Notes under the pieces: generated by a model
What the model was told of the DNA's origin: nothing
The model's database searches: none
What the model saw: the letters and a program-made list of their open reading frames with translations, nothing else
DNA from: Nitrososphaeraceae archaeon
GTDB lineage: Archaea; Thermoproteota; Nitrososphaeria; Nitrososphaerales; Nitrososphaeraceae
DNA: 53,626 bases
NCBI GenBank assembly: GCA_021325295.1
Contig: JAJPHM010000015.1
Coordinates: 1 to 53,626 of the forward strand
Direction: 5' to 3'
Program-made: the position numbers and the translations under genes
Shown here: positions 1-53,626 of the stretch, one piece after another
Position numbering within the stretch: the first letter of the stretch is position 1
Layout of the letters: each line of letters begins with the position of its first letter

Positions 1-358
1 AAGCGTGAATAAATGAATAATCCGAGCACAGGATGAATGAATAACCAATATATTTTCACGAAGGAATCTGTGAATAAACCAAGCGTGGATGAATGAATAA
101 TATTCATCAGGCAACTCACTATGCAGGATAAATAGAAGTGAAAGCAGTCTGCTTTGGATAAGCTGGTCCATTACCTTGTACTGCTGCTGATATGTTGTTG
201 TTATTGTTGTTATCTTATCGATGGCCATTGTATTGTTCTTCTTCTTCAAGTAAGTAATAGATTGGTTGTATCAAGTATAGGAGAACTAATTTTAGGATAG
301 GTTTAACCTAACCTATCCTTGTTTGTGGCTTGCCTGGTCAGCCAGGTGATTCATTCAT
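1..358. other. Non-coding stretch with short imperfect direct repeats
   Basis: I see no convincing gene here. The first 100 bases are AT-rich and built from related words: positions 1-21 and 81-101 are the same 21-base unit with two or three changes, and a partial copy (gatgaatgaataa) lies near 32-44. The rest is intergenic sequence downstream of the reverse-strand hydrolase gene. The repeats could be slippage products or protein-binding sites; nothing in the sequence decides. Confidence 0.4.
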
Positions 359-1213
359 TTATCGTTTGTCGCTCCTATTTTTAGTGGTAGACAGGGCTGC
401 CGAGTCTATCTGATAAATATCTGTGCGGCGGTTTTTCAAAAGAGGTAAAGACTCCCTGACCTGCTCGACCCGGGCCATATCGATCTCGATTGTTTCTACT
501 CCTCCCCTGTTTCCCATATCCAGCACCACAGTTCCAAACGGATCGACGACCATGCTTCTGCCAGAATAGATATTGCCCACCTGATCCGGCGCTACGACGT
601 ATGAGCCATTTTCGATTGCTCTGGCCTTGAGCATCGTTTGCCAATGCTCTTCTTTCATGACCCCATGGACCCATGCTGAAGGGGCTGCAAGAATGGTTGC
701 TCCTTTTACAGCCAGAATTCTGGACATTTCAGGAAAGCGGATGTCATAGCAGATCATGAGCCCGATATTTCCAGCTTTTGTTCTGGCCGGCTCTGCAATT
801 GCATGCCCTGGTGCCAGCTTGTCGGACTCTTTGAAGCCAAGAGCATCGTACAGATGTAGCTTGCGATAGACCAAAGATATCTTGCCTTTTGGGTCAATTA
901 CAATAGCTGTATCAAAGACGCGGTCTTGAATGTCGCTCTTTTCATAGAGCGTTGCTATTATGCCAATGCTGCCATCCTTGGCTGCACGGCATAGAGAAGA
1001 GGCAAAGTTCCCATCCAGCGTTTCGGCCAAGTCCCATAGCTGTTTTGCTGTCTGTCCTGCAGGCGAGAAGGCCATCTGGAATTCCGGGAAAAATATAATG
1101 CTGGCTTTTCTTGCAGAGGCTTCGCGCACAAAGCGTATCGACTCTTTGAGGTTATCTTGCTTGTTCTCTGAGGACTTCATCTGGACTATTGCGATACGTG
1201 TGCTGGATGCCAT
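359..1213 (-). CDS. Carbon-nitrogen hydrolase, nitrilase/omega-amidase family
   Basis: Likely a cytosolic amidase that splits a non-peptide C-N bond; the exact substrate cannot be read from sequence. The 284-residue protein carries the Glu-Lys-Cys triad of the nitrilase superfamily: Glu44 in FPEFQ, Lys118 in YRKLHLYD and Cys155 in MICYDIRFPE. Motifs and length fit the omega-amidase/carbamoylase branch. The open frame runs 46 codons further upstream, but that extension is low in conserved features and overlaps the 3' end of the tautomerase gene, so I chose the ATG before the first beta strand (RIAIVQMK). It lies 79 bp downstream of the 4-OT gene on the same strand, so the two may be co-transcribed. 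Confidence 0.9.
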   Translation of the reverse strand: MASSTRIAIVQMKSSENKQDNLKESIRFVREASARKASIIFFPEFQMAFSPAGQTAKQLWDLAETLDGNFASSLCRAAKDGSIGIIATLYEKSDIQDRVFDTAIVIDPKGKISLVYRKLHLYDALGFKESDKLAPGHAIAEPARTKAGNIGLMICYDIRFPEMSRILAVKGATILAAPSAWVHGVMKEEHWQTMLKARAIENGSYVVAPDQVGNIYSGRSMVVDPFGTVVLDMGNRGGVETIEIDMARVEQVRESLPLLKNRRTDIYQIDSAALSTTKNRSDKR

Positions 1214-1292
1214 GCAGGGTATAATAGCAAATAACCATAAAATAGAAATAGTTTGCGTGTAGTGTGGCGGTTGCGGCTGTGTAGCTGAGCTG

Positions 1293-1469
1293 TTATAGCG
1301 GCCTGCCAGACATGTACCAGTTTTCTTTGGGGCTTTCTTCAAACACGACAATCACATGCTCTGGCTTGGTCTTTAGGATCTGAACTGCAGCGTCTGTTAT
1401 TGCCTTTGCAAACTCTTCTTTCTGCTCTTTTGTTCTTCCGGGGTACATTGAAATCTGAACAAGTGGCAT
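1293..1469 (-). CDS. 4-oxalocrotonate tautomerase family protein, 58 aa
   Basis: Small tautomerase of the 4-OT superfamily, which uses the N-terminal proline, exposed after Met removal, as a general base for keto-enol tautomerisation. The protein begins MPLVQISMYPGR: Pro2 and Arg12 occupy the positions of catalytic Pro1 and Arg11 of mature 4-OT. The C-terminal half (HVIVVFEESPKENWYMSG) has the expected strand and an aromatic residue near position 51. Total length, 57 residues after Met removal, is close to the usual 60-62. The 5' end faces the divergent glycosyltransferase gene. The physiological substrate is unknown; stand-alone members are common outside catechol degradation pathways. Confidence 0.85.
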   Translation of the reverse strand: MPLVQISMYPGRTKEQKEEFAKAITDAAVQILKTKPEHVIVVFEESPKENWYMSGRPL

Positions 1470-1597
1470 ATCACTGGAACTGCAAACTGCTCATATTTAA
1501 TTTTCCCGGCTAGGAAATGACAGGTCGATAATACGATATGATATGATATGATGTATATATCGATCAGATTGCTTCAGGCCTGAGCTGATAAATAGTA

Positions 1598-2635
1598 TTG
1601 CCACCACGCCGGCTGCTTTTCTTTGCAAGCCCTATTGGCCTAGGACATGCTACAAGGGATATTGCAATTGCTGAAAAGCTAAAGTCTGGCATAAGCGACG
1701 AGGTGCTCTTTGTAAGCGGTCTGGCCGCAGCTGCATTGATTGCAAAGAAAAGCTTTTCAGTGCTTGATCTCCTCAGGCCGCCAGCATTTGAGGCACAGTC
1801 GGGAGTGCTGCAGCATCGGTTCAGATGGCTGGCAAGATATTTTCGATACTATGCAAAGAGCAAAAAGGTTGCGAAAAGCATCTTGGAAAGGCATGGTGGG
1901 CCGGTTGTAAGCGATGAGGATTTTGCCTCTATTGCCGTTGCCCAGCAGGCAGAGAGGCGTTCGATCCTTATCACAGATATCACAGAGACTCGCTTTACTT
2001 CAGGCCCGGCATCGATTATTGAAAGAAGGATTAACCAAGCCATGCGCAAGATGATGAAAAGATGCGATTGCATTATAATTCCGGACTTTGGCGAAGATAA
2101 AGACAACATTGTACATGTGGGGCCAATAGTAAGAGAGGCCAGTGCAGACAGGGCGCAACTGCGCAAGAGGTTTGGGTTTACAAAAAATACAATAGTAGCA
2201 AGTGTCGGAGGGACTGATGCAGGTCGCCAGCTGCTTGATAAAGTTATAGACGCTCATCGCAGAATCAAGCAGAGACTGGATTCGGATCTGGTTATCGTAT
2301 CAGGTCCTTCTATTAGCATCGCTGATTCTGCAGATTTCCGCAATCTTGGCTTTGTGGATAACCTGCATGAATTGATATATGCAGCAGATCTCGTAGTATC
2401 GCTTGCTGGGAAATCGACTATGGACGAATCTATTGCCTACGGAACGCCGGGCATCTTTATTCCCATAAAGAATCATTTTGAACAGGAGGATGGAGCCTCT
2501 AAACTAGGTTACAAATACGATGACATCTTTAGGCTTGAAGCGCTGATAGCTGAAAAAATTGGCATGCGTCGGAATGTTGAAAACCGAGATGGAGCTGGCA
2601 GGGCAGCTGAAATTATTGCAAGGTTTTTGGATTGA
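1598..2635 (+). CDS. MurG-like glycosyltransferase (GT28-type fold)
   Basis: Probable GT-B glycosyltransferase of 345 residues that transfers a sugar from a nucleotide donor. The N-terminal glycine-rich loop reads GLGHATRD (15-21). The C-terminal donor-binding half has GGTDAGRQL and the segment LAGKSTMDESIAYGTPG followed by IPIKNHFEQ, which matches the GT28 C-terminal pattern. The start is TTG directly before PPRRLLFFAS, because no ATG precedes the glycine loop. In archaea such enzymes act in cell-surface glycan or glycolipid synthesis; the acceptor here is unknown. The gene stands alone, divergent from the tautomerase gene. Confidence 0.75.
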   Translation: MPPRRLLFFASPIGLGHATRDIAIAEKLKSGISDEVLFVSGLAAAALIAKKSFSVLDLLRPPAFEAQSGVLQHRFRWLARYFRYYAKSKKVAKSILERHGGPVVSDEDFASIAVAQQAERRSILITDITETRFTSGPASIIERRINQAMRKMMKRCDCIIIPDFGEDKDNIVHVGPIVREASADRAQLRKRFGFTKNTIVASVGGTDAGRQLLDKVIDAHRRIKQRLDSDLVIVSGPSISIADSADFRNLGFVDNLHELIYAADLVVSLAGKSTMDESIAYGTPGIFIPIKNHFEQEDGASKLGYKYDDIFRLEALIAEKIGMRRNVENRDGAGRAAEIIARFLD

Positions 2636-2820
2636 CCCTAAGTTGCAAATCAGCTTTTAACATTGCAATGGTGGTAGTGCTGACAACCTAACGGGACATA
2701 GTCGATACACCATGAAAGGATAATGATGCATATCCAGTCGAGTTACCAATGTCACAGAGCCTATAATGTTTAATATATGGAAAGAAACCCAGCCCAAAGA
2801 AGCAAACAAGAGGAGCAAAG

Positions 2821-4281
2821 ATGCTTATGACATCAGTTACAGTCGCAAAATTTGGCGGCAGCGCCCTTGGAGTAGAGGGCGCACTGATTCCAAAGGTCTT
2901 GGACAGGATAAATCAGCTAAAAGAAGAGGGCAAGGTTGTAACGGTTTTTTCTGCTCCGCTGGTAGAGTATGATGGCAAGGTAGCCTCCATGACCGATGTT
3001 GCTATACACGTCGGCAAAAGCTATGCCTCTTCCAATCCTGTCGAGATAGAGATTCTGCGCGAAGTTTACGAAAGAATTGCAGGCAAGTACCTGGTCGGAA
3101 GCTACCAGAAAGAGTTTCTTGAAAACCTGGAGGGCTTTTACAGGCAGGTGATAATTTCGCTCAAGCAGGCTGCAGAAAATAGGCGCTTTGTAGATGTCAT
3201 CCGGTCAAGGACCCTTGCGTACAGCGGCGAAGTAGCGATGTCTTACCTGATGGACTATATTATGAAAAGCCATGGAATCAAATCATCGCATGTGTCCATT
3301 GACAAGTGGCCCATAATCACAGATGACAATTTCGAAGCTGCAAACTTTATGGTTGACGAGTCAAGGCAGAGGGCGCCCTATCTGGCAGACCTGATAGAGC
3401 ATAACGATGTCATCTCTATGGGTGGATTTATAGGCAAAACAGCTGATGGCCTTGAAACGACCTACGAGCGCGGCGGCTCAGACAGAACAGCAGCTGATAT
3501 TGCGATACTGTTGCATGGACACTATGATGTCAAGATGGACTTTGAAAAGGACAGTGCAGTGCTCAGCGCCGACCCCAAGATAGTCAAAGAAGGCCTGGAG
3601 TATGTCAGCCATCTGTCATACAATGAGGCAAAGCTTGCTGGCATGTTTGGAATGAAGATACTTGACCCTATAGCAATCAAAGAGATCGACGACAACGAGC
3701 TGGATATCCCTATGGTGATAACAGACATGGCCAAGCCCTCAAATGTCACAGAAATCCACAGAAATCCTCCTTCAAATATGGACATAAACCCGGTGAAAAT
3801 AGTCACAGGCAAGAAAAACTGCGCAGTGGTGAGAATGGAAAGCATTGCAGCTACTCACCTTGTCGCGTCACTTGAAAAAGGCAGGCAGTACCATGACTTT
3901 GTACAGCTTTCCCCGTACCGGCAGGACGATACGGAAATAACGCGGCTGCTTTTCCTCGACGCTGATTATGTCAGAAGACACGAGAAGCATATCAGGGCAT
4001 ACCACCCAAAGGCAGAAGTAGTCTACGGCAGAGGAGTAGTTACTCTGATTGGCGATGAAATGTGGCGAGTCCCCAAGATTGCTTCGTTTGCAAGCAGCAT
4101 CGTCGGAGAGCATGATATCAATATTTTGAATCTGGACGCACAGGAGGAGACTTCAAGGATCCTGATAGTGGTTGAGGATAAGGGTACAAGTGTGGCTGAT
4201 GCAGTCAGGGCAATACACTCTACCCGAAGCAAGATTCATGGCAGAGAGAAAGAAAGAAGCAGGGACACGATACATAGTTAA
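2821..4281 (+). CDS. Aspartate kinase
   Basis: Phosphorylates aspartate, the first step towards threonine, methionine and lysine. The 486-residue protein starts with the nucleotide-binding motif KFGGSALG (residues 10-17), has the kinase signature GGSDRTAADIA near residue 220, and ends in a regulatory region with ACT-like strands (VTLIGDEMWRVPKIASFA, then NILNLDAQEE). The length is typical for a mono-functional enzyme. Start: ATG 2821 or 2827, both just upstream of the first strand. A TATA-like gtttaatatatgg near 2768-2780 lies about 45 bp upstream. The aminotransferase gene follows after 41 bp. Threonine synthase is encoded elsewhere in the window (42.5-43.8 kb). Allosteric control is inferred from the ACT region only. 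Confidence 0.95.
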   Translation: MLMTSVTVAKFGGSALGVEGALIPKVLDRINQLKEEGKVVTVFSAPLVEYDGKVASMTDVAIHVGKSYASSNPVEIEILREVYERIAGKYLVGSYQKEFLENLEGFYRQVIISLKQAAENRRFVDVIRSRTLAYSGEVAMSYLMDYIMKSHGIKSSHVSIDKWPIITDDNFEAANFMVDESRQRAPYLADLIEHNDVISMGGFIGKTADGLETTYERGGSDRTAADIAILLHGHYDVKMDFEKDSAVLSADPKIVKEGLEYVSHLSYNEAKLAGMFGMKILDPIAIKEIDDNELDIPMVITDMAKPSNVTEIHRNPPSNMDINPVKIVTGKKNCAVVRMESIAATHLVASLEKGRQYHDFVQLSPYRQDDTEITRLLFLDADYVRRHEKHIRAYHPKAEVVYGRGVVTLIGDEMWRVPKIASFASSIVGEHDINILNLDAQEETSRILIVVEDKGTSVADAVRAIHSTRSKIHGREKERSRDTIHS

Positions 4282-4322
4282 AGCCGGGTACAACAAGAGA
4301 GAGCGAGGTCTCGGAAAAGGAC

Positions 4323-5258
4323 ATGATGGAAAGCAATGGCAAGATATGGCTCAATGGCTCTTTTGTCGACTGGAATCAGGCAAAGATACATGTCCTGACA
4401 CATGCCCTGCATTATGCTACAGGAGTTTTTGAAGGAATACGTTGCTACAAGACAGTCAACGGGCCGGCAATTTTCCGCCTATCTGACCATATGCAGAGGC
4501 TGATTGATAGCGGCAGGATCTATTTTATGGATCTGGGTTATACCAGGGAACGGCTTGAAAGAGCTGCCATTGACACGGTAAAGGCCAACGGCATGCAAGA
4601 ATGCTACATCCGCCCGATTGCATATTATGGATATGGCAAGATGGGAGTAAACCCGATGCCAAACAAAGTTTCCGTGGCAATAGCTGTATGGAAATGGGAC
4701 GAGTATCTGAAGGCAGGCAGTGCAGGAGGCGGAGAGGAGAAAGGTGCGCGCCTTATGATATCTTCATGGACCCGAATTGATATCAGAGCGATGCCTATGC
4801 ATGCAAAGGCAACTGCCAACTATGCCAACTCGGCGCTGGCAAGGGTCGAAGCGATAAAGGCAGGATTCGACGAAGCAATAATGCTCAACGCATCCGGCCA
4901 TGTGGTCGAAGCAAGCGCAGAGAACATTTTCATCGTAAAGAACGGAACAATTGTAACACCTCCCACGACCTCAGGAGCGCTTGCCGGCATAACACGGGAT
5001 AGCATGCTGACATTGGCAAAAGAAAATGAAATTCCGGTCCAGATCAGAGACATTTCAAGAGACGAACTTTATTTAGCCGATGAGGTATTTCTGACCGGCA
5101 CTGCAGCTGAAGTAAAGCCGGTATCAGAGATCGATAACCGCAAGATAGGCAGCGGAAACGTGGGTGAGACAACAAAAAGGCTAAGAAGCATATTCGAGAC
5201 AGTTGTCAGCGGCAAGGACAAGAAATTCAGCAAGATATGGCTTACACCGGTAAACTAG
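4323..5258 (+). CDS. ilvE: Branched-chain amino acid aminotransferase (class IV PLP fold)
   Basis: Transfers the amino group between glutamate and the keto acids of leucine, isoleucine and valine. The 311-residue protein has the fold-type IV landmarks: HALHYATGVFEGIR (residues 27-40), the PLP lysine at about K162 in MHAKATANYANS, then EASAENIFIVKNG and the C-terminal DEVFLTGTAAEV. Two ATG codons are adjacent (4323, 4326). The gene lies 41 bp after aspartokinase on the same strand, consistent with an amino-acid biosynthesis operon. D-amino-acid aminotransferase and aminodeoxychorismate lyase share the fold, but the FEGIR and TGTAAEV motifs favour IlvE. Confidence 0.93.
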   Translation: MMESNGKIWLNGSFVDWNQAKIHVLTHALHYATGVFEGIRCYKTVNGPAIFRLSDHMQRLIDSGRIYFMDLGYTRERLERAAIDTVKANGMQECYIRPIAYYGYGKMGVNPMPNKVSVAIAVWKWDEYLKAGSAGGGEEKGARLMISSWTRIDIRAMPMHAKATANYANSALARVEAIKAGFDEAIMLNASGHVVEASAENIFIVKNGTIVTPPTTSGALAGITRDSMLTLAKENEIPVQIRDISRDELYLADEVFLTGTAAEVKPVSEIDNRKIGSGNVGETTKRLRSIFETVVSGKDKKFSKIWLTPVN

Positions 5259-5289
5259 GATAGGACAGGCAAGCAGGTAGGCAGCTGAA

Positions 5290-6147
5290 TCAATCCTGTT
5301 CCGTTTGCCTAGCAACTATTATCTTTCCACCAAGACGTTTTATTTCATTTAGGATATTTTTCGAAACAAGATCCAGCCGGCGCTGCACTTTTTCTTTGTA
5401 TTTTCCTTTTGAAACAATCTGAACCCGGATTCTGGGCGTAGGACCCCTGAATCCGGCCGGGTGTGTTTTTATGTAGATCGCCTTCTTTGAATTGGATCTG
5501 ACTGTGTCAAGTAGAGCTGATGCAAGCATTGACTCTGTTATGCCGGCCACTTCATAGATAACTTCGTTGAAGAAAAAGCTCCCTACCTTCTTCTTGATTC
5601 TCGGTGCTATGTTTTCCTGAAATATGGCCTGCATTTCAGAAGGGACTCCTGGGAGGCAAAAGATCGTGGTTGAAGGTGCTGATGCTGTTTTTTTGCCTAG
5701 TTTAGATTTAGCTGCCACCTCAATTGATACTGCCGGCGCCGAGCCGACTGGATTCTGGATCGGTGTAGAGCCCTCTGGGATTCTGGCCATCTTGAGCCTT
5801 GTTTTGTCAAGCCTGGATTGTAACAGCCGTCGGGAATAGCTTTTCTTGAGCATTTCCACAGCAGCGGGATCGAGTACAAGCTTGCGGCGAAGCGATAGCG
5901 CGACGCCTTGAAGTGTCAGGTCGTCATAAGTGGCGCCGAGCCCGCCTGTCATTATTATCATCGCCGGCTTTCTTTGCAATGCCTCTCTGACGATTAGGGA
6001 TATTTCTTGCAGCCTATCTGCTACAACTGTAACTCTATTTACGGTGGCGCCTAGGTCAGTGATCTTTTTGCAGAGCCACTGGGCATTTGTATTATGGGTT
6101 ATGCCAGCAAGCAGCTCATTTCCAACGCAAATGATTTCAATGTTCAT
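5290..6147 (-). CDS. CinA-type protein with molybdopterin-binding (MoCF) domain only
   Basis: 285 residues with the MoCF fold at the N-terminus: GNELLAGITHNTNAQWL (8-24), MTGGLGATYDDLT and the loop LPGVPSEMQAIF. The C-terminal nicotinamide-nucleotide amidase domain of bacterial CinA is absent, as is common in archaea. Homologues of the N-terminal domain have been linked to ADP-ribose/CoA pyrophosphatase activity or to molybdopterin chemistry; sequence alone does not choose. The gene converges on ilvE, with 31 bp between the stop codons. The start is ATG at 6147, directly before the first strand (NIEIICVG). Confidence 0.85.
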   Translation of the reverse strand: MNIEIICVGNELLAGITHNTNAQWLCKKITDLGATVNRVTVVADRLQEISLIVREALQRKPAMIIMTGGLGATYDDLTLQGVALSLRRKLVLDPAAVEMLKKSYSRRLLQSRLDKTRLKMARIPEGSTPIQNPVGSAPAVSIEVAAKSKLGKKTASAPSTTIFCLPGVPSEMQAIFQENIAPRIKKKVGSFFFNEVIYEVAGITESMLASALLDTVRSNSKKAIYIKTHPAGFRGPTPRIRVQIVSKGKYKEKVQRRLDLVSKNILNEIKRLGGKIIVARQTEQD

Positions 6148-6368
6148 AGAGTATATTGGAAGATAGAATGCGTTGATGTATAATTAGTATAGTAGAATAG
6201 CGATGTCCTGTTATACCAAGATAGTTGGCAATATAATAAGAGCTTGGCAGCAATTGATGTGACGTACTACTAGTACAAGTTGGCAGCCTTGGTTGATATT
6301 TTGGGAGACCTGTGACGAGCTTGGATCAAAAACTAATTAAAGTATGTACATAGCAAGAAATGAATTAG

Positions 6369-7283
6369 TTGAAAGCTGCTTGTACAGGTAAGTATAACAT
6401 CTCTGATTTACCGATATTTCTCAAGTGGGCTGGAGGGAAATCCCAGCTGCTTGACCAATTTAAGAACATCTTTCCTCGGAATTTTGAAAGTTACTATGAG
6501 CCATTTATTGGAAGCGGAGCGGTATTTTTCTACGTAAAGTCCAGACTGGCACCAAAGAAAGTATCACTCTCTGATCTCAATGAGGAATTGATAAACTGCT
6601 ATACTGTTGTAAGGGATAATGTATCAGAACTTGTCGAATCTTTGGCCAATCACAAAAGCCATCACTCAAAAGAATATTACTACAGCGTCAGAAGCGCCAA
6701 TACCCATAAACTGACCAATGTTGAAAGAGCTTCAAGGCTGATCTACCTTAATAAAACATGCTTCAATGGTCTTTACAGGGTCAACTCCAGTGGTCAGTTC
6801 AATGTACCATTTGGAGACTACAAAAATCCAAAAATCTTTGACAACGAAACACTGTTGCGCGCAAGTGACTTGCTGCAGGATGTAGAACTTTTGGTAATGC
6901 ATTTTAGTAAGGTTGTTGGCTTTGCTGATAAGAAAGATTTAGTATACTTTGACCCACCTTACGTGCCGATATCTAGAACCTCAAATTTTACAAGCTACTC
7001 GAAAGAGGAATTCTCTGCAAAAGAACAAGAAAGGCTAGCCGATACATTCAAGGTCTTGGATTCTTGTGGCTGCTACGTGATGCTGAGCAACAGCGACCAT
7101 CCGTTCGTTAGAGAGCTTTACAGAGATTATGAAAAAAATACGGTGGTTGTAAGAGCAAAGAGGATGATCAATTCTGTGGGAAGCAGAAGAGGAGCTATTA
7201 ATGAGCTAGTCATAAGAAATTATGATTGCATGAAGCCAGAAGCGTTTATGATGCATTCAAAGCATCTTACATCGGCTAAATGA
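6369..7283 (+). CDS. Dam-type adenine-N6 DNA methyltransferase (orphan)
   Basis: D12-class methyltransferase that should place a methyl group on N6 of adenine in a short DNA target. The 304-residue protein has the SAM-binding motifs LKWAGGKSQLL (about 18-28) and YYEPFIGSGAVFF, and the catalytic DPPY in YFDPPYVPIS. The start is TTG at 6369; no ATG lies before the first motif, and a TATA-like ctaattaaag sits near 6331. No restriction endonuclease is encoded nearby: neighbours are cinA and aIF6. It is therefore either a solitary epigenetic or protective methylase or the relic of a restriction-modification system. The target sequence is unknown. Confidence 0.93.
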   Translation: MKAACTGKYNISDLPIFLKWAGGKSQLLDQFKNIFPRNFESYYEPFIGSGAVFFYVKSRLAPKKVSLSDLNEELINCYTVVRDNVSELVESLANHKSHHSKEYYYSVRSANTHKLTNVERASRLIYLNKTCFNGLYRVNSSGQFNVPFGDYKNPKIFDNETLLRASDLLQDVELLVMHFSKVVGFADKKDLVYFDPPYVPISRTSNFTSYSKEEFSAKEQERLADTFKVLDSCGCYVMLSNSDHPFVRELYRDYEKNTVVVRAKRMINSVGSRRGAINELVIRNYDCMKPEAFMMHSKHLTSAK

Positions 7284-7377
7284 TATTCTATCTGGCTGGT
7301 TTCGAGGTTGTTGATGGCAGGGAGGAGGCATGCATGCTATTGTCGATATGAATAGGCTGGACGGGGCAGGGCTGCAG

Positions 7378-8049
7378 CTATGCCTTGAAAATCCTGCTCA
7401 ACATGATAAGCTCAGGGCCGCTTGTCAGGTTGCCGACCACGACAGATTTTGAATTTGCCACTATTCCAGACGACAGAAAGGGAACTCCTCCGTTGACCGT
7501 AAGGGGCTCTGCCGGAACCTGCAGCGCTTCAGAGATTGCCTTCACCTCTTCTTCTGTGACTTTTGGGTGGACGCCGGCGCCACTATTTGTCGCCACAACC
7601 ATCGAGCCGGGCTGTATGAACCCTCCCACCGACATGGAATAAGCCGGCACTCCAAGCACATCTTGCACCTGCTGGTCTGCTTCACCTCTAAAAAGAGGCG
7701 ACACTATTGCGCCGTTGTCATTAGTTGAAATCAGGTTGCCAATAGCTGTAAACTTGCTTTGGAGGCGCTCGACGTTGAGGCCGCTTGACTCCTTGAGCGT
7801 CTTTATCTCTTCATCTGAGGCAGTAGAAGGAACGAGAATTCCATTGTTGTTCATTACGGTCATAGGCCCCACCAGCCTTGTCTCCGAAACAGAGGAGTGC
7901 ACCTGTCTTACCTGCAAATATTCGGCCAGCTTGTCGCCTTTTGTCTCGGCAAAACCCGGGGGAACTATTATTATATTGTCATTGGCCTTGACAAACAGCC
8001 CAATGTTTGGGCTCTTGTACACTGTATACCTGTATATCCCCAACCACAA
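7378..8049 (-). CDS. eif6: Translation initiation factor 6 (aIF6)
   Basis: Binds the large ribosomal subunit and blocks premature joining of subunits. The protein of about 221-223 residues shows the repeated pentein pattern: SPNIGLFVKANDN, MNNNGILVP, STNDNGAIVSP, ATNSGAGVHP and VPFLSSGIVANSKS recur at regular spacing. Starts: TTG at 8049 (Met-Trp-Leu-Gly-Ile) or TTG at 8043 (Met-Gly-Ile-Tyr); the second fits the family start better. In many archaea the gene follows rpl39e-rpl31e. Here I cannot find either upstream; the 195 bp before it contain no recognisable ribosomal protein. Confidence 0.95.
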   Translation of the reverse strand: MWLGIYRYTVYKSPNIGLFVKANDNIIIVPPGFAETKGDKLAEYLQVRQVHSSVSETRLVGPMTVMNNNGILVPSTASDEEIKTLKESSGLNVERLQSKFTAIGNLISTNDNGAIVSPLFRGEADQQVQDVLGVPAYSMSVGGFIQPGSMVVATNSGAGVHPKVTEEEVKAISEALQVPAEPLTVNGGVPFLSSGIVANSKSVVVGNLTSGPELIMLSRIFKA

Positions 8050-8244
8050 GTTTTCCGTAGATCTTTGAATATGAACCTATTGGATTTCAGGTAGCAAGTT
8101 CGATTCCAGTTGCCTTTCATGGCTTTTTCTTCTCTGGTGTTTGACTGCATGCTCGTCTGCTGCGATTCCTCTGCTGCAAAAGAAGTAGAGAAGTAGAGTT
8201 TATTATGAGCGCATCTTAAATGAAGAAGAGGAGTCCATCACCAA

Positions 8245-9177
8245 ATGCCTAACCCTTTTTACGACCGTGATATAGTTTCGATCAGGGATTTCACCAGAAA
8301 CGACCTTGAATACGTCTTCTCTGCAACAGATAAAATACGCAGTCTTGAAGCATCAGAGAAAAGCGAGCTGGGTAAAGGCAGGACGCTTGGATACATATTC
8401 TACGAGCCCAGCACAAGGACCCGCATGAGCTTTGAAGCTGCCATGGCATCGCTTGGCGGAAGCTCTATTGGAATATCTGATTTGAAATCTTCCTCCGTGG
8501 AAAAGGGCGAAAGCTTGGCTGATACGATAAGGGTAATCGACCTTTATTCTGACATAATTGTGCTCAGGCACCCGATGGACGGATCCAGCAGGTTTGCTGC
8601 AGAGTTGTCAAAAAATCCAGTGATAAACGCCGGAAGTGGAAGCGAAGAGCATCCTACACAGGCGCTTCTTGACCTTTATACAATATTGAAGGAGAAGGGA
8701 AGGATAGACGGCCTCTCCATAGCTATTGTGGGCGACCTGAAATACGGAAGGACAGTATATTCACTTCTCTATGGCCTGACAAACTATAAAGTAAATGTAC
8801 ACCTTGTGGCTCCTCCGCTTTTGCAGATAAGAAAAGAGTCGATATACGAAGTGCACAGCAAGCTAAGAATTCAGGAGCACAGTACGCTGGACGAGATATT
8901 GCCGGAGCTTGACGTTATCTATGTTACGAGAATACAGAAGGAGCGCTTTCCGGATCTGCAGGAATACGAAAAGGTTCGCGGAACCTATACAATAGATACA
9001 TCTACTCTGGCAAAAGCAAAGCCTGATGTTTCTGTGATGCATCCATTGCCGAGGATGGACGAGATCTCGCACTCTGTCGACAGTACAAAGAATGCAGTTT
9101 ATTTTAGACAGGCCGGCTATGGCAAAGAGTTGAGGGCGGCTGTACTTGCCCTGATGTTGAATGAAAAGCCCTTCTAG
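8245..9177 (+). CDS. pyrB: Aspartate carbamoyltransferase catalytic chain
   Basis: Condenses carbamoyl phosphate with aspartate, the first committed step of pyrimidine synthesis. The 310-residue protein has the carbamoyl-phosphate motif FYEPSTRTRMSFE (about 50-62), the second carbamoyl-phosphate contact HPTQALLD near residue 133, DLKYGRTVYSL and the C-terminal HPLPR. A TATA-like ttaaatg lies about 30 bp upstream. The regulatory chain gene pyrI, which usually follows in archaea, is not found downstream: 180 bp later there is only a broken orc1 gene. The enzyme may therefore act as an unregulated trimer, or pyrI lies elsewhere. Confidence 0.96.
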   Translation: MPNPFYDRDIVSIRDFTRNDLEYVFSATDKIRSLEASEKSELGKGRTLGYIFYEPSTRTRMSFEAAMASLGGSSIGISDLKSSSVEKGESLADTIRVIDLYSDIIVLRHPMDGSSRFAAELSKNPVINAGSGSEEHPTQALLDLYTILKEKGRIDGLSIAIVGDLKYGRTVYSLLYGLTNYKVNVHLVAPPLLQIRKESIYEVHSKLRIQEHSTLDEILPELDVIYVTRIQKERFPDLQEYEKVRGTYTIDTSTLAKAKPDVSVMHPLPRMDEISHSVDSTKNAVYFRQAGYGKELRAAVLALMLNEKPF

Positions 9178-9308
9178 CGTAGAAGGGCAGTTAGTTAAAT
9201 AAATTTAGAATCTGGCCTCTTGGATGTGCTGTTGATTGATCCCAAGAACCTCAGCGTGAGAGGGCTGATTGAAATCAAATTTTAATCAATGGCGCAGTCG
9301 CGTTCTGA

Positions 9309-9341
9309 TTTATATTTATATATGCGTTTCCAGTGGAACCT
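9309..9341 (+). promoter_or_regulatory. TATA box followed by ORB-like palindrome before broken orc1
   Basis: A strong archaeal TATA element (tttatatttatatatg, 9309-9324) is followed at 9326-9341 by gtttccagtggaacc, whose core TTCCAGTGGAA is a palindrome. It resembles the core of the origin recognition boxes found at 31.9 kb in this window. It lies 15-30 bp before the start of the orc1 remnant. This could be an autoregulatory Orc1 site or the relic of a second origin. Confidence 0.5.
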
Positions 9342-9355
9342 GTCTGCAGACCACA

Positions 9356-9634
9356 ATGGACAGACAGGACCTCGAAAGAATCGCTGCCGAGCTGGAAAGC
9401 GAGAATAGTATGTTTGCAGACAAATCCTACCTTGACACTTTCAGGTCTCCTCCGAGGATAATTGGAAGGCAGGACAAAGCCAAATAGCTTGCAAGGTTTT
9501 TGCTTGGATACAAAAAAGGCCATATCGTGCCCTTTATCTCTGTCTATGGTAGAAGCGGCTCTGGCAAGTCTACCATTGTTAAATACGTTCTTGAAAATAT
9601 GGATAAGAATATCCTTTACAGATTTGCAAATTAG
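9356..9634 (+). pseudogene. Truncated Orc1/Cdc6 gene with internal stop
   Basis: Remnant of an origin-recognition AAA+ ATPase. The reading frame from ATG 9356 encodes a typical Orc1/Cdc6 N-terminus (DRQDLERIAAELESE, then RSPPRIIGRQDKAK) and hits TAG at 9485-9487. The same frame then continues without shift into LARFLLGYKKG and a perfect Walker A, YGRSGSGKSTIVKYVL, before stopping at 9632. Everything after Walker A (Walker B, sensors, winged helix) is missing, about 300 residues. The stop replaces what is probably a Glu codon (GAG to TAG). The intact orc1 of this window (30.1 kb) is a different paralogue, judged by its distinct N-terminus. Confidence 0.85.
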
Positions 9635-9683
9635 GTTGAGAGATAGAGTTAGTTGTAACACAAGAAACTATAGACTAGAAAAA

Positions 9684-9827
9684 ATGAAGCAACTATCAGC
9701 GCGTGAACTTGACATCTTCTGGAACGTACTGCAGCGTCTAAAATTTGTCATCGAGGACGAATTATCTCCTCTGTTGGAGCAAGAGATAGAAGTCAGAAAG
9801 AAAAATAGAAAATTAATGGGGCGCTAG
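9684..9827 (+). CDS. Hypothetical 47-aa protein
   Basis: Short ORF from ATG 9684 reading MKQLSARELDIFWNVLQR and ending with a very basic tail (VRKKNRKLMGR). The composition (helical, charged, no stop for 48 codons) looks protein-like. I recognise no family. It lies between the orc1 remnant and the convergent PIN-toxin gene, so it may be part of the same mobile or decayed stretch. No clear promoter is visible, apart from an AT-rich leader. Confidence 0.4.
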   Translation: MKQLSARELDIFWNVLQRLKFVIEDELSPLLEQEIEVRKKNRKLMGR

Positions 9828-9887
9828 TGCCCACTTTTTTTATCTTGGTATACTTCCTTTAAGTTCCATATATATGGAACTTGAGCA

Positions 9888-10370
9888 TCATCCTAAAATC
9901 CGCTCAAGATTATCAATGACGATATTGTCCTTACTCTGAATTTCTGTTGCCAGGTCTATCACCTGTTCTCTTTTCATTATTCCTGTCTTCCAAAATTCTC
10001 TTAATATTAGTGGAAGGTCGAGATATTCTATACGACGTGTGCTAGCCTCCTTCTGTGCATGTTGATCATTTGTTAATAGGAGAGATTTCCTCCTCTTTGC
10101 GATGGCAATGCATTCACAATCTCCTTCCCCTAGCCGCTTCCTTTCATGAATTTCTTTTGCGAATTTTCTTTCAACCGGCTCAAGCTTGACACGCGAAAAT
10201 CTGACAGGAGGAGAATACTTCAATATCCCAGATTGCATCGCCATCCGAATTTCCTTATAAACAGAAGGAACGATGATTATCGTAGACTTGGGAAACAATA
10301 TTTGTAAAAGCTCGAGCTTGTCTATCTTGCAAAAAGTAGAAAGGACGTCTGTATCAATGACAACATCCAC
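9888..10370 (-). CDS. PIN-domain toxin (VapC-like, DUF3368 type)
   Basis: Probable ribonuclease toxin of a type II module. The 160-residue protein shows PIN acidic residues in order: Asp6/Asp8 in VVIDTDVLS, Glu40 in VPSVYKEI, the acidic cluster LGEGDCECIAIA (Glu82, Asp84) and LLTNDQHAQ (Asp102). The pattern GEGDCECIAIA followed by LLTND is typical of DUF3368-type PIN proteins. The gene starts 7 bp after the stop of the upstream antitoxin gene, so both are on one transcript. RNA cleavage as the mode of action is family knowledge, not shown here. Confidence 0.85.
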   Translation of the reverse strand: MDVVIDTDVLSTFCKIDKLELLQILFPKSTIIIVPSVYKEIRMAMQSGILKYSPPVRFSRVKLEPVERKFAKEIHERKRLGEGDCECIAIAKRRKSLLLTNDQHAQKEASTRRIEYLDLPLILREFWKTGIMKREQVIDLATEIQSKDNIVIDNLERILG

Positions 10371-10377
10371 TGCAATC

Positions 10378-10698
10378 TTACCTTATCTTTTCAATTATCG
10401 AGTCTGCTCGGCGGATATACTTCTTGTTCACCTTTAGCACTCTTTCGTAGCCTTGGCTCGTCAGGATGTCCTTAAATTCTATCAGCCCAACACCCGCTAC
10501 TTCTGCTGCCTTGCCCAATGAGACTTCACCACTTTTATATAGTTGAACGGCAGCGGCGACTCTTAGATTCTTCTTATTGTCAAGCATGTATCTTAATGCA
10601 TCTTTTACCACGTCTGACTTGCTTGAATAATAGCCTGATTTCACTAATGCGTCTACTTCTTTCTTTACCAGTTCGGGCAGATTATAGCTGGATGGCAT
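10378..10698 (-). CDS. Antitoxin: ribbon-helix-helix plus UPF0175-type HTH
   Basis: 106-residue partner of the PIN toxin. The N-terminus (VKKEVDALVKSGYYSSKSDVVKDALRYML, about residues 10-38) is a ribbon-helix-helix DNA-binding segment. The centre (VQLYKSGEVSLGKAAEVAGVG followed by EFKDIL) matches the UPF0175 helix-turn-helix found in archaeal antitoxins. The ATG at 10698 lies about 25 bp from a TATA element (10721-10730), so the mRNA is probably leaderless. Two head-to-tail copies of a 10-bp word directly before the start codon look like its own operator, so autoregulation is likely. Confidence 0.82.
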   Translation of the reverse strand: MPSSYNLPELVKKEVDALVKSGYYSSKSDVVKDALRYMLDNKKNLRVAAAVQLYKSGEVSLGKAAEVAGVGLIEFKDILTSQGYERVLKVNKKYIRRADSIIEKIR

Positions 10699-10730
10699 GA
10701 TAACTATTGATAACTATTATCGTATATACC
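10699..10730 (-). promoter_or_regulatory. Promoter and tandem operator of the toxin-antitoxin operon
   Basis: On the + strand gataactatt occurs twice without a gap (10699-10708 and 10709-10718), ending at the antitoxin start codon. A TATA sequence (ggtatatacg on the - strand, 10721-10730) lies just beyond. Binding of the ribbon-helix-helix protein to the repeats would block transcription start. The repeats are seen; the regulatory role is inferred. Confidence 0.65.
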
Positions 10731-11300
10731 TAACGGTTTGGGTATGGATTGAAAGTATCGATATCGCAATGAGCATTCCTTAATCATTCTGGTGCCAGCG
10801 TGTCAAAGGTCTTTTTAATCATAATCATGCAGCTTTGCCAAGATATGGTTCTATGCCAAGCTTTGATACATGTGTTACATGACCTAGTTGAAGAAAAGAC
10901 ATAGTACAGAAAAGAAATTAGATTCAGGTAAATCAATTAGGATGGCAATTATCCTGATCTAGTTGATAATAATGTGTATGCAAAGAGTGTATCCATCCCG
11001 TTACAGCAGTCCTGTACTCTTTGTTTGAGTGCAGCCAAGACGGCCAATCTTGCTGTTCTCAAATCTTCTCTGATTGACGCTGATATCATGGTGTTATTTA
11101 CTGACGATATCATACCACAATTTTGGGTTCTGAACATTTAAGATTCGCTTACCTTGAGTCAATTTTGTTTACAGATATTATAGAAGATTTGGTATCCCAG
11201 TCGTTATTCACATAATTAATACTGTATCAATTCACATCGTTGAACTGAAATGTAATACTTGTCCTGATATCAGGTTGCATTAACTCATAGCGCTTTTATG
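10731..11300. other. Intergenic stretch, one doubtful small ORF
   Basis: 570 bp between the toxin-antitoxin promoter and SHMT. The only candidate is a 62-codon reverse ORF at 10949-11137 (MFRTQNCGMISSVNNTMI...), helical in its middle part (REDLRTARLAVLAALKQR). A weak AT-rich element lies about 40 bp before its start. I would not call it a gene without a homologue. No RNA gene or repeat is visible in the remainder. Confidence 0.3.
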
Positions 11301-12638
11301 CTACCCTTTCCTGCTCACCAGGCTGATATACTCGTATGCACCTACGGCATTGTCAAAAGCATACTGCACCTTCTGGAACTGCTTTCTAAAGTCAGCAACA
11401 TCCTTTGCCACTCTTTTTGGCTCCTGCTTGTCCACCACTACGCGCTTGATAAAGGTGGCAATCTCTTTCATTTCGCTTTCCTTCATGCCCAGCCTAGTGG
11501 TCTCTGGAACGCCAATTCTCACTCCACCGGGGTGCATGTAGTGCCTGCCTGCCTTGATGTCTCCGGGGAGCAGCTGCCTGTTCAATATGATACCTGCCGA
11601 CTCGAGCTCTTTTTCTATCGTGCCTCCATCTCCAAACTTGGTTACATCAACTGCGATCTGATGTGACTGTGTGTACCCTCTCTTTTCGCCCAGCACAGTA
11701 AATCCAAAGCCGGCCAGAGACTCTGCAAGGGCTTTTGCATTCTTTATCACTTGCTTTGCATATGCCTTGCCAAACTCTAGCGACTCTGCAAGCGCAACAG
11801 CTTTGCCGGCAACATGGTGCAGGTGGTGGCTGCTTGTGTTGCCGGGGAAAATGGCTTTCTTTATCGGCTCTGCATGCTTTTCTAGCGAGACAATGATACC
11901 CCCTTGGGGTCCCCAGAGGGTCTTGTGGGAGCTCATTGTCATAGAGTCAGCGCCTTCCCGGAGCGGATCCTGAAATTCGCCGCCTGCTATCAGGCCTGCC
12001 ACATGCGCGCCATCATAATTAACATACATTCCCCTGTCATGCATAAAGCCAGCAAGCTCTGCCACAGGATGTGGAAAGAGAAAGAGGCTGCCGCCAAACA
12101 TGCCAATCTTGGGGGCCTTGCCATCGCGGGCCATTTCGTCTATCTTTTTCTTTGTGGCATCGACATCAATTGTCATCTCCTCTTTTGAAAATGGGTAATG
12201 CTCGATGTTGAGCCCATGGACCAGTCCCGCAGTGCCGGAATGCTCTTTCTTGCCATGTGAAATATGTCCACCTGAAGGAATCGATGCAGCCATCATGTAA
12301 TCTCCAGGATCAGAAAATGCGGCATAAATGGCAAGGTTTGCAACGACGCCTGAGGTAGCTCTACAGTCTGCAAACTCGGCTCTAAAGACCTGTCTTGCAA
12401 GATCGTTGCAGATAAGCTCGACTTGATCGATGTAAACACACCCCGCGTAAACCCTCTCGCCGGGCCACCCCTCGGCATACCTGTTGCCAAAATCAGACAT
12501 TACAGCTTCCCTAACCGCAGGGCTTGGGATGTTTTCGCTGGCAATAAGCGGGATCGACCTGTTAAACCATTCGTGGTGATCTCTCAAAAGCTTCAATACC
12601 TTATCATACGATGCCTTTGCTGAACTCATATCTACCAT
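11301..12638 (-). CDS. glyA: Serine hydroxymethyltransferase
   Basis: Interconverts serine and glycine with transfer of a one-carbon unit to a pterin carrier. The 445-residue protein has SENIPSP near residue 34, NRYAEGWPGERVYAGC (52-67), the PLP-contacting YDGAHVAGL (Asp209) and the Schiff-base lysine Lys239 in MSSHKTLWGPQGG. The start is ATG 12638 (MVDMSSAK); a second in-frame ATG is three codons on. An A/T-rich promoter-like sequence lies 15-30 bp upstream on the - strand. In thaumarchaea the carrier is probably tetrahydromethanopterin rather than folate; that is family knowledge. The gene is apparently monocistronic. Confidence 0.96.
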   Translation of the reverse strand: MVDMSSAKASYDKVLKLLRDHHEWFNRSIPLIASENIPSPAVREAVMSDFGNRYAEGWPGERVYAGCVYIDQVELICNDLARQVFRAEFADCRATSGVVANLAIYAAFSDPGDYMMAASIPSGGHISHGKKEHSGTAGLVHGLNIEHYPFSKEEMTIDVDATKKKIDEMARDGKAPKIGMFGGSLFLFPHPVAELAGFMHDRGMYVNYDGAHVAGLIAGGEFQDPLREGADSMTMSSHKTLWGPQGGIIVSLEKHAEPIKKAIFPGNTSSHHLHHVAGKAVALAESLEFGKAYAKQVIKNAKALAESLAGFGFTVLGEKRGYTQSHQIAVDVTKFGDGGTIEKELESAGIILNRQLLPGDIKAGRHYMHPGGVRIGVPETTRLGMKESEMKEIATFIKRVVVDKQEPKRVAKDVADFRKQFQKVQYAFDNAVGAYEYISLVSRKG

Positions 12639-12746
12639 CTTGTCTTGGAGCGTCTAATTTAGTATTATCGCTTCTTCGCAACAGTGCAAGAAAAATGTTT
12701 GGCAATACGTATAGCCAATACCGTCGTCTTGATGGCAGAAAAATAG

Positions 12747-12914
12747 ATGGGAATAGCAGGTATAGAGTGGAGATGCCCGATATGCAAAATAGATGCCGGT
12801 GGAAGCTTTGGACAGCTGAAAAATCATGTCAAAAGAGTTCATGGCGCCAGTCGCAGAATTGAGCAGGCCCAGGCTATGGACAAGAGAAGGGTGGCAGAAG
12901 CTCAGGCTGCCTGA
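12747..12914 (+). CDS. Small C2H2-type zinc-finger protein, 55 aa
   Basis: ORF from ATG 12747 encoding one Cys2-His2 finger: Cys10 and Cys13 in WRCPICK, His27 and His32 in LKNHVKRVHG, a spacing of C-x2-C-x13-H-x4-H. A basic helical tail (SRRIEQAQAMDKRRVAEAQ) follows. Small single-finger proteins of this kind are frequent in thaumarchaea and are presumed to bind nucleic acid or protein. The frame ends at TGA 12912-12914 but continues in the same phase, with protein-like sequence, to TAG 13062-13064, so the original protein may have been about 105 residues. Confidence 0.65.
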   Translation: MGIAGIEWRCPICKIDAGGSFGQLKNHVKRVHGASRRIEQAQAMDKRRVAEAQAA

Positions 12915-13064
12915 TGTGATGTCACAGATAACGTTGCAATAGAACTTAGGCGCAGACATAACTTGGCAGAAGCTTGGACTGCAAATTTCAAGGATCCGCC
13001 GTATGCAAAACGTTATACACAGTGCCACATGTTATTGGTAGAGTGGTGCGACCCACACCACTAG
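12915..13064 (+). pseudogene. In-frame continuation of the zinc-finger ORF beyond TGA
   Basis: After the TGA at 12912 the same frame reads DVTDNVAIELRRRHNLAEAW, then a stretch with PPYAKRYTQCHMLLVEWC, and stops at 13062. It has no further stop for 49 codons and a normal residue mix with a Cys/His-containing segment. Either the TGA is a recent nonsense mutation in a longer gene, or this is chance open sequence. I favour a former 3' part of the gene. Confidence 0.4.
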
Positions 13065-13108
13065 AAGCTAATGATGGAGGGTTCTCGGTCATATAATCTC
13101 GTTCTTTT

Positions 13109-13452
13109 TCATGGAAATATTTTGAAACCATAACCGTTCACGTTGCCTGTTTTGTCCCTCCATAAATTGTCTTCAATCTGTTTCCAGTATTTTGCAAACT
13201 CGCGGTAGTTATTCGAGCGCGCAATATGCAATAGCGTTAGCAATTTGCAGCCCTTCTCTATCCGTAGAATCCAAGAATAAAGGCTCTTCCAGAATATGTG
13301 TTATCTTTATAATTTGAACCATGACGAATCAGGTCCTTTACTGTCGACATTATCTCCTTATCTGGCATCCTAGCTCCTTTGTCTATTCTGATCAGAGCTT
13401 CTTCAAGGGACTGAGAATCTTCGGAGACAAAGCTATCTAACCTTTCGATCAT
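13109..13452 (-). pseudogene. Frameshifted hypothetical gene
   Basis: A 64-codon ORF (start 13452, MIERLDSFVSEDSQSLEEAL) ends at TAG 13258. Near 13275-13285 the coding signal passes to another frame, which continues as SLYSWILRIEKGCKLL, then NNYREFAKYWKQIEDNLW, and ends at TGA 13109. Joined across one frameshift the product would be about 115 residues, helical and charged. I do not recognise the family. The gene lies beside an IS5-type transposase remnant on the same strand, in a stretch with several other broken genes. Confidence 0.5.
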
Positions 13453-13544
13453 AAATGTTCAGGCTGCCCTGAAAATATTCCAGTCAGAATAGGATATCTT
13501 GTTCTCACGGCAGGTTTGTTTATTGCAATAATAGAACTCATCTC

Positions 13545-13741
13545 ATAAACACCTTCTGAGCAGAATGACCATACATGCCAGCTGGACAAAGCCAAGGAAA
13601 TTCTTAGCACGATATTTGTACCTGATTGAGATACGTCTAAAATTCTGGAGCCATCCGAAAAGTCTTTCTGCCTTCTACCTTCTTCTGTACCTGCGCAATG
13701 GTCTGCCATGCTGTGCCGCGTTATCATCTCTATACCCTGTT
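13545..13741 (-). mobile_element. C-terminal remnant of an IS5-family transposase
   Basis: Read on the - strand, the sequence encodes GRPLRRYRRR, stop, [15 protein letters not shown], then [18 protein letters not shown] and VILLRRCL. This is the C-terminal DDE region (Y-R-E-type motif) of IS4/IS5-group transposases, in which the residue before Lys-x-Glu-Arg-Leu-Phe is normally Trp (TGG). Here it is TAG (13675-13677). The N-terminal two thirds and the terminal inverted repeats are missing, so the copy is dead. Confidence 0.75.
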
Positions 13742-13819
13742 CAGCAACCTGCCATCCAGCGATCGCCTGAAAAGACGGTACCAACTTGAATTAATATAAA
13801 AAAAGAAAAGGTAAGGAAG

Positions 13820-15394
13820 TTAGGAATAGTTGCCTTGGTCATAATAGCCGTTGTTTCCAGATGCAGTTGCATCGATTGTTTGCTGTGCGCCCCAAGCATA
13901 AGTCTGGAATCCTGTTTGCAGAGTAGATGGATTTGTAGTTGCACTGGATATTGTATATGAGCCGCCATTATCGAAATCAACTGTCACTTGCTGATTGGTT
14001 GGTATGCCTGCATAGTATGGAGTATAGCCTTGTGATAAGGTATGACCGCTACCGTCTAGCTCACCTACATATGGACTTGGGTCACAGTTGCAGCTTGTGC
14101 TATGAGCTTTGAATTGTATGAGGGCATAACCATTCGGATTATTGTTGTCATAGTAGTTTCCATCTAGGTGGAAATCACTTGAACTGGATAAGCTGAGTCC
14201 TGTCACTTGTCCTCCCCACTGGTAAACGTCATAGCTTGATGTGGTGGGTGAGTTTGTGAAGTAAAATGGACTATAGTTGTCAAAGTTCGCATAGTACGTT
14301 CCACTTGAGGTAATTGGTACATAGAGTGGAGAGTATCCACTTCCGCCTGTCACTAATTGACCGTTTGAATTGTACAGACTCACAGATAGGCCCGCGATTT
14401 GATTGCCCGTCCCCATGTCCTGTGGATATATCCATATGCCTCCGTTGCTTGTCTCTTTAAGGAAGACTTCTGAAGGGGACTGAACTTGTGCATACATATG
14501 ACACCATTGAGGGCTGCCATACCCTTCCCACGATGGTGTCTTTGCGCCACTGTCAACTTGAATCTTGTAGAAGTCCGCATTTCCAGAGAGGTAGCCACAG
14601 TCGCCTTGGGGTAAGTCAGTTGATTCTTGTACAACTTCTAGGTTATGGAAGTAGATGTTGTTGCTGATTGGAACATAAATTGAAGCTCCAACATTTCTAG
14701 TAATGTCACTTATCGACACCGTCCAGTATCCATTATTGTCGTTTACTACCAATCCGTATATCTGATCTCCTTGGTAGACCTGAATAGGGCTGCCAATAGT
14801 CCATTGCTGATTGTTATACACAAACCAAGCGTCGATGTACCAGGCATTTGTGCAGACTGCTTCACTGCAGCCCCATTGTAGAACAGGCTGCAAAAGATAA
14901 TGGTTCGAATCATCTATGGCTCCATTCCATAAAAAGTAGTTCTGTGCATTTGGGTCATTTGGACTATCAACAATATATGATTTCTGTGGTGCTGCAGGGA
15001 CTGTCCACTGAGCAGTGAAAGAGTTCATCTGGTAATAATCACCCCATTGGGCATAGTTGTTATAATTGCCGCCAATGCCCGGTAATCTTGGGGGATGTAC
15101 AAGTCTTACGTTGTCTATGTGGGCTAGGACTTTTGGGTCCAACTTCGTTCCGTTCGCAACCTTATGAACATTCACTGGGTCAAACCAGCCAGCAGGAGTA
15201 AGGACATAACCTAGCCTGTGAATAGATGGGTCAAACGTGCCGCTAATTGTGTCGGTGACACTCGCGGTTGTCGCATGTGCCTCAGCAAAAATTATGCTTT
15301 GAATTAGTCCGCTCGTGGGTGATAGCAATGCCACTATCAAAAAAGCCATTGCTAAAGCCACTATCTCTTTCTTATTGAAGAGATTTCGGATCAT
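13820..15394 (-). CDS. Exported glutamic-peptidase-like (G1-type) beta-sandwich protein
   Basis: 524 residues with an N-terminal signal or anchor segment (ALAMAFLIVALLSPTSG, about 13-29). Residues about 115-290 resemble the eqolisin/scytalidoglutamic peptidase fold: NSFTAQWTVPAA, then LWNGAIDDSNHYLLQPVLQWG with a Gln in the expected catalytic position, WYIDAWFVYN, GDQIYGLVV and VVQESTDLP with a Glu. The C-terminal half is rich in Tyr, Ser and Gly (YYDNNNPNGY, STSCNCDPSP) and looks like a cell-surface binding region. It is probably a secreted acid-type protease or a catalytically dead relative acting outside the membrane. It is divergent from the 15.5-kb anchored protein. Confidence in export is high, in peptidase function moderate. 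Confidence 0.65.
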   Translation of the reverse strand: MIRNLFNKKEIVALAMAFLIVALLSPTSGLIQSIIFAEAHATTASVTDTISGTFDPSIHRLGYVLTPAGWFDPVNVHKVANGTKLDPKVLAHIDNVRLVHPPRLPGIGGNYNNYAQWGDYYQMNSFTAQWTVPAAPQKSYIVDSPNDPNAQNYFLWNGAIDDSNHYLLQPVLQWGCSEAVCTNAWYIDAWFVYNNQQWTIGSPIQVYQGDQIYGLVVNDNNGYWTVSISDITRNVGASIYVPISNNIYFHNLEVVQESTDLPQGDCGYLSGNADFYKIQVDSGAKTPSWEGYGSPQWCHMYAQVQSPSEVFLKETSNGGIWIYPQDMGTGNQIAGLSVSLYNSNGQLVTGGSGYSPLYVPITSSGTYYANFDNYSPFYFTNSPTTSSYDVYQWGGQVTGLSLSSSSDFHLDGNYYDNNNPNGYALIQFKAHSTSCNCDPSPYVGELDGSGHTLSQGYTPYYAGIPTNQQVTVDFDNGGSYTISSATTNPSTLQTGFQTYAWGAQQTIDATASGNNGYYDQGNYS

Positions 15395-15454
15395 TGGCTA
15401 CATTTTTTCTAGCTCATTATAAAGTTGATGAAATAAGCTAGTAGAACAAATATA

Positions 15455-16390
15455 TTGAAAATATCTTCATTGCATTTGCAATTATTTGCAATTATGCTGA
15501 TAGAGATATATCTAACATTGCCCTCTTGGTGGGCAGCATTGCCAAAGCTAGTAGTATTAGCTCCAATTCTAGTGGTTAGTGCTGTTATAGTGGTTTTGCT
15601 TGTTCTGTCATCATCGTCATCTACTACTATACTAGCACCTACACAATCATCGCTTTCAACAACATCTTCACCATCTGATAATGGCAAGAATCTAACCCTT
15701 TATCTTGAAGAGGATGTCCCATCGACGTCTCAGAAATATCATGGTTCTTGGTTTATACCTGTCTCGAACGAAACTCTTGAAAAATATCCTCCTTTGCTTG
15801 ATGCAATAGAGAATGCATCCAATCATGCATTCCAAGACAGATACGGAAGATATGTACAACCTCCTGTCTTTTATCCATCAATCAGCTATTCAGAGGGCAT
15901 GTCAATTGTGAAGGGCCTGCATCTTCAATCTCTGTCTCTCAACGGTGAAGGTGGTACTAGCGAGATATGGTACAATAACAAAACGGCATATTATGTGCGG
16001 ATAGAATATCCAGTTATTCTGACAGTTATAGATGAAGGAAAAACACCAAGCAAGTACAGGGGGACGTACATGGACGAAATCCCTGATAATGCACTTGACA
16101 AGTATCCAACATTGGCTTATGCAATACAGCAGCTTGATAATTATGTTACATCAGGAAACAATGCCACTGGCAGAATTCATCTAGATTCTATACATGCAGT
16201 CGACGAACCTGCATATCCACTCATTTACCTTCCAGTCTCTGTGAATGAGTCAAATGCGTTGTTATCAGGGCTGAAGTTTCTGCCAACGACTGTGGGTGGT
16301 CTTTACGGAGACCATATTCACTACGAGGGAAGCTACTACACCGTTTCTATGAAACAAGCGTCCAGTGGCAAACTTTATCCTAACTCCTAG
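15455..16390 (+). CDS. Membrane-anchored extracellular protein, unknown
   Basis: 311-residue frame with one transmembrane segment near residues 32-52 (LVVLAPILVVSAVIVVLLVL), a Ser/Thr-rich spacer (SSSSSTTILAPTQSSLS) and an extracellular domain of about 230 residues. Two halves of that domain repeat a theme: GSWFIPVSNETLEKYPPLLD against GTYMDEIPDNALDKYPTLAY, each followed by a Tyr-rich strand region, which suggests an internal duplication. ATG 15494 (MLIEIYLTL) is a possible later start. It lies divergent to the G1-like gene, 60 bp away, so the two probably share a regulatory region. I do not recognise the family. Confidence 0.7.
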   Translation: MKISSLHLQLFAIMLIEIYLTLPSWWAALPKLVVLAPILVVSAVIVVLLVLSSSSSTTILAPTQSSLSTTSSPSDNGKNLTLYLEEDVPSTSQKYHGSWFIPVSNETLEKYPPLLDAIENASNHAFQDRYGRYVQPPVFYPSISYSEGMSIVKGLHLQSLSLNGEGGTSEIWYNNKTAYYVRIEYPVILTVIDEGKTPSKYRGTYMDEIPDNALDKYPTLAYAIQQLDNYVTSGNNATGRIHLDSIHAVDEPAYPLIYLPVSVNESNALLSGLKFLPTTVGGLYGDHIHYEGSYYTVSMKQASSGKLYPNS

Positions 16391-16609
16391 GAAGGGCAAT
16401 TTAGACCACTTCTGATGATGGCAAGCTTATGGCATAAGGGATAAGATACATCATAGGTCTGCAAATGTCCAGTCTAAAGTTGGATTGCTTCGGCTCATGC
16501 CAAATAACCACATATGACACTCTAAAGTTAAGTTTATCTGATTCGTTTAGAGCCCACTCATAAATAATCTCAACACAGAGATATTCAATACTTTCCCCTA
16601 TTCTTCCTC

Positions 16610-17090
16610 CTAGCTAACAACCGCAGAGCTAATGCCTACAAGACCATTTATGAGATAACTTCTATATGTTGCTCTAGGATTTGCTATTCTTGGATATATC
16701 TCAACTAGGCCTTGTCCCATCAACGGACTCTTCAGAAAAATATCATGATATACCTGTGCCGGGTTTATTTTAGCCGGCAATTATAGAGCTGTTGCTTTGT
16801 TATGTCATCTATGAGAAGTTCAAGTCAAATTCAAGAGGAGATACCCTTGATTCTTGCATACCAGCCTAGCATAGAATATTGCATTTCTGGCAGCCTGTGC
16901 CATTGTTGTTTCTAATCCACCGAAATCATTTTTGTCTGCTTCCCCTGTCACTCTTCTTCTATCTCCATTATCTGGCCCAAATATATCCAACGTCTTGTAC
17001 GTTCGTTCATATTCTCACAAGAAACGGGAGTTGAAATTATCCCTGCATAGTAAGTAAATAGATCCTCGAAAAAGCTGCCAGGTCCAACGG
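16610..17090 (-). pseudogene. Decayed gene with several frameshifts, family unknown
   Basis: The 700-bp gap between two genes contains protein-like reading on the - strand in pieces: FFEDLFTYYAGIISTPVS, then in another frame YERTYKTLDIFGPDNGDRRR continuing through GGLETTMAQAARNAIFYARL. After a stop comes a third piece with LPAKINPAQVYHDIFLKSPL, GQGLVEIYPRIANPRATYRS and LINGLVGISSAVVS, ending at TAG 16610. The pieces are in order on one strand and look like one broken gene of about 150-160 codons. No start is assigned. The region 16391-16609 shows nothing. Confidence 0.5.
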
Positions 17091-17095
17091 CTGTA

Positions 17096-18073
17096 CTACT
17101 GCAGCGTGCCGGCAACAAACGACTCTACAACCTGTACCCATGCTTCGCCTATATTTTTTCTATTATAGCCTCCGCCGCCAAGTGCAATTATCCTTCCATT
17201 GCAGTGTTTGTGCGCAAGCCTGTGTAGTGAATCTGCAGTATATCTGTGAGCCTGTGCAGTGTACTGCAGGTGCGTTATTGGATCACCGGCCAGCCCGTCT
17301 GCGCCGCACTGCAGTATGATAAATTCCGGCCTTGCCGCATCTATGAATTTTTCAACCCTGTCAAAGGCTGCCATGAAATCCTGATCAGTTGAGCCCGGCT
17401 CGAGTGGTATATTCAGTTTTGTGCCTTCTGCCTTGCCGGAGCCGGTTTCATATACAGAGCCAGTTCCAGGGTACAGGTATTCACCACTCTCATGTATATC
17501 CCCTATAAACAAAAGAGGGTCGCTTTCAAACTCGTAAAAGACTCCATCTCCATGGTGTGCATCGATGTCAATGTATGCAATCCTGCCTATCTGGTATTTT
17601 TTTCTGAGTACATAAATTGCAACGCCAATATCGTTAAAGACGCAAAAGCCGCCAGCTGTGTCCCTTCTTGCATGGTGAAGTCCACCTATTGGGTTGAACG
17701 CATGTTGAACCACTCTTCCCTGTTTGTCTTTGCCTGCCATGACCTGATCTACTGCCGCCAGCGTCGAGCCTACAACATAGCAAGAGGCTTCGAACACTCC
17801 CTTAAAGGCAGGAGTATCACCTCTATCGAGCATGACATTGCCATGGACAGAGGCCTTTTTCACAAATTCGACATACTCTTTTTCGTGAAACCCCAGTATG
17901 GTTTGCTCGTCTGCCAAAGCTGGCTCCTGTATCGCTACTTGGTCCGAGGTATCTAACTTTGCATCTTGAAAGCGCGACCAGAAGGCGTGAATCCTGTCCT
18001 GCCCAAGGGGATGTGATCCTCCAAACCCGTACCGGGCAAGCGCTTCGCCATAAAATACGGCTGTGCTGCACAT
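17096..18073 (-). CDS. Histone deacetylase family hydrolase (AcuC/class II-like)
   Basis: Zinc-dependent deacetylase of 325 residues. Motifs: GGLHHARRDTAGGFCVFND (His133, His134 as the general base pair), YIDIDAHHGDG (Asp171 and His173 as zinc ligands), QCGADGLAGDP (third ligand Asp near 259) and LGGGGYN. All catalytic residues are present. Candidate substrates are acetyl-lysine proteins (for example Alba or acetyl-CoA synthetase) or acetylpolyamines. Thaumarchaea of this group often encode histones, so a chromatin role is possible but not shown. The 5' end faces the divergent riboflavin cluster. The start is ATG 18073, before the first strand. Confidence 0.93.
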   Translation of the reverse strand: MCSTAVFYGEALARYGFGGSHPLGQDRIHAFWSRFQDAKLDTSDQVAIQEPALADEQTILGFHEKEYVEFVKKASVHGNVMLDRGDTPAFKGVFEASCYVVGSTLAAVDQVMAGKDKQGRVVQHAFNPIGGLHHARRDTAGGFCVFNDIGVAIYVLRKKYQIGRIAYIDIDAHHGDGVFYEFESDPLLFIGDIHESGEYLYPGTGSVYETGSGKAEGTKLNIPLEPGSTDQDFMAAFDRVEKFIDAARPEFIILQCGADGLAGDPITHLQYTAQAHRYTADSLHRLAHKHCNGRIIALGGGGYNRKNIGEAWVQVVESFVAGTLQ

Positions 18074-18225
18074 TGGCAGAATTAGTATATACAGAATTAA
18101 AAATAAAAGTTAAGTGACAACGAATTGCAGGTTAAACTCAAAAATTAAATTCAACTATCGAGTTACCTTTTTTATTGCCCGGCCCTGCTCTAATCAGTTA
18201 GTTAGGCAGGCAAGCAATCAATTCA

Positions 18226-18846
18226 ATGTTCACAGGCATAGTTGAAGGTGTGGCCAAGGTAGAATCAGTCTCCAAGCTTCTTACCAAGAAAGGAAAAGGT
18301 AAGGGAAAGGCAGCAGACACCAAGCTTGTAATTCATTTGGGAAAGCTTGGCAGAGGCCTCAAGGTGGGCGACAGCGTAAGCGTAAATGGCGCATGCCTGA
18401 CAGTCACAAAGCTCTCCAGAGGAAAAGCAGAGTTTGAGATGGTCGGAGAAACGACAAAAAGGACAAACCTCGGTCTTGCCAGACAGGGAGATAAAGTGAA
18501 TATAGAAAGAAGCCTCAGGCTTGGAGAAAGGCTTGAAGGGCATTTTGTTCTGGGGCATGTCGATGGAACAGGCATGATTGAGAAGATAACCAGGACAGCA
18601 ACAGAGACTAAAATCTGGATCAGAATTGAAAACAAAGACCTTCTGAAGTCTATTGTCCCAAAAGGCTCCATAACGGTGGATGGAATAAGCCTGACAGTAG
18701 TAGATATCGAAGGGGACAGAATCTCAGTATCTATAATACCGCATACTCTAAAAGTGACTACCCTTGGCCTAAAGTCAGAGGGCGATAAAGTGAATATAGA
18801 GACAGACATTCTGGCCAAATACATACTGAGCCTACCAAAAAAGTAG
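18226..18846 (+). CDS. ribE: Riboflavin synthase, bacterial trimeric type
   Basis: Dismutates two 6,7-dimethyl-8-ribityllumazine molecules to riboflavin. The 206-residue protein is the tandem-barrel type: MFTGIVEGVAKV opens barrel 1 and GHFVLGHVDGTGMI opens barrel 2, with VNGACLTV and VDGISLTVVD as the paired substrate loops. Many archaea use an unrelated, lumazine-synthase-like riboflavin synthase, so the bacterial form is notable. A short Lys/Gly-rich insertion (KGKGKGKAADTK, about residues 25-36) is unusual. It is the first gene of the riboflavin cluster. Confidence 0.95.
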   Translation: MFTGIVEGVAKVESVSKLLTKKGKGKGKAADTKLVIHLGKLGRGLKVGDSVSVNGACLTVTKLSRGKAEFEMVGETTKRTNLGLARQGDKVNIERSLRLGERLEGHFVLGHVDGTGMIEKITRTATETKIWIRIENKDLLKSIVPKGSITVDGISLTVVDIEGDRISVSIIPHTLKVTTLGLKSEGDKVNIETDILAKYILSLPKK

Positions 18847-18869
18847 TTACAACCATAATTTTAGTAATC

Positions 18870-18900
18870 TTTATAATAACTTTATCTTGCAGGTAAGCTG
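18870..18900 (+). promoter_or_regulatory. TATA promoter for ribB, leaderless start
   Basis: tttataataac (18870-18880) lies about 25 bp before the GTG start of ribB at 18900, the spacing of an archaeal TATA box to a leaderless start. ribB and the genes after it can therefore be transcribed independently of riboflavin synthase. Confidence 0.6.
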
Positions 18901-19583
18901 TGTCTTCTCTTGCAGAGGCAATAGCTGCCCTAGAGTCTGGCAGGTTTGTGATGGTACACGACAGCTCTAGCAGGGAGAATGAGATTGACATGGTAGTTGC
19001 TGCGGAGCGCATAACGCCCCAGCATATAGCGACCATGAGGACAGAGGCTGGTGGGCTGATATGCCTTGCAGTGGCAAATGAAATAGCGGCAAAGCTGGGG
19101 CTTCCATATATGCATGATATGATGAGGTCACTTGGCCGAGAAAACCCGGCGTTTTTGAAACTGGTTGAAGGCAGGGCAGCATACGGCGACATGCCATCTT
19201 TTTCGATTTCTCTTAACCACAGAGAGACCTTTACAGGCATAACTGACTGGGACAGGGCGCTGACAATTTCAAAGATGGCTGCAGTATGCAGAAATATTCA
19301 CTCGGGCGGAGTACAGGACTTTGAGAGAAATTTCAGATCCCCGGGGCATGTCCCCATCCTGATAGCATCAAAGGGCCTGCTGAGTGAGAGGCTAGGCCAC
19401 ACAGAGCTGTGCATACACCTTGCCAAGCTTGCAAACATAGTACCGGCTGTGGCCATCTGCGAGATGATGGACTCTACAACATACCGGGCTCTTTCAATAG
19501 ATAAGGCATTAGAATATTCGCGCAAGGCAGGCATCCCCATGGTCGAAGCAAGCCAGCTGAAGGCAAGCAGCAGGACGGCCTGA
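18900..19583 (+). CDS. ribB: 3,4-dihydroxy-2-butanone 4-phosphate synthase
   Basis: Converts ribulose 5-phosphate to the four-carbon unit of riboflavin, plus formate. The 227-residue protein has the acidic loop HDSSSRENEIDMV (about 20-32), RTEAGGLICLAV, the 4-carbon loop YGDMPSFSISLNHRETFTGI and C-terminal GHTELCIHLAKLA, which carries the metal-binding His. The GTG start (MSSLAEAIAAL) fits the promoter position. No fused GTP cyclohydrolase II domain follows, which agrees with use of the archaeal cyclohydrolase III two genes downstream. RibH starts 15 bp after the stop codon. Confidence 0.95.
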   Translation: MSSLAEAIAALESGRFVMVHDSSSRENEIDMVVAAERITPQHIATMRTEAGGLICLAVANEIAAKLGLPYMHDMMRSLGRENPAFLKLVEGRAAYGDMPSFSISLNHRETFTGITDWDRALTISKMAAVCRNIHSGGVQDFERNFRSPGHVPILIASKGLLSERLGHTELCIHLAKLANIVPAVAICEMMDSTTYRALSIDKALEYSRKAGIPMVEASQLKASSRTA

Positions 19584-19598
19584 GGGAGAGGAGCGAGT

Positions 19599-20081
19599 AT
19601 GAGCATCCTTCTGGCAATAGTGATCTCCGAGTTTAACAGAGAGATTACCTTTCAGATGCTTGACAGGGCAAAAGAGCAGGCTGGCAGGATAGGGGCCAAG
19701 CTTCTCTACATATGTTATGTCCCCGGCGTTTTTGACATGCCTCTGATGGTGGAAGAGATTTTAAAGAAAAGGGATGTTGACGCCGTAGTTACTCTAGGTG
19801 CCGTTATAAAGGGAGACACAAGGCATGACGATATTGTGGCAGAAAACTCTGCCAGGCTGCTTGCGGACCTTTCGCTCAAATATTCCAAGCCTGTTGCACT
19901 GGGAATAACAGGTCCGGGGATGACGATAGACCAGGCAAGGGAGCGGGTGGATCTTGTACCTGTGCGCGCGGTAAATGCTGCCGTCAAGATGGCCGAAAGG
20001 ATGGCAAAGCTCAAACAGCACAGGGGCATGACTCGGATGGGTGCAGAAAAAGGGCTTGGAGGTGTTCTTGTACTAGATTGA
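19599..20081 (+). CDS. ribH: 6,7-dimethyl-8-ribityllumazine synthase
   Basis: Condenses 5-amino-6-ribitylaminouracil with the four-carbon phosphate from RibB. The 160-residue protein shows ISEFNREIT at the N-terminus (ribityl binding), CYVPGVFDMPLMVEEIL, LGAVIKGDTRHDDIVAE (catalytic His in RHDD) and GITGPGMTIDQARER. The length and order of motifs are normal. It overlaps the start of the next gene by four bases (TTGA), indicating translational coupling. Confidence 0.95.
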   Translation: MSILLAIVISEFNREITFQMLDRAKEQAGRIGAKLLYICYVPGVFDMPLMVEEILKKRDVDAVVTLGAVIKGDTRHDDIVAENSARLLADLSLKYSKPVALGITGPGMTIDQARERVDLVPVRAVNAAVKMAERMAKLKQHRGMTRMGAEKGLGGVLVLD

Positions 20082-20842
20082 TACAGCTGACCATTATCAG
20101 GATAGAAGGGTACGGGCCTTGGACCCTTACTCTTGGCAGCGACAGGGAGGGGCAGCTGCAGATGCTCCAGTCAAGGGTATACCACGACTTGCAAAAGATC
20201 TTTTCAGATCTGGACTGCATAGTATTTTCAAACAGATTCGACGAGTATTTTGCAGTAACAAATGGTCTTTCAGTTGAAAGTCACAAGGCGGCATTGAACA
20301 AGCTGGCGGACCTGTACAACGACCTGAAGCTATCGATGACAATAGGCAGGGGCAGGACGGCGTATGAGGCAAACCTGGATGCATATAGCGCGAGGAAGAA
20401 AGGACATGATAGTGGCGCCTTGTTATTATCGTTCAATTCCAGAAAGGTTGCTGACGACAATGACGAGGACAGAGTCCAGATAATGCATATCGATGTTGAC
20501 AGCTCTACAAAGCTAAGCTCAAGGCTCTCCCCATACGAAATTACGTCACTTGTGGCAAAGATTTACGCCGGGCTTTCAGAATCCTTCCTTGCCAGAGATT
20601 CGCTGACGTTTTTCCTTGGAGGTGATAACTTTATGGTAATTTCCAATGGAGTTACTAAAGATGATGCCCGCATGGTAATAGGCAAAATAGAGGCTGCACA
20701 TGGAATCAAGCTAAACTGCGGAATTGGCACAGGCAGGACTGGCAGAAAAGCTGCGGCGGCAGCTACAGAAGCTCTTGACACAATAAGGCATTTGCGAAAC
20801 AAAGGCAACATCCAGTCAATCTATGAAGTGCGATGTCTCTGA
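20078..20842 (+). CDS. arfA: Archaeal GTP cyclohydrolase III
   Basis: Opens the imidazole ring of GTP to the formamido-pyrimidine nucleotide, the first step of archaeal riboflavin (and F420 chromophore) synthesis. The 254-residue protein starts MIQLTIIRIEGYGPWTLTLG and is made of two ferredoxin-like halves; the second contains MHIDVDSSTKL and FFLGGDNFMVIS, which resemble a nucleotide-cyclase-like metal site, and GIGTGRTGRKAA. The start is TTG, overlapping the ribH stop. The next gene overlaps its end by 10 bp, so ribH, arfA and the amidohydrolase form one tight unit. Confidence 0.93.
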   Translation: MIQLTIIRIEGYGPWTLTLGSDREGQLQMLQSRVYHDLQKIFSDLDCIVFSNRFDEYFAVTNGLSVESHKAALNKLADLYNDLKLSMTIGRGRTAYEANLDAYSARKKGHDSGALLLSFNSRKVADDNDEDRVQIMHIDVDSSTKLSSRLSPYEITSLVAKIYAGLSESFLARDSLTFFLGGDNFMVISNGVTKDDARMVIGKIEAAHGIKLNCGIGTGRTGRKAAAAATEALDTIRHLRNKGNIQSIYEVRCL

Positions 20843-22080
20843 CAGTTGTAGCCAATGCAAGCCTTCTGCTTGGAAGGAGCCTTTCCTTTGTCGACAAAGG
20901 ATTTATCGAGATTGAAGGCGGAATCATAAAAAGTGCAGGACGTGGAGAGTACAAAGCCCGATCGGATTGCCGCATAATCGATGCAAAGAGCCTTTTGGTG
21001 CTTCCGGGGTTTATCAACGCCCACACACACATTGCAGACTCGATAGGAAAGGATATCGGAATCGATTCCGGCCTAGACGCGCGTGTTCATCCGGTCTTTG
21101 GAGCCAAAAAGAAAATTCTAAACAAAAGCAGGCCAGAGCACCTGAAAGCATTCATCAGAAGCTCCGCCATTTCCATGATGAGCAAGGGAATAGTGGCCTT
21201 TGCAGACTTTAGGGAAGGCGGATTGCAGGGGCTTGAGCTTTTGCAGGACGCAATTTCAGGATTGCCGGTCAAGTGCATAAAGCTTGGCAGAATAGATATC
21301 TACTTTAAACCCGGGACTGCAGACAGGCTGTCTACAGAGTCACTGCGCCAGGCAAGAAGCGTATTTGAAGCGGGAGACGGCCTTGGCATCAGCGGGGCAA
21401 ATGAAAATACAGATGGTTCGCTTGAGCAGTATGCCAGTCTCCGCAGAAGATTGAGGTTGGGGTTGAGAGGCATACAGCCTAGAAACAGCAAGAAAAAGCT
21501 GATTGCCATTCATGCTGCAGAGTCTGCAGATACTATGAGCCGCTCAAAATTCAGCACAGGAAGAACCGAGGTTGAAAGAATTATGGATCACCTGAAACCT
21601 GACTTTATTGTACACATGACAAACGCCAGCGACCATGACATATCGCTTGTAGCAGAGAGCGGAACCGGCGTGGTGATCTGCCCCAGGGCCAACGGCGCAC
21701 TCGGAGCAGGTCTGCCTAGAGTAGCCAAGATGCTGAAGAGCGGCTGTCTTCTGGCGATAGGGACAGACAATGTAATGCTAAATTCGCCTGATATTTTCAG
21801 GGAGCTTGACTATTTATGGAAAGCCTGCAGGGCAGTAGAAGGAGTGCTTGTCGATCCAAAGGAGCTACTGAAAATGGCAACAGTCAATGCCGCCGAGATA
21901 TTGGGATTGAATTCAGGCTGCATAGAGGCCGGAAGGGCAGCTGACCTGATGTTTGTCGACAAAAACCATATCGACCTGTCTCCTGTTCACAACCCATATG
22001 CATCTCTGGTCCACAGAGCCAGCCAGAGCTCGATCAGGGCCCTTATGATAGACGGCAGGTTTGCAGGAGAAATTGATTAA
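20833..22080 (+). CDS. Deaminase-type amidohydrolase in the riboflavin operon
   Basis: 415-residue amidohydrolase-superfamily enzyme. Metal and catalytic residues are complete: His64 and His66 (NAHTHIADS), His227 and Glu230 (IHAAES, the HxxE signature), His261 (VHMTNASDHD) and Asp312 (GTDNVM). HxxE together with a single-metal pattern and no strand-4 carboxylated Lys is the signature of the deaminase branch (cytosine and guanine deaminase, AtzA/TrzN). It overlaps arfA by 10 bp. In the archaeal route the reduced pyrimidine must lose its 2-amino group, a guanine-deaminase-like reaction for which, to my knowledge, no archaeal enzyme is assigned. I infer this protein as a candidate. ArfB-type formamide hydrolysis is the alternative. 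Confidence 0.8.
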   Translation: MSLTVVANASLLLGRSLSFVDKGFIEIEGGIIKSAGRGEYKARSDCRIIDAKSLLVLPGFINAHTHIADSIGKDIGIDSGLDARVHPVFGAKKKILNKSRPEHLKAFIRSSAISMMSKGIVAFADFREGGLQGLELLQDAISGLPVKCIKLGRIDIYFKPGTADRLSTESLRQARSVFEAGDGLGISGANENTDGSLEQYASLRRRLRLGLRGIQPRNSKKKLIAIHAAESADTMSRSKFSTGRTEVERIMDHLKPDFIVHMTNASDHDISLVAESGTGVVICPRANGALGAGLPRVAKMLKSGCLLAIGTDNVMLNSPDIFRELDYLWKACRAVEGVLVDPKELLKMATVNAAEILGLNSGCIEAGRAADLMFVDKNHIDLSPVHNPYASLVHRASQSSIRALMIDGRFAGEID

Positions 22081-22118
22081 TTATTTGAGAATATCGCTTC
22101 CAACAAGCGTCTAATGCA
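22073..22118 (+). repeat. Left end repeat of cassette 1 (L1)
   Basis: 46-bp sequence matching 38246-38291 at 44 of 46 positions by hand alignment. It starts ttgattaatta, contains the small inverted repeat gcttccaacaagc and ends ctaatgca. Its first eight bases include the TAA stop of the amidohydrolase gene, so the cassette sits flush against that gene. Confidence 0.85.
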
Positions 22119-22335
22119 CCAAAAGCGTTGCATATGTTGTTGCATAGGTGCTGAGCTGCAGATTAGCCCTGAAAATACATATTTACTAAACTTTTACTTC
22201 AGCAATCATCAAGCAATACTAACAATTTTTCCGACTTTATTATTGAGGAGCGTTACTACAGAAATCCTCTGTCTTATACAAGGTATAATAAGACTTAATA
22301 CCAACAGAATCAATAGATATCTGGAGAAGAATAAG

Positions 22336-22491
22336 ATGGCCTTAAAGGAAGTCCCCCCATTAACTAAGGAACAATACAAATTCGTAGTTGACACTCTCCA
22401 GAAAGAGGAGAAGAATCCAAGTAAGGCACGTATTTCCAGAATCAAGGCTGCAAGAATCCGAGCAGCTAATATGAAAGTGGTTTACCACTAA
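22336..22491 (+). CDS. Putative antitoxin of a GNAT toxin, 51 aa
   Basis: Small, strongly basic ORF starting ATG 22336 (MALKEVPPLTKEQYKF) with a C-terminal helix rich in Arg, Lys and Ala (KARISRIKAARIRAANMK). Its stop lies 6 bp before the acetyltransferase start, the usual gene order of GNAT-type toxin-antitoxin pairs. I do not recognise a DNA-binding family, so the antitoxin role is inferred from context only. The open frame extends 74 codons upstream, but that part is not protein-like (CICCCIG). Confidence 0.55.
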   Translation: MALKEVPPLTKEQYKFVVDTLQKEEKNPSKARISRIKAARIRAANMKVVYH

Positions 22492-22497
22492 CCTTTA

Positions 22498-23007
22498 TTG
22501 GGTAAACGACTTAGTCCAGATGATTTTGAACCACACTCATATACAACCCAATTTAATCTGGATGATTTTAAATGTCAAGATAAGGCATTTGAAAAATATC
22601 TGAAGAAGGAGGCTCAAGTAGATCATAACACGAACATTGGTCGGGTCTTCTTGATGGTGGAAAAGAAGACGAAAATAGTGGTTGGATTTGTTACACTTGC
22701 AATGGGTCATCTTCCAAAGAAAGAAGGTGTTGATGGTAAGCCTAGTACCAGATACGCAACAATTCCGGGCCTATTGCTAGGACAACTTGCTGCACATAAA
22801 GAGTATAAGGGAATGGGAACACTACTTCTGGATTTTGTGATAAACCATACATTAGAATTGTCTCAAAAAGTAGGATGTCGTATAATCTATGTCCATTCCG
22901 TAAAAGGAAAGGAATGGTGGTATGAAAAGAATGGCTTCACTCTGGTCAAGGATAGTGAACGCACGTTCTTCATGGATCTGTTCCTAGACGAACCTGAAAA
23001 GTATTAG
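22498..23007 (+). CDS. GNAT acetyltransferase, TacT/AtaT-like toxin candidate
   Basis: 169 residues with the GNAT order: KIVVGFVTLAMG, then IPGLLLGQLAAHKEYKGMGT (acetyl-CoA loop, here K-G-M-G), LVDF-type helix, and the terminal IIYVHSVKGKEWWYEKNGF. The opening FKCQDKAFEKYLKKEA and the WWYEKNGF end match GNAT toxins that acetylate the aminoacyl group of charged tRNA and stop translation. The start is TTG, 6 bp after the small basic ORF. The pair is the only cargo between repeats L1 and R1. The toxin role is inferred; the enzyme fold is well supported. Confidence 0.8.
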   Translation: MGKRLSPDDFEPHSYTTQFNLDDFKCQDKAFEKYLKKEAQVDHNTNIGRVFLMVEKKTKIVVGFVTLAMGHLPKKEGVDGKPSTRYATIPGLLLGQLAAHKEYKGMGTLLLDFVINHTLELSQKVGCRIIYVHSVKGKEWWYEKNGFTLVKDSERTFFMDLFLDEPEKY

Positions 23008-23057
23008 GCATATCCTCTCACAGCAGGGGGCTCATCAGAATTCAATGACTAACTGTT

Positions 23058-23128
23058 TGTTGCATATAATATTACTCCTAGTCCGACCGCATCTTGTTGT
23101 GCAACAAAATCGAAAGATAATTAATTGA
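23058..23128 (+). repeat. Right end repeat of cassette 1 (R1)
   Basis: 71-bp sequence matching 39471-39541 at 69 of 71 positions by hand alignment. It contains the inverted repeat ttgttgtgcaacaa and ends in agataattaattga, which resembles the start of the left repeat. The reductase gene of the riboflavin pathway starts 34 bp after it. Confidence 0.85.
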
Positions 23129-23162
23129 TTAACTGACTTGCTAGTGAGATAGAGAGAGAAGA

Positions 23163-23825
23163 GTGAATGCAACAATGCAGGTAACAATCAATGCCGCAAT
23201 GACAATAGACGGCAAGATTGCCACCAGAAAGGGCGATTCTGCAATTTCTTCCAAAGACGATCTGGCAAGGGTGCACAGGCTGCGCTCTGCAGCCGATGCG
23301 GTGGTTGTCGGAATTTCTACTGTGATTGCAGACAACCCAAAACTTACCGTAAGACTGGTCAAGGGAAAGAACCCGGCAAGGGTAATAGTCGATAGCAATG
23401 CAAGGATACCACTTAATTCCCAGATTCTGCTTTCAGCGTCAAAGGTCAGAACGATAATAGCGGTTACAAAGGGCGCGCCAAAAGAAAAAATTTTGAAGAT
23501 AAAGGACATGGGTGCTGTTGTAGTTGTCGCTGGAGCCAAGGGAAGCGTAGATGTGAACAAGATGTTTTTGGCTCTTGAAGAAATGGGCATAAGAAAAGTC
23601 CTAGTAGAGGGAGGAGGCGAGCTGAACTGGTCGATCCTGCAGACAGGCATCATAGACGACCTGATAGTTACAATAGCGCCCATAATAGCAGGGGGAAGGT
23701 CAGCAACCACACTTGTGGAAGGCGAAGGATTTGCAAAAATATCAGATAGCATAAAGTTCAAGCTAATCAGGGTTTTGAGAAAAAGAAGCGGAGAGGTTGT
23801 CTTGCATTACAAGCCGGTCCGCTGA
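23163..23825 (+). CDS. arfC: RibD-type pyrimidine nucleotide reductase (ArfC-like)
   Basis: NADPH-dependent reductase that converts the ribosyl side chain to ribityl in the archaeal riboflavin route. The 220-residue protein starts (GTG 23163 or ATG 23175) just before INAAMTIDGKIATRKGD. It then shows VHRLRSAADAVVVGISTVIADNP, the nucleotide-binding VLVEGGGELNWSIL and APIIAGG. There is no deaminase domain, unlike bacterial RibD, so the pathway needs a separate deaminase. Its position directly behind cassette 1 shows the cassette separates it from the rest of the riboflavin operon. Confidence 0.9.
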   Translation: MNATMQVTINAAMTIDGKIATRKGDSAISSKDDLARVHRLRSAADAVVVGISTVIADNPKLTVRLVKGKNPARVIVDSNARIPLNSQILLSASKVRTIIAVTKGAPKEKILKIKDMGAVVVVAGAKGSVDVNKMFLALEEMGIRKVLVEGGGELNWSILQTGIIDDLIVTIAPIIAGGRSATTLVEGEGFAKISDSIKFKLIRVLRKRSGEVVLHYKPVR

Positions 23826-23881
23826 TTGACTTGTTAATTTTTGCAGCCTGCTGCTCTGCCGTCTGCTTGGCTTGTTTTCAT

Positions 23882-24400
23882 TTATTTTCTGCTAGAGATA
23901 TCAGCCGAGATATGCTCTATCTTGTAGCGTAGCGCTTCCTTCACTTTCGTGTTGTCAACCATATTCAGTGGGCCTTTGCAGTTGGGACATTTGAAAAATA
24001 ATTCTACAGCAGAGTCAAATTTGACCCTCGGGCAGTCCCTGTTGCCGCAATGGTAAAATTCGGCGGATTCTTCGTATTCGAGGCGCTTGTTGAGCCTGTC
24101 AAGTATCTTTTTCTTCTGGTTCTCAATGAAATTGTCTACTTGGTCCTGCTTTGCCCTCCATCGGTACACAAACCAGCCCTTTTTCTCGTCCTTGACCCTG
24201 ATACCACTTATCAGAGCCTTGCCAAACATGTCATAAAGCACTTTGCGGACAATGTTTATTCTCAGACCAGTTGCGCTCGCAATCTCCTCGTCTGTAACAT
24301 CTTCAGTATTCAAAAGAGCCCGGGCTACCTTGACGTATTCCTCGCCGCCGATCAAGCCTGCAATCTTTACAAAAGAGTCCTCGTATTCTACTGAGCGCAT
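23882..24400 (-). CDS. tfe: Transcription factor E, alpha subunit
   Basis: Helps open promoters together with TBP, TFB and RNA polymerase. The 172-residue protein has an N-terminal winged helix (VARALLNTEDVTDEEIASAT through INIVRKVLYDMFGKALISG), a charged linker helix and a C-terminal zinc ribbon with four cysteines (YHCGNRDCPRV and FFKCPNCKGPL). Motif order and size match archaeal TFE. It is transcribed alone; the left 74-bp inverted repeat lies 107 bp upstream of its start. Confidence 0.95.
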   Translation of the reverse strand: MRSVEYEDSFVKIAGLIGGEEYVKVARALLNTEDVTDEEIASATGLRINIVRKVLYDMFGKALISGIRVKDEKKGWFVYRWRAKQDQVDNFIENQKKKILDRLNKRLEYEESAEFYHCGNRDCPRVKFDSAVELFFKCPNCKGPLNMVDNTKVKEALRYKIEHISADISSRK

Positions 24401-24506
24401 TGTGTGTATAACCTGAAATCTAGGTCATTTTTTGGATATATATTTACCGCATGAAAGCAGAGACGAAGTAACTATTAGCTACTTGCAGCTCCATATACAT
24501 CCAAGG

Positions 24507-24580
24507 GTATAGACAAGGAGGCACCTTTGTCACCGTCACTATCGTATTGACGATAGTATGCACTAAAGCTTAAAGCTAGA
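24507..24580. repeat. Left 74-bp inverted repeat (IR-L)
   Basis: Matches the reverse complement of 26781-26854 at 73 of 74 positions by hand alignment. It contains an internal perfect hairpin, actatcgt-attg-acgatagt (24538-24557). The two copies face each other around the exported-protein pair at 24.9-26.5 kb. The similarity ends abruptly on both sides. Confidence 0.9.
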
Positions 24581-24870
24581 TTCCATTGTACCAATATAAT
24601 TTCAGTGTTTTGTCAGTGGCTTGGTAAATAATCAGACAAGCAATATGACAAGATATCCTCCGCAAGGACTCAATGGCAGGCGTATAAATACCCATTCTGA
24701 AATGAACGCGCGTATGTTAACCCACATGCCGTGGTCAAAGCGAGCTGAATATCCTGTTCAGTAACGTGAAAATACTGCTCGGTCTGAAAAATAATTAATA
24801 AAGGTTTTGCAACGAATCTGCTGAAATCCACTCCACAAATTTTTAAAATATTCATTTTCATGTGGTAACA
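24581..24870. other. Intergenic sequence inside the inverted repeats
   Basis: 290 bp with no convincing ORF above 40 codons. It ends with a TATA-like ttttaaaata at 24841-24850, about 25 bp before ATG 24871, giving a probable leaderless start for the small ORF that opens the exported-protein operon. Confidence 0.45.
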
Positions 24871-25011
24871 ATGGTGAAGATAAAGTTCGGCACCATAAGT
24901 GTTCCTACGAGCCACTTTTTGTTGCTGTTGTCTACTGACAGCACTGGTTCTAGGAAATCTAAACAAACTGCAATAGCACAGAAATCAATTAGCACAGGAA
25001 GCAGGCCATAA
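24871..25011 (+). CDS. Small ORF of 46 aa opening the exported-protein operon
   Basis: ORF from ATG 24871 (MVKIKFGTISVPTSHF) with a hydrophobic patch (FLLLLST) and a Ser/Lys-rich tail. Its ATG is at leaderless distance from a TATA element. Its stop lies just before a strong Shine-Dalgarno sequence (aaggagg, 25011-25017) of the next gene. It may be a leader peptide or a small exported protein. No family recognised. Confidence 0.35.
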   Translation: MVKIKFGTISVPTSHFLLLLSTDSTGSRKSKQTAIAQKSISTGSRP

Positions 25012-25023
25012 AGGAGGATTAAG

Positions 25024-25632
25024 ATGAGAGGACCTGCTAAAGTGTTTGTAGTCGTCATAGTCGCCATTGCAGCATCTGCAGCTGGAGTCTATGCATATGA
25101 AGACGCAGGTAAACCAACCGTCTCGTCGACAGCATCTTCAAGCCAAATCAATAGCCCGCCAAACCAAGTCTCCCAGATTACTTGGGTTGGTCCACACGAT
25201 TTCAAATTGGCCCAAAATTCTACGACTCTGAACGTAGCTCCTGGCTCCAATGTATCTGGTTCGATACCCGTCCAAGTACTGAACAACGCATCAACAATAT
25301 TCTATGTGGCCGATGAAGGACTTAATACAACAAAATCAGTTCTGCCGTCAGGAATTTCTGTATCATTGCATCCCTATGGAAAACAGTATCAACCTCAGCG
25401 TTCATCGCAGATTGGAGAAGCAAATTCAAGCAAACTTGCCACAATTCCCACTGTCGCAACTACGGTAGGTAACACCACAATACCATACACAATCTCAGTA
25501 GCAAGCAACGTACCACCTGGTACATATAGTGTAAAGATAGCTCTTGCGAGCCTAGTCAAGAATCCTATTGATTCTGCCAAGATTGGCATACACGAGAGCA
25601 GAGTTTTCGGAGTGAACCTGAATGTCACATAG
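25024..25632 (+). CDS. Membrane-anchored extracellular protein, unknown
   Basis: 202 residues: a short basic N-terminus, a signal or anchor helix (VFVVVIVAIAASAAGVYAY, about 7-25), then a beta-rich extracellular part with NVAPGSNVSGSIPVQVLN and VASNVPPGTYSVKIAL, which reads like one immunoglobulin-type fold with several N-glycosylation sites (NST, NVS, NAS, NTT). A clear Shine-Dalgarno sequence precedes ATG 25024, a feature rarely seen elsewhere in this window. It overlaps the next gene by 11 bp. The 49.3-kb protein has the same architecture and ending (PHGTYDVDVLAV). Confidence 0.75.
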   Translation: MRGPAKVFVVVIVAIAASAAGVYAYEDAGKPTVSSTASSSQINSPPNQVSQITWVGPHDFKLAQNSTTLNVAPGSNVSGSIPVQVLNNASTIFYVADEGLNTTKSVLPSGISVSLHPYGKQYQPQRSSQIGEANSSKLATIPTVATTVGNTTIPYTISVASNVPPGTYSVKIALASLVKNPIDSAKIGIHESRVFGVNLNVT

Positions 25633-26497
25633 ATTTGATAAAAAGATGTTTTCCAGTGTTGGCATTGCTCTGATCTTGACAATACTTATCATCCCTTACA
25701 CTGGTGTAAACCAAGCTGCTCTTGCCGCAAGTATTGACAACGGCTTTGCGAATGGCGTATACTATAGATATAGCGGCAGTGGAACCACTGACTTTAACTT
25801 TTACTTCTACAATAACGGCTTTTCGTCAAGCAATGGCAACCCTGAACAAATCGTATTGACTGCCACCACGAGTCAGGGAACAGGAGGAATAGCATACCAG
25901 ATCTCAATCTTCATCTATAGTAGTACCAACGTGCAGTTAGACGATGAGGCTTGGGACCTATCCACTGGTACATGCTGTCTATTTCATACGGATACCGCAG
26001 TTTCAGGAATTCCAAATAGCTGGCATACAATAGAACTCAAAGACTTTCTGTCTGGAGGCCAATATTATATTGGCTATTATCTGGATGGAACACGGCACAA
26101 CTCATGGGTTGCTCAATCTTCATTTGACTCACACATGGTGCCATCTATTGTACTGGAATCCGCAGATTATTCAACATCTGACTGGAATTCACACACGGCA
26201 CAAGGATACCTTGAAACTGGAAGTACAGGGTTGAACACGTATTTCTATGGTGGCGCTTGGGGAGCATCTAACGCTGCGTGTAGCGTTTCAAGCTACCAGA
26301 GTAGTGGATACTATGTTGGACAAGGAATACAAGATCCAAATAATGTCGGCACGACAGGTCATATCTTGACAGGGTACGGCACTAATAACGAACTCGCGTT
26401 GGGCGATACATACACCTCACTTGCAATAAACGACCAAATAGAGAAGGATGCCAATAGTGGCTTTGGATATAATCCCTGCAACACCGCAATAAGCTAG
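25622..26497 (+). CDS. Exported Tyr/Ser/Gly-rich beta protein, unknown
   Basis: 291 residues with a signal peptide (VGIALILTILIIPYTGV, about 13-29, then AALAAS as a possible cleavage site). The mature part is beta-rich with many aromatic and small residues (DFNFYFYNNGFSSSNGN, GGQYYIGYYLDG) and a few cysteines (GTCCLF, AACSVSS, YNPCNT) that could form disulfides outside the cell. It overlaps the anchored protein gene by 11 bp, so the two are co-translated and may form a surface complex. A U-rich tract (ttttttctttttttc) follows the gene. Fold resemblance to the G1-like protein at 13.8 kb is possible but weak. Confidence 0.7.
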   Translation: MSHRFDKKMFSSVGIALILTILIIPYTGVNQAALAASIDNGFANGVYYRYSGSGTTDFNFYFYNNGFSSSNGNPEQIVLTATTSQGTGGIAYQISIFIYSSTNVQLDDEAWDLSTGTCCLFHTDTAVSGIPNSWHTIELKDFLSGGQYYIGYYLDGTRHNSWVAQSSFDSHMVPSIVLESADYSTSDWNSHTAQGYLETGSTGLNTYFYGGAWGASNAACSVSSYQSSGYYVGQGIQDPNNVGTTGHILTGYGTNNELALGDTYTSLAINDQIEKDANSGFGYNPCNTAIS

Positions 26498-26517
26498 ACA
26501 AAAGCTGAAGTACCTCC

Positions 26518-26536
26518 ATTTTTTCTTTTTTTCGGA
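26518..26536 (+). terminator. T-rich terminator after the exported-protein operon
   Basis: ttttttctttttttc runs from about 26519 to 26533, just behind the last stop codon. Poly-T tracts are the usual archaeal termination signal. Confidence 0.55.
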
Positions 26537-26780
26537 GTGCAATTCTTCGAGTTGACCGAAGGTCTCGTTTTCGTTACCAAATTATGTTAGACCTAGTTCA
26601 TAATGCCTGCACATCCATATCCTATACTGCATGCGCAAGGTCAATCCCAATCCAGATAATTCTTTATTGACATTGTTTCATGCAGGGAGCTGCAGGCAAC
26701 AGCTATACTGCTGGCTTGCTGCTCTTTTGTCTTCCTCAGATTCCTTTGGCTCCAAATCTTTCTCGATTAGTATACCACGG

Positions 26781-26854
26781 TCTAGCTTTAAGCTTTAGTG
26801 CATACTATCGTCAATACGATAGTGACGGTGACAAATGTGCCTCCTTGTCTATAC
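26781..26854. repeat. Right 74-bp inverted repeat (IR-R)
   Basis: Reverse complement of 24507-24580 with one mismatch. It lies in the intergenic space behind the exported-protein pair and 33 bp from the 3' end of the response-regulator gene. The region 26537-26780 otherwise shows no gene. Confidence 0.9.
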
Positions 26855-26886
26855 TCCCGCATATACATATATACACACATGCAGCC

Positions 26887-27309
26887 CTAGTTGATGCTGT
26901 CGCATTCGTACGACTGCAGGGCAGTGCGCACTTTGGAAATAACCTCATTGATAGACAGTGGCTCCTTCTTTATCACATCGTTTCTCTCAAGAGACCCAAG
27001 AAGCTTTAGGGCATTGTAGCACACATCCGGGCTCAGCAGGAACATGAACTTGATCTCTTCGTCCAAGCACTTTATCCTCCGGTAAAGGTCAAACCCAGTT
27101 ATTCCGCCGCTCATGACAAGATCTGTAATAACCATTCTGTACCTGACATGATCGGCAAATACCAGAGCTTCAGACGGGCTGGCTGTGTGGTCGATGCTGT
27201 ATCCACAAGCTCTGAGATACAACTTCATAAGGTCGGCTGTATTTTTCTGCTGGTCAACTAGCAGAATTGATTGTTGCAACCTCTTCCGTTCCTCAATGTG
27301 ATTTCGCAA
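26887..27309 (-). CDS. Stand-alone response-regulator receiver protein
   Basis: 140 residues with a receiver fold and no output domain. Phosphorylation site: Asp63 in MVITDLVMS. Ser93 (LLSP) replaces the usual Thr/Ser switch, and Lys114/Lys115 stand for the conserved lysine. The acidic pair before the site is reduced to Asp19-Gln20 (LLVDQQ), so metal binding and phosphorylation may be altered. No histidine kinase is nearby. The role is unknown; single receivers in archaea can act through protein contacts. Confidence 0.8.
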   Translation of the reverse strand: MRNHIEERKRLQQSILLVDQQKNTADLMKLYLRACGYSIDHTASPSEALVFADHVRYRMVITDLVMSGGITGFDLYRRIKCLDEEIKFMFLLSPDVCYNALKLLGSLERNDVIKKEPLSINEVISKVRTALQSYECDSIN

Positions 27310-27623
27310 TTTTTTATATTAAAGGTGATAGTCAATTCTTATAGAGTTGCAATAATATGGAGTGAGTATGGCAGCTAGGCGATGAGAGAAGGAAAAAGAT
27401 GCGGGTCCAGACAGATAGATAGGCATTCATTCGTACATGTTTTTGCTTGCTAGTTCATTTTTATAATAAAGGAAAAAATGATCCTAGCCAGATGGCAGGC
27501 GAAATCCGAAGAAAGACTACCTATTCTGCCTGCCGGCAGAGACAGGAACAATCAATTAGTACGGATGATGGCATTACTACAGGGCCTACATAGTAAATCG
27601 CAATTTTTTTAGAAACGAACAGA
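27310..27623. other. Intergenic stretch without a supported gene
   Basis: 314 bp between two reverse-strand genes. It holds AT-rich promoter-like sequence for the receiver gene near 27310-27325 and a 44-codon forward ORF (MILARWQAKSEERLPILPAG...) that I would not call. No RNA fold is recognised. Confidence 0.3.
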
Positions 27624-28088
27624 TCATTGTGCCGGCTTTACCTCCGGGCGAATTCGATAAGCCGACAAGAGCGTAACAAGGGCCATTGCAAGGAGCAGCA
27701 CTCCAGTCGACAAATGGGTGGCAACGATCAGAGCATTGAGTTTCGTGAATACTATTAGAGCGCCAAGCCCTATCTGGATTGAAATAACAGCTGCCGCAAT
27801 AATCGCAGTCTTGCTTACATTTTTTACGTTTTTGATAGCATATGCTGCTGTCGTACCAACTGTTGCTGCAGCAATTACAGCCACGAGTCTGTGGATCTGT
27901 TCAAACAGATACTTCTCGGCAGGAATGCCAAAGCCATTGGGGCAGAGTGGCCAGTCAGGGCATGAGAGGCCCTGGTGCGAAGTGGTAACATAGACTCCAA
28001 GCAGCATCAGGCTGTAAATCAGGGCAACAGAGGCAAAAGAAAGGGCCAGCATCACTTTCCTTTTTGCGCGGTCGATTGTGGCGGCCAC
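27624..28088 (-). CDS. ctaA: CtaA/COX15-family heme A synthase-like protein, half size
   Basis: Membrane protein for heme O to heme A conversion or cytochrome oxidase assembly. It has 154 residues and four transmembrane helices, against eight in bacterial CtaA. Motifs: a cysteine pair in LSCPDWPLCP (Cys43, Cys49), heme-ligand His66 in EQIHRLVA and His125 in ATHLSTG. Half-size forms occur in archaea and are thought to work as dimers. The start is GTG at 28088 (Met-Ala-Ala-Thr-Ile). This fits an aerobic respiratory chain with a heme-copper oxidase. Confidence 0.85.
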   Translation of the reverse strand: MAATIDRAKRKVMLALSFASVALIYSLMLLGVYVTTSHQGLSCPDWPLCPNGFGIPAEKYLFEQIHRLVAVIAAATVGTTAAYAIKNVKNVSKTAIIAAAVISIQIGLGALIVFTKLNALIVATHLSTGVLLLAMALVTLLSAYRIRPEVKPAQ

Positions 28089-28171
28089 GCAGAGGGTTCT
28101 TGGCCTGCAGATTATTAATCTTGGCCTGCAGGCAGGGATAATCTATGCAAGATTTGCGTTTAAAACCTAGT

Positions 28172-28309
28172 CTAGTAGTGAACCCTAGAGTTTTCGTAAA
28201 ACTCCCTATCGTCTTCTAAGAGTATGACCTTTCTGTGGCAGTCTGTGCAAAGAAGATACTTTGAGTTCTGTGGTAGTTCCTTTTTGCACCGGTTGCAGAA
28301 TTTTTTCAT
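28172..28309 (-). CDS. Zinc-ribbon protein, 45 aa
   Basis: Short ORF from ATG 28309 with four cysteines in two pairs, MKKFCNRCKKEL and LLCTDCHRK, spaced C-x2-C-x12-C-x2-C. This is a typical rubredoxin-knuckle zinc ribbon. The acidic tail (LLEDDREFYENSR) follows. The gene lies between ctaA and polD1 on the reverse strand. Such mini zinc ribbons are common in thaumarchaea; the partner is unknown. Confidence 0.75.
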   Translation of the reverse strand: MKKFCNRCKKELPQNSKYLLCTDCHRKVILLEDDREFYENSRVHY

Positions 28310-28506
28310 GGCTTTTGACTGCTATCCCTAGCTAGGAATTGCATACTAGAAAAGAGTTTTTGTTTCATTTCTGGGGCAGCCTCACTTCCCTTCGCTTTGC
28401 TGCCAATTCTTTCCCTTCTCTCCTCTCCTCTCCTCCTTTCCTTTTTCTCGGCTGCAACAGGTAGAAACATAATTAAACTTGGTATTCATAGGGAAAGCAG
28501 CTAGCC

Positions 28507-30045
28507 TTGGCTTTACAAAACGAAATGTTTAGCGCGCTATCTTATGCCACTAGCAAAGGTTTCCGCATCCACCCTGATGCATTTGCCCTGCTCAGTGGGC
28601 TTGATAAAGATGTCTTGAACGTAGTCAAAGAGATTATACTGCTAAAGGGCAGACACGAAAACGCCCCTGATGGCTCACTGATACTGGTCGACGACATCAA
28701 GAATTTCATCCAGCCAAGGCATGATGAGGTGGCCGTCGAGCAAAAATCAAGGATCCTTCTGGATCCTACCCCGAAAATAAACACAGCAGAGGGAGCCGAA
28801 GGTTATGCGGAGCTTTTTCGCAGCCGGTTCGAAAAATCCATGAGAATATTTTCCCAGCGCCCCGATAGCAAAAGAATTACCAAGATCTCGTCGGTGAAGC
28901 AGAGAAGCAGCTCTGCTCTGGAGTCGAAGCCTCAGAGCCGCAAAAAGGGGCAGCCTGCCGATCAGGAAGGCAGCCGCGAGGATAAATACGACAATGAAAA
29001 TGCAGGCGCTGCAACGTTTGTGGTGGCGGGCCTGCTTATGTCAAAAAGGTCAAAGAAGGCCGCCGTCGAGCTTGTAATAGACGATTATAGCGGCACACTG
29101 AGCGCGCTTGCAGTATCAGAAGAAGTAAAGAACTATGCTTCGACCCTTGCACTTGACCAGGCCATAATGATGGAACTGGAAAGCACAAGCGCAGGTCTGC
29201 TTGTTCGTAAAGTTGTATCTCCTGACATACCTGATCACATATCAAACAGATCAAAGTCTGAAACCTATGCTGTCCTGATCTCTGACCTTCATGTCGGAAG
29301 CAGGCACTTTATGGAGGCAGAATTTAAAAGCTTTCTGGGCTGGCTTTCTTCCGAGGACGAGATAGCGCAAAGAGTCAGGTTCCTCTGCATCGGTGGGGAT
29401 CTGGTTGACGGCACTGGAATCTTTCCTGAGCAGGACAAGGAGCTTGTGGAAATAGATGTATCAAGGCAGATGGCCCGCGTAACGCAGCTTCTTGCAACAG
29501 TTCCAAAGCATATCAAGATATTTGCTATACCGGGGAATCACGACCCGGGCAGAAGAGCCCTGCCCCAACCTGCGTTTCCGGTTCAGGGCTCCGGTGGTCT
29601 GTATTCGCTTGATAACTGCACGGTACTTGGAAACCCGGCATTTGTTGAATTGAACGGCGTGAAAATATTGATGTACCATGGTCAGAGCTTGGACGACATT
29701 ATTGCAGCTGTTCCTGGGTTGAGCTACTCAAATCCTGCAGAAGCAATGAAGGTACTGCTCAGGGCAAGGCACCTCTCTCCCATTTACGGCGGGCGCACTC
29801 CTATTGCGCCCGAGCAGGAGGACATGATGGTAATTACTGAAGTTCCGGATATTTTGCATTCCGGTCATGTGCATGTGGTCGACGTGGCAAGCTATAAAGG
29901 AACGCTGATCGTAAACTCGGGAGCTTGGCAGAGCCAGACAAAGTTCCAGCAAACCATGGGCATTACGCCAACTCCCGGGATAGCAATTCTGGTCAACCTT
30001 TCGACTCTTGAGCCTATTGGCAGGGATTTCAAACTAACACAATAA
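28507..30045 (+). CDS. polD1: DNA polymerase D small subunit (DP1), exonuclease
   Basis: Proofreading subunit of replicative polymerase D. 512 residues: an N-terminal helical domain, a disordered basic linker (SRKKGQPADQEGSRED, about 140-155), an OB fold and a calcineurin-type phosphoesterase. Metal-binding motifs are complete: LISDLHVGS, GGDLVDGTG, PGNHDPGRR, MYHGQSLDD and HSGHVHVVD. The start is TTG 28507. It lies beside orc1 and the origin, with DP2 at 34.6 kb on the far side, so both polymerase subunits flank the origin. Confidence 0.96.
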   Translation: MALQNEMFSALSYATSKGFRIHPDAFALLSGLDKDVLNVVKEIILLKGRHENAPDGSLILVDDIKNFIQPRHDEVAVEQKSRILLDPTPKINTAEGAEGYAELFRSRFEKSMRIFSQRPDSKRITKISSVKQRSSSALESKPQSRKKGQPADQEGSREDKYDNENAGAATFVVAGLLMSKRSKKAAVELVIDDYSGTLSALAVSEEVKNYASTLALDQAIMMELESTSAGLLVRKVVSPDIPDHISNRSKSETYAVLISDLHVGSRHFMEAEFKSFLGWLSSEDEIAQRVRFLCIGGDLVDGTGIFPEQDKELVEIDVSRQMARVTQLLATVPKHIKIFAIPGNHDPGRRALPQPAFPVQGSGGLYSLDNCTVLGNPAFVELNGVKILMYHGQSLDDIIAAVPGLSYSNPAEAMKVLLRARHLSPIYGGRTPIAPEQEDMMVITEVPDILHSGHVHVVDVASYKGTLIVNSGAWQSQTKFQQTMGITPTPGIAILVNLSTLEPIGRDFKLTQ

Positions 30046-30128
30046 AGTTCGCTAGTCGAGCAATCAATCAGCAGTCAGTCAGAAAGATGCAGTAAAGGAT
30101 AGCAAAGCAGGTCAGTCAGCTAGGACAT

Positions 30129-31334
30129 CTAAAGCAAGGCATTTGCAAATGACGGGTCGTCGCCCAGTGCCTCTTTTATCTTATCTACGGGGACTGCGAC
30201 CCGCATCCTCTGCGAGCGCCCATATCTGCCCTGACTTACGACTTCTGTAGTGACAAGTCCGAGCAGGTCAAGGTCGTTTACAATCTGCGTAACCCGGCGC
30301 TGCGTGAGCGGGTCGGTCTCGGCGCTTTTGCAGAGCGAAGCGTAGATCTGGTAGACTTCACCCGTATTGCCAGTTTTGGCATTTGCTATAGCAAGAACTA
30401 CGAATTTGGTATGAGTTGTCGAGTTCTTCAGGGCCATATATGGAAGATCTTTGTCTATTTTTTCCTGCGCAGATTTGACATGCTTTTCCTCAACCTGAGC
30501 GGCACCTTCCATTTCTGCATTCTCTGCGGCAACTCTGAGGAGATTGATAGCTTTTCGTGCATCGCCGTGGTCCCTGCCAGCCATCGCTGCACAGAGGTTG
30601 ATTGCAGCATCGGACACTGCCCTGTCATAGAAGGCTATTTTGACCCTGTCTGCCAGAATTTTCTGCAGCTGATCAACTGTATAGGGGTTGAAAACAAGCT
30701 CTTCTTCGCTCAGGCTGCTTGTAACGCGAGGGTCAAGTTTTTCCTTGAACGTAAGGCTGTTGGATATGCCAATGAGTCCAACAAATCCTCCTTCAGACAT
30801 TTTTTCATTGGCCCGTGTAAAGCTATACAGGATGCCGTCATCTTTGCCTGCAATAGAATCGATTTCATCAATGACGAGGATAACATGCAATTTTTTTCTC
30901 TGTATAAATTCGAGTATCCTGATTGTGGCTTCACCCATGGACAGGCCGGTAAAGTGTACCTTTCTGCCTTCGTCATTGAGCCCCGTCTTTTGCGCAATTT
31001 CAAAGAGCACCCTGTACGGAGTCTTGGCAGTCTTGGCATTTACCATGACAATAGTGATCTCCGAGCCCAAGGACTTGGCTTTTTTTATCAGCTTTTCTGT
31101 GACGTTCTTCACTACTGCAGTTTTGCCAGAGCCGGGCTTTCCAAAGAGCAGCAAATTTGAAGGCCGCCGGCCCTTCAAGATAGGCGATACGGCCTGGGCT
31201 ACCGCGCTTGTTTCCTCATCTCTGAATTGAAGTTTTTCTGGAACATAATCTATTGTCAGGGCCTGACGGTCCTTGATTAGCGGCCTTGTATTGATGGCAT
31301 TTTCAAATATGCTGTCGACCGGGTCGTTATTCAA
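30129..31334 (-). CDS. orc1: Orc1/Cdc6 replication initiator
   Basis: AAA+ initiator of 401 residues that binds origin boxes and recruits the MCM helicase. Walker A is FGKPGSGKT (65-72) and Walker B is VILVIDEIDS (about 155). The initiator-specific region follows, then sensor 2 (GDARKAINLLR) and a C-terminal winged helix that includes VTQIVNDLDLLGLV. All ATPase motifs are intact, unlike the remnant at 9.4 kb. Its 5' end faces the origin region, as usual for archaeal orc1 genes. Confidence 0.96.
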   Translation of the reverse strand: MNNDPVDSIFENAINTRPLIKDRQALTIDYVPEKLQFRDEETSAVAQAVSPILKGRRPSNLLLFGKPGSGKTAVVKNVTEKLIKKAKSLGSEITIVMVNAKTAKTPYRVLFEIAQKTGLNDEGRKVHFTGLSMGEATIRILEFIQRKKLHVILVIDEIDSIAGKDDGILYSFTRANEKMSEGGFVGLIGISNSLTFKEKLDPRVTSSLSEEELVFNPYTVDQLQKILADRVKIAFYDRAVSDAAINLCAAMAGRDHGDARKAINLLRVAAENAEMEGAAQVEEKHVKSAQEKIDKDLPYMALKNSTTHTKFVVLAIANAKTGNTGEVYQIYASLCKSAETDPLTQRRVTQIVNDLDLLGLVTTEVVSQGRYGRSQRMRVAVPVDKIKEALGDDPSFANALL

Positions 31335-31603
31335 AAGCTATAGTATAGTATACCAGACTGCCTATGCCATATTCCTTTCGTTACTCGTTATTTGTTGTAT
31401 GGTATTATCAATGACCCGAATTGTCTCGTCTCATAACCCTGTACAAGGCAATAGCTATACTATTGCTTGCAAACCGAGTATGCATGTATAAAAATAAAAT
31501 AATGTTTTAGTAGAGAATTTTTCCACATTGGAATTGCTTGCTTATGAGATGATCTTTAATGATTTGTAAACAGGATATCAGTCAGATGCCTAATAGAAGG
31601 CAC

Positions 31604-31624
31604 ACCCCTTTGTTTCATTTCCAG
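31604..31624 (-). promoter_or_regulatory. Diverged origin recognition box
   Basis: acccctttgtttcatttcca shares the G-rich half of the two clear ORBs but differs in the palindromic half. It probably binds Orc1 more weakly. Confidence 0.55.
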
Positions 31625-31650
31625 GCTGCCTGCTGATATCATTATCATCT

Positions 31651-31674
31651 CCTGTTAACAATGATGTTAACAGG
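31651..31674. repeat. Perfect palindrome in the origin
   Basis: cctgttaaca, spacer atga, tgttaacagg: ten-base arms without mismatch. Each arm contains GTTAAC, which recurs elsewhere in the origin. Confidence 0.8.
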
Positions 31675-31856
31675 CAATTTTTAAACCACTGAATCATATT
31701 TTATTGATATGAGGAAAAATTTAATGAACAAGATTTAGCGGTATATGAGTATAGAGCTGGACAGGAAGGAGTGGGGTGCCGGTCAAGCCAGTTTTTATCA
31801 AAGTTAACAACTGTATACAATCTGTAGTATCCAATGTGGAAAAGGTCCTGGAATAG

Positions 31857-31878
31857 ACCCCTTTGTTTCCACTGGAGC
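31857..31878 (-). promoter_or_regulatory. Origin recognition box (ORB)
   Basis: accccctttg-type G-string followed by tttccactggagc; on the - strand it reads ctccagtggaaacaaagggg, the classical archaeal ORB with its short dyad and G-string. It has the same orientation as the next box, with starts 60 bp apart. Confidence 0.85.
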
Positions 31879-31916
31879 GTTAAGTTGACTATTAACACTG
31901 TTAATGTCCCTGGACC

Positions 31917-31938
31917 ACCCCTTTGTTTCCACTGGAAC
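31917..31938 (-). promoter_or_regulatory. Origin recognition box (ORB)
   Basis: Second copy of the ORB, identical to the first over acccctttgtttccactgga. The 60-bp interval puts both on about the same face of the helix. Confidence 0.85.
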
Positions 31939-32127
31939 CCAAAATATGTCCTTTTACTGTATATTGAAGGCGAACAGTGCGAGTAGTGTTAACTTGTCAA
32001 CTGCAATCTCATGATGCTAAACAAAAGCTAAGCTTTTTGTTATCAATCTTCCTAGTAGCTCTGTTAACTTGTACCATGTTATCTTTGGACTATCGCCGAA
32101 TTAACTGTCTGCAACAGGCGGAATTAA

Positions 32128-32646
32128 ATGACAATAGGCAAAAGGAAAGTCAAAATAGAACTTGAGGATGCGGAAGGCGGCAAGTATAACCTGTCCCTAG
32201 AGGGAAATATCTCAAAGGACAAGATTGTCAAGATATTTGAGTTTATGGACCTTTTGAATATTGAGGGAAATACCACCCCTCATACTACAGAAACGGGCGA
32301 ATTTCCCGTGTCTGTGGGCTCTAGGATCTGGAGACTGGTTGAGACAAAACTCCCATACAGCAATTTTACCTCTTCAGACCTTTTAGAGCTTTATGAGGAC
32401 GAATACAACGAGCCTATCAAGCTGAGTATAATCTCAACGTATCTTTCACGGTATTCTGCGCGCGGAAGGCTTGAGAGAAGCCGCCATGGCAAAGAGTGGG
32501 TATACAGATACAGAGCTGGCTCTCGAGCAGCACCGGAGACTAGTGCAAGCCACTTGCGGCAGATGCCGATGCAGATGCAACCTGACGCTCAGCTGTCACC
32601 TGGGGAATGGCCTTCTTCCTTAACTGCGACTGACCTGCCTCAGTGA
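32128..32646 (+). CDS. Origin-linked winged-helix-like protein, unknown
   Basis: 172 residues, start ATG 32128. The N-terminal third is a small beta region (RKVKIELEDAEGGKYNLSLE). The middle (FTSSDLLELYEDEYNEPIKL, then ISTYLSRYSARGRLER and GKEWVYRYR) looks like a winged helix. The tail is Met/Gln/Pro-rich. It opens directly at the edge of the origin. Its last 107 bp overlap the 3' end of the convergent membrane HTH gene, a large overlap. A role in DNA binding near the origin is inferred from position and fold only. Confidence 0.75.
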   Translation: MTIGKRKVKIELEDAEGGKYNLSLEGNISKDKIVKIFEFMDLLNIEGNTTPHTTETGEFPVSVGSRIWRLVETKLPYSNFTSSDLLELYEDEYNEPIKLSIISTYLSRYSARGRLERSRHGKEWVYRYRAGSRAAPETSASHLRQMPMQMQPDAQLSPGEWPSSLTATDLPQ

Positions 32647-33286
32647 TATTGTATCTGAATGGCTTTACCGTTGGGTCGCGGGCCACAAGTCCGGCCGCAT
32701 AAAGTTTTTTCATAAGCCTCGATGTGTGTTCCCTTGTCCTCCCAACAGCATGCTGTATCTCCCGGGATGTCCGCGGACTTTCCGCGAGCATTTTGAGTAT
32801 ATAATCAGTCGTGCCATTTCCTCTGGCAATCTCTTCCCTACGGTCTGCAGTTTTGCCAGGAAGGTGCTGCGTGACTGCCGCTACCTCACTCACACTCTGG
32901 CGTGACAGGTCGCGTGATTCTTGAGCCAGAGACTGGTCGTGACCTTGGACTTGAACTTGGCTTCCAGAAAGGGACGAAGAAACGTAAGTCTGCTCCGCTC
33001 CATCTCGGGTGCCTGTGACAGAGCCGTGTGCAGCCCTCATTTCCATAATATCCAACCTCACTCTCATATCTGCCATGGCCCTCTCGTATTCGTGCAGCCT
33101 TCGACTGTATTCAGAGACGATAGCCTCAACAACTGATTCATCTATCCTGTAACTGGCCTTCCCAATCTGGCTAGATCTGAACCTAGAATAAACAATCATG
33201 CCGACGGCCCCTGCGATAAATGATATCACCATGTACGCCAACATCACAGGGTCAAGAGCGTAAAAAGCACCGAGATCGGCTGCCAT
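32540..33286 (-). CDS. Membrane-anchored winged-helix regulator
   Basis: 248 residues: an N-terminal transmembrane helix (MLAYMVISFIAGAVGMIVY, about 15-33), a coiled coil (VVEAIVSEYSRRLHEYERAM), a Gln/Ser-rich linker and a C-terminal winged helix (DYILKMLAESPRTSREIQHA, RTREHTSRLMKKLYAAGLV, KPFRYNITEAG). The layout suggests a DNA-binding protein held at the membrane, possibly sensing envelope state or tethering the nearby origin. The C-terminal tail is Ala/Ser-rich and lies in the stretch overlapping the convergent gene. The start is ATG 33286. Confidence 0.8.
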   Translation of the reverse strand: MAADLGAFYALDPVMLAYMVISFIAGAVGMIVYSRFRSSQIGKASYRIDESVVEAIVSEYSRRLHEYERAMADMRVRLDIMEMRAAHGSVTGTRDGAEQTYVSSSLSGSQVQVQGHDQSLAQESRDLSRQSVSEVAAVTQHLPGKTADRREEIARGNGTTDYILKMLAESPRTSREIQHAVGRTREHTSRLMKKLYAAGLVARDPTVKPFRYNITEAGQSQLRKKAIPQVTAERQVASASASAASGLH

Positions 33287-33338
33287 ATCACGACTTTGGC
33301 TGCAATGCAGTGATTTAATAGTTTAGAGCAATGATATT

Positions 33339-33740
33339 TCACACTTTGCATATTTTTTTGACAAGGCTGTCCATCACAGATATCACGCTTTCTACCTGAT
33401 CTCCATCGGAAATGTCACTATTGTCGGAGCTGAATATCACGCCAAGCTGGTCTGCGAGCCTCTCGATCGTGACAAATGTCTGCTCGTCTACAGCGCCCAG
33501 TAGCCTGACTAGGATGGCGCTGTAAACAAGTTGGACGACCTTTTCCCTACACTGCCTGACCTGCCGGTAATAGGCGCCGGCGGTGATTTCTCTATCTGTC
33601 CGCCTTGATTTTTTCTGGGAATCTGTTGCAGACTGACTTTTCAACCTTTTGTAGATAATAGAAGCCTGCCTTGGAGTAAATATAGAATTTTCAACAAGAT
33701 GCCTGTAAAGGTTATTAGATTTATCATTCTGGCCTGTCAT
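33339..33740 (-). CDS. Hypothetical helical protein, 133 aa
   Basis: Charged, helical protein starting MTGQNDKSNNLYRHL, with a basic patch in the middle (SQKKSRRTDREITAGAYYRQ) and a mostly hydrophobic-helical second half (VVQLVYSAILVRLLGAV). I recognise no family. It is on the same strand as the membrane HTH gene, 53 bp upstream, so the two may form an operon, and it is divergent from GGGP synthase with a shared 90-bp promoter region. Confidence 0.65.
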   Translation of the reverse strand: MTGQNDKSNNLYRHLVENSIFTPRQASIIYKRLKSQSATDSQKKSRRTDREITAGAYYRQVRQCREKVVQLVYSAILVRLLGAVDEQTFVTIERLADQLGVIFSSDNSDISDGDQVESVISVMDSLVKKICKV

Positions 33741-33831
33741 GGCTGCTATACGGAAATGTATAGCAGCTATTAAACTTAAAAACTTACAGGGACCAAACTT
33801 TAAAGTAAGTCCCCCATTATGATGGATCGGC

Positions 33832-34596
33832 GTGGAACAAAAACCGGTAGAGGCTTATATCCGCGGTGAGATAAAAAAGCATCGAACTCTCTGTTTTCCA
33901 CTCATAGATTCTGGGTCAGAGTCAGATCCAGACTCAAACTCCAAAGCCTCCCTTGTGGCAAAAAAGCTTGAATCACTGGGAGCCTCGGCAATTCTGGTAG
34001 GCGGCTCGTCAGTTACAGACCAGATAGAGCTTGCCCAGCTTGTCTCAAACATCAAGTCACAGGTCAGAATCCCTGTGATATTGTTCCCCGGAAACATCAC
34101 AGGTGTATCGCCAAAAGCCGATGCCATACTGTTCAGCTCACTTCTCAATTCAGAGAATCCCTATTTTATAACCGAAGCTCAGGCCCTTGGCGCGCTTGCG
34201 GTGAAAAAATACCGCATAGAGCCACTGCCTACCGCCTATGTAATAGTGGGAGAAGGAACGGCGGCCTGGTTTGTAGGAAGGGCCAGAGGAATACCTCTCA
34301 ACAAGCCCGGCATTGCCGTCATGTATTCTCTTGCGGCCCAGTATATGGGCATGAGATTTCTGTACCTTGAAGCCGGCTCGGGTGCTTCCCGGAGCGTGCC
34401 TCCGGAGATGGTCCAAGCTGTAAGGAAGCATTACGAAGGGATCCTTATAGTGGGGGGAGGCATTCGCAACGCAGATTCTGCTCAGGAAATCGCCAAGGCA
34501 GGCGCGGACATAATCGTAATCGGGACAATGATTGAAAATGACGGCCAGTGGGAGGATAAATTCTCCTCTATAATCCAGTCGATAAGGTCAGCATGA
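33832..34596 (+). CDS. Geranylgeranylglyceryl phosphate synthase
   Basis: Forms the first ether bond of archaeal membrane lipids between glycerol-1-phosphate and geranylgeranyl diphosphate. The 254-residue TIM barrel has LIDSGSESDPDSN near the N-terminus, AILVGGSSVTD, VILFPGNITGVS, YLEAGSGASRSVP and the phosphate-binding end IVGGGIRNADSA followed by GADIIVIGTMIE. The start is GTG 33832; actttaaag at 33797 is a TATA candidate. The polD2 gene starts 6 bp after the stop, giving a two-gene operon. Confidence 0.95.
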   Translation: MEQKPVEAYIRGEIKKHRTLCFPLIDSGSESDPDSNSKASLVAKKLESLGASAILVGGSSVTDQIELAQLVSNIKSQVRIPVILFPGNITGVSPKADAILFSSLLNSENPYFITEAQALGALAVKKYRIEPLPTAYVIVGEGTAAWFVGRARGIPLNKPGIAVMYSLAAQYMGMRFLYLEAGSGASRSVPPEMVQAVRKHYEGILIVGGGIRNADSAQEIAKAGADIIVIGTMIENDGQWEDKFSSIIQSIRSA

Positions 34597-34602
34597 TCAA
34601 CC

Positions 34603-37600
34603 TTGGCCCAAGACTCTGATGCCATGCTGCATGAGGCAGAGATACGCCTAAAACAGGTCAGCATGCCAGCATATTACGAGAACTACCAAAAGACCATTTT
34701 AAAAAACGTGCAGAGCTCTCTGCAAATTGCGTCACAGGCGCGCAAGGCCGGAATAGACGTTGCAGACATTGTAGAGCCAAAGATCGCATATGACCTAGCA
34801 GACAGAGTAGCCAAGATGCATGACCTCGATATCGCAGACCGCCTCCGGCTGCTGCTATCGCAAACTACCAAGGAAAAAGCCGCGCTCAAAATAGCCGAAG
34901 AGATAGCTGCCGGCGAATATGGCACAGGAGATGTACAGACCAGACTTGATAGCGCTGTACGGGTTAGTCTGGCTGTGGTAACAGAGGGCGTGACCGTAGC
35001 TCCTCTGCAGGGTATATCAGATGTCCAGCTCAAAAGAAATGCTGACGGCAGCCAGTACCTCTCGATCTCATTTGCCGGTCCTATCAGATCGGCAGGCGGA
35101 ACAGAGGCTGCCCTTACAATGCTGATAGCAGACCACGCAAGAAAAGTTGCCGGCCTTGCCAAGTATGTCGCAAATTCGTTCGATGACGAAACGGCCAGAT
35201 TTGTTGAAGAGCTCAGGATCTACGAGCGTGAGGTTGGAAGCTTCCAATTCAAGGTGCTGGATGAGGACGTTGTAAAATGCATATCAAGCCTGCCAGTTGA
35301 GCTTGACGGAGTAGACACAGACCCCGTCGAAGTAGTCGGGCACAAGGGGATGAAGAGGATCTCCACCGACAGGGTCAGAGGAGGAGCTCTGAGGGTCATG
35401 AACGACGGGCTGATAGGAAGGAGCAGAAAGCTACTCAAGCTTGTCGAGACACTCAAGCTCGAAGGCTGGGATTGGCTCAGGGATCTCAAAGGTGCAGTCC
35501 AGGCAGCCAGCACAGACGATGACGACGCGGTACATCACAGGATGTCTGAAGTGATTACCGGCAGGCCAGTTCTTTCGATGGCAAAAAAACTTGGCGGGTT
35601 CAGGCTAAGGTACGGGCGATGCTGCAATACCGGTTTTGCCACTGTGGGCATACACCCGGCGGTTCCAGCACTGCTAAACTATGCCATAGTTGCCGGAACT
35701 CAGTTCAAGATGGACACACCCGGCAAGGCCTCAACCCTGGCATTTGTCGATACAATCGAGCCGCCACTCGTCAGGCTCAAGGATGGAAGAGTGACAAAGG
35801 TGCCTACAGTCGAGGCTGCAGAGAAAATACGTCCAGAGGTAGAGAAAATACTCTATCTTGGTGATATTTTGATAAGTTATGGAGATTTCCTTGAAAACAA
35901 CGCAACGCTTCTTCCTGCTAGCTATGTAGAGGAAATCTGGTGCAGACAGCTTCGGTCTATACTGGCCAGTTCTGCAGACATCGATAATACCCTCCCAAGG
36001 GCGAGGCTGGTGCATTTGTGTGAGCATCCGCTGCAGCCGCCATCGGTTAAAGAGGCCTTTGAAATTAGCCTCAAGCTCGGCATGCCGTTGCACCCGCGGT
36101 ATTCATTCTACTGGGATGCCATTACAGTTGAAGAGCTAGTATATTTGAAGCAAAGGCTCGGCGATACGCAGACAGGCCTTACTGCAGCTGCAGATTCGAA
36201 ACTGAAGGATATACTGGAAAGGCTCGGCGTGGCGCATTCGATAGTTGATGATAATGTCGCCGGTGCTGCCGTCTCCACAGAAGCGTCATCCGAAAACGAA
36301 GGCGAGAAAAATGATAGTGACAGTGGCGCCAGCGTCAAAACCAAAACCAAAACCAAAACCAAAATTGTAATTGATGACCCTGACCAGCAATTTTCCCTGG
36401 CAATGCTGCTACTACCACTACTATCAGGTCCTGTCGCAATTGATGCAAAAGATTCCATTGAATTTATTTCAAAGTCGTCAGGCATACAGGTAAAGCCAAA
36501 ATTTGCCTCCTCCATAGCCATAAGGGTAGGCAGGCCAGAAAAGGCCGCAGAGCGCAAGATGAAGCCACCTGTCCATGTCCTGTTTCCCGTTGGGACAAAA
36601 GGAGGCGCCAGCCGTGACATACTGAAAGCATGCAAACAAGAGCCCTTTTACGCCGAGATAGCAAACAGGTTCTGCGATACATGCGGCGTTGCATCCATCG
36701 GGACGCACTGCAGAAGGTGCGGCGCTTATGCTCCGCTCCGGAGCCTGTGTATAGCATGCAGACAGCAGGTTGACAGCGACAACAGGTGCCCGCGGTGTGG
36801 AAGAGAAGGAAAGACGTTCTCTCCTGTGATGTATCCACTCAAGGCTGAACTTGACGCCGCCCAGCGCAGGGTTGGATTCGCGGCCAGGGATCCTTTCAAA
36901 GGGGTCAGGTCTCTTATGAGCAAAGATAGGGCATCTGAGCCTCTGGAGAAGGGCCTGTTGCGCCAGAAATATGATCTGCATGCCTTCAAAGATGGAACTA
37001 TAAGATTTGACGCGACAAACGAGCCACTCACCCATTTCAAGCCAAGCTGGATAATGACAAGCGTCAAAAAGCTCAGAGAGCTTGGGTATACAAAGGACTA
37101 TCTTGGCAACGAGCTAGAGTCACCGGATCAGCTGGTCGAATTATTGCTTCAGGATGTGGTCATCCCGATGGACTCTGCAAGCCATCTTCTCAGGGTAGCC
37201 AAGTTTGTTGACGAGGAGCTGGTCAAGCTATACAGGCTTGAGCCCTTTTACAATGCGACAACCATAGAAGATCTGATAGGGCACACTATGGTTGGCCTTG
37301 CGCCCCATACCTCTGTAGGAATAGTCGGCAGGATAATTGGCTTTACAAATTCGCAAGTCTGCTTGGCTTCACCTATCTGGCATTCGGCCAAGCGCCGGGA
37401 CTGTGATGGTGATGCAGATTCGCTCATGCTTCTGATGGACACATTTCTCAACTTTTCTTTTGACTTTTTGCCAGACAAGATAGGAGGGCTCATGGATGCG
37501 CCGCTGCTCGTACAGCCAGTGGTTCTGCCGCATGAGGTACAGAGACAGGCTCACAATGTCGATGTTGCACCATCGTACCCACTTGAGTTCTACGAGGCCA

Positions 37601-38211
37601 CTTGGAAGCAGAGCAAGGCAGGCGATATTTCATCTGCAAATATGATCGATATAGTCAAAAACAGGATCGGAACCGACCGCCAGTTCTTTGATTATGGATT
37701 CACACACTTTACTGGCATTCTTACCACAAGCGTCCAGCACAGCGCATATTCGACCCTGAGCAAGATGGAAGAAAAACTAAAGATGCAAATAGATACAGCC
37801 AGATTGATAAAAGCAGTCGACCCGGACGAAGTTGCGGCAATGGTGCTTACCACCCACATCCTGCCGGATATTATGGGAAACATGCGATCGTACTCTTCAC
37901 AGGGTTTCAGGTGCACAAGCTGCGGCGAGAAATACCGGAGGATGCCGCTGATGGGCCACTGTACAAAATGCGGCAAAGACCTTATTCCAACTGTTACAAG
38001 AGGCTCAGTTGAAAAATACCTCGGAATTGCATTGAATATATGCGGCCAGTTCAGGGTCAATGACTATTTGAAGAGCCGGGTCAATTCTCTGGCAGGTGAA
38101 CTGAAGCTAATCTTTCAAGAAACAGGACAGACTGGAAATGGTGAAGGAAAAGAGAAAGGAAGTAAAAGTAAGAGTAAAGAGCAGACAAGCCTGATGGAAT
38201 TTATGGGGTAG
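34603..38211 (+). CDS. polD2: DNA polymerase D large subunit (DP2), catalytic
   Basis: Polymerising subunit of the archaeal replicase, 1202 residues, no intein. The catalytic acidic cluster is DCDGDADS (about 933-940). There are two zinc modules: CDTCGV with CRRCG, CIAC and CPRCG in the middle (about 690-730), and CTSCGEKYRRMP with HCTKCGK near the C-terminus. A linker with repeated Lys-Thr (KTKTKTKTK, about 580) separates domains. The last residues, EQTSLMEFMG, form a PCNA-binding PIP-like box after a Gly/Lys/Ser linker. The start is TTG, 6 bp after GGGP synthase. Confidence 0.97.
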   Translation: MAQDSDAMLHEAEIRLKQVSMPAYYENYQKTILKNVQSSLQIASQARKAGIDVADIVEPKIAYDLADRVAKMHDLDIADRLRLLLSQTTKEKAALKIAEEIAAGEYGTGDVQTRLDSAVRVSLAVVTEGVTVAPLQGISDVQLKRNADGSQYLSISFAGPIRSAGGTEAALTMLIADHARKVAGLAKYVANSFDDETARFVEELRIYEREVGSFQFKVLDEDVVKCISSLPVELDGVDTDPVEVVGHKGMKRISTDRVRGGALRVMNDGLIGRSRKLLKLVETLKLEGWDWLRDLKGAVQAASTDDDDAVHHRMSEVITGRPVLSMAKKLGGFRLRYGRCCNTGFATVGIHPAVPALLNYAIVAGTQFKMDTPGKASTLAFVDTIEPPLVRLKDGRVTKVPTVEAAEKIRPEVEKILYLGDILISYGDFLENNATLLPASYVEEIWCRQLRSILASSADIDNTLPRARLVHLCEHPLQPPSVKEAFEISLKLGMPLHPRYSFYWDAITVEELVYLKQRLGDTQTGLTAAADSKLKDILERLGVAHSIVDDNVAGAAVSTEASSENEGEKNDSDSGASVKTKTKTKTKIVIDDPDQQFSLAMLLLPLLSGPVAIDAKDSIEFISKSSGIQVKPKFASSIAIRVGRPEKAAERKMKPPVHVLFPVGTKGGASRDILKACKQEPFYAEIANRFCDTCGVASIGTHCRRCGAYAPLRSLCIACRQQVDSDNRCPRCGREGKTFSPVMYPLKAELDAAQRRVGFAARDPFKGVRSLMSKDRASEPLEKGLLRQKYDLHAFKDGTIRFDATNEPLTHFKPSWIMTSVKKLRELGYTKDYLGNELESPDQLVELLLQDVVIPMDSASHLLRVAKFVDEELVKLYRLEPFYNATTIEDLIGHTMVGLAPHTSVGIVGRIIGFTNSQVCLASPIWHSAKRRDCDGDADSLMLLMDTFLNFSFDFLPDKIGGLMDAPLLVQPVVLPHEVQRQAHNVDVAPSYPLEFYEATWKQSKAGDISSANMIDIVKNRIGTDRQFFDYGFTHFTGILTTSVQHSAYSTLSKMEEKLKMQIDTARLIKAVDPDEVAAMVLTTHILPDIMGNMRSYSSQGFRCTSCGEKYRRMPLMGHCTKCGKDLIPTVTRGSVEKYLGIALNICGQFRVNDYLKSRVNSLAGELKLIFQETGQTGNGEGKEKGSKSKSKEQTSLMEFMG

Positions 38212-38245
38212 AGTGAGTAGTTGGCTAATGGCCGGGATTGATTAG

Positions 38246-38291
38246 TTGATTAATTAATTGAGAATATTGCTTCCAACAAGCGTCTAATGCA
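38246..38291 (+). repeat. Left end repeat of cassette 2 (L2)
   Basis: Matches L1 (22073-22118) with two changes. It lies 34 bp behind the polD2 stop, so this cassette also sits just past the end of a housekeeping gene. Confidence 0.85.
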
Positions 38292-38481
38292 TTGCAAGCT
38301 TTTTACTTTATGTCAAGGTAGCAGTCAGGTTCGAAAAAGGATTTTCGGAGATAGACAAAACAAGCTGCCTTAATGGAAAGACTAGAATATATGCGCTAGG
38401 AGACTGAGTGTACTTTAATGGACACTCATTACACCTGTTCAGATATACAGTGTATACCGTATACATATTTGTATATACACC

Positions 38482-38848
38482 AATGTATAAATACTCCACT
38501 ATTCATAAGATAAATGCAGAATTGAGTATTCTAAAACGCTCAAAGGCAAAGAACAGAATCACTCCAAGAAAAAGCCGTTCATTGCCGTCTTCACGTAGAC
38601 AGATCATGCCTCGCCTTGACACCTTGGAAATGATAGAAGATACCATTAGAAAAGAGCAATACTTTGAATCAAAGACCAAGCTCTGGAAGGCACTTCCAAG
38701 AGGAGTCCAGTACGGAACACTTGGCATAGCACTTGACTATCTGGAAAGGTCAAACAAGATAGCACAGAACAAGGATGGCTCAATAGTCTGGATATTTATA
38801 GAAGGCGAAAGGGCAAGAAAGTCTCTGGAAGAATCGACAGAGCTATAG
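38482..38848 (+). CDS. Small HTH-like protein, cassette 2 cargo
   Basis: Start at ATG 38482 (MYKYSTIHKI) or ATG 38608 (MPRLDTLEMIEDTIRK). The conserved-looking part is the last 80 residues: YFESKTKLWKALPRGVQYGT, IALDYLERSNKIAQ and the wing SIVWIFIEG, a probable winged helix. The upstream 40 residues are very basic. TATA-like tatatacacc and a palindromic AT-rich tract lie at 38445-38475. It converges on the RelE-like gene with no bases between the two stops. It could be the antitoxin or an independent regulator. Confidence 0.6.
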
Positions 38849-39181
38849 CTACGTTGTGCTGTAGCCAAACAACGTATCATATTCTTTGTGTGTAAGCAAG
38901 TCTGGCAGCTGGTAAACCTTGTCCTCTTTTCTACCTCGGATAGTGTAGATTAGCCTGTGGTTGCCGCCGATCTCGCGTCTGTACAGGTTGGTTACCTCAT
39001 GAGTTTTGACATATCTGTCAGGCCACGGCTTTCTCTTGATATAGTCTCCAAGGTTCTTATCCTGTTTCATTTCGTCTATTATTCGATCGACTCGGAGTTT
39101 TATTGGGTCGTTATCTGACAGAATTTTAAGAACATCTAGGACATCTGGTGACGCAAAAACGCGGAACTTTCTCTTACCCAA
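38849..39181 (-). CDS. RelE/ParE-type toxin candidate, cassette 2 cargo
   Basis: 110 residues with the RelE-fold order: FRVFASPDVLDVLKIL, a helical region, IKRKPWPDRYVKTHEV, then LYRREIGGNHRLIYTIRG and a final KEYDTLFGY. The RLIYTI strand preceded by basic residues, and the terminal Tyr, are typical of the mRNA-cleaving toxin fold. No gene overlaps or directly precedes it on the same strand, so a classical antitoxin operon is missing. The convergent HTH gene is the only partner candidate. Confidence 0.75.
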   Translation of the reverse strand: MGKRKFRVFASPDVLDVLKILSDNDPIKLRVDRIIDEMKQDKNLGDYIKRKPWPDRYVKTHEVTNLYRREIGGNHRLIYTIRGRKEDKVYQLPDLLTHKEYDTLFGYSTT

Positions 39182-39228
39182 TAGCTTGTGGAGTCAGTAA
39201 ATGCATCTACTTATGCTTTTGTCTACTA

Positions 39229-39378
39229 ATGCGTAAAGGACGGGTAACAGCAAATCGATATGACATGCTGAAACATGATCTTCAGTCATGGTCAGAAGCA
39301 CAAGCTTATGGCAGATGGCTATATACCAATGAAACTATGACGATACTGAAGCTGATTAAAAGTAACCTGCATCTTTGA
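39229..39378 (+). CDS. Hypothetical 49-aa protein, cassette 2 cargo
   Basis: ORF from ATG 39229 (MRKGRVTANRYDMLKHDLQS) with aromatic-rich AYGRWLYTNETMTIL and a helical end. It is divergent from the RelE-like gene and lies inside the L2-R2 unit. No family recognised; it could be a small antitoxin. Confidence 0.4.
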   Translation: MRKGRVTANRYDMLKHDLQSWSEAQAYGRWLYTNETMTILKLIKSNLHL

Positions 39379-39470
39379 CACGCAACTTTTGACATGCGAG
39401 AACTCGGCAATGTAGATGCGAACCCGTCAATTTACCGATTACACCACCAGATTTGAATTCTTTCATTAGA

Positions 39471-39541
39471 TGTTGCATATAATATTACTCCCAGTCCGAC
39501 CGCATCTTGCTGTGCAACAAAATCGAAAGATAATTAATTGA
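39471..39541 (+). repeat. Right end repeat of cassette 2 (R2)
   Basis: Matches R1 (23058-23128) with two changes over 71 bp. It precedes the m4C-type methyltransferase gene. Confidence 0.85.
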
Positions 39542-39718
39542 AAGCATATCTGCAGGCAGATGCTGCTGAGCAGGAGTAGCAGCAACAGTCTTTTCCCGTT
39601 TATTTTATTATATTATATTATATTATTGCAAAGCTATCCAATTCAAATCAAATCTAAAAAGGAACTTGCTAGTAAAATAAAAGGGAGGGAGGAAAGGAAA
39701 GTGAACAAAGGTGCCACC

Positions 39719-40510
39719 ATGATTGAAATCAACAAGCTCTACGCAATGGACTGCATAGAATTGATGAAGCAAATGGATGAAAGTTCTGTTGACCTTACAG
39801 TTACATCACCGCCCTATGATGATTTAAGAAGATACAAAGGTTACACGTTTGACTTCCAGAATATAGCCAAGGGTCTTTATCGAGTTACCAAAGACGGCGG
39901 TATCGTTGTATGGGTAGTTGGCGACAGGATAAACGGTGGCTTTAGCCTGACCAGTTTCAAGCAGGGGTTATTTTTCAAAGAAAAAGTTGGGTTCAAAATA
40001 CATGACGTTATGATTTACAGAAAAAAGAACACGCCCTTTATGCGAACAAATGCCTATACCAACTGCTATGAGTTTATGTTTGTGCTGGCAAAAGGCAAGC
40101 CCAAGACATTTCATCCTCTAAAGGAAAAGACAAAGCGCTCAGGCTTTGAGATGCTGCCATTCAACAAAAAAGCTGATGGCGTAAACAAAAAAGTGCTGGG
40201 TGAGCTCAAAAAAGAAAAGACCAGAACTAACATATGGGAATATGCTGTAGGTCTGGGTGGCACTACTAGCGACAGAATAGCCTTCCAGCATCCAGCTGTG
40301 TTTCCAGAGAGATTAGCACAGGACCATATACTGTCATGGACAAACCCCGGTGACCTGGTCTTTGACCCGATGTGCGGCTCCGGGACTACGTGCAAGATGG
40401 CAAAGATACTTGGCAGGAACTATATAGGCTGTGATATTTCCAAAGAATATGTTGTAATAGCAAAACAAAGACTCAACTCTGTTGCGATAAGGGAAAAGCT
40501 TGCAGTTTGA
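39719..40510 (+). CDS. DNA methyltransferase, beta-type (probable m4C)
   Basis: 263 residues from ATG 39719. The catalytic motif TSPPYDDL near the N-terminus (about residues 30-37) and the SAM motif FDPMCGSGTTCKMA near the C-terminus give the permuted order of beta-group methyltransferases; SPPY favours N4-cytosine. Purine-rich gggagggaggaaagg lies 20-35 bp upstream. A GTG at 39702 is an alternative start. No endonuclease is adjacent, so it is a solitary methylase or half of a split system. It lies just outside cassette 2. Confidence 0.9.
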   Translation: MIEINKLYAMDCIELMKQMDESSVDLTVTSPPYDDLRRYKGYTFDFQNIAKGLYRVTKDGGIVVWVVGDRINGGFSLTSFKQGLFFKEKVGFKIHDVMIYRKKNTPFMRTNAYTNCYEFMFVLAKGKPKTFHPLKEKTKRSGFEMLPFNKKADGVNKKVLGELKKEKTRTNIWEYAVGLGGTTSDRIAFQHPAVFPERLAQDHILSWTNPGDLVFDPMCGSGTTCKMAKILGRNYIGCDISKEYVVIAKQRLNSVAIREKLAV

Positions 40511-40616
40511 TGTTGCCACCATCGGTTGCTGGTCGCCAGCAGGCGATTGCCAGCACATTTAATTTTTTAGCAAGCTACTGAGTAAAATTTGCAGAAAATA
40601 GCAAACGCAAAAACGC

Positions 40617-40650
40617 TTTAAATAATCTCGCTCTCAATTACTATAATAGA
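40617..40650 (+). promoter_or_regulatory. TATA promoter, leaderless start at 40650
   Basis: tttaaataa at 40617-40625 is 25 bp before ATG 40650, the geometry of an archaeal leaderless transcript. Confidence 0.65.
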
Positions 40651-41027
40651 TGAAAAAGCTGATGATAATTGCTGTGGCGGCTGCAGGCGCAGTTGCCGCC
40701 GCTGTGATAGGATTCATGCTTTTCTCGTCCATCCCCACGCAGGACTATGCTCTAAGTGTAGATGCACTGGCCGACAAGCAGTCGCTGTTCACCAATGCAA
40801 GAGTCACTATAACAAATACAGGCAAGCTGCCGCTGACGAATGTTTTTGTTGACTATGGAAACAACAAACACGATCTTATCGGGCAGATAAATCCTGGAGA
40901 CAAGATGATGCTCTCTCCTCCAGATGGCTCGCAGCTTGGAAATGTTACGGTCACTGCGGACCATGGCATCAGGGTAGTTCAGCCATATCGAGAGCCGATC
41001 AAACTGCCTGGCATGATGGGCTCTTGA
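40650..41027 (+). CDS. Anchored extracellular protein, unknown, 125 aa
   Basis: One N-terminal membrane helix (MKKLMIIAVAAAGAVAAAVI, continuing to about 26), then a single beta domain containing ARVTITNTGKLPLTNVFVDY and a turn at NPGDKMMLSPPDGSQ. This looks like a small immunoglobulin-like (CARDB-type) domain exposed outside the cell. The gene has its own TATA box and no operon partner. The family is not recognised beyond that. Confidence 0.7.
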   Translation: MKKLMIIAVAAAGAVAAAVIGFMLFSSIPTQDYALSVDALADKQSLFTNARVTITNTGKLPLTNVFVDYGNNKHDLIGQINPGDKMMLSPPDGSQLGNVTVTADHGIRVVQPYREPIKLPGMMGS

Positions 41028-41111
41028 TGGGTACTGTCTAATCTATTAGTGATTTATGCATAGATGCATATTAGCTGGCACAAGTTCTGAACCTGTCAGT
41101 CCTGTCTTATT

Positions 41112-42503
41112 TTAATTCCGGTCTTTGACAAACGTATTGTATATCGACACCGCGTCCTGCTCGTCCTTTGCTCCAACTATGGTGGCAGAGCCGCTTGACA
41201 AAAAGCTCACCGACAGCCTGTTTGGATTGACAGCAGTAATTCCGAGGTTTCCTCTTGTCTTTACCTGATATCCAAGTGATTCCGCGTTTCTTATTACCGT
41301 GTTCAGGTTGATGGTTGCAGGCTCTGCAGGAGTCACGGTCCAGGTTCTCTTTCCTCTATCTCTTCCACAAAGCTCTTCAATGATAAGCTGGGCAACTGCA
41401 AGGCCTTTACCTTCCGCTTCTTTCCCTCCTGAGACTCCGCATGAGGGGCACTCCTGCTGCCTGGACATCTGGATCTTTTCAAAAGACAGCTCGTTGAGGT
41501 CTATATAGAGCAGTTTGTTCACAAGTGTAGGTTGCTGTCCTGTTATTATCTTGACTGCCTCTGATACCTGTATGCTTCCAACAAGGTACAGCACTGACGG
41601 GTGCACCCCTTCGGTGCTACATGTTGGCATGTCGTCTTCATTTAGAGCCGGAAATATGCAGCGAAGGCATGCAGATTTGCCGGGCAGTATGGTGCATACC
41701 GACCCAAGCATTCCAAGGGCCCCTGCATATACGAAAGGGATGCTGTATTTTATGCATGCATCGTTCAAAGCATAGCGGGCATCGACGCTGTCAAGGGCAT
41801 CAATAACTATGTCAAAGCCTTTGACAATTTCGTCAGCAGTATACTTTGAAACGGAAACGGGGACCGGCTCGATTTCGACAGCAGGGTTTACCCTCCGCAG
41901 CCGCTCAGCAGCCGCCTCGACCTTTACCCTGCCGATATCTTCGTCGGTGTAGAGATGCTGCCTGTGCAAATTGGATATCTCTACAACATCCCTGTCTACT
42001 ATTCTCAGCTTGCCAATGCCCATTGCAGTAAGCTGCGTCACGATAGGATTTCCAATGCCTCCGACCCCGACAACGCAGACCTTGGCACTGCGCAGCTTTT
42101 CCATCCCCTCAAAGCCTATCTCTTCAAGCATTATTTGTCTGGAATATCTCTGCAGGTCATCGCCTGTGAGTCTGGCCTTGTCCTCCACCGGCTTCTCTTC
42201 ACCTGTTTCCTCTGCTGCCGACGGCGCTCCGCCTGCGACGGCCGGAAGTATGTATATCGAGTCGCCATCGTGAAGGGGGGTGCTCATTCCGCCGCCAAAT
42301 CGCATATTCTTGCCATTTATGTAAATATTGATAAGGGAGCGTGGCTTGCCGTTCAGGTCCAGAACCTTGCGCCTGAAATCCTCGCCCATGTTGTCAGAAA
42401 CTTTGGAAAATGCATCCTGCAGGCTGTCTGCTTCTATTGAAATCTTTTTTTCGCCATTTCCCTTGTTAAGAACCGATGGGACTACAAATTCTACTTTAGC
42501 CAT
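41112..42503 (-). CDS. MoaD/ThiS-like domain fused to E1-type ThiF/MoeB enzyme
   Basis: 463 residues. Residues 1-92 are a ubiquitin-like sulfur carrier (INIYINGKNMRFGGG, then DGDSIYILPAVAGG with the diglycine at 91-92). After a Glu/Lys linker comes an E1 adenylation domain: RYSRQIMLEEIG, VVGVGGIGNPIVTQL, IVDRDVVEISNLHRQ, the zinc pairs CLRC and CPSCG, and a candidate catalytic Cys in MPTCSTEGV. A further 80-residue C-terminal domain is unassigned. E1 enzymes adenylate a free carrier C-terminus, but here the Gly-Gly is internal, so cleavage or action on other carriers is required. It is upstream-adjacent to threonine synthase on one strand. Confidence 0.9.
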   Translation of the reverse strand: MAKVEFVVPSVLNKGNGEKKISIEADSLQDAFSKVSDNMGEDFRRKVLDLNGKPRSLINIYINGKNMRFGGGMSTPLHDGDSIYILPAVAGGAPSAAEETGEEKPVEDKARLTGDDLQRYSRQIMLEEIGFEGMEKLRSAKVCVVGVGGIGNPIVTQLTAMGIGKLRIVDRDVVEISNLHRQHLYTDEDIGRVKVEAAAERLRRVNPAVEIEPVPVSVSKYTADEIVKGFDIVIDALDSVDARYALNDACIKYSIPFVYAGALGMLGSVCTILPGKSACLRCIFPALNEDDMPTCSTEGVHPSVLYLVGSIQVSEAVKIITGQQPTLVNKLLYIDLNELSFEKIQMSRQQECPSCGVSGGKEAEGKGLAVAQLIIEELCGRDRGKRTWTVTPAEPATINLNTVIRNAESLGYQVKTRGNLGITAVNPNRLSVSFLSSGSATIVGAKDEQDAVSIYNTFVKDRN

Positions 42504-42530
42504 TCTAATCTAATCGCCTCTCTATCCGCC

Positions 42531-43754
42531 CTACCCTATCATTGCCGAGACTGCTTCTATATCGGGTTTTACTGCCTGCAACTTGGGAAGCATGCCAACT
42601 ATTGCCTCTGTAGCCTTCAGGCCGTTGCCTGTAACATAACACACAACTTTTTCGTCCTGCCCTATCTTGCCTTCCTCCACCAGCTTTCGCAGAACCGCTA
42701 CTGACACGCCGCCAGCTGGCTCTGTGAATATCCCTTCGGTTTTTGCAAGCGTCAGTATGCCATTGATAATTTCATCGTCGGTTGCTTCCTCTGCAATGCC
42801 ATTGTATTGCTTGAGCCTTCTCAGGACATACATGCCGTCTCCGGGGTCGCCTATTGCAAGGCTTTTTGCCACTGTTTCAGGCCGCTCTACAGGAACGACT
42901 TCGTCGCTATTTCTTTTGAAAGCATCAACCACCGGTGAACATCCATGCGGCTGTGCTGCCACTATTTTCATGTTCTTTACGTCATCTTCTTGTACCAGAC
43001 CAAGCGAATAAAGTTCCTCAAAGCCCTTGCAGATTGCGTTGAGCATAGCTCCGCTTCCGACCGGAATTACCAGAGTATCGGGAACCTGCCAGCCCAGCTG
43101 CTCTGCAACTTCGTAGGCAAGCGTCTTTGAACCTTCCACATAATATGGCCTCATGTTGATATTGACTATTCCAAAGCCTTTAGAGTCGCCAATCACAGAG
43201 GCGATTCTGTTTGCATCGTCATAGGTTCCTTCAACTGCTACAAATTCTGCACCATATGACAATGCCTGCGCTATCTTGGCGTGCTCCATGTCAGATGGAG
43301 CAAAGATATAGCACGGCAGGCCAGCCTTTGCAGCATGTGCTGCAGTGGCAGAAGCCAGATTCCCGGTGGAGGCGCAGCCCACGGCCTTCAGGCCGACCTC
43401 TCTGGCTCTGGATACTGCTACGCCAGCAGGCCTATCCTTGAATGAAAAAGTAGGGTTGACAGAGTCGTTTTTGACATACATCTCCTTGAGCCCCAGCTTG
43501 CTGCCAAGCTTGTCTGCATGCTGCAGAGGGGTCAGGCCAGCATTCAAACTCACAATGTTGCTTTTACTGGCTATGGGTAAAAGCTCAAAATAGCGCCAGT
43601 AAGTTTTCTCCCTTGATTCAAAGGTCTCCCTCTTTATATCAGGAAACTCATAGGTAACGTCAAGTGGGCCGAAACATTCTTCACAAACGTACCTGAATTG
43701 CGGTCTATACTCTTTGCCGCACTCTCTGCACTTTAGCGATCTTATAACTCCCAT
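42531..43754 (-). CDS. thrC: Threonine synthase
   Basis: Converts O-phosphohomoserine to threonine. The 407-residue PLP enzyme has an N-terminal zinc ribbon (CRECGKEYRPQFRYVCEECF), the PLP lysine in SFKDRPAG (about residue 107), the phosphate loop CASTGNLASATAAHA and PVGSGAMLNAI. It is encoded 27 bp upstream of the MoaD-E1 gene in the same direction. Both genes may share a transcript. Confidence 0.95.
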   Translation of the reverse strand: MGVIRSLKCRECGKEYRPQFRYVCEECFGPLDVTYEFPDIKRETFESREKTYWRYFELLPIASKSNIVSLNAGLTPLQHADKLGSKLGLKEMYVKNDSVNPTFSFKDRPAGVAVSRAREVGLKAVGCASTGNLASATAAHAAKAGLPCYIFAPSDMEHAKIAQALSYGAEFVAVEGTYDDANRIASVIGDSKGFGIVNINMRPYYVEGSKTLAYEVAEQLGWQVPDTLVIPVGSGAMLNAICKGFEELYSLGLVQEDDVKNMKIVAAQPHGCSPVVDAFKRNSDEVVPVERPETVAKSLAIGDPGDGMYVLRRLKQYNGIAEEATDDEIINGILTLAKTEGIFTEPAGGVSVAVLRKLVEEGKIGQDEKVVCYVTGNGLKATEAIVGMLPKLQAVKPDIEAVSAMIG

Positions 43755-43963
43755 TTAAGACATGTTCACCAGCAGGGTATATCATTAAAACTTCGCTAAG
43801 CACCATTTTAGTATTACTAAATTTTCTGGGTACAAATATTTTGTAATGCTTAACTTGTTTTCTGCCCCGATACTTGCAGCCATTGCTGTTATCATGAAAA
43901 TATTTAAGGTTTTTTGGCCAAAATTTGCCGATCTTTTAACTTGGCTTGACTTACCACTATACT

Positions 43964-44356
43964 TTACTCTGGCCTCAGAACATTGTGAAAACATGACCTG
44001 TTGCCTGTATGGCATGCAGGCCTGTCAGAATCAACCATGTACAGCAGCGCATCAGAATCGCAGTCAACCAAGATTTCGCCAACTGGTTGTACATTTCCAG
44101 ACTCTTCGCCTTTCATCCAGAGCTTGTTGCGTGATGTGCTCCAGAACCAGGCGTTGCCTGTCTTGACAGTATTGTCAAGTGCCTCTTTGTTTGCATATGC
44201 AAGCATAAGAATGTCCTTTGTTTTTCTGTCCTGGACAATTACAGGCAAAAGCCCATTTCTCTTGCTAAAGTCAATATCTGTTACAGACTTGATATTTTTC
44301 TGCTTTTCCAAGCTATCTACTCTTTGTACCAAGGGCAAATAAACCAATTGTCCCAT
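43964..44356 (-). CDS. hisI: Phosphoribosyl-AMP cyclohydrolase
   Basis: Third step of histidine synthesis. From ATG 44356 it has 130 residues with LAYANKEALDNTVKTG, FWSTSRNKLWMKGEESGN, the metal site DCDSDALLYMV and the zinc-binding end ACHTGNRSCF. The open frame runs 31 codons further up without conserved features, so I used the internal ATG, which fits family length. No HisE domain is fused. The gene is isolated from other his genes. Confidence 0.93.
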   Translation of the reverse strand: MGQLVYLPLVQRVDSLEKQKNIKSVTDIDFSKRNGLLPVIVQDRKTKDILMLAYANKEALDNTVKTGNAWFWSTSRNKLWMKGEESGNVQPVGEILVDCDSDALLYMVDSDRPACHTGNRSCFHNVLRPE

Positions 44357-44397
44357 TTTCCTTTGCCATATTCTGGGCCGTAAGGATTTAGTATGCG

Positions 44398-44661
44398 ATG
44401 GCTGCTCTTTCTCTAGTGCCCATGTCAGCCGGATTTGATTTTGACTCATATTGGAAAGCTTGGATACTGGCTAGGCTGGCTGCCATCAGAGACAGCGTTC
44501 AAGCAAACAAATCGCTGGAATATGGTATGCAGTCGGCTAACCCTAATTCTAACACATTTGCTTCTGATTCTAGTTCTGGTCTGATGATAAGACCAAGACC
44601 ACTTTTAGAGCAAAAGGAGGAGAGATCAGAGGAAGATAATGAGGAGGAAGAATTTGATTGA
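44398..44661 (+). CDS. Hypothetical acidic-tailed protein, 87 aa
   Basis: ORF from ATG 44398 (MAALSLVPMSAGFDFDSYW) with an amphipathic helix (WILARLAAIRDSVQANK) and a very acidic end (EERSEEDNEEEEFD). It is divergent from hisI. The frame stops at TGA 44659 and continues open to 44943, the last part running through the tRNA. Coding status is uncertain. Confidence 0.35.
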   Translation: MAALSLVPMSAGFDFDSYWKAWILARLAAIRDSVQANKSLEYGMQSANPNSNTFASDSSSGLMIRPRPLLEQKEERSEEDNEEEEFD

Positions 44662-44899
44662 TTACTTTTACCAGAATTGTCACTTGTCGATAGCGCTTTG
44701 GCTGAAGGTGCTTTATCGAATAACTATCAAATTCGCATTATCAATCTGTCTGTAACTGAACAACCCAGTGACTGTTTTAGTAATGCGATATTATGTAAAT
44801 GCAAAGCAGCTGGAATGGTTGATGATTGCCGAGTAATCGGTTATTCGACAGACCAGCTGAAGGGACAGAGATATATTCCCCTGCGTAAAACATGCTGTC

Positions 44900-45017
44900 A
44901 GCGGGGTGGGGAAGCCAGATCCATCCTAACGGAGGCTAGGTGATCCCGGCGGGCTCATAACCCGCAGAGCGGTGGTTCAACAGAATTGCAAAAGTTCGGA
45001 AAGTCCACCCCCCGCTA
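44900..45017 (+). tRNA. Initiator tRNA-Met (CAT) with insertions in D-loop and T-loop
   Basis: Acceptor strands AGCGGGG and CCCCGCT-A pair fully, with A1-U72. The anticodon arm GCGGG-CTCATAA-CCCGC has the three G-C pairs of initiators and anticodon CAT. D stem GGGA/TCCC encloses a D-loop with about 21 extra bases (between agccag and gtgatccc). T stem GGTGG/CCACC encloses about 22 extra bases after TTCAA. These are most simply archaeal tRNA introns at non-canonical sites; exact splice points need bulge-helix-bulge folding. No anticodon-loop intron. The 3' CCA is not encoded. Confidence 0.85.
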
Positions 45018-45061
45018 CTCTATTAGGGTTCGGAAAGTGGGCAAAACTGCCCCTCTTTCAG
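45001..45061 (+). repeat. tRNA 3' end plus terminator, first copy (att-like A)
   Basis: From the T-loop/T-stem of the tRNA through the terminator hairpin, this sequence is repeated at 50266-50325. Both copies share aagtccac, then differ over seven bases of the acceptor strand, then share a long stretch starting tactctattagggttcgg. It is a candidate attachment-site repeat bounding the 5.3-kb island. Confidence 0.75.
45039..45058 (+). terminator. Hairpin terminator after tRNA-Met
   Basis: gggca-aaac-tgccc followed by cctcttt. It is repeated with its flanks at 50304-50323. Confidence 0.6.
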
Positions 45062-45249
45062 CCTCATCTTTCCTAGCTGCACAAACTTTAAAGCTGACGA
45101 CATGATGAAAAATTTTGCTTACGAAGAGGAGACAAGCCTGTGACAATTTTGCAATATTATAGAGCCCTGCCCCCTAAAGAGTGAAAAATAGTGAAATAAA
45201 CATAATCAACTCTACAAGATGGTCTGATTTACTGTGGGAATATGCAATA

Positions 45250-45807
45250 TTATTTGCCAATGGTTGTTGCTTGCCTTGGCATTACCTCAAATTCGACTAC
45301 CTTGTCATCGATTCTACAATTCACTTTGCCGCATACTCTTTCCAAAATAGTATGGTTGTAGTTTGCGAGGTATCTTGACCATTTTATTCCTCTTGTATGC
45401 TTTAATGTCAACCTATATACTTGCTCTTTGCTGTCTATGACATTGTAACTGAATGAGTACCAGCCAGAATATTTGCCAAACTTGTTATAATATGACTGGA
45501 TTATAGATTCCAAGTCATATCGTCCACCAAGCAAAGCCAGTATTAGTCCAAAGTTTTTCATTGACAGTTCTTCAGCTACTTGCTGCAGCTTGTCAGCATC
45601 CATATCATCAACAATATGCTGAAAGCAGGGCTCAGGTACTGTAACTACACCGATTTCCTTTAATGGTAAATCAAAAGTCAATGATTTTCTTAGTAGCTGG
45701 GCCAACAATGTACTGGAATGCATATCTCGCTTTTCTGATTCTCTCCCAAGCAGTTCAGCAATGTCTTCAGGAATGGTATACGTTTTGCGAATAGTCTTGA
45801 CTACCAT
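45250..45807 (-). CDS. Ribbon-helix-helix regulator with unknown C-terminal domain
   Basis: 185 residues from ATG 45807 (MVVKTIRKTYTIPEDIAELL; a start 7 codons earlier is possible). The N-terminus to about residue 45 reads as a ribbon-helix-helix: TIRKTYTIPEDIAELLGRES followed by STLLAQLLRKSL. The rest (MKNFGLILALLGGRYDLESI, then GWYSFSYNVIDSKEQVYRLT and GIKWSRYLANYNHTILE) has a pattern seen in thaumarchaeal hypothetical regulators but is not assigned. It is the first gene inside the tRNA-bounded island, transcribed towards the tRNA. Confidence 0.65.
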   Translation of the reverse strand: MVVKTIRKTYTIPEDIAELLGRESEKRDMHSSTLLAQLLRKSLTFDLPLKEIGVVTVPEPCFQHIVDDMDADKLQQVAEELSMKNFGLILALLGGRYDLESIIQSYYNKFGKYSGWYSFSYNVIDSKEQVYRLTLKHTRGIKWSRYLANYNHTILERVCGKVNCRIDDKVVEFEVMPRQATTIGK

Positions 45808-45932
45808 ATCGAAGCCAATCTGTATCATAAGGTTGTAATATTTACTTTTATGGTAATGAATTCTAGTCTCGCCTTATTAGGGCAAATAATCTTCATATTG
45901 GATTTTTCGATTCTGTTCAAGATGGTATGATA

Positions 45933-46000
45933 AAGTATGAGCTTGTATGCGACTATATGCAGTTATATGATACTATATGCAAAAGTACACCCAAACCTTA
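45933..46000 (+). promoter_or_regulatory. Duplicated promoter region, copy 1
   Basis: 68 bp matching 48361-48428 at 64 positions by hand alignment. It contains a repeated ctatatgca word and ends 23 bp before ATG 46024. The same sequence stands 26 bp before ATG 48455, so both exported-protein units are probably controlled by the same factor. Confidence 0.75.
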
Positions 46001-46023
46001 AGTGTTTTCTGTAAAATGGTTTC

Positions 46024-46146
46024 ATGATGGCAAAAACTAGATGTGTGGCCATAAGTAAGGCGAAATTGATATCATTGCCTACTTTTATGGTAGGAACAGA
46101 CCTACCAGCAATGACATCAATTGAATTAGCTGGAACAATGAGGTGA
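46024..46146 (+). CDS. Small ORF of 40 aa at the start of the exported-protein unit
   Basis: ATG 46024 to TGA 46144-46146 (MMAKTRCVAISKAKLISLPT...). It starts 23 bp behind the duplicated promoter, as expected for a nearly leaderless mRNA, and precedes the exported-protein ORF. A comparable small ORF opens the 24.9-kb unit. It may be a leader peptide or a broken gene start. Confidence 0.3.
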   Translation: MMAKTRCVAISKAKLISLPTFMVGTDLPAMTSIELAGTMR

Positions 46147-46182
46147 TTAGAAATACTGAGAAACCAAACGAAAAATCAGAAA

Positions 46183-46975
46183 TTGAGTGTAATTGTTTCT
46201 GCGATAGCAGCTAGCGTAATTGCAGTCAACCTTAGCGTAGCATCCTTAGCCTATGCATCCGACTATTCTTCTTATGAGGGAGTCCACAAGACTAACGATT
46301 CTAGAGGAGTTTTCGGAGAGATAACCAGATACACCATATATCAGCACAGTAGTATCAAACAACTATCGTACTTACATGGTCTATGTGAATCTGAATAACT
46401 TCCAGAGTCTTGGAGCTGGTGCTTATGCATACTTGAATGCTGCAAATACCGTATCTATAGCTCCAGCAGAGTACTATTACGATGCAGGAGGAGCTGTCTA
46501 TGTGATCCAAGCAAGCGATTATGTTCCATTAAATACTGCCTATGTGGCAAAGGTATTCCAGACAACAAGTTCAACTAGCGACTGCTGGGAAGCATACACA
46601 TACAACGGAGATTCGGATACTAGATGCTTTGCAAAGACTACATATCCGATAAACAATGATGGACAAACAGCGACAGCGCCATATAATGTTCCATATGTAT
46701 CAGGAAAAGATGACATGCCCGGCTTGTTTGACTATTTGCAATCGGGAACAGGATACCCTGTATCATTTGGAGACTACTTTTCATCGAGCACTACAGATGT
46801 TTACAAATGCGAAGCTACGTTGCATGGATATGTACTATCCTACCTCGCAGGTTACTCTGGGAACGGCGACAATGATGACAAAGTTGGAACGGGGCAAGGG
46901 ATTACACTACAAATGACTGCCCACAGACTGATACTTCAATGGAGATGTATGGGTCATAGCCATAAACAAAAATAA
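46183..46975 (+). pseudogene. Frameshifted exported protein gene
   Basis: Frame 1 starts TTG 46183 with a signal peptide (VIVSAIAASVIAVNLSVASL, then AYAS) and stops at 46398. Another frame, open from about 46328, carries the rest: DTPYISTVVSNNYRTYMVYV, then a Tyr/Ala/Ser-rich beta region with SDCWEAYTYNG and DTRCFAKTT, ending 46975. A single-base shift between 46320 and 46340 would join them into about 260 residues. The last 20 residues may be in a wrong frame too. It is either a true pseudogene, phase-variable, or a sequencing error. Confidence 0.65.
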
Positions 46976-47597
46976 GCTAATAGTAATTCCGGTTATTGCT
47001 ATTGCAGCTATCATAGGATCCATACTTGCTATCAGCAATATTGAAAACTCTGTAGCAAACAACGCAAATGCAACTCCAAGTGGCTGTCTTCCAACTACTC
47101 TGACTGTTCTCAAAAATCCCAATCTATCTGTAAATCTGCCTGCAGCATCTTCTTTACCGACAGGATACAGATTAGCAGCAGTAGACGACCTGTACCAGAT
47201 AGTGAATGTCTACTATTCCAACCATGCAATATGCCACCCACAAGAATTGACTCAAGAGTTTACCAATGGGACGATTATACTTCAAATATCTAGCCAACCA
47301 CAATCAATGAACGAATCAGAAATTGCATCAACGACAGCAAAGAATTTAGCTAACATACCTGACGTTACAATACACCCACAAATCCTCACAATTAATGGAC
47401 ACAAGGCAGTTGCTTGGGATCAATACACTGGCAGAAGTGAAGTAATACAAGCTGGAAAAGTAATTAGAGACAATCCAATGCCAATGCCTGCAGGTGTCAT
47501 ACTGTACGATGCATCGGGGCACAAGATGTACTCTATGAGTGCTATGAAGCCATTGAGTGAGCTTCTAACAATAATGAACAGCATTCCACCAAGCTAA
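46956..47597 (+). CDS. Anchored protein with DUF4367-like domain, start codon damaged
   Basis: The frame from 46956 encodes AINKNKLIVIPVIAIAAIIG (membrane anchor) and a domain with TGYRLAAVDDLYQIVNVYY, LTINGHKAVAWDQY, VILYDASGHKMYSMSAMKP and LSELLTIMNSI, which resembles the DUF4367/heat-stable surface-domain pattern. No ATG, GTG or TTG occurs in this frame before GTG 47202, which lies after the anchor. The expected start is ATA at 46956. Either a rare ATA start is used, the start was lost by mutation, or only the anchorless form is made. A T-rich terminator follows at 47603-47620. Confidence 0.6.
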   Translation: MAINKNKLIVIPVIAIAAIIGSILAISNIENSVANNANATPSGCLPTTLTVLKNPNLSVNLPAASSLPTGYRLAAVDDLYQIVNVYYSNHAICHPQELTQEFTNGTIILQISSQPQSMNESEIASTTAKNLANIPDVTIHPQILTINGHKAVAWDQYTGRSEVIQAGKVIRDNPMPMPAGVILYDASGHKMYSMSAMKPLSELLTIMNSIPPS

Positions 47598-47646
47598 ATC
47601 CTTCTTTTTTTATTTTTTAGCTATCACCATCTAATAGCGAACCAAA

Positions 47647-48189
47647 TTGGTAATTCATTTAAACAAGAAAAAGGTTATTTGGATTGCTATCCTTGCGGGC
47701 ATTATTGTAGGAGCCGCTGCGGCTGGCTCGTACATATTCTTCTCTTCTAATAATTACGCTTCACTTACAGTTGCTCAACTGGACGCAAGATTGCTACCAG
47801 CAATGAAATATACGCAAATACCAGATACACTTCAATCTAATATCCCTGACTTTAATCGGGCATTTCAACAAGTTGACACAAAGTATCAACAATATGTACA
47901 AGACTGTCCTGCAAGAAGTGCAGTATATTGTGGAGACATGTCAGCCAAGACAGCTAGTACTGTCAATATAAGCAGGCAGGAGTTTGATTCGCTAATGAAA
48001 GCAATTCAATTTACAAAAATAACGCCAAGCGGAAATGCTGGCGGCAGTGGCAGTAATAATTTCAATGGTCAGCAGCAAGAAAAATGGCAGATCTTTGTCT
48101 ACCAAAATTGTTCTTACCCAGTAACTATTGGAGTTGAAGATCTAGGTAACAAACAGATTTGCTATTATAGCCTCTCGATAAATAAATAG
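47647..48189 (+). CDS. Membrane-anchored extracellular protein, unknown, 180 aa
   Basis: TTG start, basic N-terminus (MVIHLNKKK), anchor helix (VIWIAILAGIIVGAAAAGSY, about 10-29), then an extracellular part with three to five cysteines (QDCPARSAVYCGDM, YQNCSYP, KQICYY), suggesting disulfides, and a Gly/Ser/Asn-rich linker (PSGNAGGSGSNNFNGQQQ). The preceding T-rich terminator suggests separate transcription from the upstream unit. Family not recognised. Confidence 0.65.
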   Translation: MVIHLNKKKVIWIAILAGIIVGAAAAGSYIFFSSNNYASLTVAQLDARLLPAMKYTQIPDTLQSNIPDFNRAFQQVDTKYQQYVQDCPARSAVYCGDMSAKTASTVNISRQEFDSLMKAIQFTKITPSGNAGGSGSNNFNGQQQEKWQIFVYQNCSYPVTIGVEDLGNKQICYYSLSINK

Positions 48190-48360
48190 GCAAGTTCTCC
48201 ATATTGTTTGTCCAGCTCTATATTCAACCTGTGCAAATTCCACTCAAGTCTGCAGACGGTCGCAAAAATTGAAGATTCATCTAATTTGAGCAGAAACTGG
48301 GAATGAGTAGGTTTCATGAAGAAGGGACAAACATTAGCTTTCTTAAAAGCACCTATAATG

Positions 48361-48428
48361 AAGTATGAGCTTGTATGCGACTATATGCAGTCATATGATG
48401 ATATATGCAAAAGTACACCCAAATCTTA
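48361..48428 (+). promoter_or_regulatory. Duplicated promoter region, copy 2
   Basis: Copy of 45933-46000 with four changes, 26 bp before ATG 48455. Conservation covers the whole 68 bp and ends at the expected transcription start, so it is a regulatory unit rather than a coding duplication. Confidence 0.75.
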
Positions 48429-48454
48429 TTAGAATTAAGGTCAATTGACGGCTA

Positions 48455-49258
48455 ATGCCTAGAAAAATACCTCAAATATGGTCAAGGCAGAGTCAGAGTT
48501 TCAAATATTGGGCGCTGCCTTTAGCAGTTTTTTCGTTGCTAGGGGCATCAATATTTGAAGGTTCGCAGAGAGCATATGCAACAGTTTATGGCTATTCCAA
48601 AAGCCCACCTTATGACAGCGCAACAACACAAGTCTATAGCAGCACTGGAACAAACGCATGTAATCCACCTGAAAACAATGGGTTTTACGAAGCAGCAGAA
48701 TGCGCATCGGCAACCAGCTCGAATGGCATGGGAAACATATATGCACTAGCTTACAATAAAGCATTGCCAGAAACTACTATAGAAACCTACGCACAGGCTA
48801 GTATGAATACCTAGGGAGGAAATTCTCCGGTGACACCTTTAGAGTCAAGCAAATACCTCAAGTTCAAGACATCAATAAACTACGAAGGAAATCTCTACAT
48901 AGATGACCTCAGCTACACCGATGCATACTATGTTGTTGGAATTGAAGCCTTTGTCGATCCTTCTGGGACTGGTTCGTGGAGCCAGTATGACAGCCAAGAC
49001 GTACGAGTTTTCCACGACCCAACAGCAGGAACAGTTTATCAGGTAGCTGACTCAGAACCTTACTACACAACAGTGGATGGCCCATCTTCAGGCAAATTCA
49101 GCATGCTAGCAACCAGCACAGTTTATGCAGTTTCAACAGCAGAAGGCTATGAGGCATATGGAGACTTTAACAGCCAGCCGCTGTATGATTTCGCACAAAT
49201 ATCGGGAATGGAAGTGTTGGTGTGCGATACTCAATCGGAGTGTGACTTTGCAACATGA
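48455..49258 (+). pseudogene. Exported protein gene interrupted by an in-frame TAG
   Basis: One continuous frame of 268 codons with a single TAG at 48812-48814. The first part has a signal peptide (WALPLAVFSLLGASIFEGSQ, then AYAT) and a Ser/Tyr/Asn-rich beta region with NACNPPENN and AAECASA. After the stop the frame continues at once as GGNSPVTPLESSKYLKFKTS, then TDAYYVVGIEAFVDPSGTGS, and ends with VLVCDTQSECDFAT. The paired cysteines and unbroken frame suggest one protein of about 267 residues. Cause: nonsense mutation, readthrough or sequencing error. A new GTG start at 48830 could express the second half, but without a signal peptide. The next gene overlaps its stop by 4 bp. Confidence 0.7.
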
Positions 49259-49845
49259 ACAAGAGAAATATCATAATTGCAATATCTGCAGTCGCAGTAG
49301 CTAGTGTACTATTGTCTGTAGTATCCATCACAGGTGCTTCCAGCCAGCCATACAAATTCATAAAGATAACTGACCAGAACACTCCAAAGAAACCTGATGT
49401 CACTCTCTCGCCTTTTCAACTAGTGAATGGCAAGGAAATCCCCATAGTTAGCGGTACAAAAATACCGATAGTAGCTGGCAATAACTCGACAACGATTAGA
49501 CTCCATTTGGTATCTTTTGATGATAGAGACCTTTCATACAAATTCAAACTCTACAATGCAGATGACAAAAAGGCAGCAGGGCTGGCATTGAGCAGACTTA
49601 CTTTGAACAACGAAAGCAATGGACTGCCAAAGGGATTGAATGCTGTACTGGACACCAGTGCAACAGTACTGAAGGCCCATGGTAGCTTGATAGTCACACT
49701 GGCAATAAGCGCGACACCAAGTCTACCACATGGCACATATGATGTAGATGTACTGGCCGTGACTAATAGCGGTACAGCAGGCGGTGTAGGTGGTCTCGAA
49801 GTAGATGATGGAAAGATTCAGACATTCCACATAAGTGTGTCTTGA
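49255..49845 (+). CDS. Membrane-anchored extracellular protein, unknown, 196 aa
   Basis: ATG 49255 overlaps the TGA of the preceding frame. The N-terminus is KRNIIIAISAVAVASVLLSV (signal or anchor), followed by a beta domain (TIRLHLVSFDDRDLSYKFKL, then PSLPHGTYDVDVLAV) like the protein at 25.0 kb, which also partners an exported Tyr/Ser-rich protein. The pair order is reversed here: exported protein first, anchored protein second. A T-rich terminator (ccttttctttttt) follows. Confidence 0.75.
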   Translation: MNKRNIIIAISAVAVASVLLSVVSITGASSQPYKFIKITDQNTPKKPDVTLSPFQLVNGKEIPIVSGTKIPIVAGNNSTTIRLHLVSFDDRDLSYKFKLYNADDKKAAGLALSRLTLNNESNGLPKGLNAVLDTSATVLKAHGSLIVTLAISATPSLPHGTYDVDVLAVTNSGTAGGVGGLEVDDGKIQTFHISVS

Positions 49846-50106
49846 GAACACACCACCTTTTCTTTTTTAGAAACATCATTTTGACATATGGTTTTTGATT
49901 GCAGAAATTTCCTTTGTTCGCTTCGACTTCCGACTCAGATACTAGCTTTCTCGAAAGCACTACCCCACTCTCACTACACCTAGCAATTACCCCTCCGTCA
50001 CTCCCTCAATGCTATATTTTGAGAACTATCTATAGCGCACCGAATAACACATCAGCTATGAACCACCATTTGCATATTTTGGAAACCGAATAGTCATCCG
50101 CTTTTA

Positions 50107-50154
50107 CTGGAAGTTTCACCTTCCAGAAGCTTCCCGAATCCTAGTAGAGTACGG
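50107..50154. repeat. Hairpin plus inverted tRNA-flank motif
   Basis: ctggaag-tttcac-cttccag (50107-50126) is followed by ttcccgaatcctagtagagt (from 50131), a diverged reverse copy of the ctactctattagggttcggaa element at 45.0 and 50.3 kb. The order hairpin-motif mirrors motif-hairpin at 50.28-50.32 kb. Confidence 0.45.
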
Positions 50155-50265
50155 AATCAAAGGTTCCCGCTCTATTTATAGAATGTACATAATTAGTCAC
50201 AATTATGTGGGTAAAAAGTATACTTTGGGAACAAATATGCAAATATTTCATAAAATTCATGTGAG

Positions 50266-50325
50266 AAGTCCACTCCGCACTACTCTATTAGGGTTCGGAA
50301 AGCGGGCAAAACTGCCCCTCTTCAG
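50266..50325 (+). repeat. tRNA 3' end plus terminator, second copy (att-like B)
   Basis: 60-bp copy of 45001-45061. The T-stem-derived aagtccac is kept, the acceptor strand is altered, and the terminator hairpin gggca-aaac-tgccc is kept with one change upstream. No tRNA body precedes it. This is the pattern left by integration at a tRNA gene. Confidence 0.75.
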
Positions 50326-50655
50326 ACGCTGATTTCAAAAAACAATGAAAGGCTTGCGCTCGCTAGATGGAATAGGACAGGCTTGGGTATGTCTCATTGT
50401 CTAGAAGACTGTACTTAATGTTCCAATCAGCGATCAAAGACAGACTATGTGCCTGACTTCAAAATCATAGAGTTAGTTTTTACTAAGTTTCGCTTCCGAA
50501 CCCGAGTAGGCTACGAGCTGCTTCGCGGCCCACATGTAGGTAAGATTTACAATATTCATTGCACATACCGTGCATTTATTGCATAGTTACGATAAAAACT
50601 AACTTGCAATATTTTAAAATCAGTCTGGGTCCTTACAGCATAGCTATCTGTAAAA

Positions 50656-51021
50656 TTAGAGTTTGGATTGATGGTGAATTGCAATTGCTTCGCGTCCACT
50701 AACTGATTTGTGCATCGCTTGTTTGCTCAGCTCTGCATCGAGTGCCATGAATCTCTTTACCACTGGATTCCTCTCATCAAGTGTGTATAGTTGTGCCATT
50801 CCATACCTTCGAGTCTCCTTTACTATGTCAAACTGCACCAGCTCATCCCAGACTTTATAGAAGGTGGTTTTTGAAATGCCTACATTTTCAATGATCTCTT
50901 TCTTAGAATAATCACTCCTATTCTCTAGAAAGAAATCTATTATCCTCAGCTTTGGCGTATCACCCAAATATCTTATGAGCAGAGACCTTTCCTGCACGCT
51001 TTTCATAGTTATCACATGCAT
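50656..51021 (-). CDS. Winged-helix regulator
   Basis: 121 residues with a helix-turn-helix: KLRIIDFFLENRSDYSKKEI, then VGISKTTFYKVWDELVQFDI and a wing (VKETRRYGMAQLYTLDE). The pattern resembles archaeal transcription regulators of the ArsR/MarR-like superfamily. Its 5' end lies 48 bp from the divergent HTH gene start, so they may regulate each other. The start could be the Met at 51021 or the internal Met six codons in (MKSVQERS). Confidence 0.75.
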   Translation of the reverse strand: MHVITMKSVQERSLLIRYLGDTPKLRIIDFFLENRSDYSKKEIIENVGISKTTFYKVWDELVQFDIVKETRRYGMAQLYTLDERNPVVKRFMALDAELSKQAMHKSVSGREAIAIHHQSKL

Positions 51022-51069
51022 AGAAAGTATTTATAGTTGCCTATCAAAGGTATCATAAATGGACTTGCT

Positions 51070-51354
51070 ATGTTTAGCGACGATGAGATTAAGGCCAGAA
51101 TAATACTGAAACTTTACAGGCATGGTAAATGGGGAGCAAGCCACACGTCATTTGAGAACTTGAAGAAGGGTTTTAGCTTAAGGGACCTTGGCAAGGACGG
51201 AGCAAAGAGAGTGGACAAAATTGGTAAGGAAATGATCAAGTCAGGTTTGATAATGTCACACCCTACAGGCTATGGTAAGGAAATTAGTCTAAATCCCAAG
51301 TTCTCGCAGGAATTGCTATTGATTGTACAAAAGTTCTTTCCAGATATCGAATAG
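51070..51354 (+). CDS. Small winged-helix-like protein
   Basis: 94 residues from ATG 51070 (MFSDDEIKARIILKLYRHG). The middle (ASHTSFENLKKGFSLRDLG, GAKRVDKIGKEMIKSGLI, PTGYGKEISLNPK) reads as a compact winged helix, and a very similar theme is common in archaeal accessory regions. The frame continues upstream to 51037 without conserved features. It is divergent from the regulator at 50.7 kb. Confidence 0.7.
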   Translation: MFSDDEIKARIILKLYRHGKWGASHTSFENLKKGFSLRDLGKDGAKRVDKIGKEMIKSGLIMSHPTGYGKEISLNPKFSQELLLIVQKFFPDIE

Positions 51355-51509
51355 TGCTGAACGGATGGTCTACAAGTCTGGTAGTGGTCTTGGTCTTGAG
51401 TGGCGGCCTTATTGTACTACCCATGGTCAGAAATAAAATAGATGAAGTCTATGATGCAAGATGCTTTCTTGATCTGGTCATCGAATTGAACCGATGGGTT
51501 CTGGGTTAG
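51354..51509 (+). CDS. Small single-span membrane protein, 51 aa
   Basis: GTG at 51354 overlaps the TAG of the upstream gene, suggesting translational coupling. The sequence has one hydrophobic span (TSLVVVLVLSGGLIVLP) then charged NKIDEVYDARCF and a helical end. No family known. It is supported only by coupling and composition. Confidence 0.4.
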   Translation: MLNGWSTSLVVVLVLSGGLIVLPMVRNKIDEVYDARCFLDLVIELNRWVLG

Positions 51510-51717
51510 TTTAGGTAGGTTACAATTTTTTGGTTCAAGACTATTTCGTATCGAATCTCTTACGACCGGCCCACTCCGGGTTTGGAAACATGTCTGAAAT
51601 CGAGTCAACTAGATACTGCTGATTTGTTCTTAAAAAGACCGAAGTATTTGCCTAGTCCAAATCTAACCTGTGAAATTCTGTTTACTCGCACTACTTACTA
51701 TCTCCTACTTTTACCGC

Positions 51718-53085
51718 CTAATTGCCAAAACTTGCTTGAAAATTTCCGGAGCCAAACCAATCTCTGCACAACCCGGAGAACCTGAATCCTGACTTTTCCT
51801 TTCCATACCGCTGCAGCGGCTTTGTCAGATGCCTGTGGGCCTTTGGCACAGGAAGATAGAGGCCCGGCTCAATACTGCGCCTTTTTGGTAGGTATACCTT
51901 GGTTGCAGCGATATCTCTGTATTTGCACCTGTCGCACTGGAAGCCTTTGTTCTTACCTTCAGATTTCATTCTCTTGCCGCATATTTTGCAGACAGGATTC
52001 AAAACATCAAAAATGCAGGCAAGCTCCAGAATGCGAATATACTCTACATTCAGCACCTTTGGATGCTTTACAGTGGGCTTTCTTATTCCACATCCAATCT
52101 CTATAATGTCTCCGGTATCAAGGCTTGCAGCTATTTTCGCCAAACCCGTCGGCTCGTATACTGCGGCCAGCATCGAGCCGCTGCCATCTTCAACTGCAAA
52201 CAGCACATGTCCCCCCTGCATAGCTTGCGGCTTTTCTTTTACCCTGCATCTGACATAGCCGGCGGTATACACCTTGGATTCATTCAATTTCAGCAGGTTC
52301 TGCAGGTGCATATTTGTCCCTTGGTTGGAGCGAAACACCATGTATCCATCGAGCCTTTCTTCTGGCTGCAGCATTGAAAATGCAGACAGGATAGAGTCGG
52401 GGTCTTCGCCCCTTATCCCACAAAAGACCGGATCAGGGCCATGAGGAGCTATTAACACTCGCTTGTTTTTCTCGTCGTAGCTATTGAAGGTGTCAGGGAA
52501 TGCACCATGACATTCAATTACTCTGTTCCTGTCCACGATTCTGGGCGTTCCGCAATTTTCTGGTCTTCTATAGGATATCAGTTCAAAAGTGTAATCTCCA
52601 CTTTCAAGCAGACAACCCATAGCTCCAAGTGAGCCCACCAGTCCTTGGCCGTTTCCAAATGTAAAATATTCAATGCCATTTTCCTTTGCTACTTTCTCTG
52701 CCTTTTGCCTGCTCAGGACATCAAACATTGCAATAGAACTAAACTTGGCTAGTGATGGTGGAATTTTGCCGCAAAGAAACGCAACGGCCGGATTGGCCCC
52801 TGCACCTATAGCCGAGCCTTCTTCAACTGATTGTCGCACAAAATCAACCACCTTATCTGGGTCTTTTGTTCTGACCCGTATGCAGACCGCGCCATTTCCT
52901 CTGGTTTTCCAGGGGATGTTAGGGTTTAGCCGGATCAAAAGTGGGTAATCCACAAGCTTTACGCCCATAGCCCTCAGACGGCCGGTTATCTTGAATGCAA
53001 GATGGGTAGTACAACGACCTAGGCGGGAATCTGTGTCATCGAAGGCGATATGTACAAGCTCTGACTCGCCTGCTTGCCTGCTCAT
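51718..53085 (-). CDS. tiaS: tRNA(Ile2) 2-agmatinylcytidine synthetase
   Basis: Modifies C34 of the CAU-anticodon isoleucine tRNA with agmatine, so that AUA is read as isoleucine. The 455-residue protein shows HIAFDDTDSRLGRCTTHLA at the N-terminus (ATP/metal site), then RLNPNIPWKTRGNGAV, GQGLVGSLGAMGC, an OB-fold (AGYVRCRVKEKPQ) and a C-terminal zinc ribbon (CKICGKRMKSEGKNKGFQC with CDRC). Size and order match archaeal TiaS. The gene stands alone. Confidence 0.95.
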   Translation of the reverse strand: MSRQAGESELVHIAFDDTDSRLGRCTTHLAFKITGRLRAMGVKLVDYPLLIRLNPNIPWKTRGNGAVCIRVRTKDPDKVVDFVRQSVEEGSAIGAGANPAVAFLCGKIPPSLAKFSSIAMFDVLSRQKAEKVAKENGIEYFTFGNGQGLVGSLGAMGCLLESGDYTFELISYRRPENCGTPRIVDRNRVIECHGAFPDTFNSYDEKNKRVLIAPHGPDPVFCGIRGEDPDSILSAFSMLQPEERLDGYMVFRSNQGTNMHLQNLLKLNESKVYTAGYVRCRVKEKPQAMQGGHVLFAVEDGSGSMLAAVYEPTGLAKIAASLDTGDIIEIGCGIRKPTVKHPKVLNVEYIRILELACIFDVLNPVCKICGKRMKSEGKNKGFQCDRCKYRDIAATKVYLPKRRSIEPGLYLPVPKAHRHLTKPLQRYGKEKSGFRFSGLCRDWFGSGNFQASFGN

Positions 53086-53249
53086 ACCTTCAGGGAAAGG
53101 CCAATGTAATATAAATAAAATTCAATGCAAAGTAAGAAATTTCCGGGGAAAGGCTATGCTTGTTTGCAAGAATTAATATTGGACAGCTGTCGAATCCAAC
53201 TGGGGTCTAACTGCCCAGCTAGACCAGACTGGACGAGAGCAGGTGGCTT

Positions 53250-53357
53250 TTAGTTGTACGTGCGTAGAGTCAGACCACTACCACCAGCCAAACTGCATCC
53301 GTATCCCTCGCGGTAAAAGCTAGCAACTATTGCCCTGTCTCGACAGTCTTTTTTCAT
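53250..53357 (-). CDS. Possible 35-aa basic peptide
   Basis: ORF from ATG 53357 (MKKDCRDRAIVASFYREGYG) ending CSLAGGSGLTLRTYN. It has two cysteines and many arginines. An A/T-rich TATA-like element lies about 50 bp upstream on the - strand. Listed because the composition looks selected. The rest of the 395-bp gap before the ferredoxin shows nothing. Confidence 0.3.
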   Translation of the reverse strand: MKKDCRDRAIVASFYREGYGCSLAGGSGLTLRTYN

Positions 53358-53438
53358 TCTCCCGTTTCATCTCATGTATTCAAGTGGCAGGTCAACCGAT
53401 GCTGATTATTTATATCAGCGTTATACAAATGGCACAGG

Positions 53439-53626
53439 GTTTAAATAGTTTCAGCATTGATCGGAGTCTAAGTGAATTAGATGCCAGTCGCCATACTTCC
53501 TGATGTTAGCGAACAACACTGTATAGGCTGTGCACTCTGCGTCGAGATTTGCACTGCTCTCGGTCCGGATGTGCTGAGAGTAAAACCTGTAGAAGGGTGG
53601 AAGAGAGGTAAAGCATTTGTCTTTTA
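53439..53626 (+). CDS. 4Fe-4S ferredoxin, start only (cut by window end)
   Basis: ATG 53481 opens a frame running off the window: MPVAILPDVSEQHCIGCALC, then VEICTALGPDVLRV. The cluster ligands C-x2-C-x2-C-x3-C are complete in HCIGCALCVEIC. ttaaatag at 53441 is the TATA box about 40 bp upstream; the feature start includes it. It probably carries electrons in the cytosol. The second cluster motif, if any, lies beyond the end. Confidence 0.85.

Follow-up and report, generated by a model that had tools for sequence, protein, structure and literature searches.

Positions 24504-26858 of the window (the whole 53.6-kb stretch of DNA that was analysed, contig C61 of genome G000) very probably hold a casposon-type element of about 2.35 kb that is non-autonomous and carries cargo genes. 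Casposons are transposons using a Cas1 enzyme related to the Cas1 of CRISPR immunity. The terminal inverted repeats (TIRs) of the element are homologous to those that bound complete elements with target-site duplications in other genera, casposase fragments lie in sister elements, and the same end motif is found on complete casposons. Its ends are of the casposon type, it contains no intact casposase and its sister copies carry casposase remnants; as it lacks both a casposase and a family B DNA polymerase (PolB), we class it not as a casposon but as a non-autonomous casposon derivative. The copy in the window was presumably inserted by a casposase and may still be able to move. The host belongs to the Nitrososphaeraceae, a family of ammonia-oxidising archaea; its genome (2.69 Mb, 99.7% complete) is the sole one of its genus in our comparison.

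Terminal repeats, cargo and locus

The inverted copies at 24507-24580 and 26781-26854 were identical at 73 of 74 positions and lay 2200 bp apart, as the initial annotation had reported. The two arms matched each other in self-BLAST at 98.6% (E 4e-31) and lengthened to 88 nt at 92% with looser extension. They were confirmed as real and not due to chance. The internal hairpin that had been noticed in each repeat (ACTATCGT/ACGATAGT) was present in both arms, with a folding z of -3.6 as DNA and -1.2 as RNA. In its full extent the left TIR (c1, + strand, terminus AGGGTATAGACAAGG) spans 24504-24585 and the right TIR (c2, - strand, terminus GGGAGTATAGACAAGG) spans 26771-26858; both were matched by the hidden Markov models (HMMs) described below. 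At the outer borders of both TIRs is an exact 9-bp direct repeat, CATATACAT, the candidate core of a target-site duplication (left copy 24492-24500, right copy 26860-26868, neither assigned to a strand). A common stretch of at least 9 bp arose in 183 of 200,000 draws of AT-matched random flank pairs (p about 1e-3), and the duplication amounts to this core, about 10 of 13 positions, in AT-rich sequence, set against the 13-15 bp of casposons. Rfam gave no match on the repeat region, no tRNA was found in a search of the window, and the window form of the repeat, used as an exact pattern, had no match in the viral and GTDB contigs scanned.

The enclosed segment was found to hold the small ORF, the anchored protein and the Tyr-rich exported protein described initially, all on the + strand: a 46-aa ORF that opens the unit (24871-25011, recognized from sequence only and assigned to no family), the 202-aa protein P1 with an N-terminal anchor (25024-25632), and the 291-aa Tyr-rich exported protein P2 (25622-26497), which overlaps P1 by 11 bp. 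P1 and P2 are most likely exported proteins that form the cargo of the element, and we infer that this cargo is selected. No homologue of P1 was found in the 70 family genomes searched, and none of P2 in that number of family genomes or in Pfam, PHROGs or PDB sequences; neither protein scored above the cutoff against Pfam. A low-confidence single-sequence AlphaFold model of P1 (mean pLDDT 52.7) suggested beta strands, and the single-sequence models of both proteins were too poor for use. No similarity to Cas1 was found inside the element, which thus lacks the Cas1-family casposase gene of casposons, and with the 46-aa ORF, P1 and P2 as its only contents it also lacks their family B DNA polymerase gene.

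In several related genomes the genes for the transcription factor TFE and a response regulator lie close together without P1/P2, and in most of them the space between is taken up by an adenylate/guanylate-cyclase-like gene and a small ORF; in the window, the repeat-bounded unit occupies this interval. Since the interval of the relatives differs in this way, P1/P2 arrived in the host lineage. The cyclase gene and small ORF of the relatives are absent at window positions 24400-24507 and 26869-26887. No clean empty site was found in close relatives, whose interval holds these two genes, and the host genome contains no ortholog-level match of the cyclase (best 48% identity), so that insertion and gene loss are confounded at this locus.

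Other repeats occur in the window. Two cassettes, at 22073-23128 and 38246-39541, share ends of 46-57 bp on the left and 71 bp on the right at 97% and carry a GNAT-type gene with a small ORF and a HigB/RelE-like gene with a 146-aa ORF. These ends recur several times in Nitrososphaera genomes, and a ~450-aa gene beside some of them looks like a putative tyrosine-type integrase. Short direct-repeat pairs (92%) at 45001-45061/50266-50325 and 45926-46000/48354-48428 lie around exported-protein genes and have no further copies in the genome.

The repeat family and complete small elements in Nitrososphaerales

A genome search for further copies of the 74-bp sequence had been proposed as a check, with a lack of other copies counting against the initial reading; other copies do exist. 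One more clear copy was found in the own genome by BLAST (C66:1177-1230, 80%), and a profile search added two (C15:97535, E 2e-11, designated c4, and C20:1057, E 2e-5). The first profile, based purely on the sequences of three copies, also matched an N. evergladensis-like copy and reached into further families of the order; with a second profile, of 11 copies, 21 of the 400 Nitrososphaerales genomes sampled gave a match at E <= 0.01. An independent nhmmer HMM was built of 13 copies from other genera only, without any copy from the window or from G000. It matched the right arm at E 9.7e-6, the left arm at E 1.2e-5 and the C66 copy at 3.1e-6; the C20 copy, the weakest member of the family, was not recovered.

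Four complete small elements of 1.1-2.5 kb were found, in each of which an inverted TIR pair is immediately flanked by direct duplications. The element of Nitrosarchaeum sp. nzgw8 (1.23 kb, exact duplication core TCAACATTTAA) carries a SIR2_2 gene and a truncated RHH gene, that of Thaumarchaeota archaeon 13_1_20CM_2_39_20 (2.54 kb, TAAATGTTAAG, exact) a TIR-domain gene and an RHH gene, that of Ca. Nitrosotenuis chungbukensis MY2 (1.18 kb, TAAATTTTTAC, exact) a small winged-helix protein and an exported protein, and that of G084 (1.08 kb, duplication 10/11) an exported protein. The exact duplications of these sister elements measure 11-13 bp, or about 13 bp if the terminus is counted as GGGG only. 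Similar elements in G169 and G187 are each split over two contigs, and G053 has one clear end and carries an HNH gene and an OLD-like ATPase gene. No intact casposase or transposase was noticed in the complete small elements on inspection by eye. Among the options raised at first, that of a mobile unit with long terminal repeats is the one supported: homologous pairs bound complete elements with duplications and share homology with the ends of casposons.

Small elements or single ends of the casposon type recur just upstream of prs (L116, L169, L171, L167, L168) and of a gene for a LEA14-like exported protein (L164, L165, L163, L125). They come from different genera, and in several of them the end lies ~33-36 bp before the start codon, a position which suggests that the promoter may be the target.

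Casposon ends, casposase remnants and target sites

Casposon ends were defined by inverted repeat and duplication at 32 loci around casposase-like Cas1 genes without use of the window sequence, which was compared with them only afterwards. Eight of the 32 loci were of the GGGG type, with casposases mostly of ~400 aa and, at most ends, a TTTGACC-type box following; the end reads GGGGTATAGACAAG in G132, GGGGTAAAGACAG in G151, G125 and G260, and GGGGTATAGATG in G146 and G138, with related forms in G281 and G154. Seven other casposase loci had a different, CCCC-rich end, and the rest were without definable ends. Complete thaumarchaeal casposons have a length of 12-16 kb, with casposase, inverted ends and duplications. 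A casposon-end HMM was made from the GGGG-type group, the CCCC type being left out by a choice made after seeing the ends. This HMM ranked the window arms first and second in the 53.6 kb, each on its own a weak match (left, E 0.028; right, 0.077; that is, about 0.03 and 0.08), with 11.7 and 10.3 bits vs. 9.2 bits for the best of 60 shuffled windows. It matched the end of the G429 element at 2.5e-6 and L204 at 1.8e-5, so that the TIRs of the element, weak as each arm is alone, connect to those of casposons through a chain of profile matches; the E-values given throughout belong to individual searches and not to one planned test, since patterns and thresholds were changed along the way. The casposon idea came up once two profile searches had been made and 12 casposase loci had been scanned with the full-length TIR model, which found no match in them; the part common to the window-family TIRs and casposon ends is only the terminal ~30 bp. 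Single 12-mer matches in L201 and L208 were at chance level and were discarded.

C-terminal remnants of the casposase (Cas1) were present together with family TIRs at four loci: with a TIR in L204 (E 3e-80) and G169 (E 1e-6), inside the element in G429 (E 3e-10), and in G053 (E 2e-19) with the TIR on the same 3.5-kb contig. Copy c4, the N. evergladensis-like copy and L204 are located at tRNA 3' ends or tRNA-like 3' fragments, in the order T-loop motif, 8 bp, 14-bp slot, GGGG. The identical spacing was seen at the casposons L202 and L214. No second copy of the duplication was found for these three family members. The published target of the A. boonei casposase shows this spacing too, with TCAAATC 8 bp upstream of the target-site duplication (PMC6614799), and casposons of Thaumarchaeota insert at tRNA and protein-coding genes (PMC6563490). 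A tRNA trailer or att-site reading of the repeat was dropped, as the casposase target spacing explained the tRNA position. Relatives of the RHH gene next to c4 were found at two casposase loci, L228, which is a CCCC-end casposon, and L206 (E 7e-25). Several copies are followed by RHH genes, and the repeat was therefore also considered as an RHH operator or promoter; this reading was given up since other RHH orthologues are without the repeat and duplications accompany the repeats.

There are two Cas1 genes in the host genome. One, on C29, is of CRISPR-type length, and the other (G000:C79:27142-28269) is casposase-like and located directly after the EF-2 gene. Its flanks resemble the other, non-GGGG end type, and the one casposase-like gene of the host seems to belong to the type with other ends. 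A casposase with ends matching the window element was not found in the host genome, so the window copy may be immobile now.

Proposed movement, rival readings and significance

In the proposed mechanism, a Cas1-type casposase would bind both of the ~75-90 bp TIRs, which start with the (A/G)GGG(A)TATAGACA motif of casposon ends and keep a TTTG..ACC box. The enzyme would excise or copy the unit, carrying P1/P2 along, and joining of the ends to new target DNA would give a target-site duplication of ~13-14 bp. As the element itself contains no casposase or polymerase, movement would need a casposase acting in trans, and without one the copy would be stranded.

The absence of a casposase from the element, and the different end type around the casposase of its own genome, would also suit a TIR-bounded non-autonomous transposon moved by some other, DDE-type transposase, its likeness to casposon ends being convergent. 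The duplications of the small elements, 11-13 bp, are likewise slightly below the 14 bp typical of casposons. We consider this origin unlikely, since casposase fragments accompany the TIR at four family loci, complete casposons bear the same end motif, the tRNA-target spacing is that of the casposase, and nothing transposase-like was seen by eye in the complete elements.

Near-perfect inverted arms with internal dyads around a surface-protein operon could also point to phase variation of a surface complex, in which the P1/P2 unit would be inverted between the 74-bp repeats by a site-specific recombinase. Such an invertible segment, one of the options raised initially, is the least probable of the readings: a recombinase was seen neither in the element nor among the neighbouring ORFs of the window, several homologues of the arms are single copies, and elsewhere homologous pairs enclose unrelated cargo with target-site duplications, which mark transposition. 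The composite of two small elements is disfavoured. Two independent insertions of ~90-bp miniature elements, or a local inverted duplication of one, might flank P1/P2 by chance, given that the end sequence also occurs alone (C66, C15, C20) and that the arms differ beyond 74 bp; this is very improbable, as the arms are 73/74 identical while the next copy reaches only 80%, the direct repeat is present at both outer borders, and at least four other genomes show such an inverted pair around a single cargo unit. A composite IS transposon was rejected, the flanking copies being ~75-90 bp, non-coding and without a transposase gene.

The non-autonomous casposon derivative resembles thaumarchaeal casposons that encode a Cas1 casposase and PolB (complete examples in G132, Nitrosarchaeum nzgw8, G125 and G260) in the end motif GGGGTA(T/A)AGACA with the TTTGACC-type box, in inverted termini and a candidate target-site duplication, in the tRNA 3'-end target spacing of related copies, and in the RHH gene near an end of some. 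It differs from these 12-16 kb elements in its size of 2.35 kb, in having neither casposase nor PolB, in its cargo of two exported proteins, and in the imperfect duplication. Like MITEs and cargo-carrying non-autonomous insertion sequences, it is TIR-bounded, without a transposase and of low copy number; unlike MITEs, it carries full genes, and the ends and remnants of its family point to Cas1 rather than to a DDE transposase. A further counterpart in structure is the synthetic mini-casposon of Methanosarcina mazei, in which TIRs starting with GGGATATAG, as in the M. mazei casposon with its 14-bp target-site duplication, surround a casposase-less cargo; such cargo-only constructs were translocated in vivo, with the mobilising factors provided from other places in the cell (PMC10359463). 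That element was engineered, whereas the one in the window occurs naturally and is presumed to be mobile or to have been so. In a limited search of the open literature, no description of natural non-autonomous, miniature or casposase-less casposons was found, and novelty is thus provisional.

It is possible, though we advance this only tentatively, that ammonia-oxidising archaea have a general system of gene delivery in natural, cargo-only derivatives of casposons, in which Cas1 casposases move defence-type (SIR2, TIR-domain, HNH with OLD-type ATPase) and surface-protein cassettes in trans, some of them repeatedly to ~33-36 bp upstream of the start codons of the same housekeeping genes, such as prs, where the duplication might restore the promoter. 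With the matched sets of complete casposons, remnants, cargo-only elements and target sites, trans-mobilisation and the choice of target become open to direct testing. Cas1, the adaptation enzyme of CRISPR, is considered to derive from casposons. If it is true that casposases move small cargo in trans in nature, as happened with the engineered mini-casposon in M. mazei, Cas1-type enzymes would be gene shuttles and not only integrases of self-propagating transposons.

Follow-up and report, generated by a model that had tools for sequence, protein, structure and literature searches.

What separates the initiator tRNA gene from its usual neighbor in an ammonia-oxidising soil archaeon, and where did the intervening DNA come from? 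In the window, by which we mean the whole 53,626-nucleotide stretch analyzed from this Nitrososphaeraceae archaeon, the initiator tRNA-Met(CAT) gene (tRNA-iMet; positions 44900 to 45017, forward strand) and the tiaS gene, its usual convergent neighbor (51718 to 53085, reverse strand), lie 6.7 kb apart. We consider this 6.7 kb to be probably the remnant of one or more thaumarchaeal integrated elements, from which a self-contained and probably ligand-switched surface-protein regulon has been retained. The tRNA gene, the putative integration target, has two noncanonical introns, at 44919 to 44939 in the D arm and 44981 to 45002 in the T loop, which is presumably why the unspliced gene was missed by both ARAGORN and Rfam. 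The spliced 75-nt sequence was called tRNA-Met(CAT) by ARAGORN, and the only match of the Rfam scan was a sub-threshold one to IMPDH.

The last exon of the tRNA and the 40 bp downstream of it (copy 1, 45001 to 45061, forward strand, attL-like) are repeated at 50266 to 50325 on the same strand (copy 2), as the earlier note had observed. The two copies align with one 1-nt indel, and 53 of 57 positions are identical (93%) in the ungapped part, i.e., 45001 to 45057 versus 50266 to 50322. Copy 2, whose altered acceptor-strand bases had also been noticed, starts where the T-loop intron meets the last exon; it differs from copy 1 at three positions within the tRNA (C>T, C>G, and G>A) and at one position within the following 40 bp. 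Sequence searches of the 2.69-Mb genome, the source of all genome-wide counts given here, placed the 57- to 61-bp repeat at these two positions only (E = 7e-18 for copy 2). The 22-mer that follows the tRNA has one further partial copy, inverted, at 50130 to 50151. These counts rule out a widespread terminator as the nature of the repeat.

We compared the locus with relatives belonging to genera other than that of the source organism. The tRNA-iMet gene was present in 61 of 69 relatives, and it lay less than 1 kb from a convergent tiaS in 58 of the 61 that had both genes. The insertion between the two genes is real, and its gene order is not shared by the relatives. Because tRNA-iMet and tiaS directly adjoin in the relatives, the insertion does not stop at copy 2 but reaches about 51.7 kb. 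The 5.3-kb island bounded by copy 2, as originally described, therefore holds as an insertion but not in its right boundary, since the 1.4 kb from copy 2 to tiaS is also missing from this place in the relatives. This 1.4 kb encodes a divergent pair, consisting of an HTH regulator (50656 to 51021, reverse strand) and a winged-HTH-like partner (51037 to 51354, forward strand), which is conserved elsewhere in related genomes. Neither outcome that the earlier note had named as refuting its reading was observed. A separation of tRNA-iMet and tiaS in another genus (g3) was considered as a parallel insertion and rejected, being a rearrangement without att repeats.

The 40 bp beyond the tRNA was likewise not found downstream of the tRNA in the relatives. 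The repeat is strong at 50266 to 50325, yet the host flank starts near 51.7 kb. There, at the expected original site beside tiaS, a third copy of the tRNA 3′ end may be present, the weak candidate being ACTCGCACTACTTACTAT (51684 to 51701, forward strand). This match, short and gapped, was obtained by searching the 450 bp before tiaS with the 25-nt head of copy 2 (P of about 0.01) and is suggestive of the old site. Given the missing 40 bp and the extra 1.4 kb, a tandem or composite insertion would fit as well as a single one.

In agreement with the earlier note, the window yielded no integrase, whether whole or as a fragment. No Pfam integrase matched the island proteins tested, the integrase of genome G260 had no match within the island, and the PF00589 matches of the genome were confined to C33 and C6. 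Cryptic integrated elements (CIEs), which range from 2.6 to 98 kb, share an integrase by definition (Krupovic et al. 2019, PMC6563490). The island lacks one and is therefore classed as a derivative of a CIE rather than as a CIE itself.

Between the two copies are one ribbon-helix-helix (RHH) gene and five exported or anchored genes, the latter arranged in the modules E1-E2 plus E3, and E4-E5. The gene kinds are those recognized earlier, but the six exported frames then counted reduce to five genes, with E1 and E4 split by lesions. All five are on the forward strand. E1 (46183 to 46953), encoding an exported protein, runs through frames 1-2-1 with two frameshifts, near 46327 and 46890 to 46903. 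It matches an intact homologue in locus L177 in three pieces altogether, the main one with 47% identity. E2 (46962 to 47597), encoding its membrane-anchored partner, has ATA at the start codon position and matches the L177 partner, a protein that touches DUF4367, over the full length (36%); the E1-E2 pair is conserved in other genomes. Neither the E1-E2 loci nor the nearest RHH loci contain a homologue of E3 (47647 to 48189; membrane anchored, TTG start). E4 (48455 to 49258), encoding a secreted protein, has one in-frame TAG (48812 to 48814), and its end is overlapped by E5 (49255 to 49845; membrane anchored), which, among 300 genomes of the order, has no homologue outside its own genome. The five proteins show no similarity among one another. 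One RHH-associated exported protein, in locus L196, belongs to Peptidase_A4, and an E1 profile matched neither a peptidase A4 protein nor the second half of E4. The structure prediction for the E1 family was too poor for use (pLDDT 38). The frameshifts could be draft-assembly errors.

The regulator gene (45250 to 45828, reverse strand) is predicted to encode an N-terminal RHH and a C-terminal H-NOX/V4R/TRAPP-like domain, based on a structure prediction (pLDDT 91.7) and its PDB matches. The window regulator alone matched no Pfam family, whereas 17 of 30 members of its family matched CopG_antitoxin (PF12441) and one matched RHH_1. The family profile had CopG as its best, but weak, PDB match (E = 0.06), and by these family matches the N terminus classifies as RHH. 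The predicted C-terminal domain resembles H-NOX/V4R/TRAPP/BcsD-like folds with Z scores of 7 to 8.6 over about 120 residues, consistent among the top matches but below the safe margin, and its likeness to H-NOX is one of structure alone, with about 5% identity. The family has matches in 184 of the 300 genomes of the order. In a phylogenetic tree, the regulator groups with the proteins of another archaeal family (100/99 support), not with those sampled from its own.

What is new here is a composite site that precedes both modules and recurs in another archaeal family beside close relatives of the RHH regulator. Composite site 1 (45926 to 45995, forward strand) has six TATG boxes in 10-bp steps, followed by GTACACCCAAA; composite site 2 (48354 to 48423, forward strand) has five TATG boxes, plus a TATA, in the same steps and then GTACACCCAAA. 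Each site stands ahead of one exported-protein module, within a 75-nt promoter block that is duplicated at 45926 to 46000 and 48354 to 48428, and the genome has no other 10-bp TATG arrays. Across 2.4 Mb of loci, every occurrence of GTACACCCAAA followed such an array; there were five distinct sites, belonging to two families. At four of the five array sites, a conserved promoter-like block is present and exported genes follow at 46 to 48 bp; in locus L195, the gene behind the array is parB-like instead of exported. In the DNA upstream of about 30 RHH genes, the density of period-10 boxes was 0.49 per kb, versus 0.01 per kb in controls (approximately 50-fold). Exported-like ORFs were enriched near RHH genes (38/139 versus 95/996, P = 4e-8), also with the closest loci left out (P = 1.6e-5). 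The association between the arrays and the RHH family is statistical, and the operator role is putative. The composite site in its window form had no match in IMG/VR, and its other form had 14, none of them with an array and therefore due to chance. A viral origin of the island was rejected, since RHH and E1 relatives are absent from IMG/VR and RHH relatives are also absent from phage and plasmid records.

A relative of the regulator, 52% identical, resides in a 14.8-kb element at tRNA-His (G260:C12; loci L229 and L230). This element has an apparently intact tyrosine-recombinase-like ORF, an actin-like gene, the RHH gene, and three exported modules, with the tRNA 3′ end repeated over 13 bp. 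Like the island, it combines exported-protein pairs in modules with a tRNA 3′-end repeat; unlike the island, it keeps the integrase and the actin-like gene, and no TATG array was found before its modules. Its exported proteins have no recognizable homology to E1 through E5. Because the integrase is missing from the island, E1, E2, and E4 carry lesions, and this RHH relative lies in an integrase-bearing element, we retain the view, already put forward in the earlier note, that the island represents the remains of an integrated element with surface-protein cargo.

The history of the insertion can be read in other ways. A possible but somewhat doubtful refinement of the remnant reading, not opposed to it, is a tandem insertion, in which element 1 spans copies 1 and 2, and a shorter piece, carrying the HTH/wHTH pair, runs from copy 2 to 51684 to 51701, where the third copy would have decayed. 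The 40 bp that follows the tRNA sequence would then be an element arm, common to copies 1 and 2 and absent from the host. This is consistent with the relatives, which lack both the 40 bp and the 1.4 kb at this place, and with the position of the candidate third copy. However, that copy is short and gapped, the arms upstream of it and of copy 2 are not significantly alike (P of 0.12 to 0.27), and the HTH pair may have moved in alone. It is very unlikely that the tRNA 3′ end was duplicated locally to give copy 2, without a site-specific recombinase, and that cargo gathered at a tolerant intergenic spot. The absent integrase and the long repeat would suit such an origin (thaumarchaeal att sites have a median of 17 bp and exceed 25 bp in seven of 68 cases [PMC6563490]), and the inverted partial copy at 50130 to 50151 suggests local rearrangement. 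However, 39 of 68 mapped thaumarchaeal elements target tRNA genes, 10 of them intron-bearing ones (PMC6563490), the start of copy 2 coincides with that of the last tRNA exon, as expected of an att core at a tRNA 3′ end, and the RHH relative described above lies within an element at another tRNA.

We also think it unlikely that the RHH protein and the phased arrays served mainly for partition (as a centromere system) in the ancestral element, in the manner of ParR/parC or the omega regulator of pSM19035, with a secondary link to exported genes. Partition systems of the ParR/parC and omega types typically have tandem iterons to which RHH proteins bind, and an actin-like gene lies close to RHH in L194 and L197, as does the array-preceded parB-like gene in L195. 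However, the island arrays come without ParM or ParB, four of the five array sites have the promoter-like placement before exported genes, and the exported-gene enrichment holds near distant RHH members too. The remnant reading has its own difficulties, namely, the missing integrase, the length of the repeat, the absence of the 40 bp from the relatives' flanks, and the distance of copy 2 from the host boundary. The L195 array before a parB-like gene and the possible assembly origin of the frameshifts are further ones.

According to the remnant reading, one or more elements would have integrated site-specifically at the initiator tRNA 3′ end, so that the tRNA was made whole again and a second copy of its 3′ end was displaced. 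Copy 2 would be attR-like or, in a tandem insertion, an internal junction. Genes for integrase and maintenance would have been lost afterwards. We infer that the one-component regulator, possibly sensing a ligand, binds cooperatively to the TATG boxes, spaced by one helical turn, before the two promoters and controls the E1-E2(-E3) and E4-E5 modules, whose products may act at the cell surface. More speculatively, thaumarchaeal integrative elements might carry, and leave at tRNA genes, a self-regulated surface-remodeling module, in which a one-component RHH sensor, its ligand domain being H-NOX/V4R-like, reads phased 10-bp arrays and switches exported pairs, mobile elements thus controlling how the host presents itself to rivals, viruses, and its surroundings. 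In ammonia-oxidising archaea, integrated elements form an important share of the accessory DNA, and most of the genes on them lack an assigned role. Should the module prove real, a large regulator family would be linked to exported proteins and to DNA sites of a recognizable type, providing a handle for regulon prediction in archaea that are hard to manipulate, and a tRNA-integrated element could shed its integrase and partition genes while keeping its regulator and both operator arrays.

Among known systems, the thaumarchaeal CIEs (PMC6563490) resemble the island in their insertion at the 3′ ends of intron-containing tRNA genes, flanking direct repeat, CopG/RHH gene, small size, and mostly unknown genes; the island differs in lacking an integrase, in its repeat of 57 to 61 bp against the median of 17 bp, and in its uncertain right boundary. 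The archaeal dark-matter islands (Makarova et al. 2014, PMC4158269) share with it lineage-specific secreted or membrane proteins in mobile, fast-evolving loci, while the part of that survey compared here describes no RHH regulator with phased arrays. The RHH repressors of the CopG/MetJ/omega type have the same N-terminal RHH and tandem boxes on one helix face near promoters, from which the island regulator is distinguished by its predicted fusion to an H-NOX/V4R/TRAPP-like domain and by an operator that is putative.

We located an initiator tRNA-Met gene with two short noncanonical introns at 44900-45017. Its spliced form folds as tRNA-Met(CAT) in ARAGORN, and the unspliced gene was missed by both ARAGORN and Rfam, presumably because it is split by the introns, whose positions vary between genera of Nitrososphaeraceae. 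The last tRNA exon and the 40 bp downstream of it (copy 1, 45001-45061) recur at 50266-50325 (copy 2) with 53 of 57 positions identical, and the 2.69-Mb genome holds no further match, bearing out the repeat of the tRNA 3' end described in the earlier note. Smaller repeats were also seen. Two occurrences of GTTCGGAAAG, 34 bp apart, lie at the 3' end of the T-loop intron (44994-45003) and directly behind the tRNA (45028-45037); copy 2 retains only the equivalent of the second. The post-tRNA motif TACTCTATTAGGGTTCGGAAAG has partial copies in inverted orientation around copy 2, at 50130-50151 (-) and 50485-50509 (-), the former being absent elsewhere in the genome.

For an empty-site comparison, 69 other genomes of Nitrososphaeraceae were sampled. 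The initiator tRNA was matched in 61 of them, nearly all of which also matched tiaS, and in 58 relatives (a hand count from two match tables) the two genes are convergent and less than 1 kb apart. The exceptions were one case at a contig end and two genus g3 genomes with the genes on different contigs, a separation that we attribute to rearrangement, having rejected an insertion with att repeats. The usual gap in relatives is 10-260 bp, compared with 6.7 kb in the window; therefore, the DNA between the tRNA and tiaS is a real insertion with its right edge near 51.7 kb, beside tiaS. Insertion at the tRNA, as proposed earlier, thus holds, but not the proposed end at copy 2. In the 58 relatives the tRNA has tiaS as its neighbor. 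The additional 1.4 kb to the right of copy 2 contains a divergent HTH/wHTH gene pair that is conserved in genus g6, at other genomic places. No trace of the 40 bp following the tRNA in both copies was found in the relative whose tRNA region is most similar. At 51684-51701, where the original site is expected, there is a weak third copy of the tRNA 3' end (P of about 0.01 for the leading 25 nt of copy 2, by gapped alignment, its rough place having been predicted beforehand), and its flanking arm showed no significant likeness. Either a single or a tandem insertion may fit this layout. Separately, the tiaS frame carries one in-frame TGA in four genus g5 genomes (G019, G020, G023, and G024).

Between copies 1 and 2 lie one RHH gene (45250-45828, -) and five exported or anchored proteins (+), E1 to E5; the regulator was as noted earlier, whereas the six frames counted then reduce to five proteins. 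Compared with an intact homologue, E1 reads in frames 1, 2, and 1, i.e., with two frameshifts, and the E2 alignment begins where the window reads ATA in place of a start codon. A single TAG interrupts E4. Judging from these lesions, the cargo is decaying, unless they are assembly errors. E1-E2 is a conserved gene pair set among unrelated neighbors in other genomes. Among 300 genomes of the order, only six, the window's included, have E1, with two homologues in one genome (G042) and others in four genomes of another family; E2 adjoins the E1 homologue wherever the contig extends far enough. No homologue of E5 was found in any other of the 300 genomes.

The same 75-nt block precedes both E1 and E4. 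It contains six and five TATG boxes, respectively, spaced exactly 10 bp apart, with GTACACCCAAA after them. These are the only four-box TATG arrays in the whole genome. The closest relatives of the RHH regulator (45-53% identity) belong to another family, and in a tree it groups with them (100/99 support) and separately from those RHH proteins of its own family that were sampled. At two of the four loci of these nearest relatives, a similar array stands in inverted reading with GTACACCCAAA after it. Within 2.4 Mb of fetched DNA, every occurrence of this 11-mer is behind an array of this kind, the total being five distinct sites in two families. Upstream of some 30 RHH genes, triple 4-mers at period 10 are found about fifty times as often as in control loci, with no comparable excess at any other period. 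Box sequences vary among family members. Exported-like ORFs, called identically in both sets by a simple hydropathy rule, are enriched beside RHH genes (38 of 139 versus 95 of 996 in controls; P = 4e-8), also when the loci of the window and of the four relatives nearest to it are left out (P = 1.6e-5). Among individual loci, L207, L216, and L218 show period-10 arrays with other cores (TGCGTC, TGACGC) upstream of RHH genes, which suggests that each family member may read its own box. An RHH neighborhood in genome G144 includes an exported Peptidase A4 (eqolisin-type) protein (L196:12867-14051; E = 3e-15).

The main functional rival to regulation is a partition role for the arrays, in keeping with the location of RHH relatives near actin-like or parB-like genes. 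However, exported genes follow four of the five array sites, and no partition ATPase accompanies the arrays of the island, so that regulation of the exported genes appears the favored reading. Under regulation, RHH dimers would align on the boxes at intervals of one helical turn, immediately upstream of each promoter, and would switch the two exported modules, E1-E2(-E3) and E4-E5, as one, with a small ligand as the possible trigger and the products going to the cell surface or outside. The AlphaFold model of the regulator is confident (pLDDT 91.7). Its N-terminal part is RHH-like, a CopG-type Pfam family being matched by 17 of 30 family members, and residues 52-183 resemble BcsD, CdpR, H-NOX, and TRAPP-Bet3 domains, at Z values (7-8.6 over about 120 residues) that are not decisive for a fold assignment. 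Links among these folds have been drawn earlier, between V4R and the eukaryotic vesicle-transport component (PMC2253512) and between V4R and heme-NO-binding domains (PMC5847659). Because of these Z values, the modeled regulator is put forward as a ligand sensor only as a proposal.

A fuller arrangement was found on contig C12 of genome G260, where an ORF laid out like a tyrosine recombinase comes after a tRNA-His gene. The ORF has R-K-R-H-Y motifs read by eye and no Pfam match, and it is related to sequences both on the same contig and in the genome of the window. Downstream are an actin-like gene (MreB/ALP models), an RHH gene, and three exported modules, and a 13-bp repeat of the tRNA-His 3' end lies 14.8 kb away (E = 0.039). 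The island looks like an element of this type reduced to regulator and cargo. The integrase relative in the window's genome (C72:79378-80643; L236, L238) is 40% identical, apparently intact, and shares its SRPBCC-like neighbor gene with the tRNA-His element of G260; it probably marks another integrated element and might act on the island in trans. Another integrase of the same family lies near tRNA-Val at L230:7578-8621 (G260:C12:27578-28621), giving the 33-kb G260 contig two tRNA-linked integrases.

Neither phased arrays nor exported pairs linked to RHH genes were found described in the open-access literature searched. Of the 68 thaumarchaeal insertions mapped by Krupovic et al. (PMC6563490), 39 are in tRNA genes (10 intron-bearing); att sites are mostly shorter than 26 bp, and the CopG/RHH family arCOG08805 is among the recurrent genes. 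The island fits this kind of element but is without the defining integrase, and for that reason, we file it as derived from such a thaumarchaeal integrated element.
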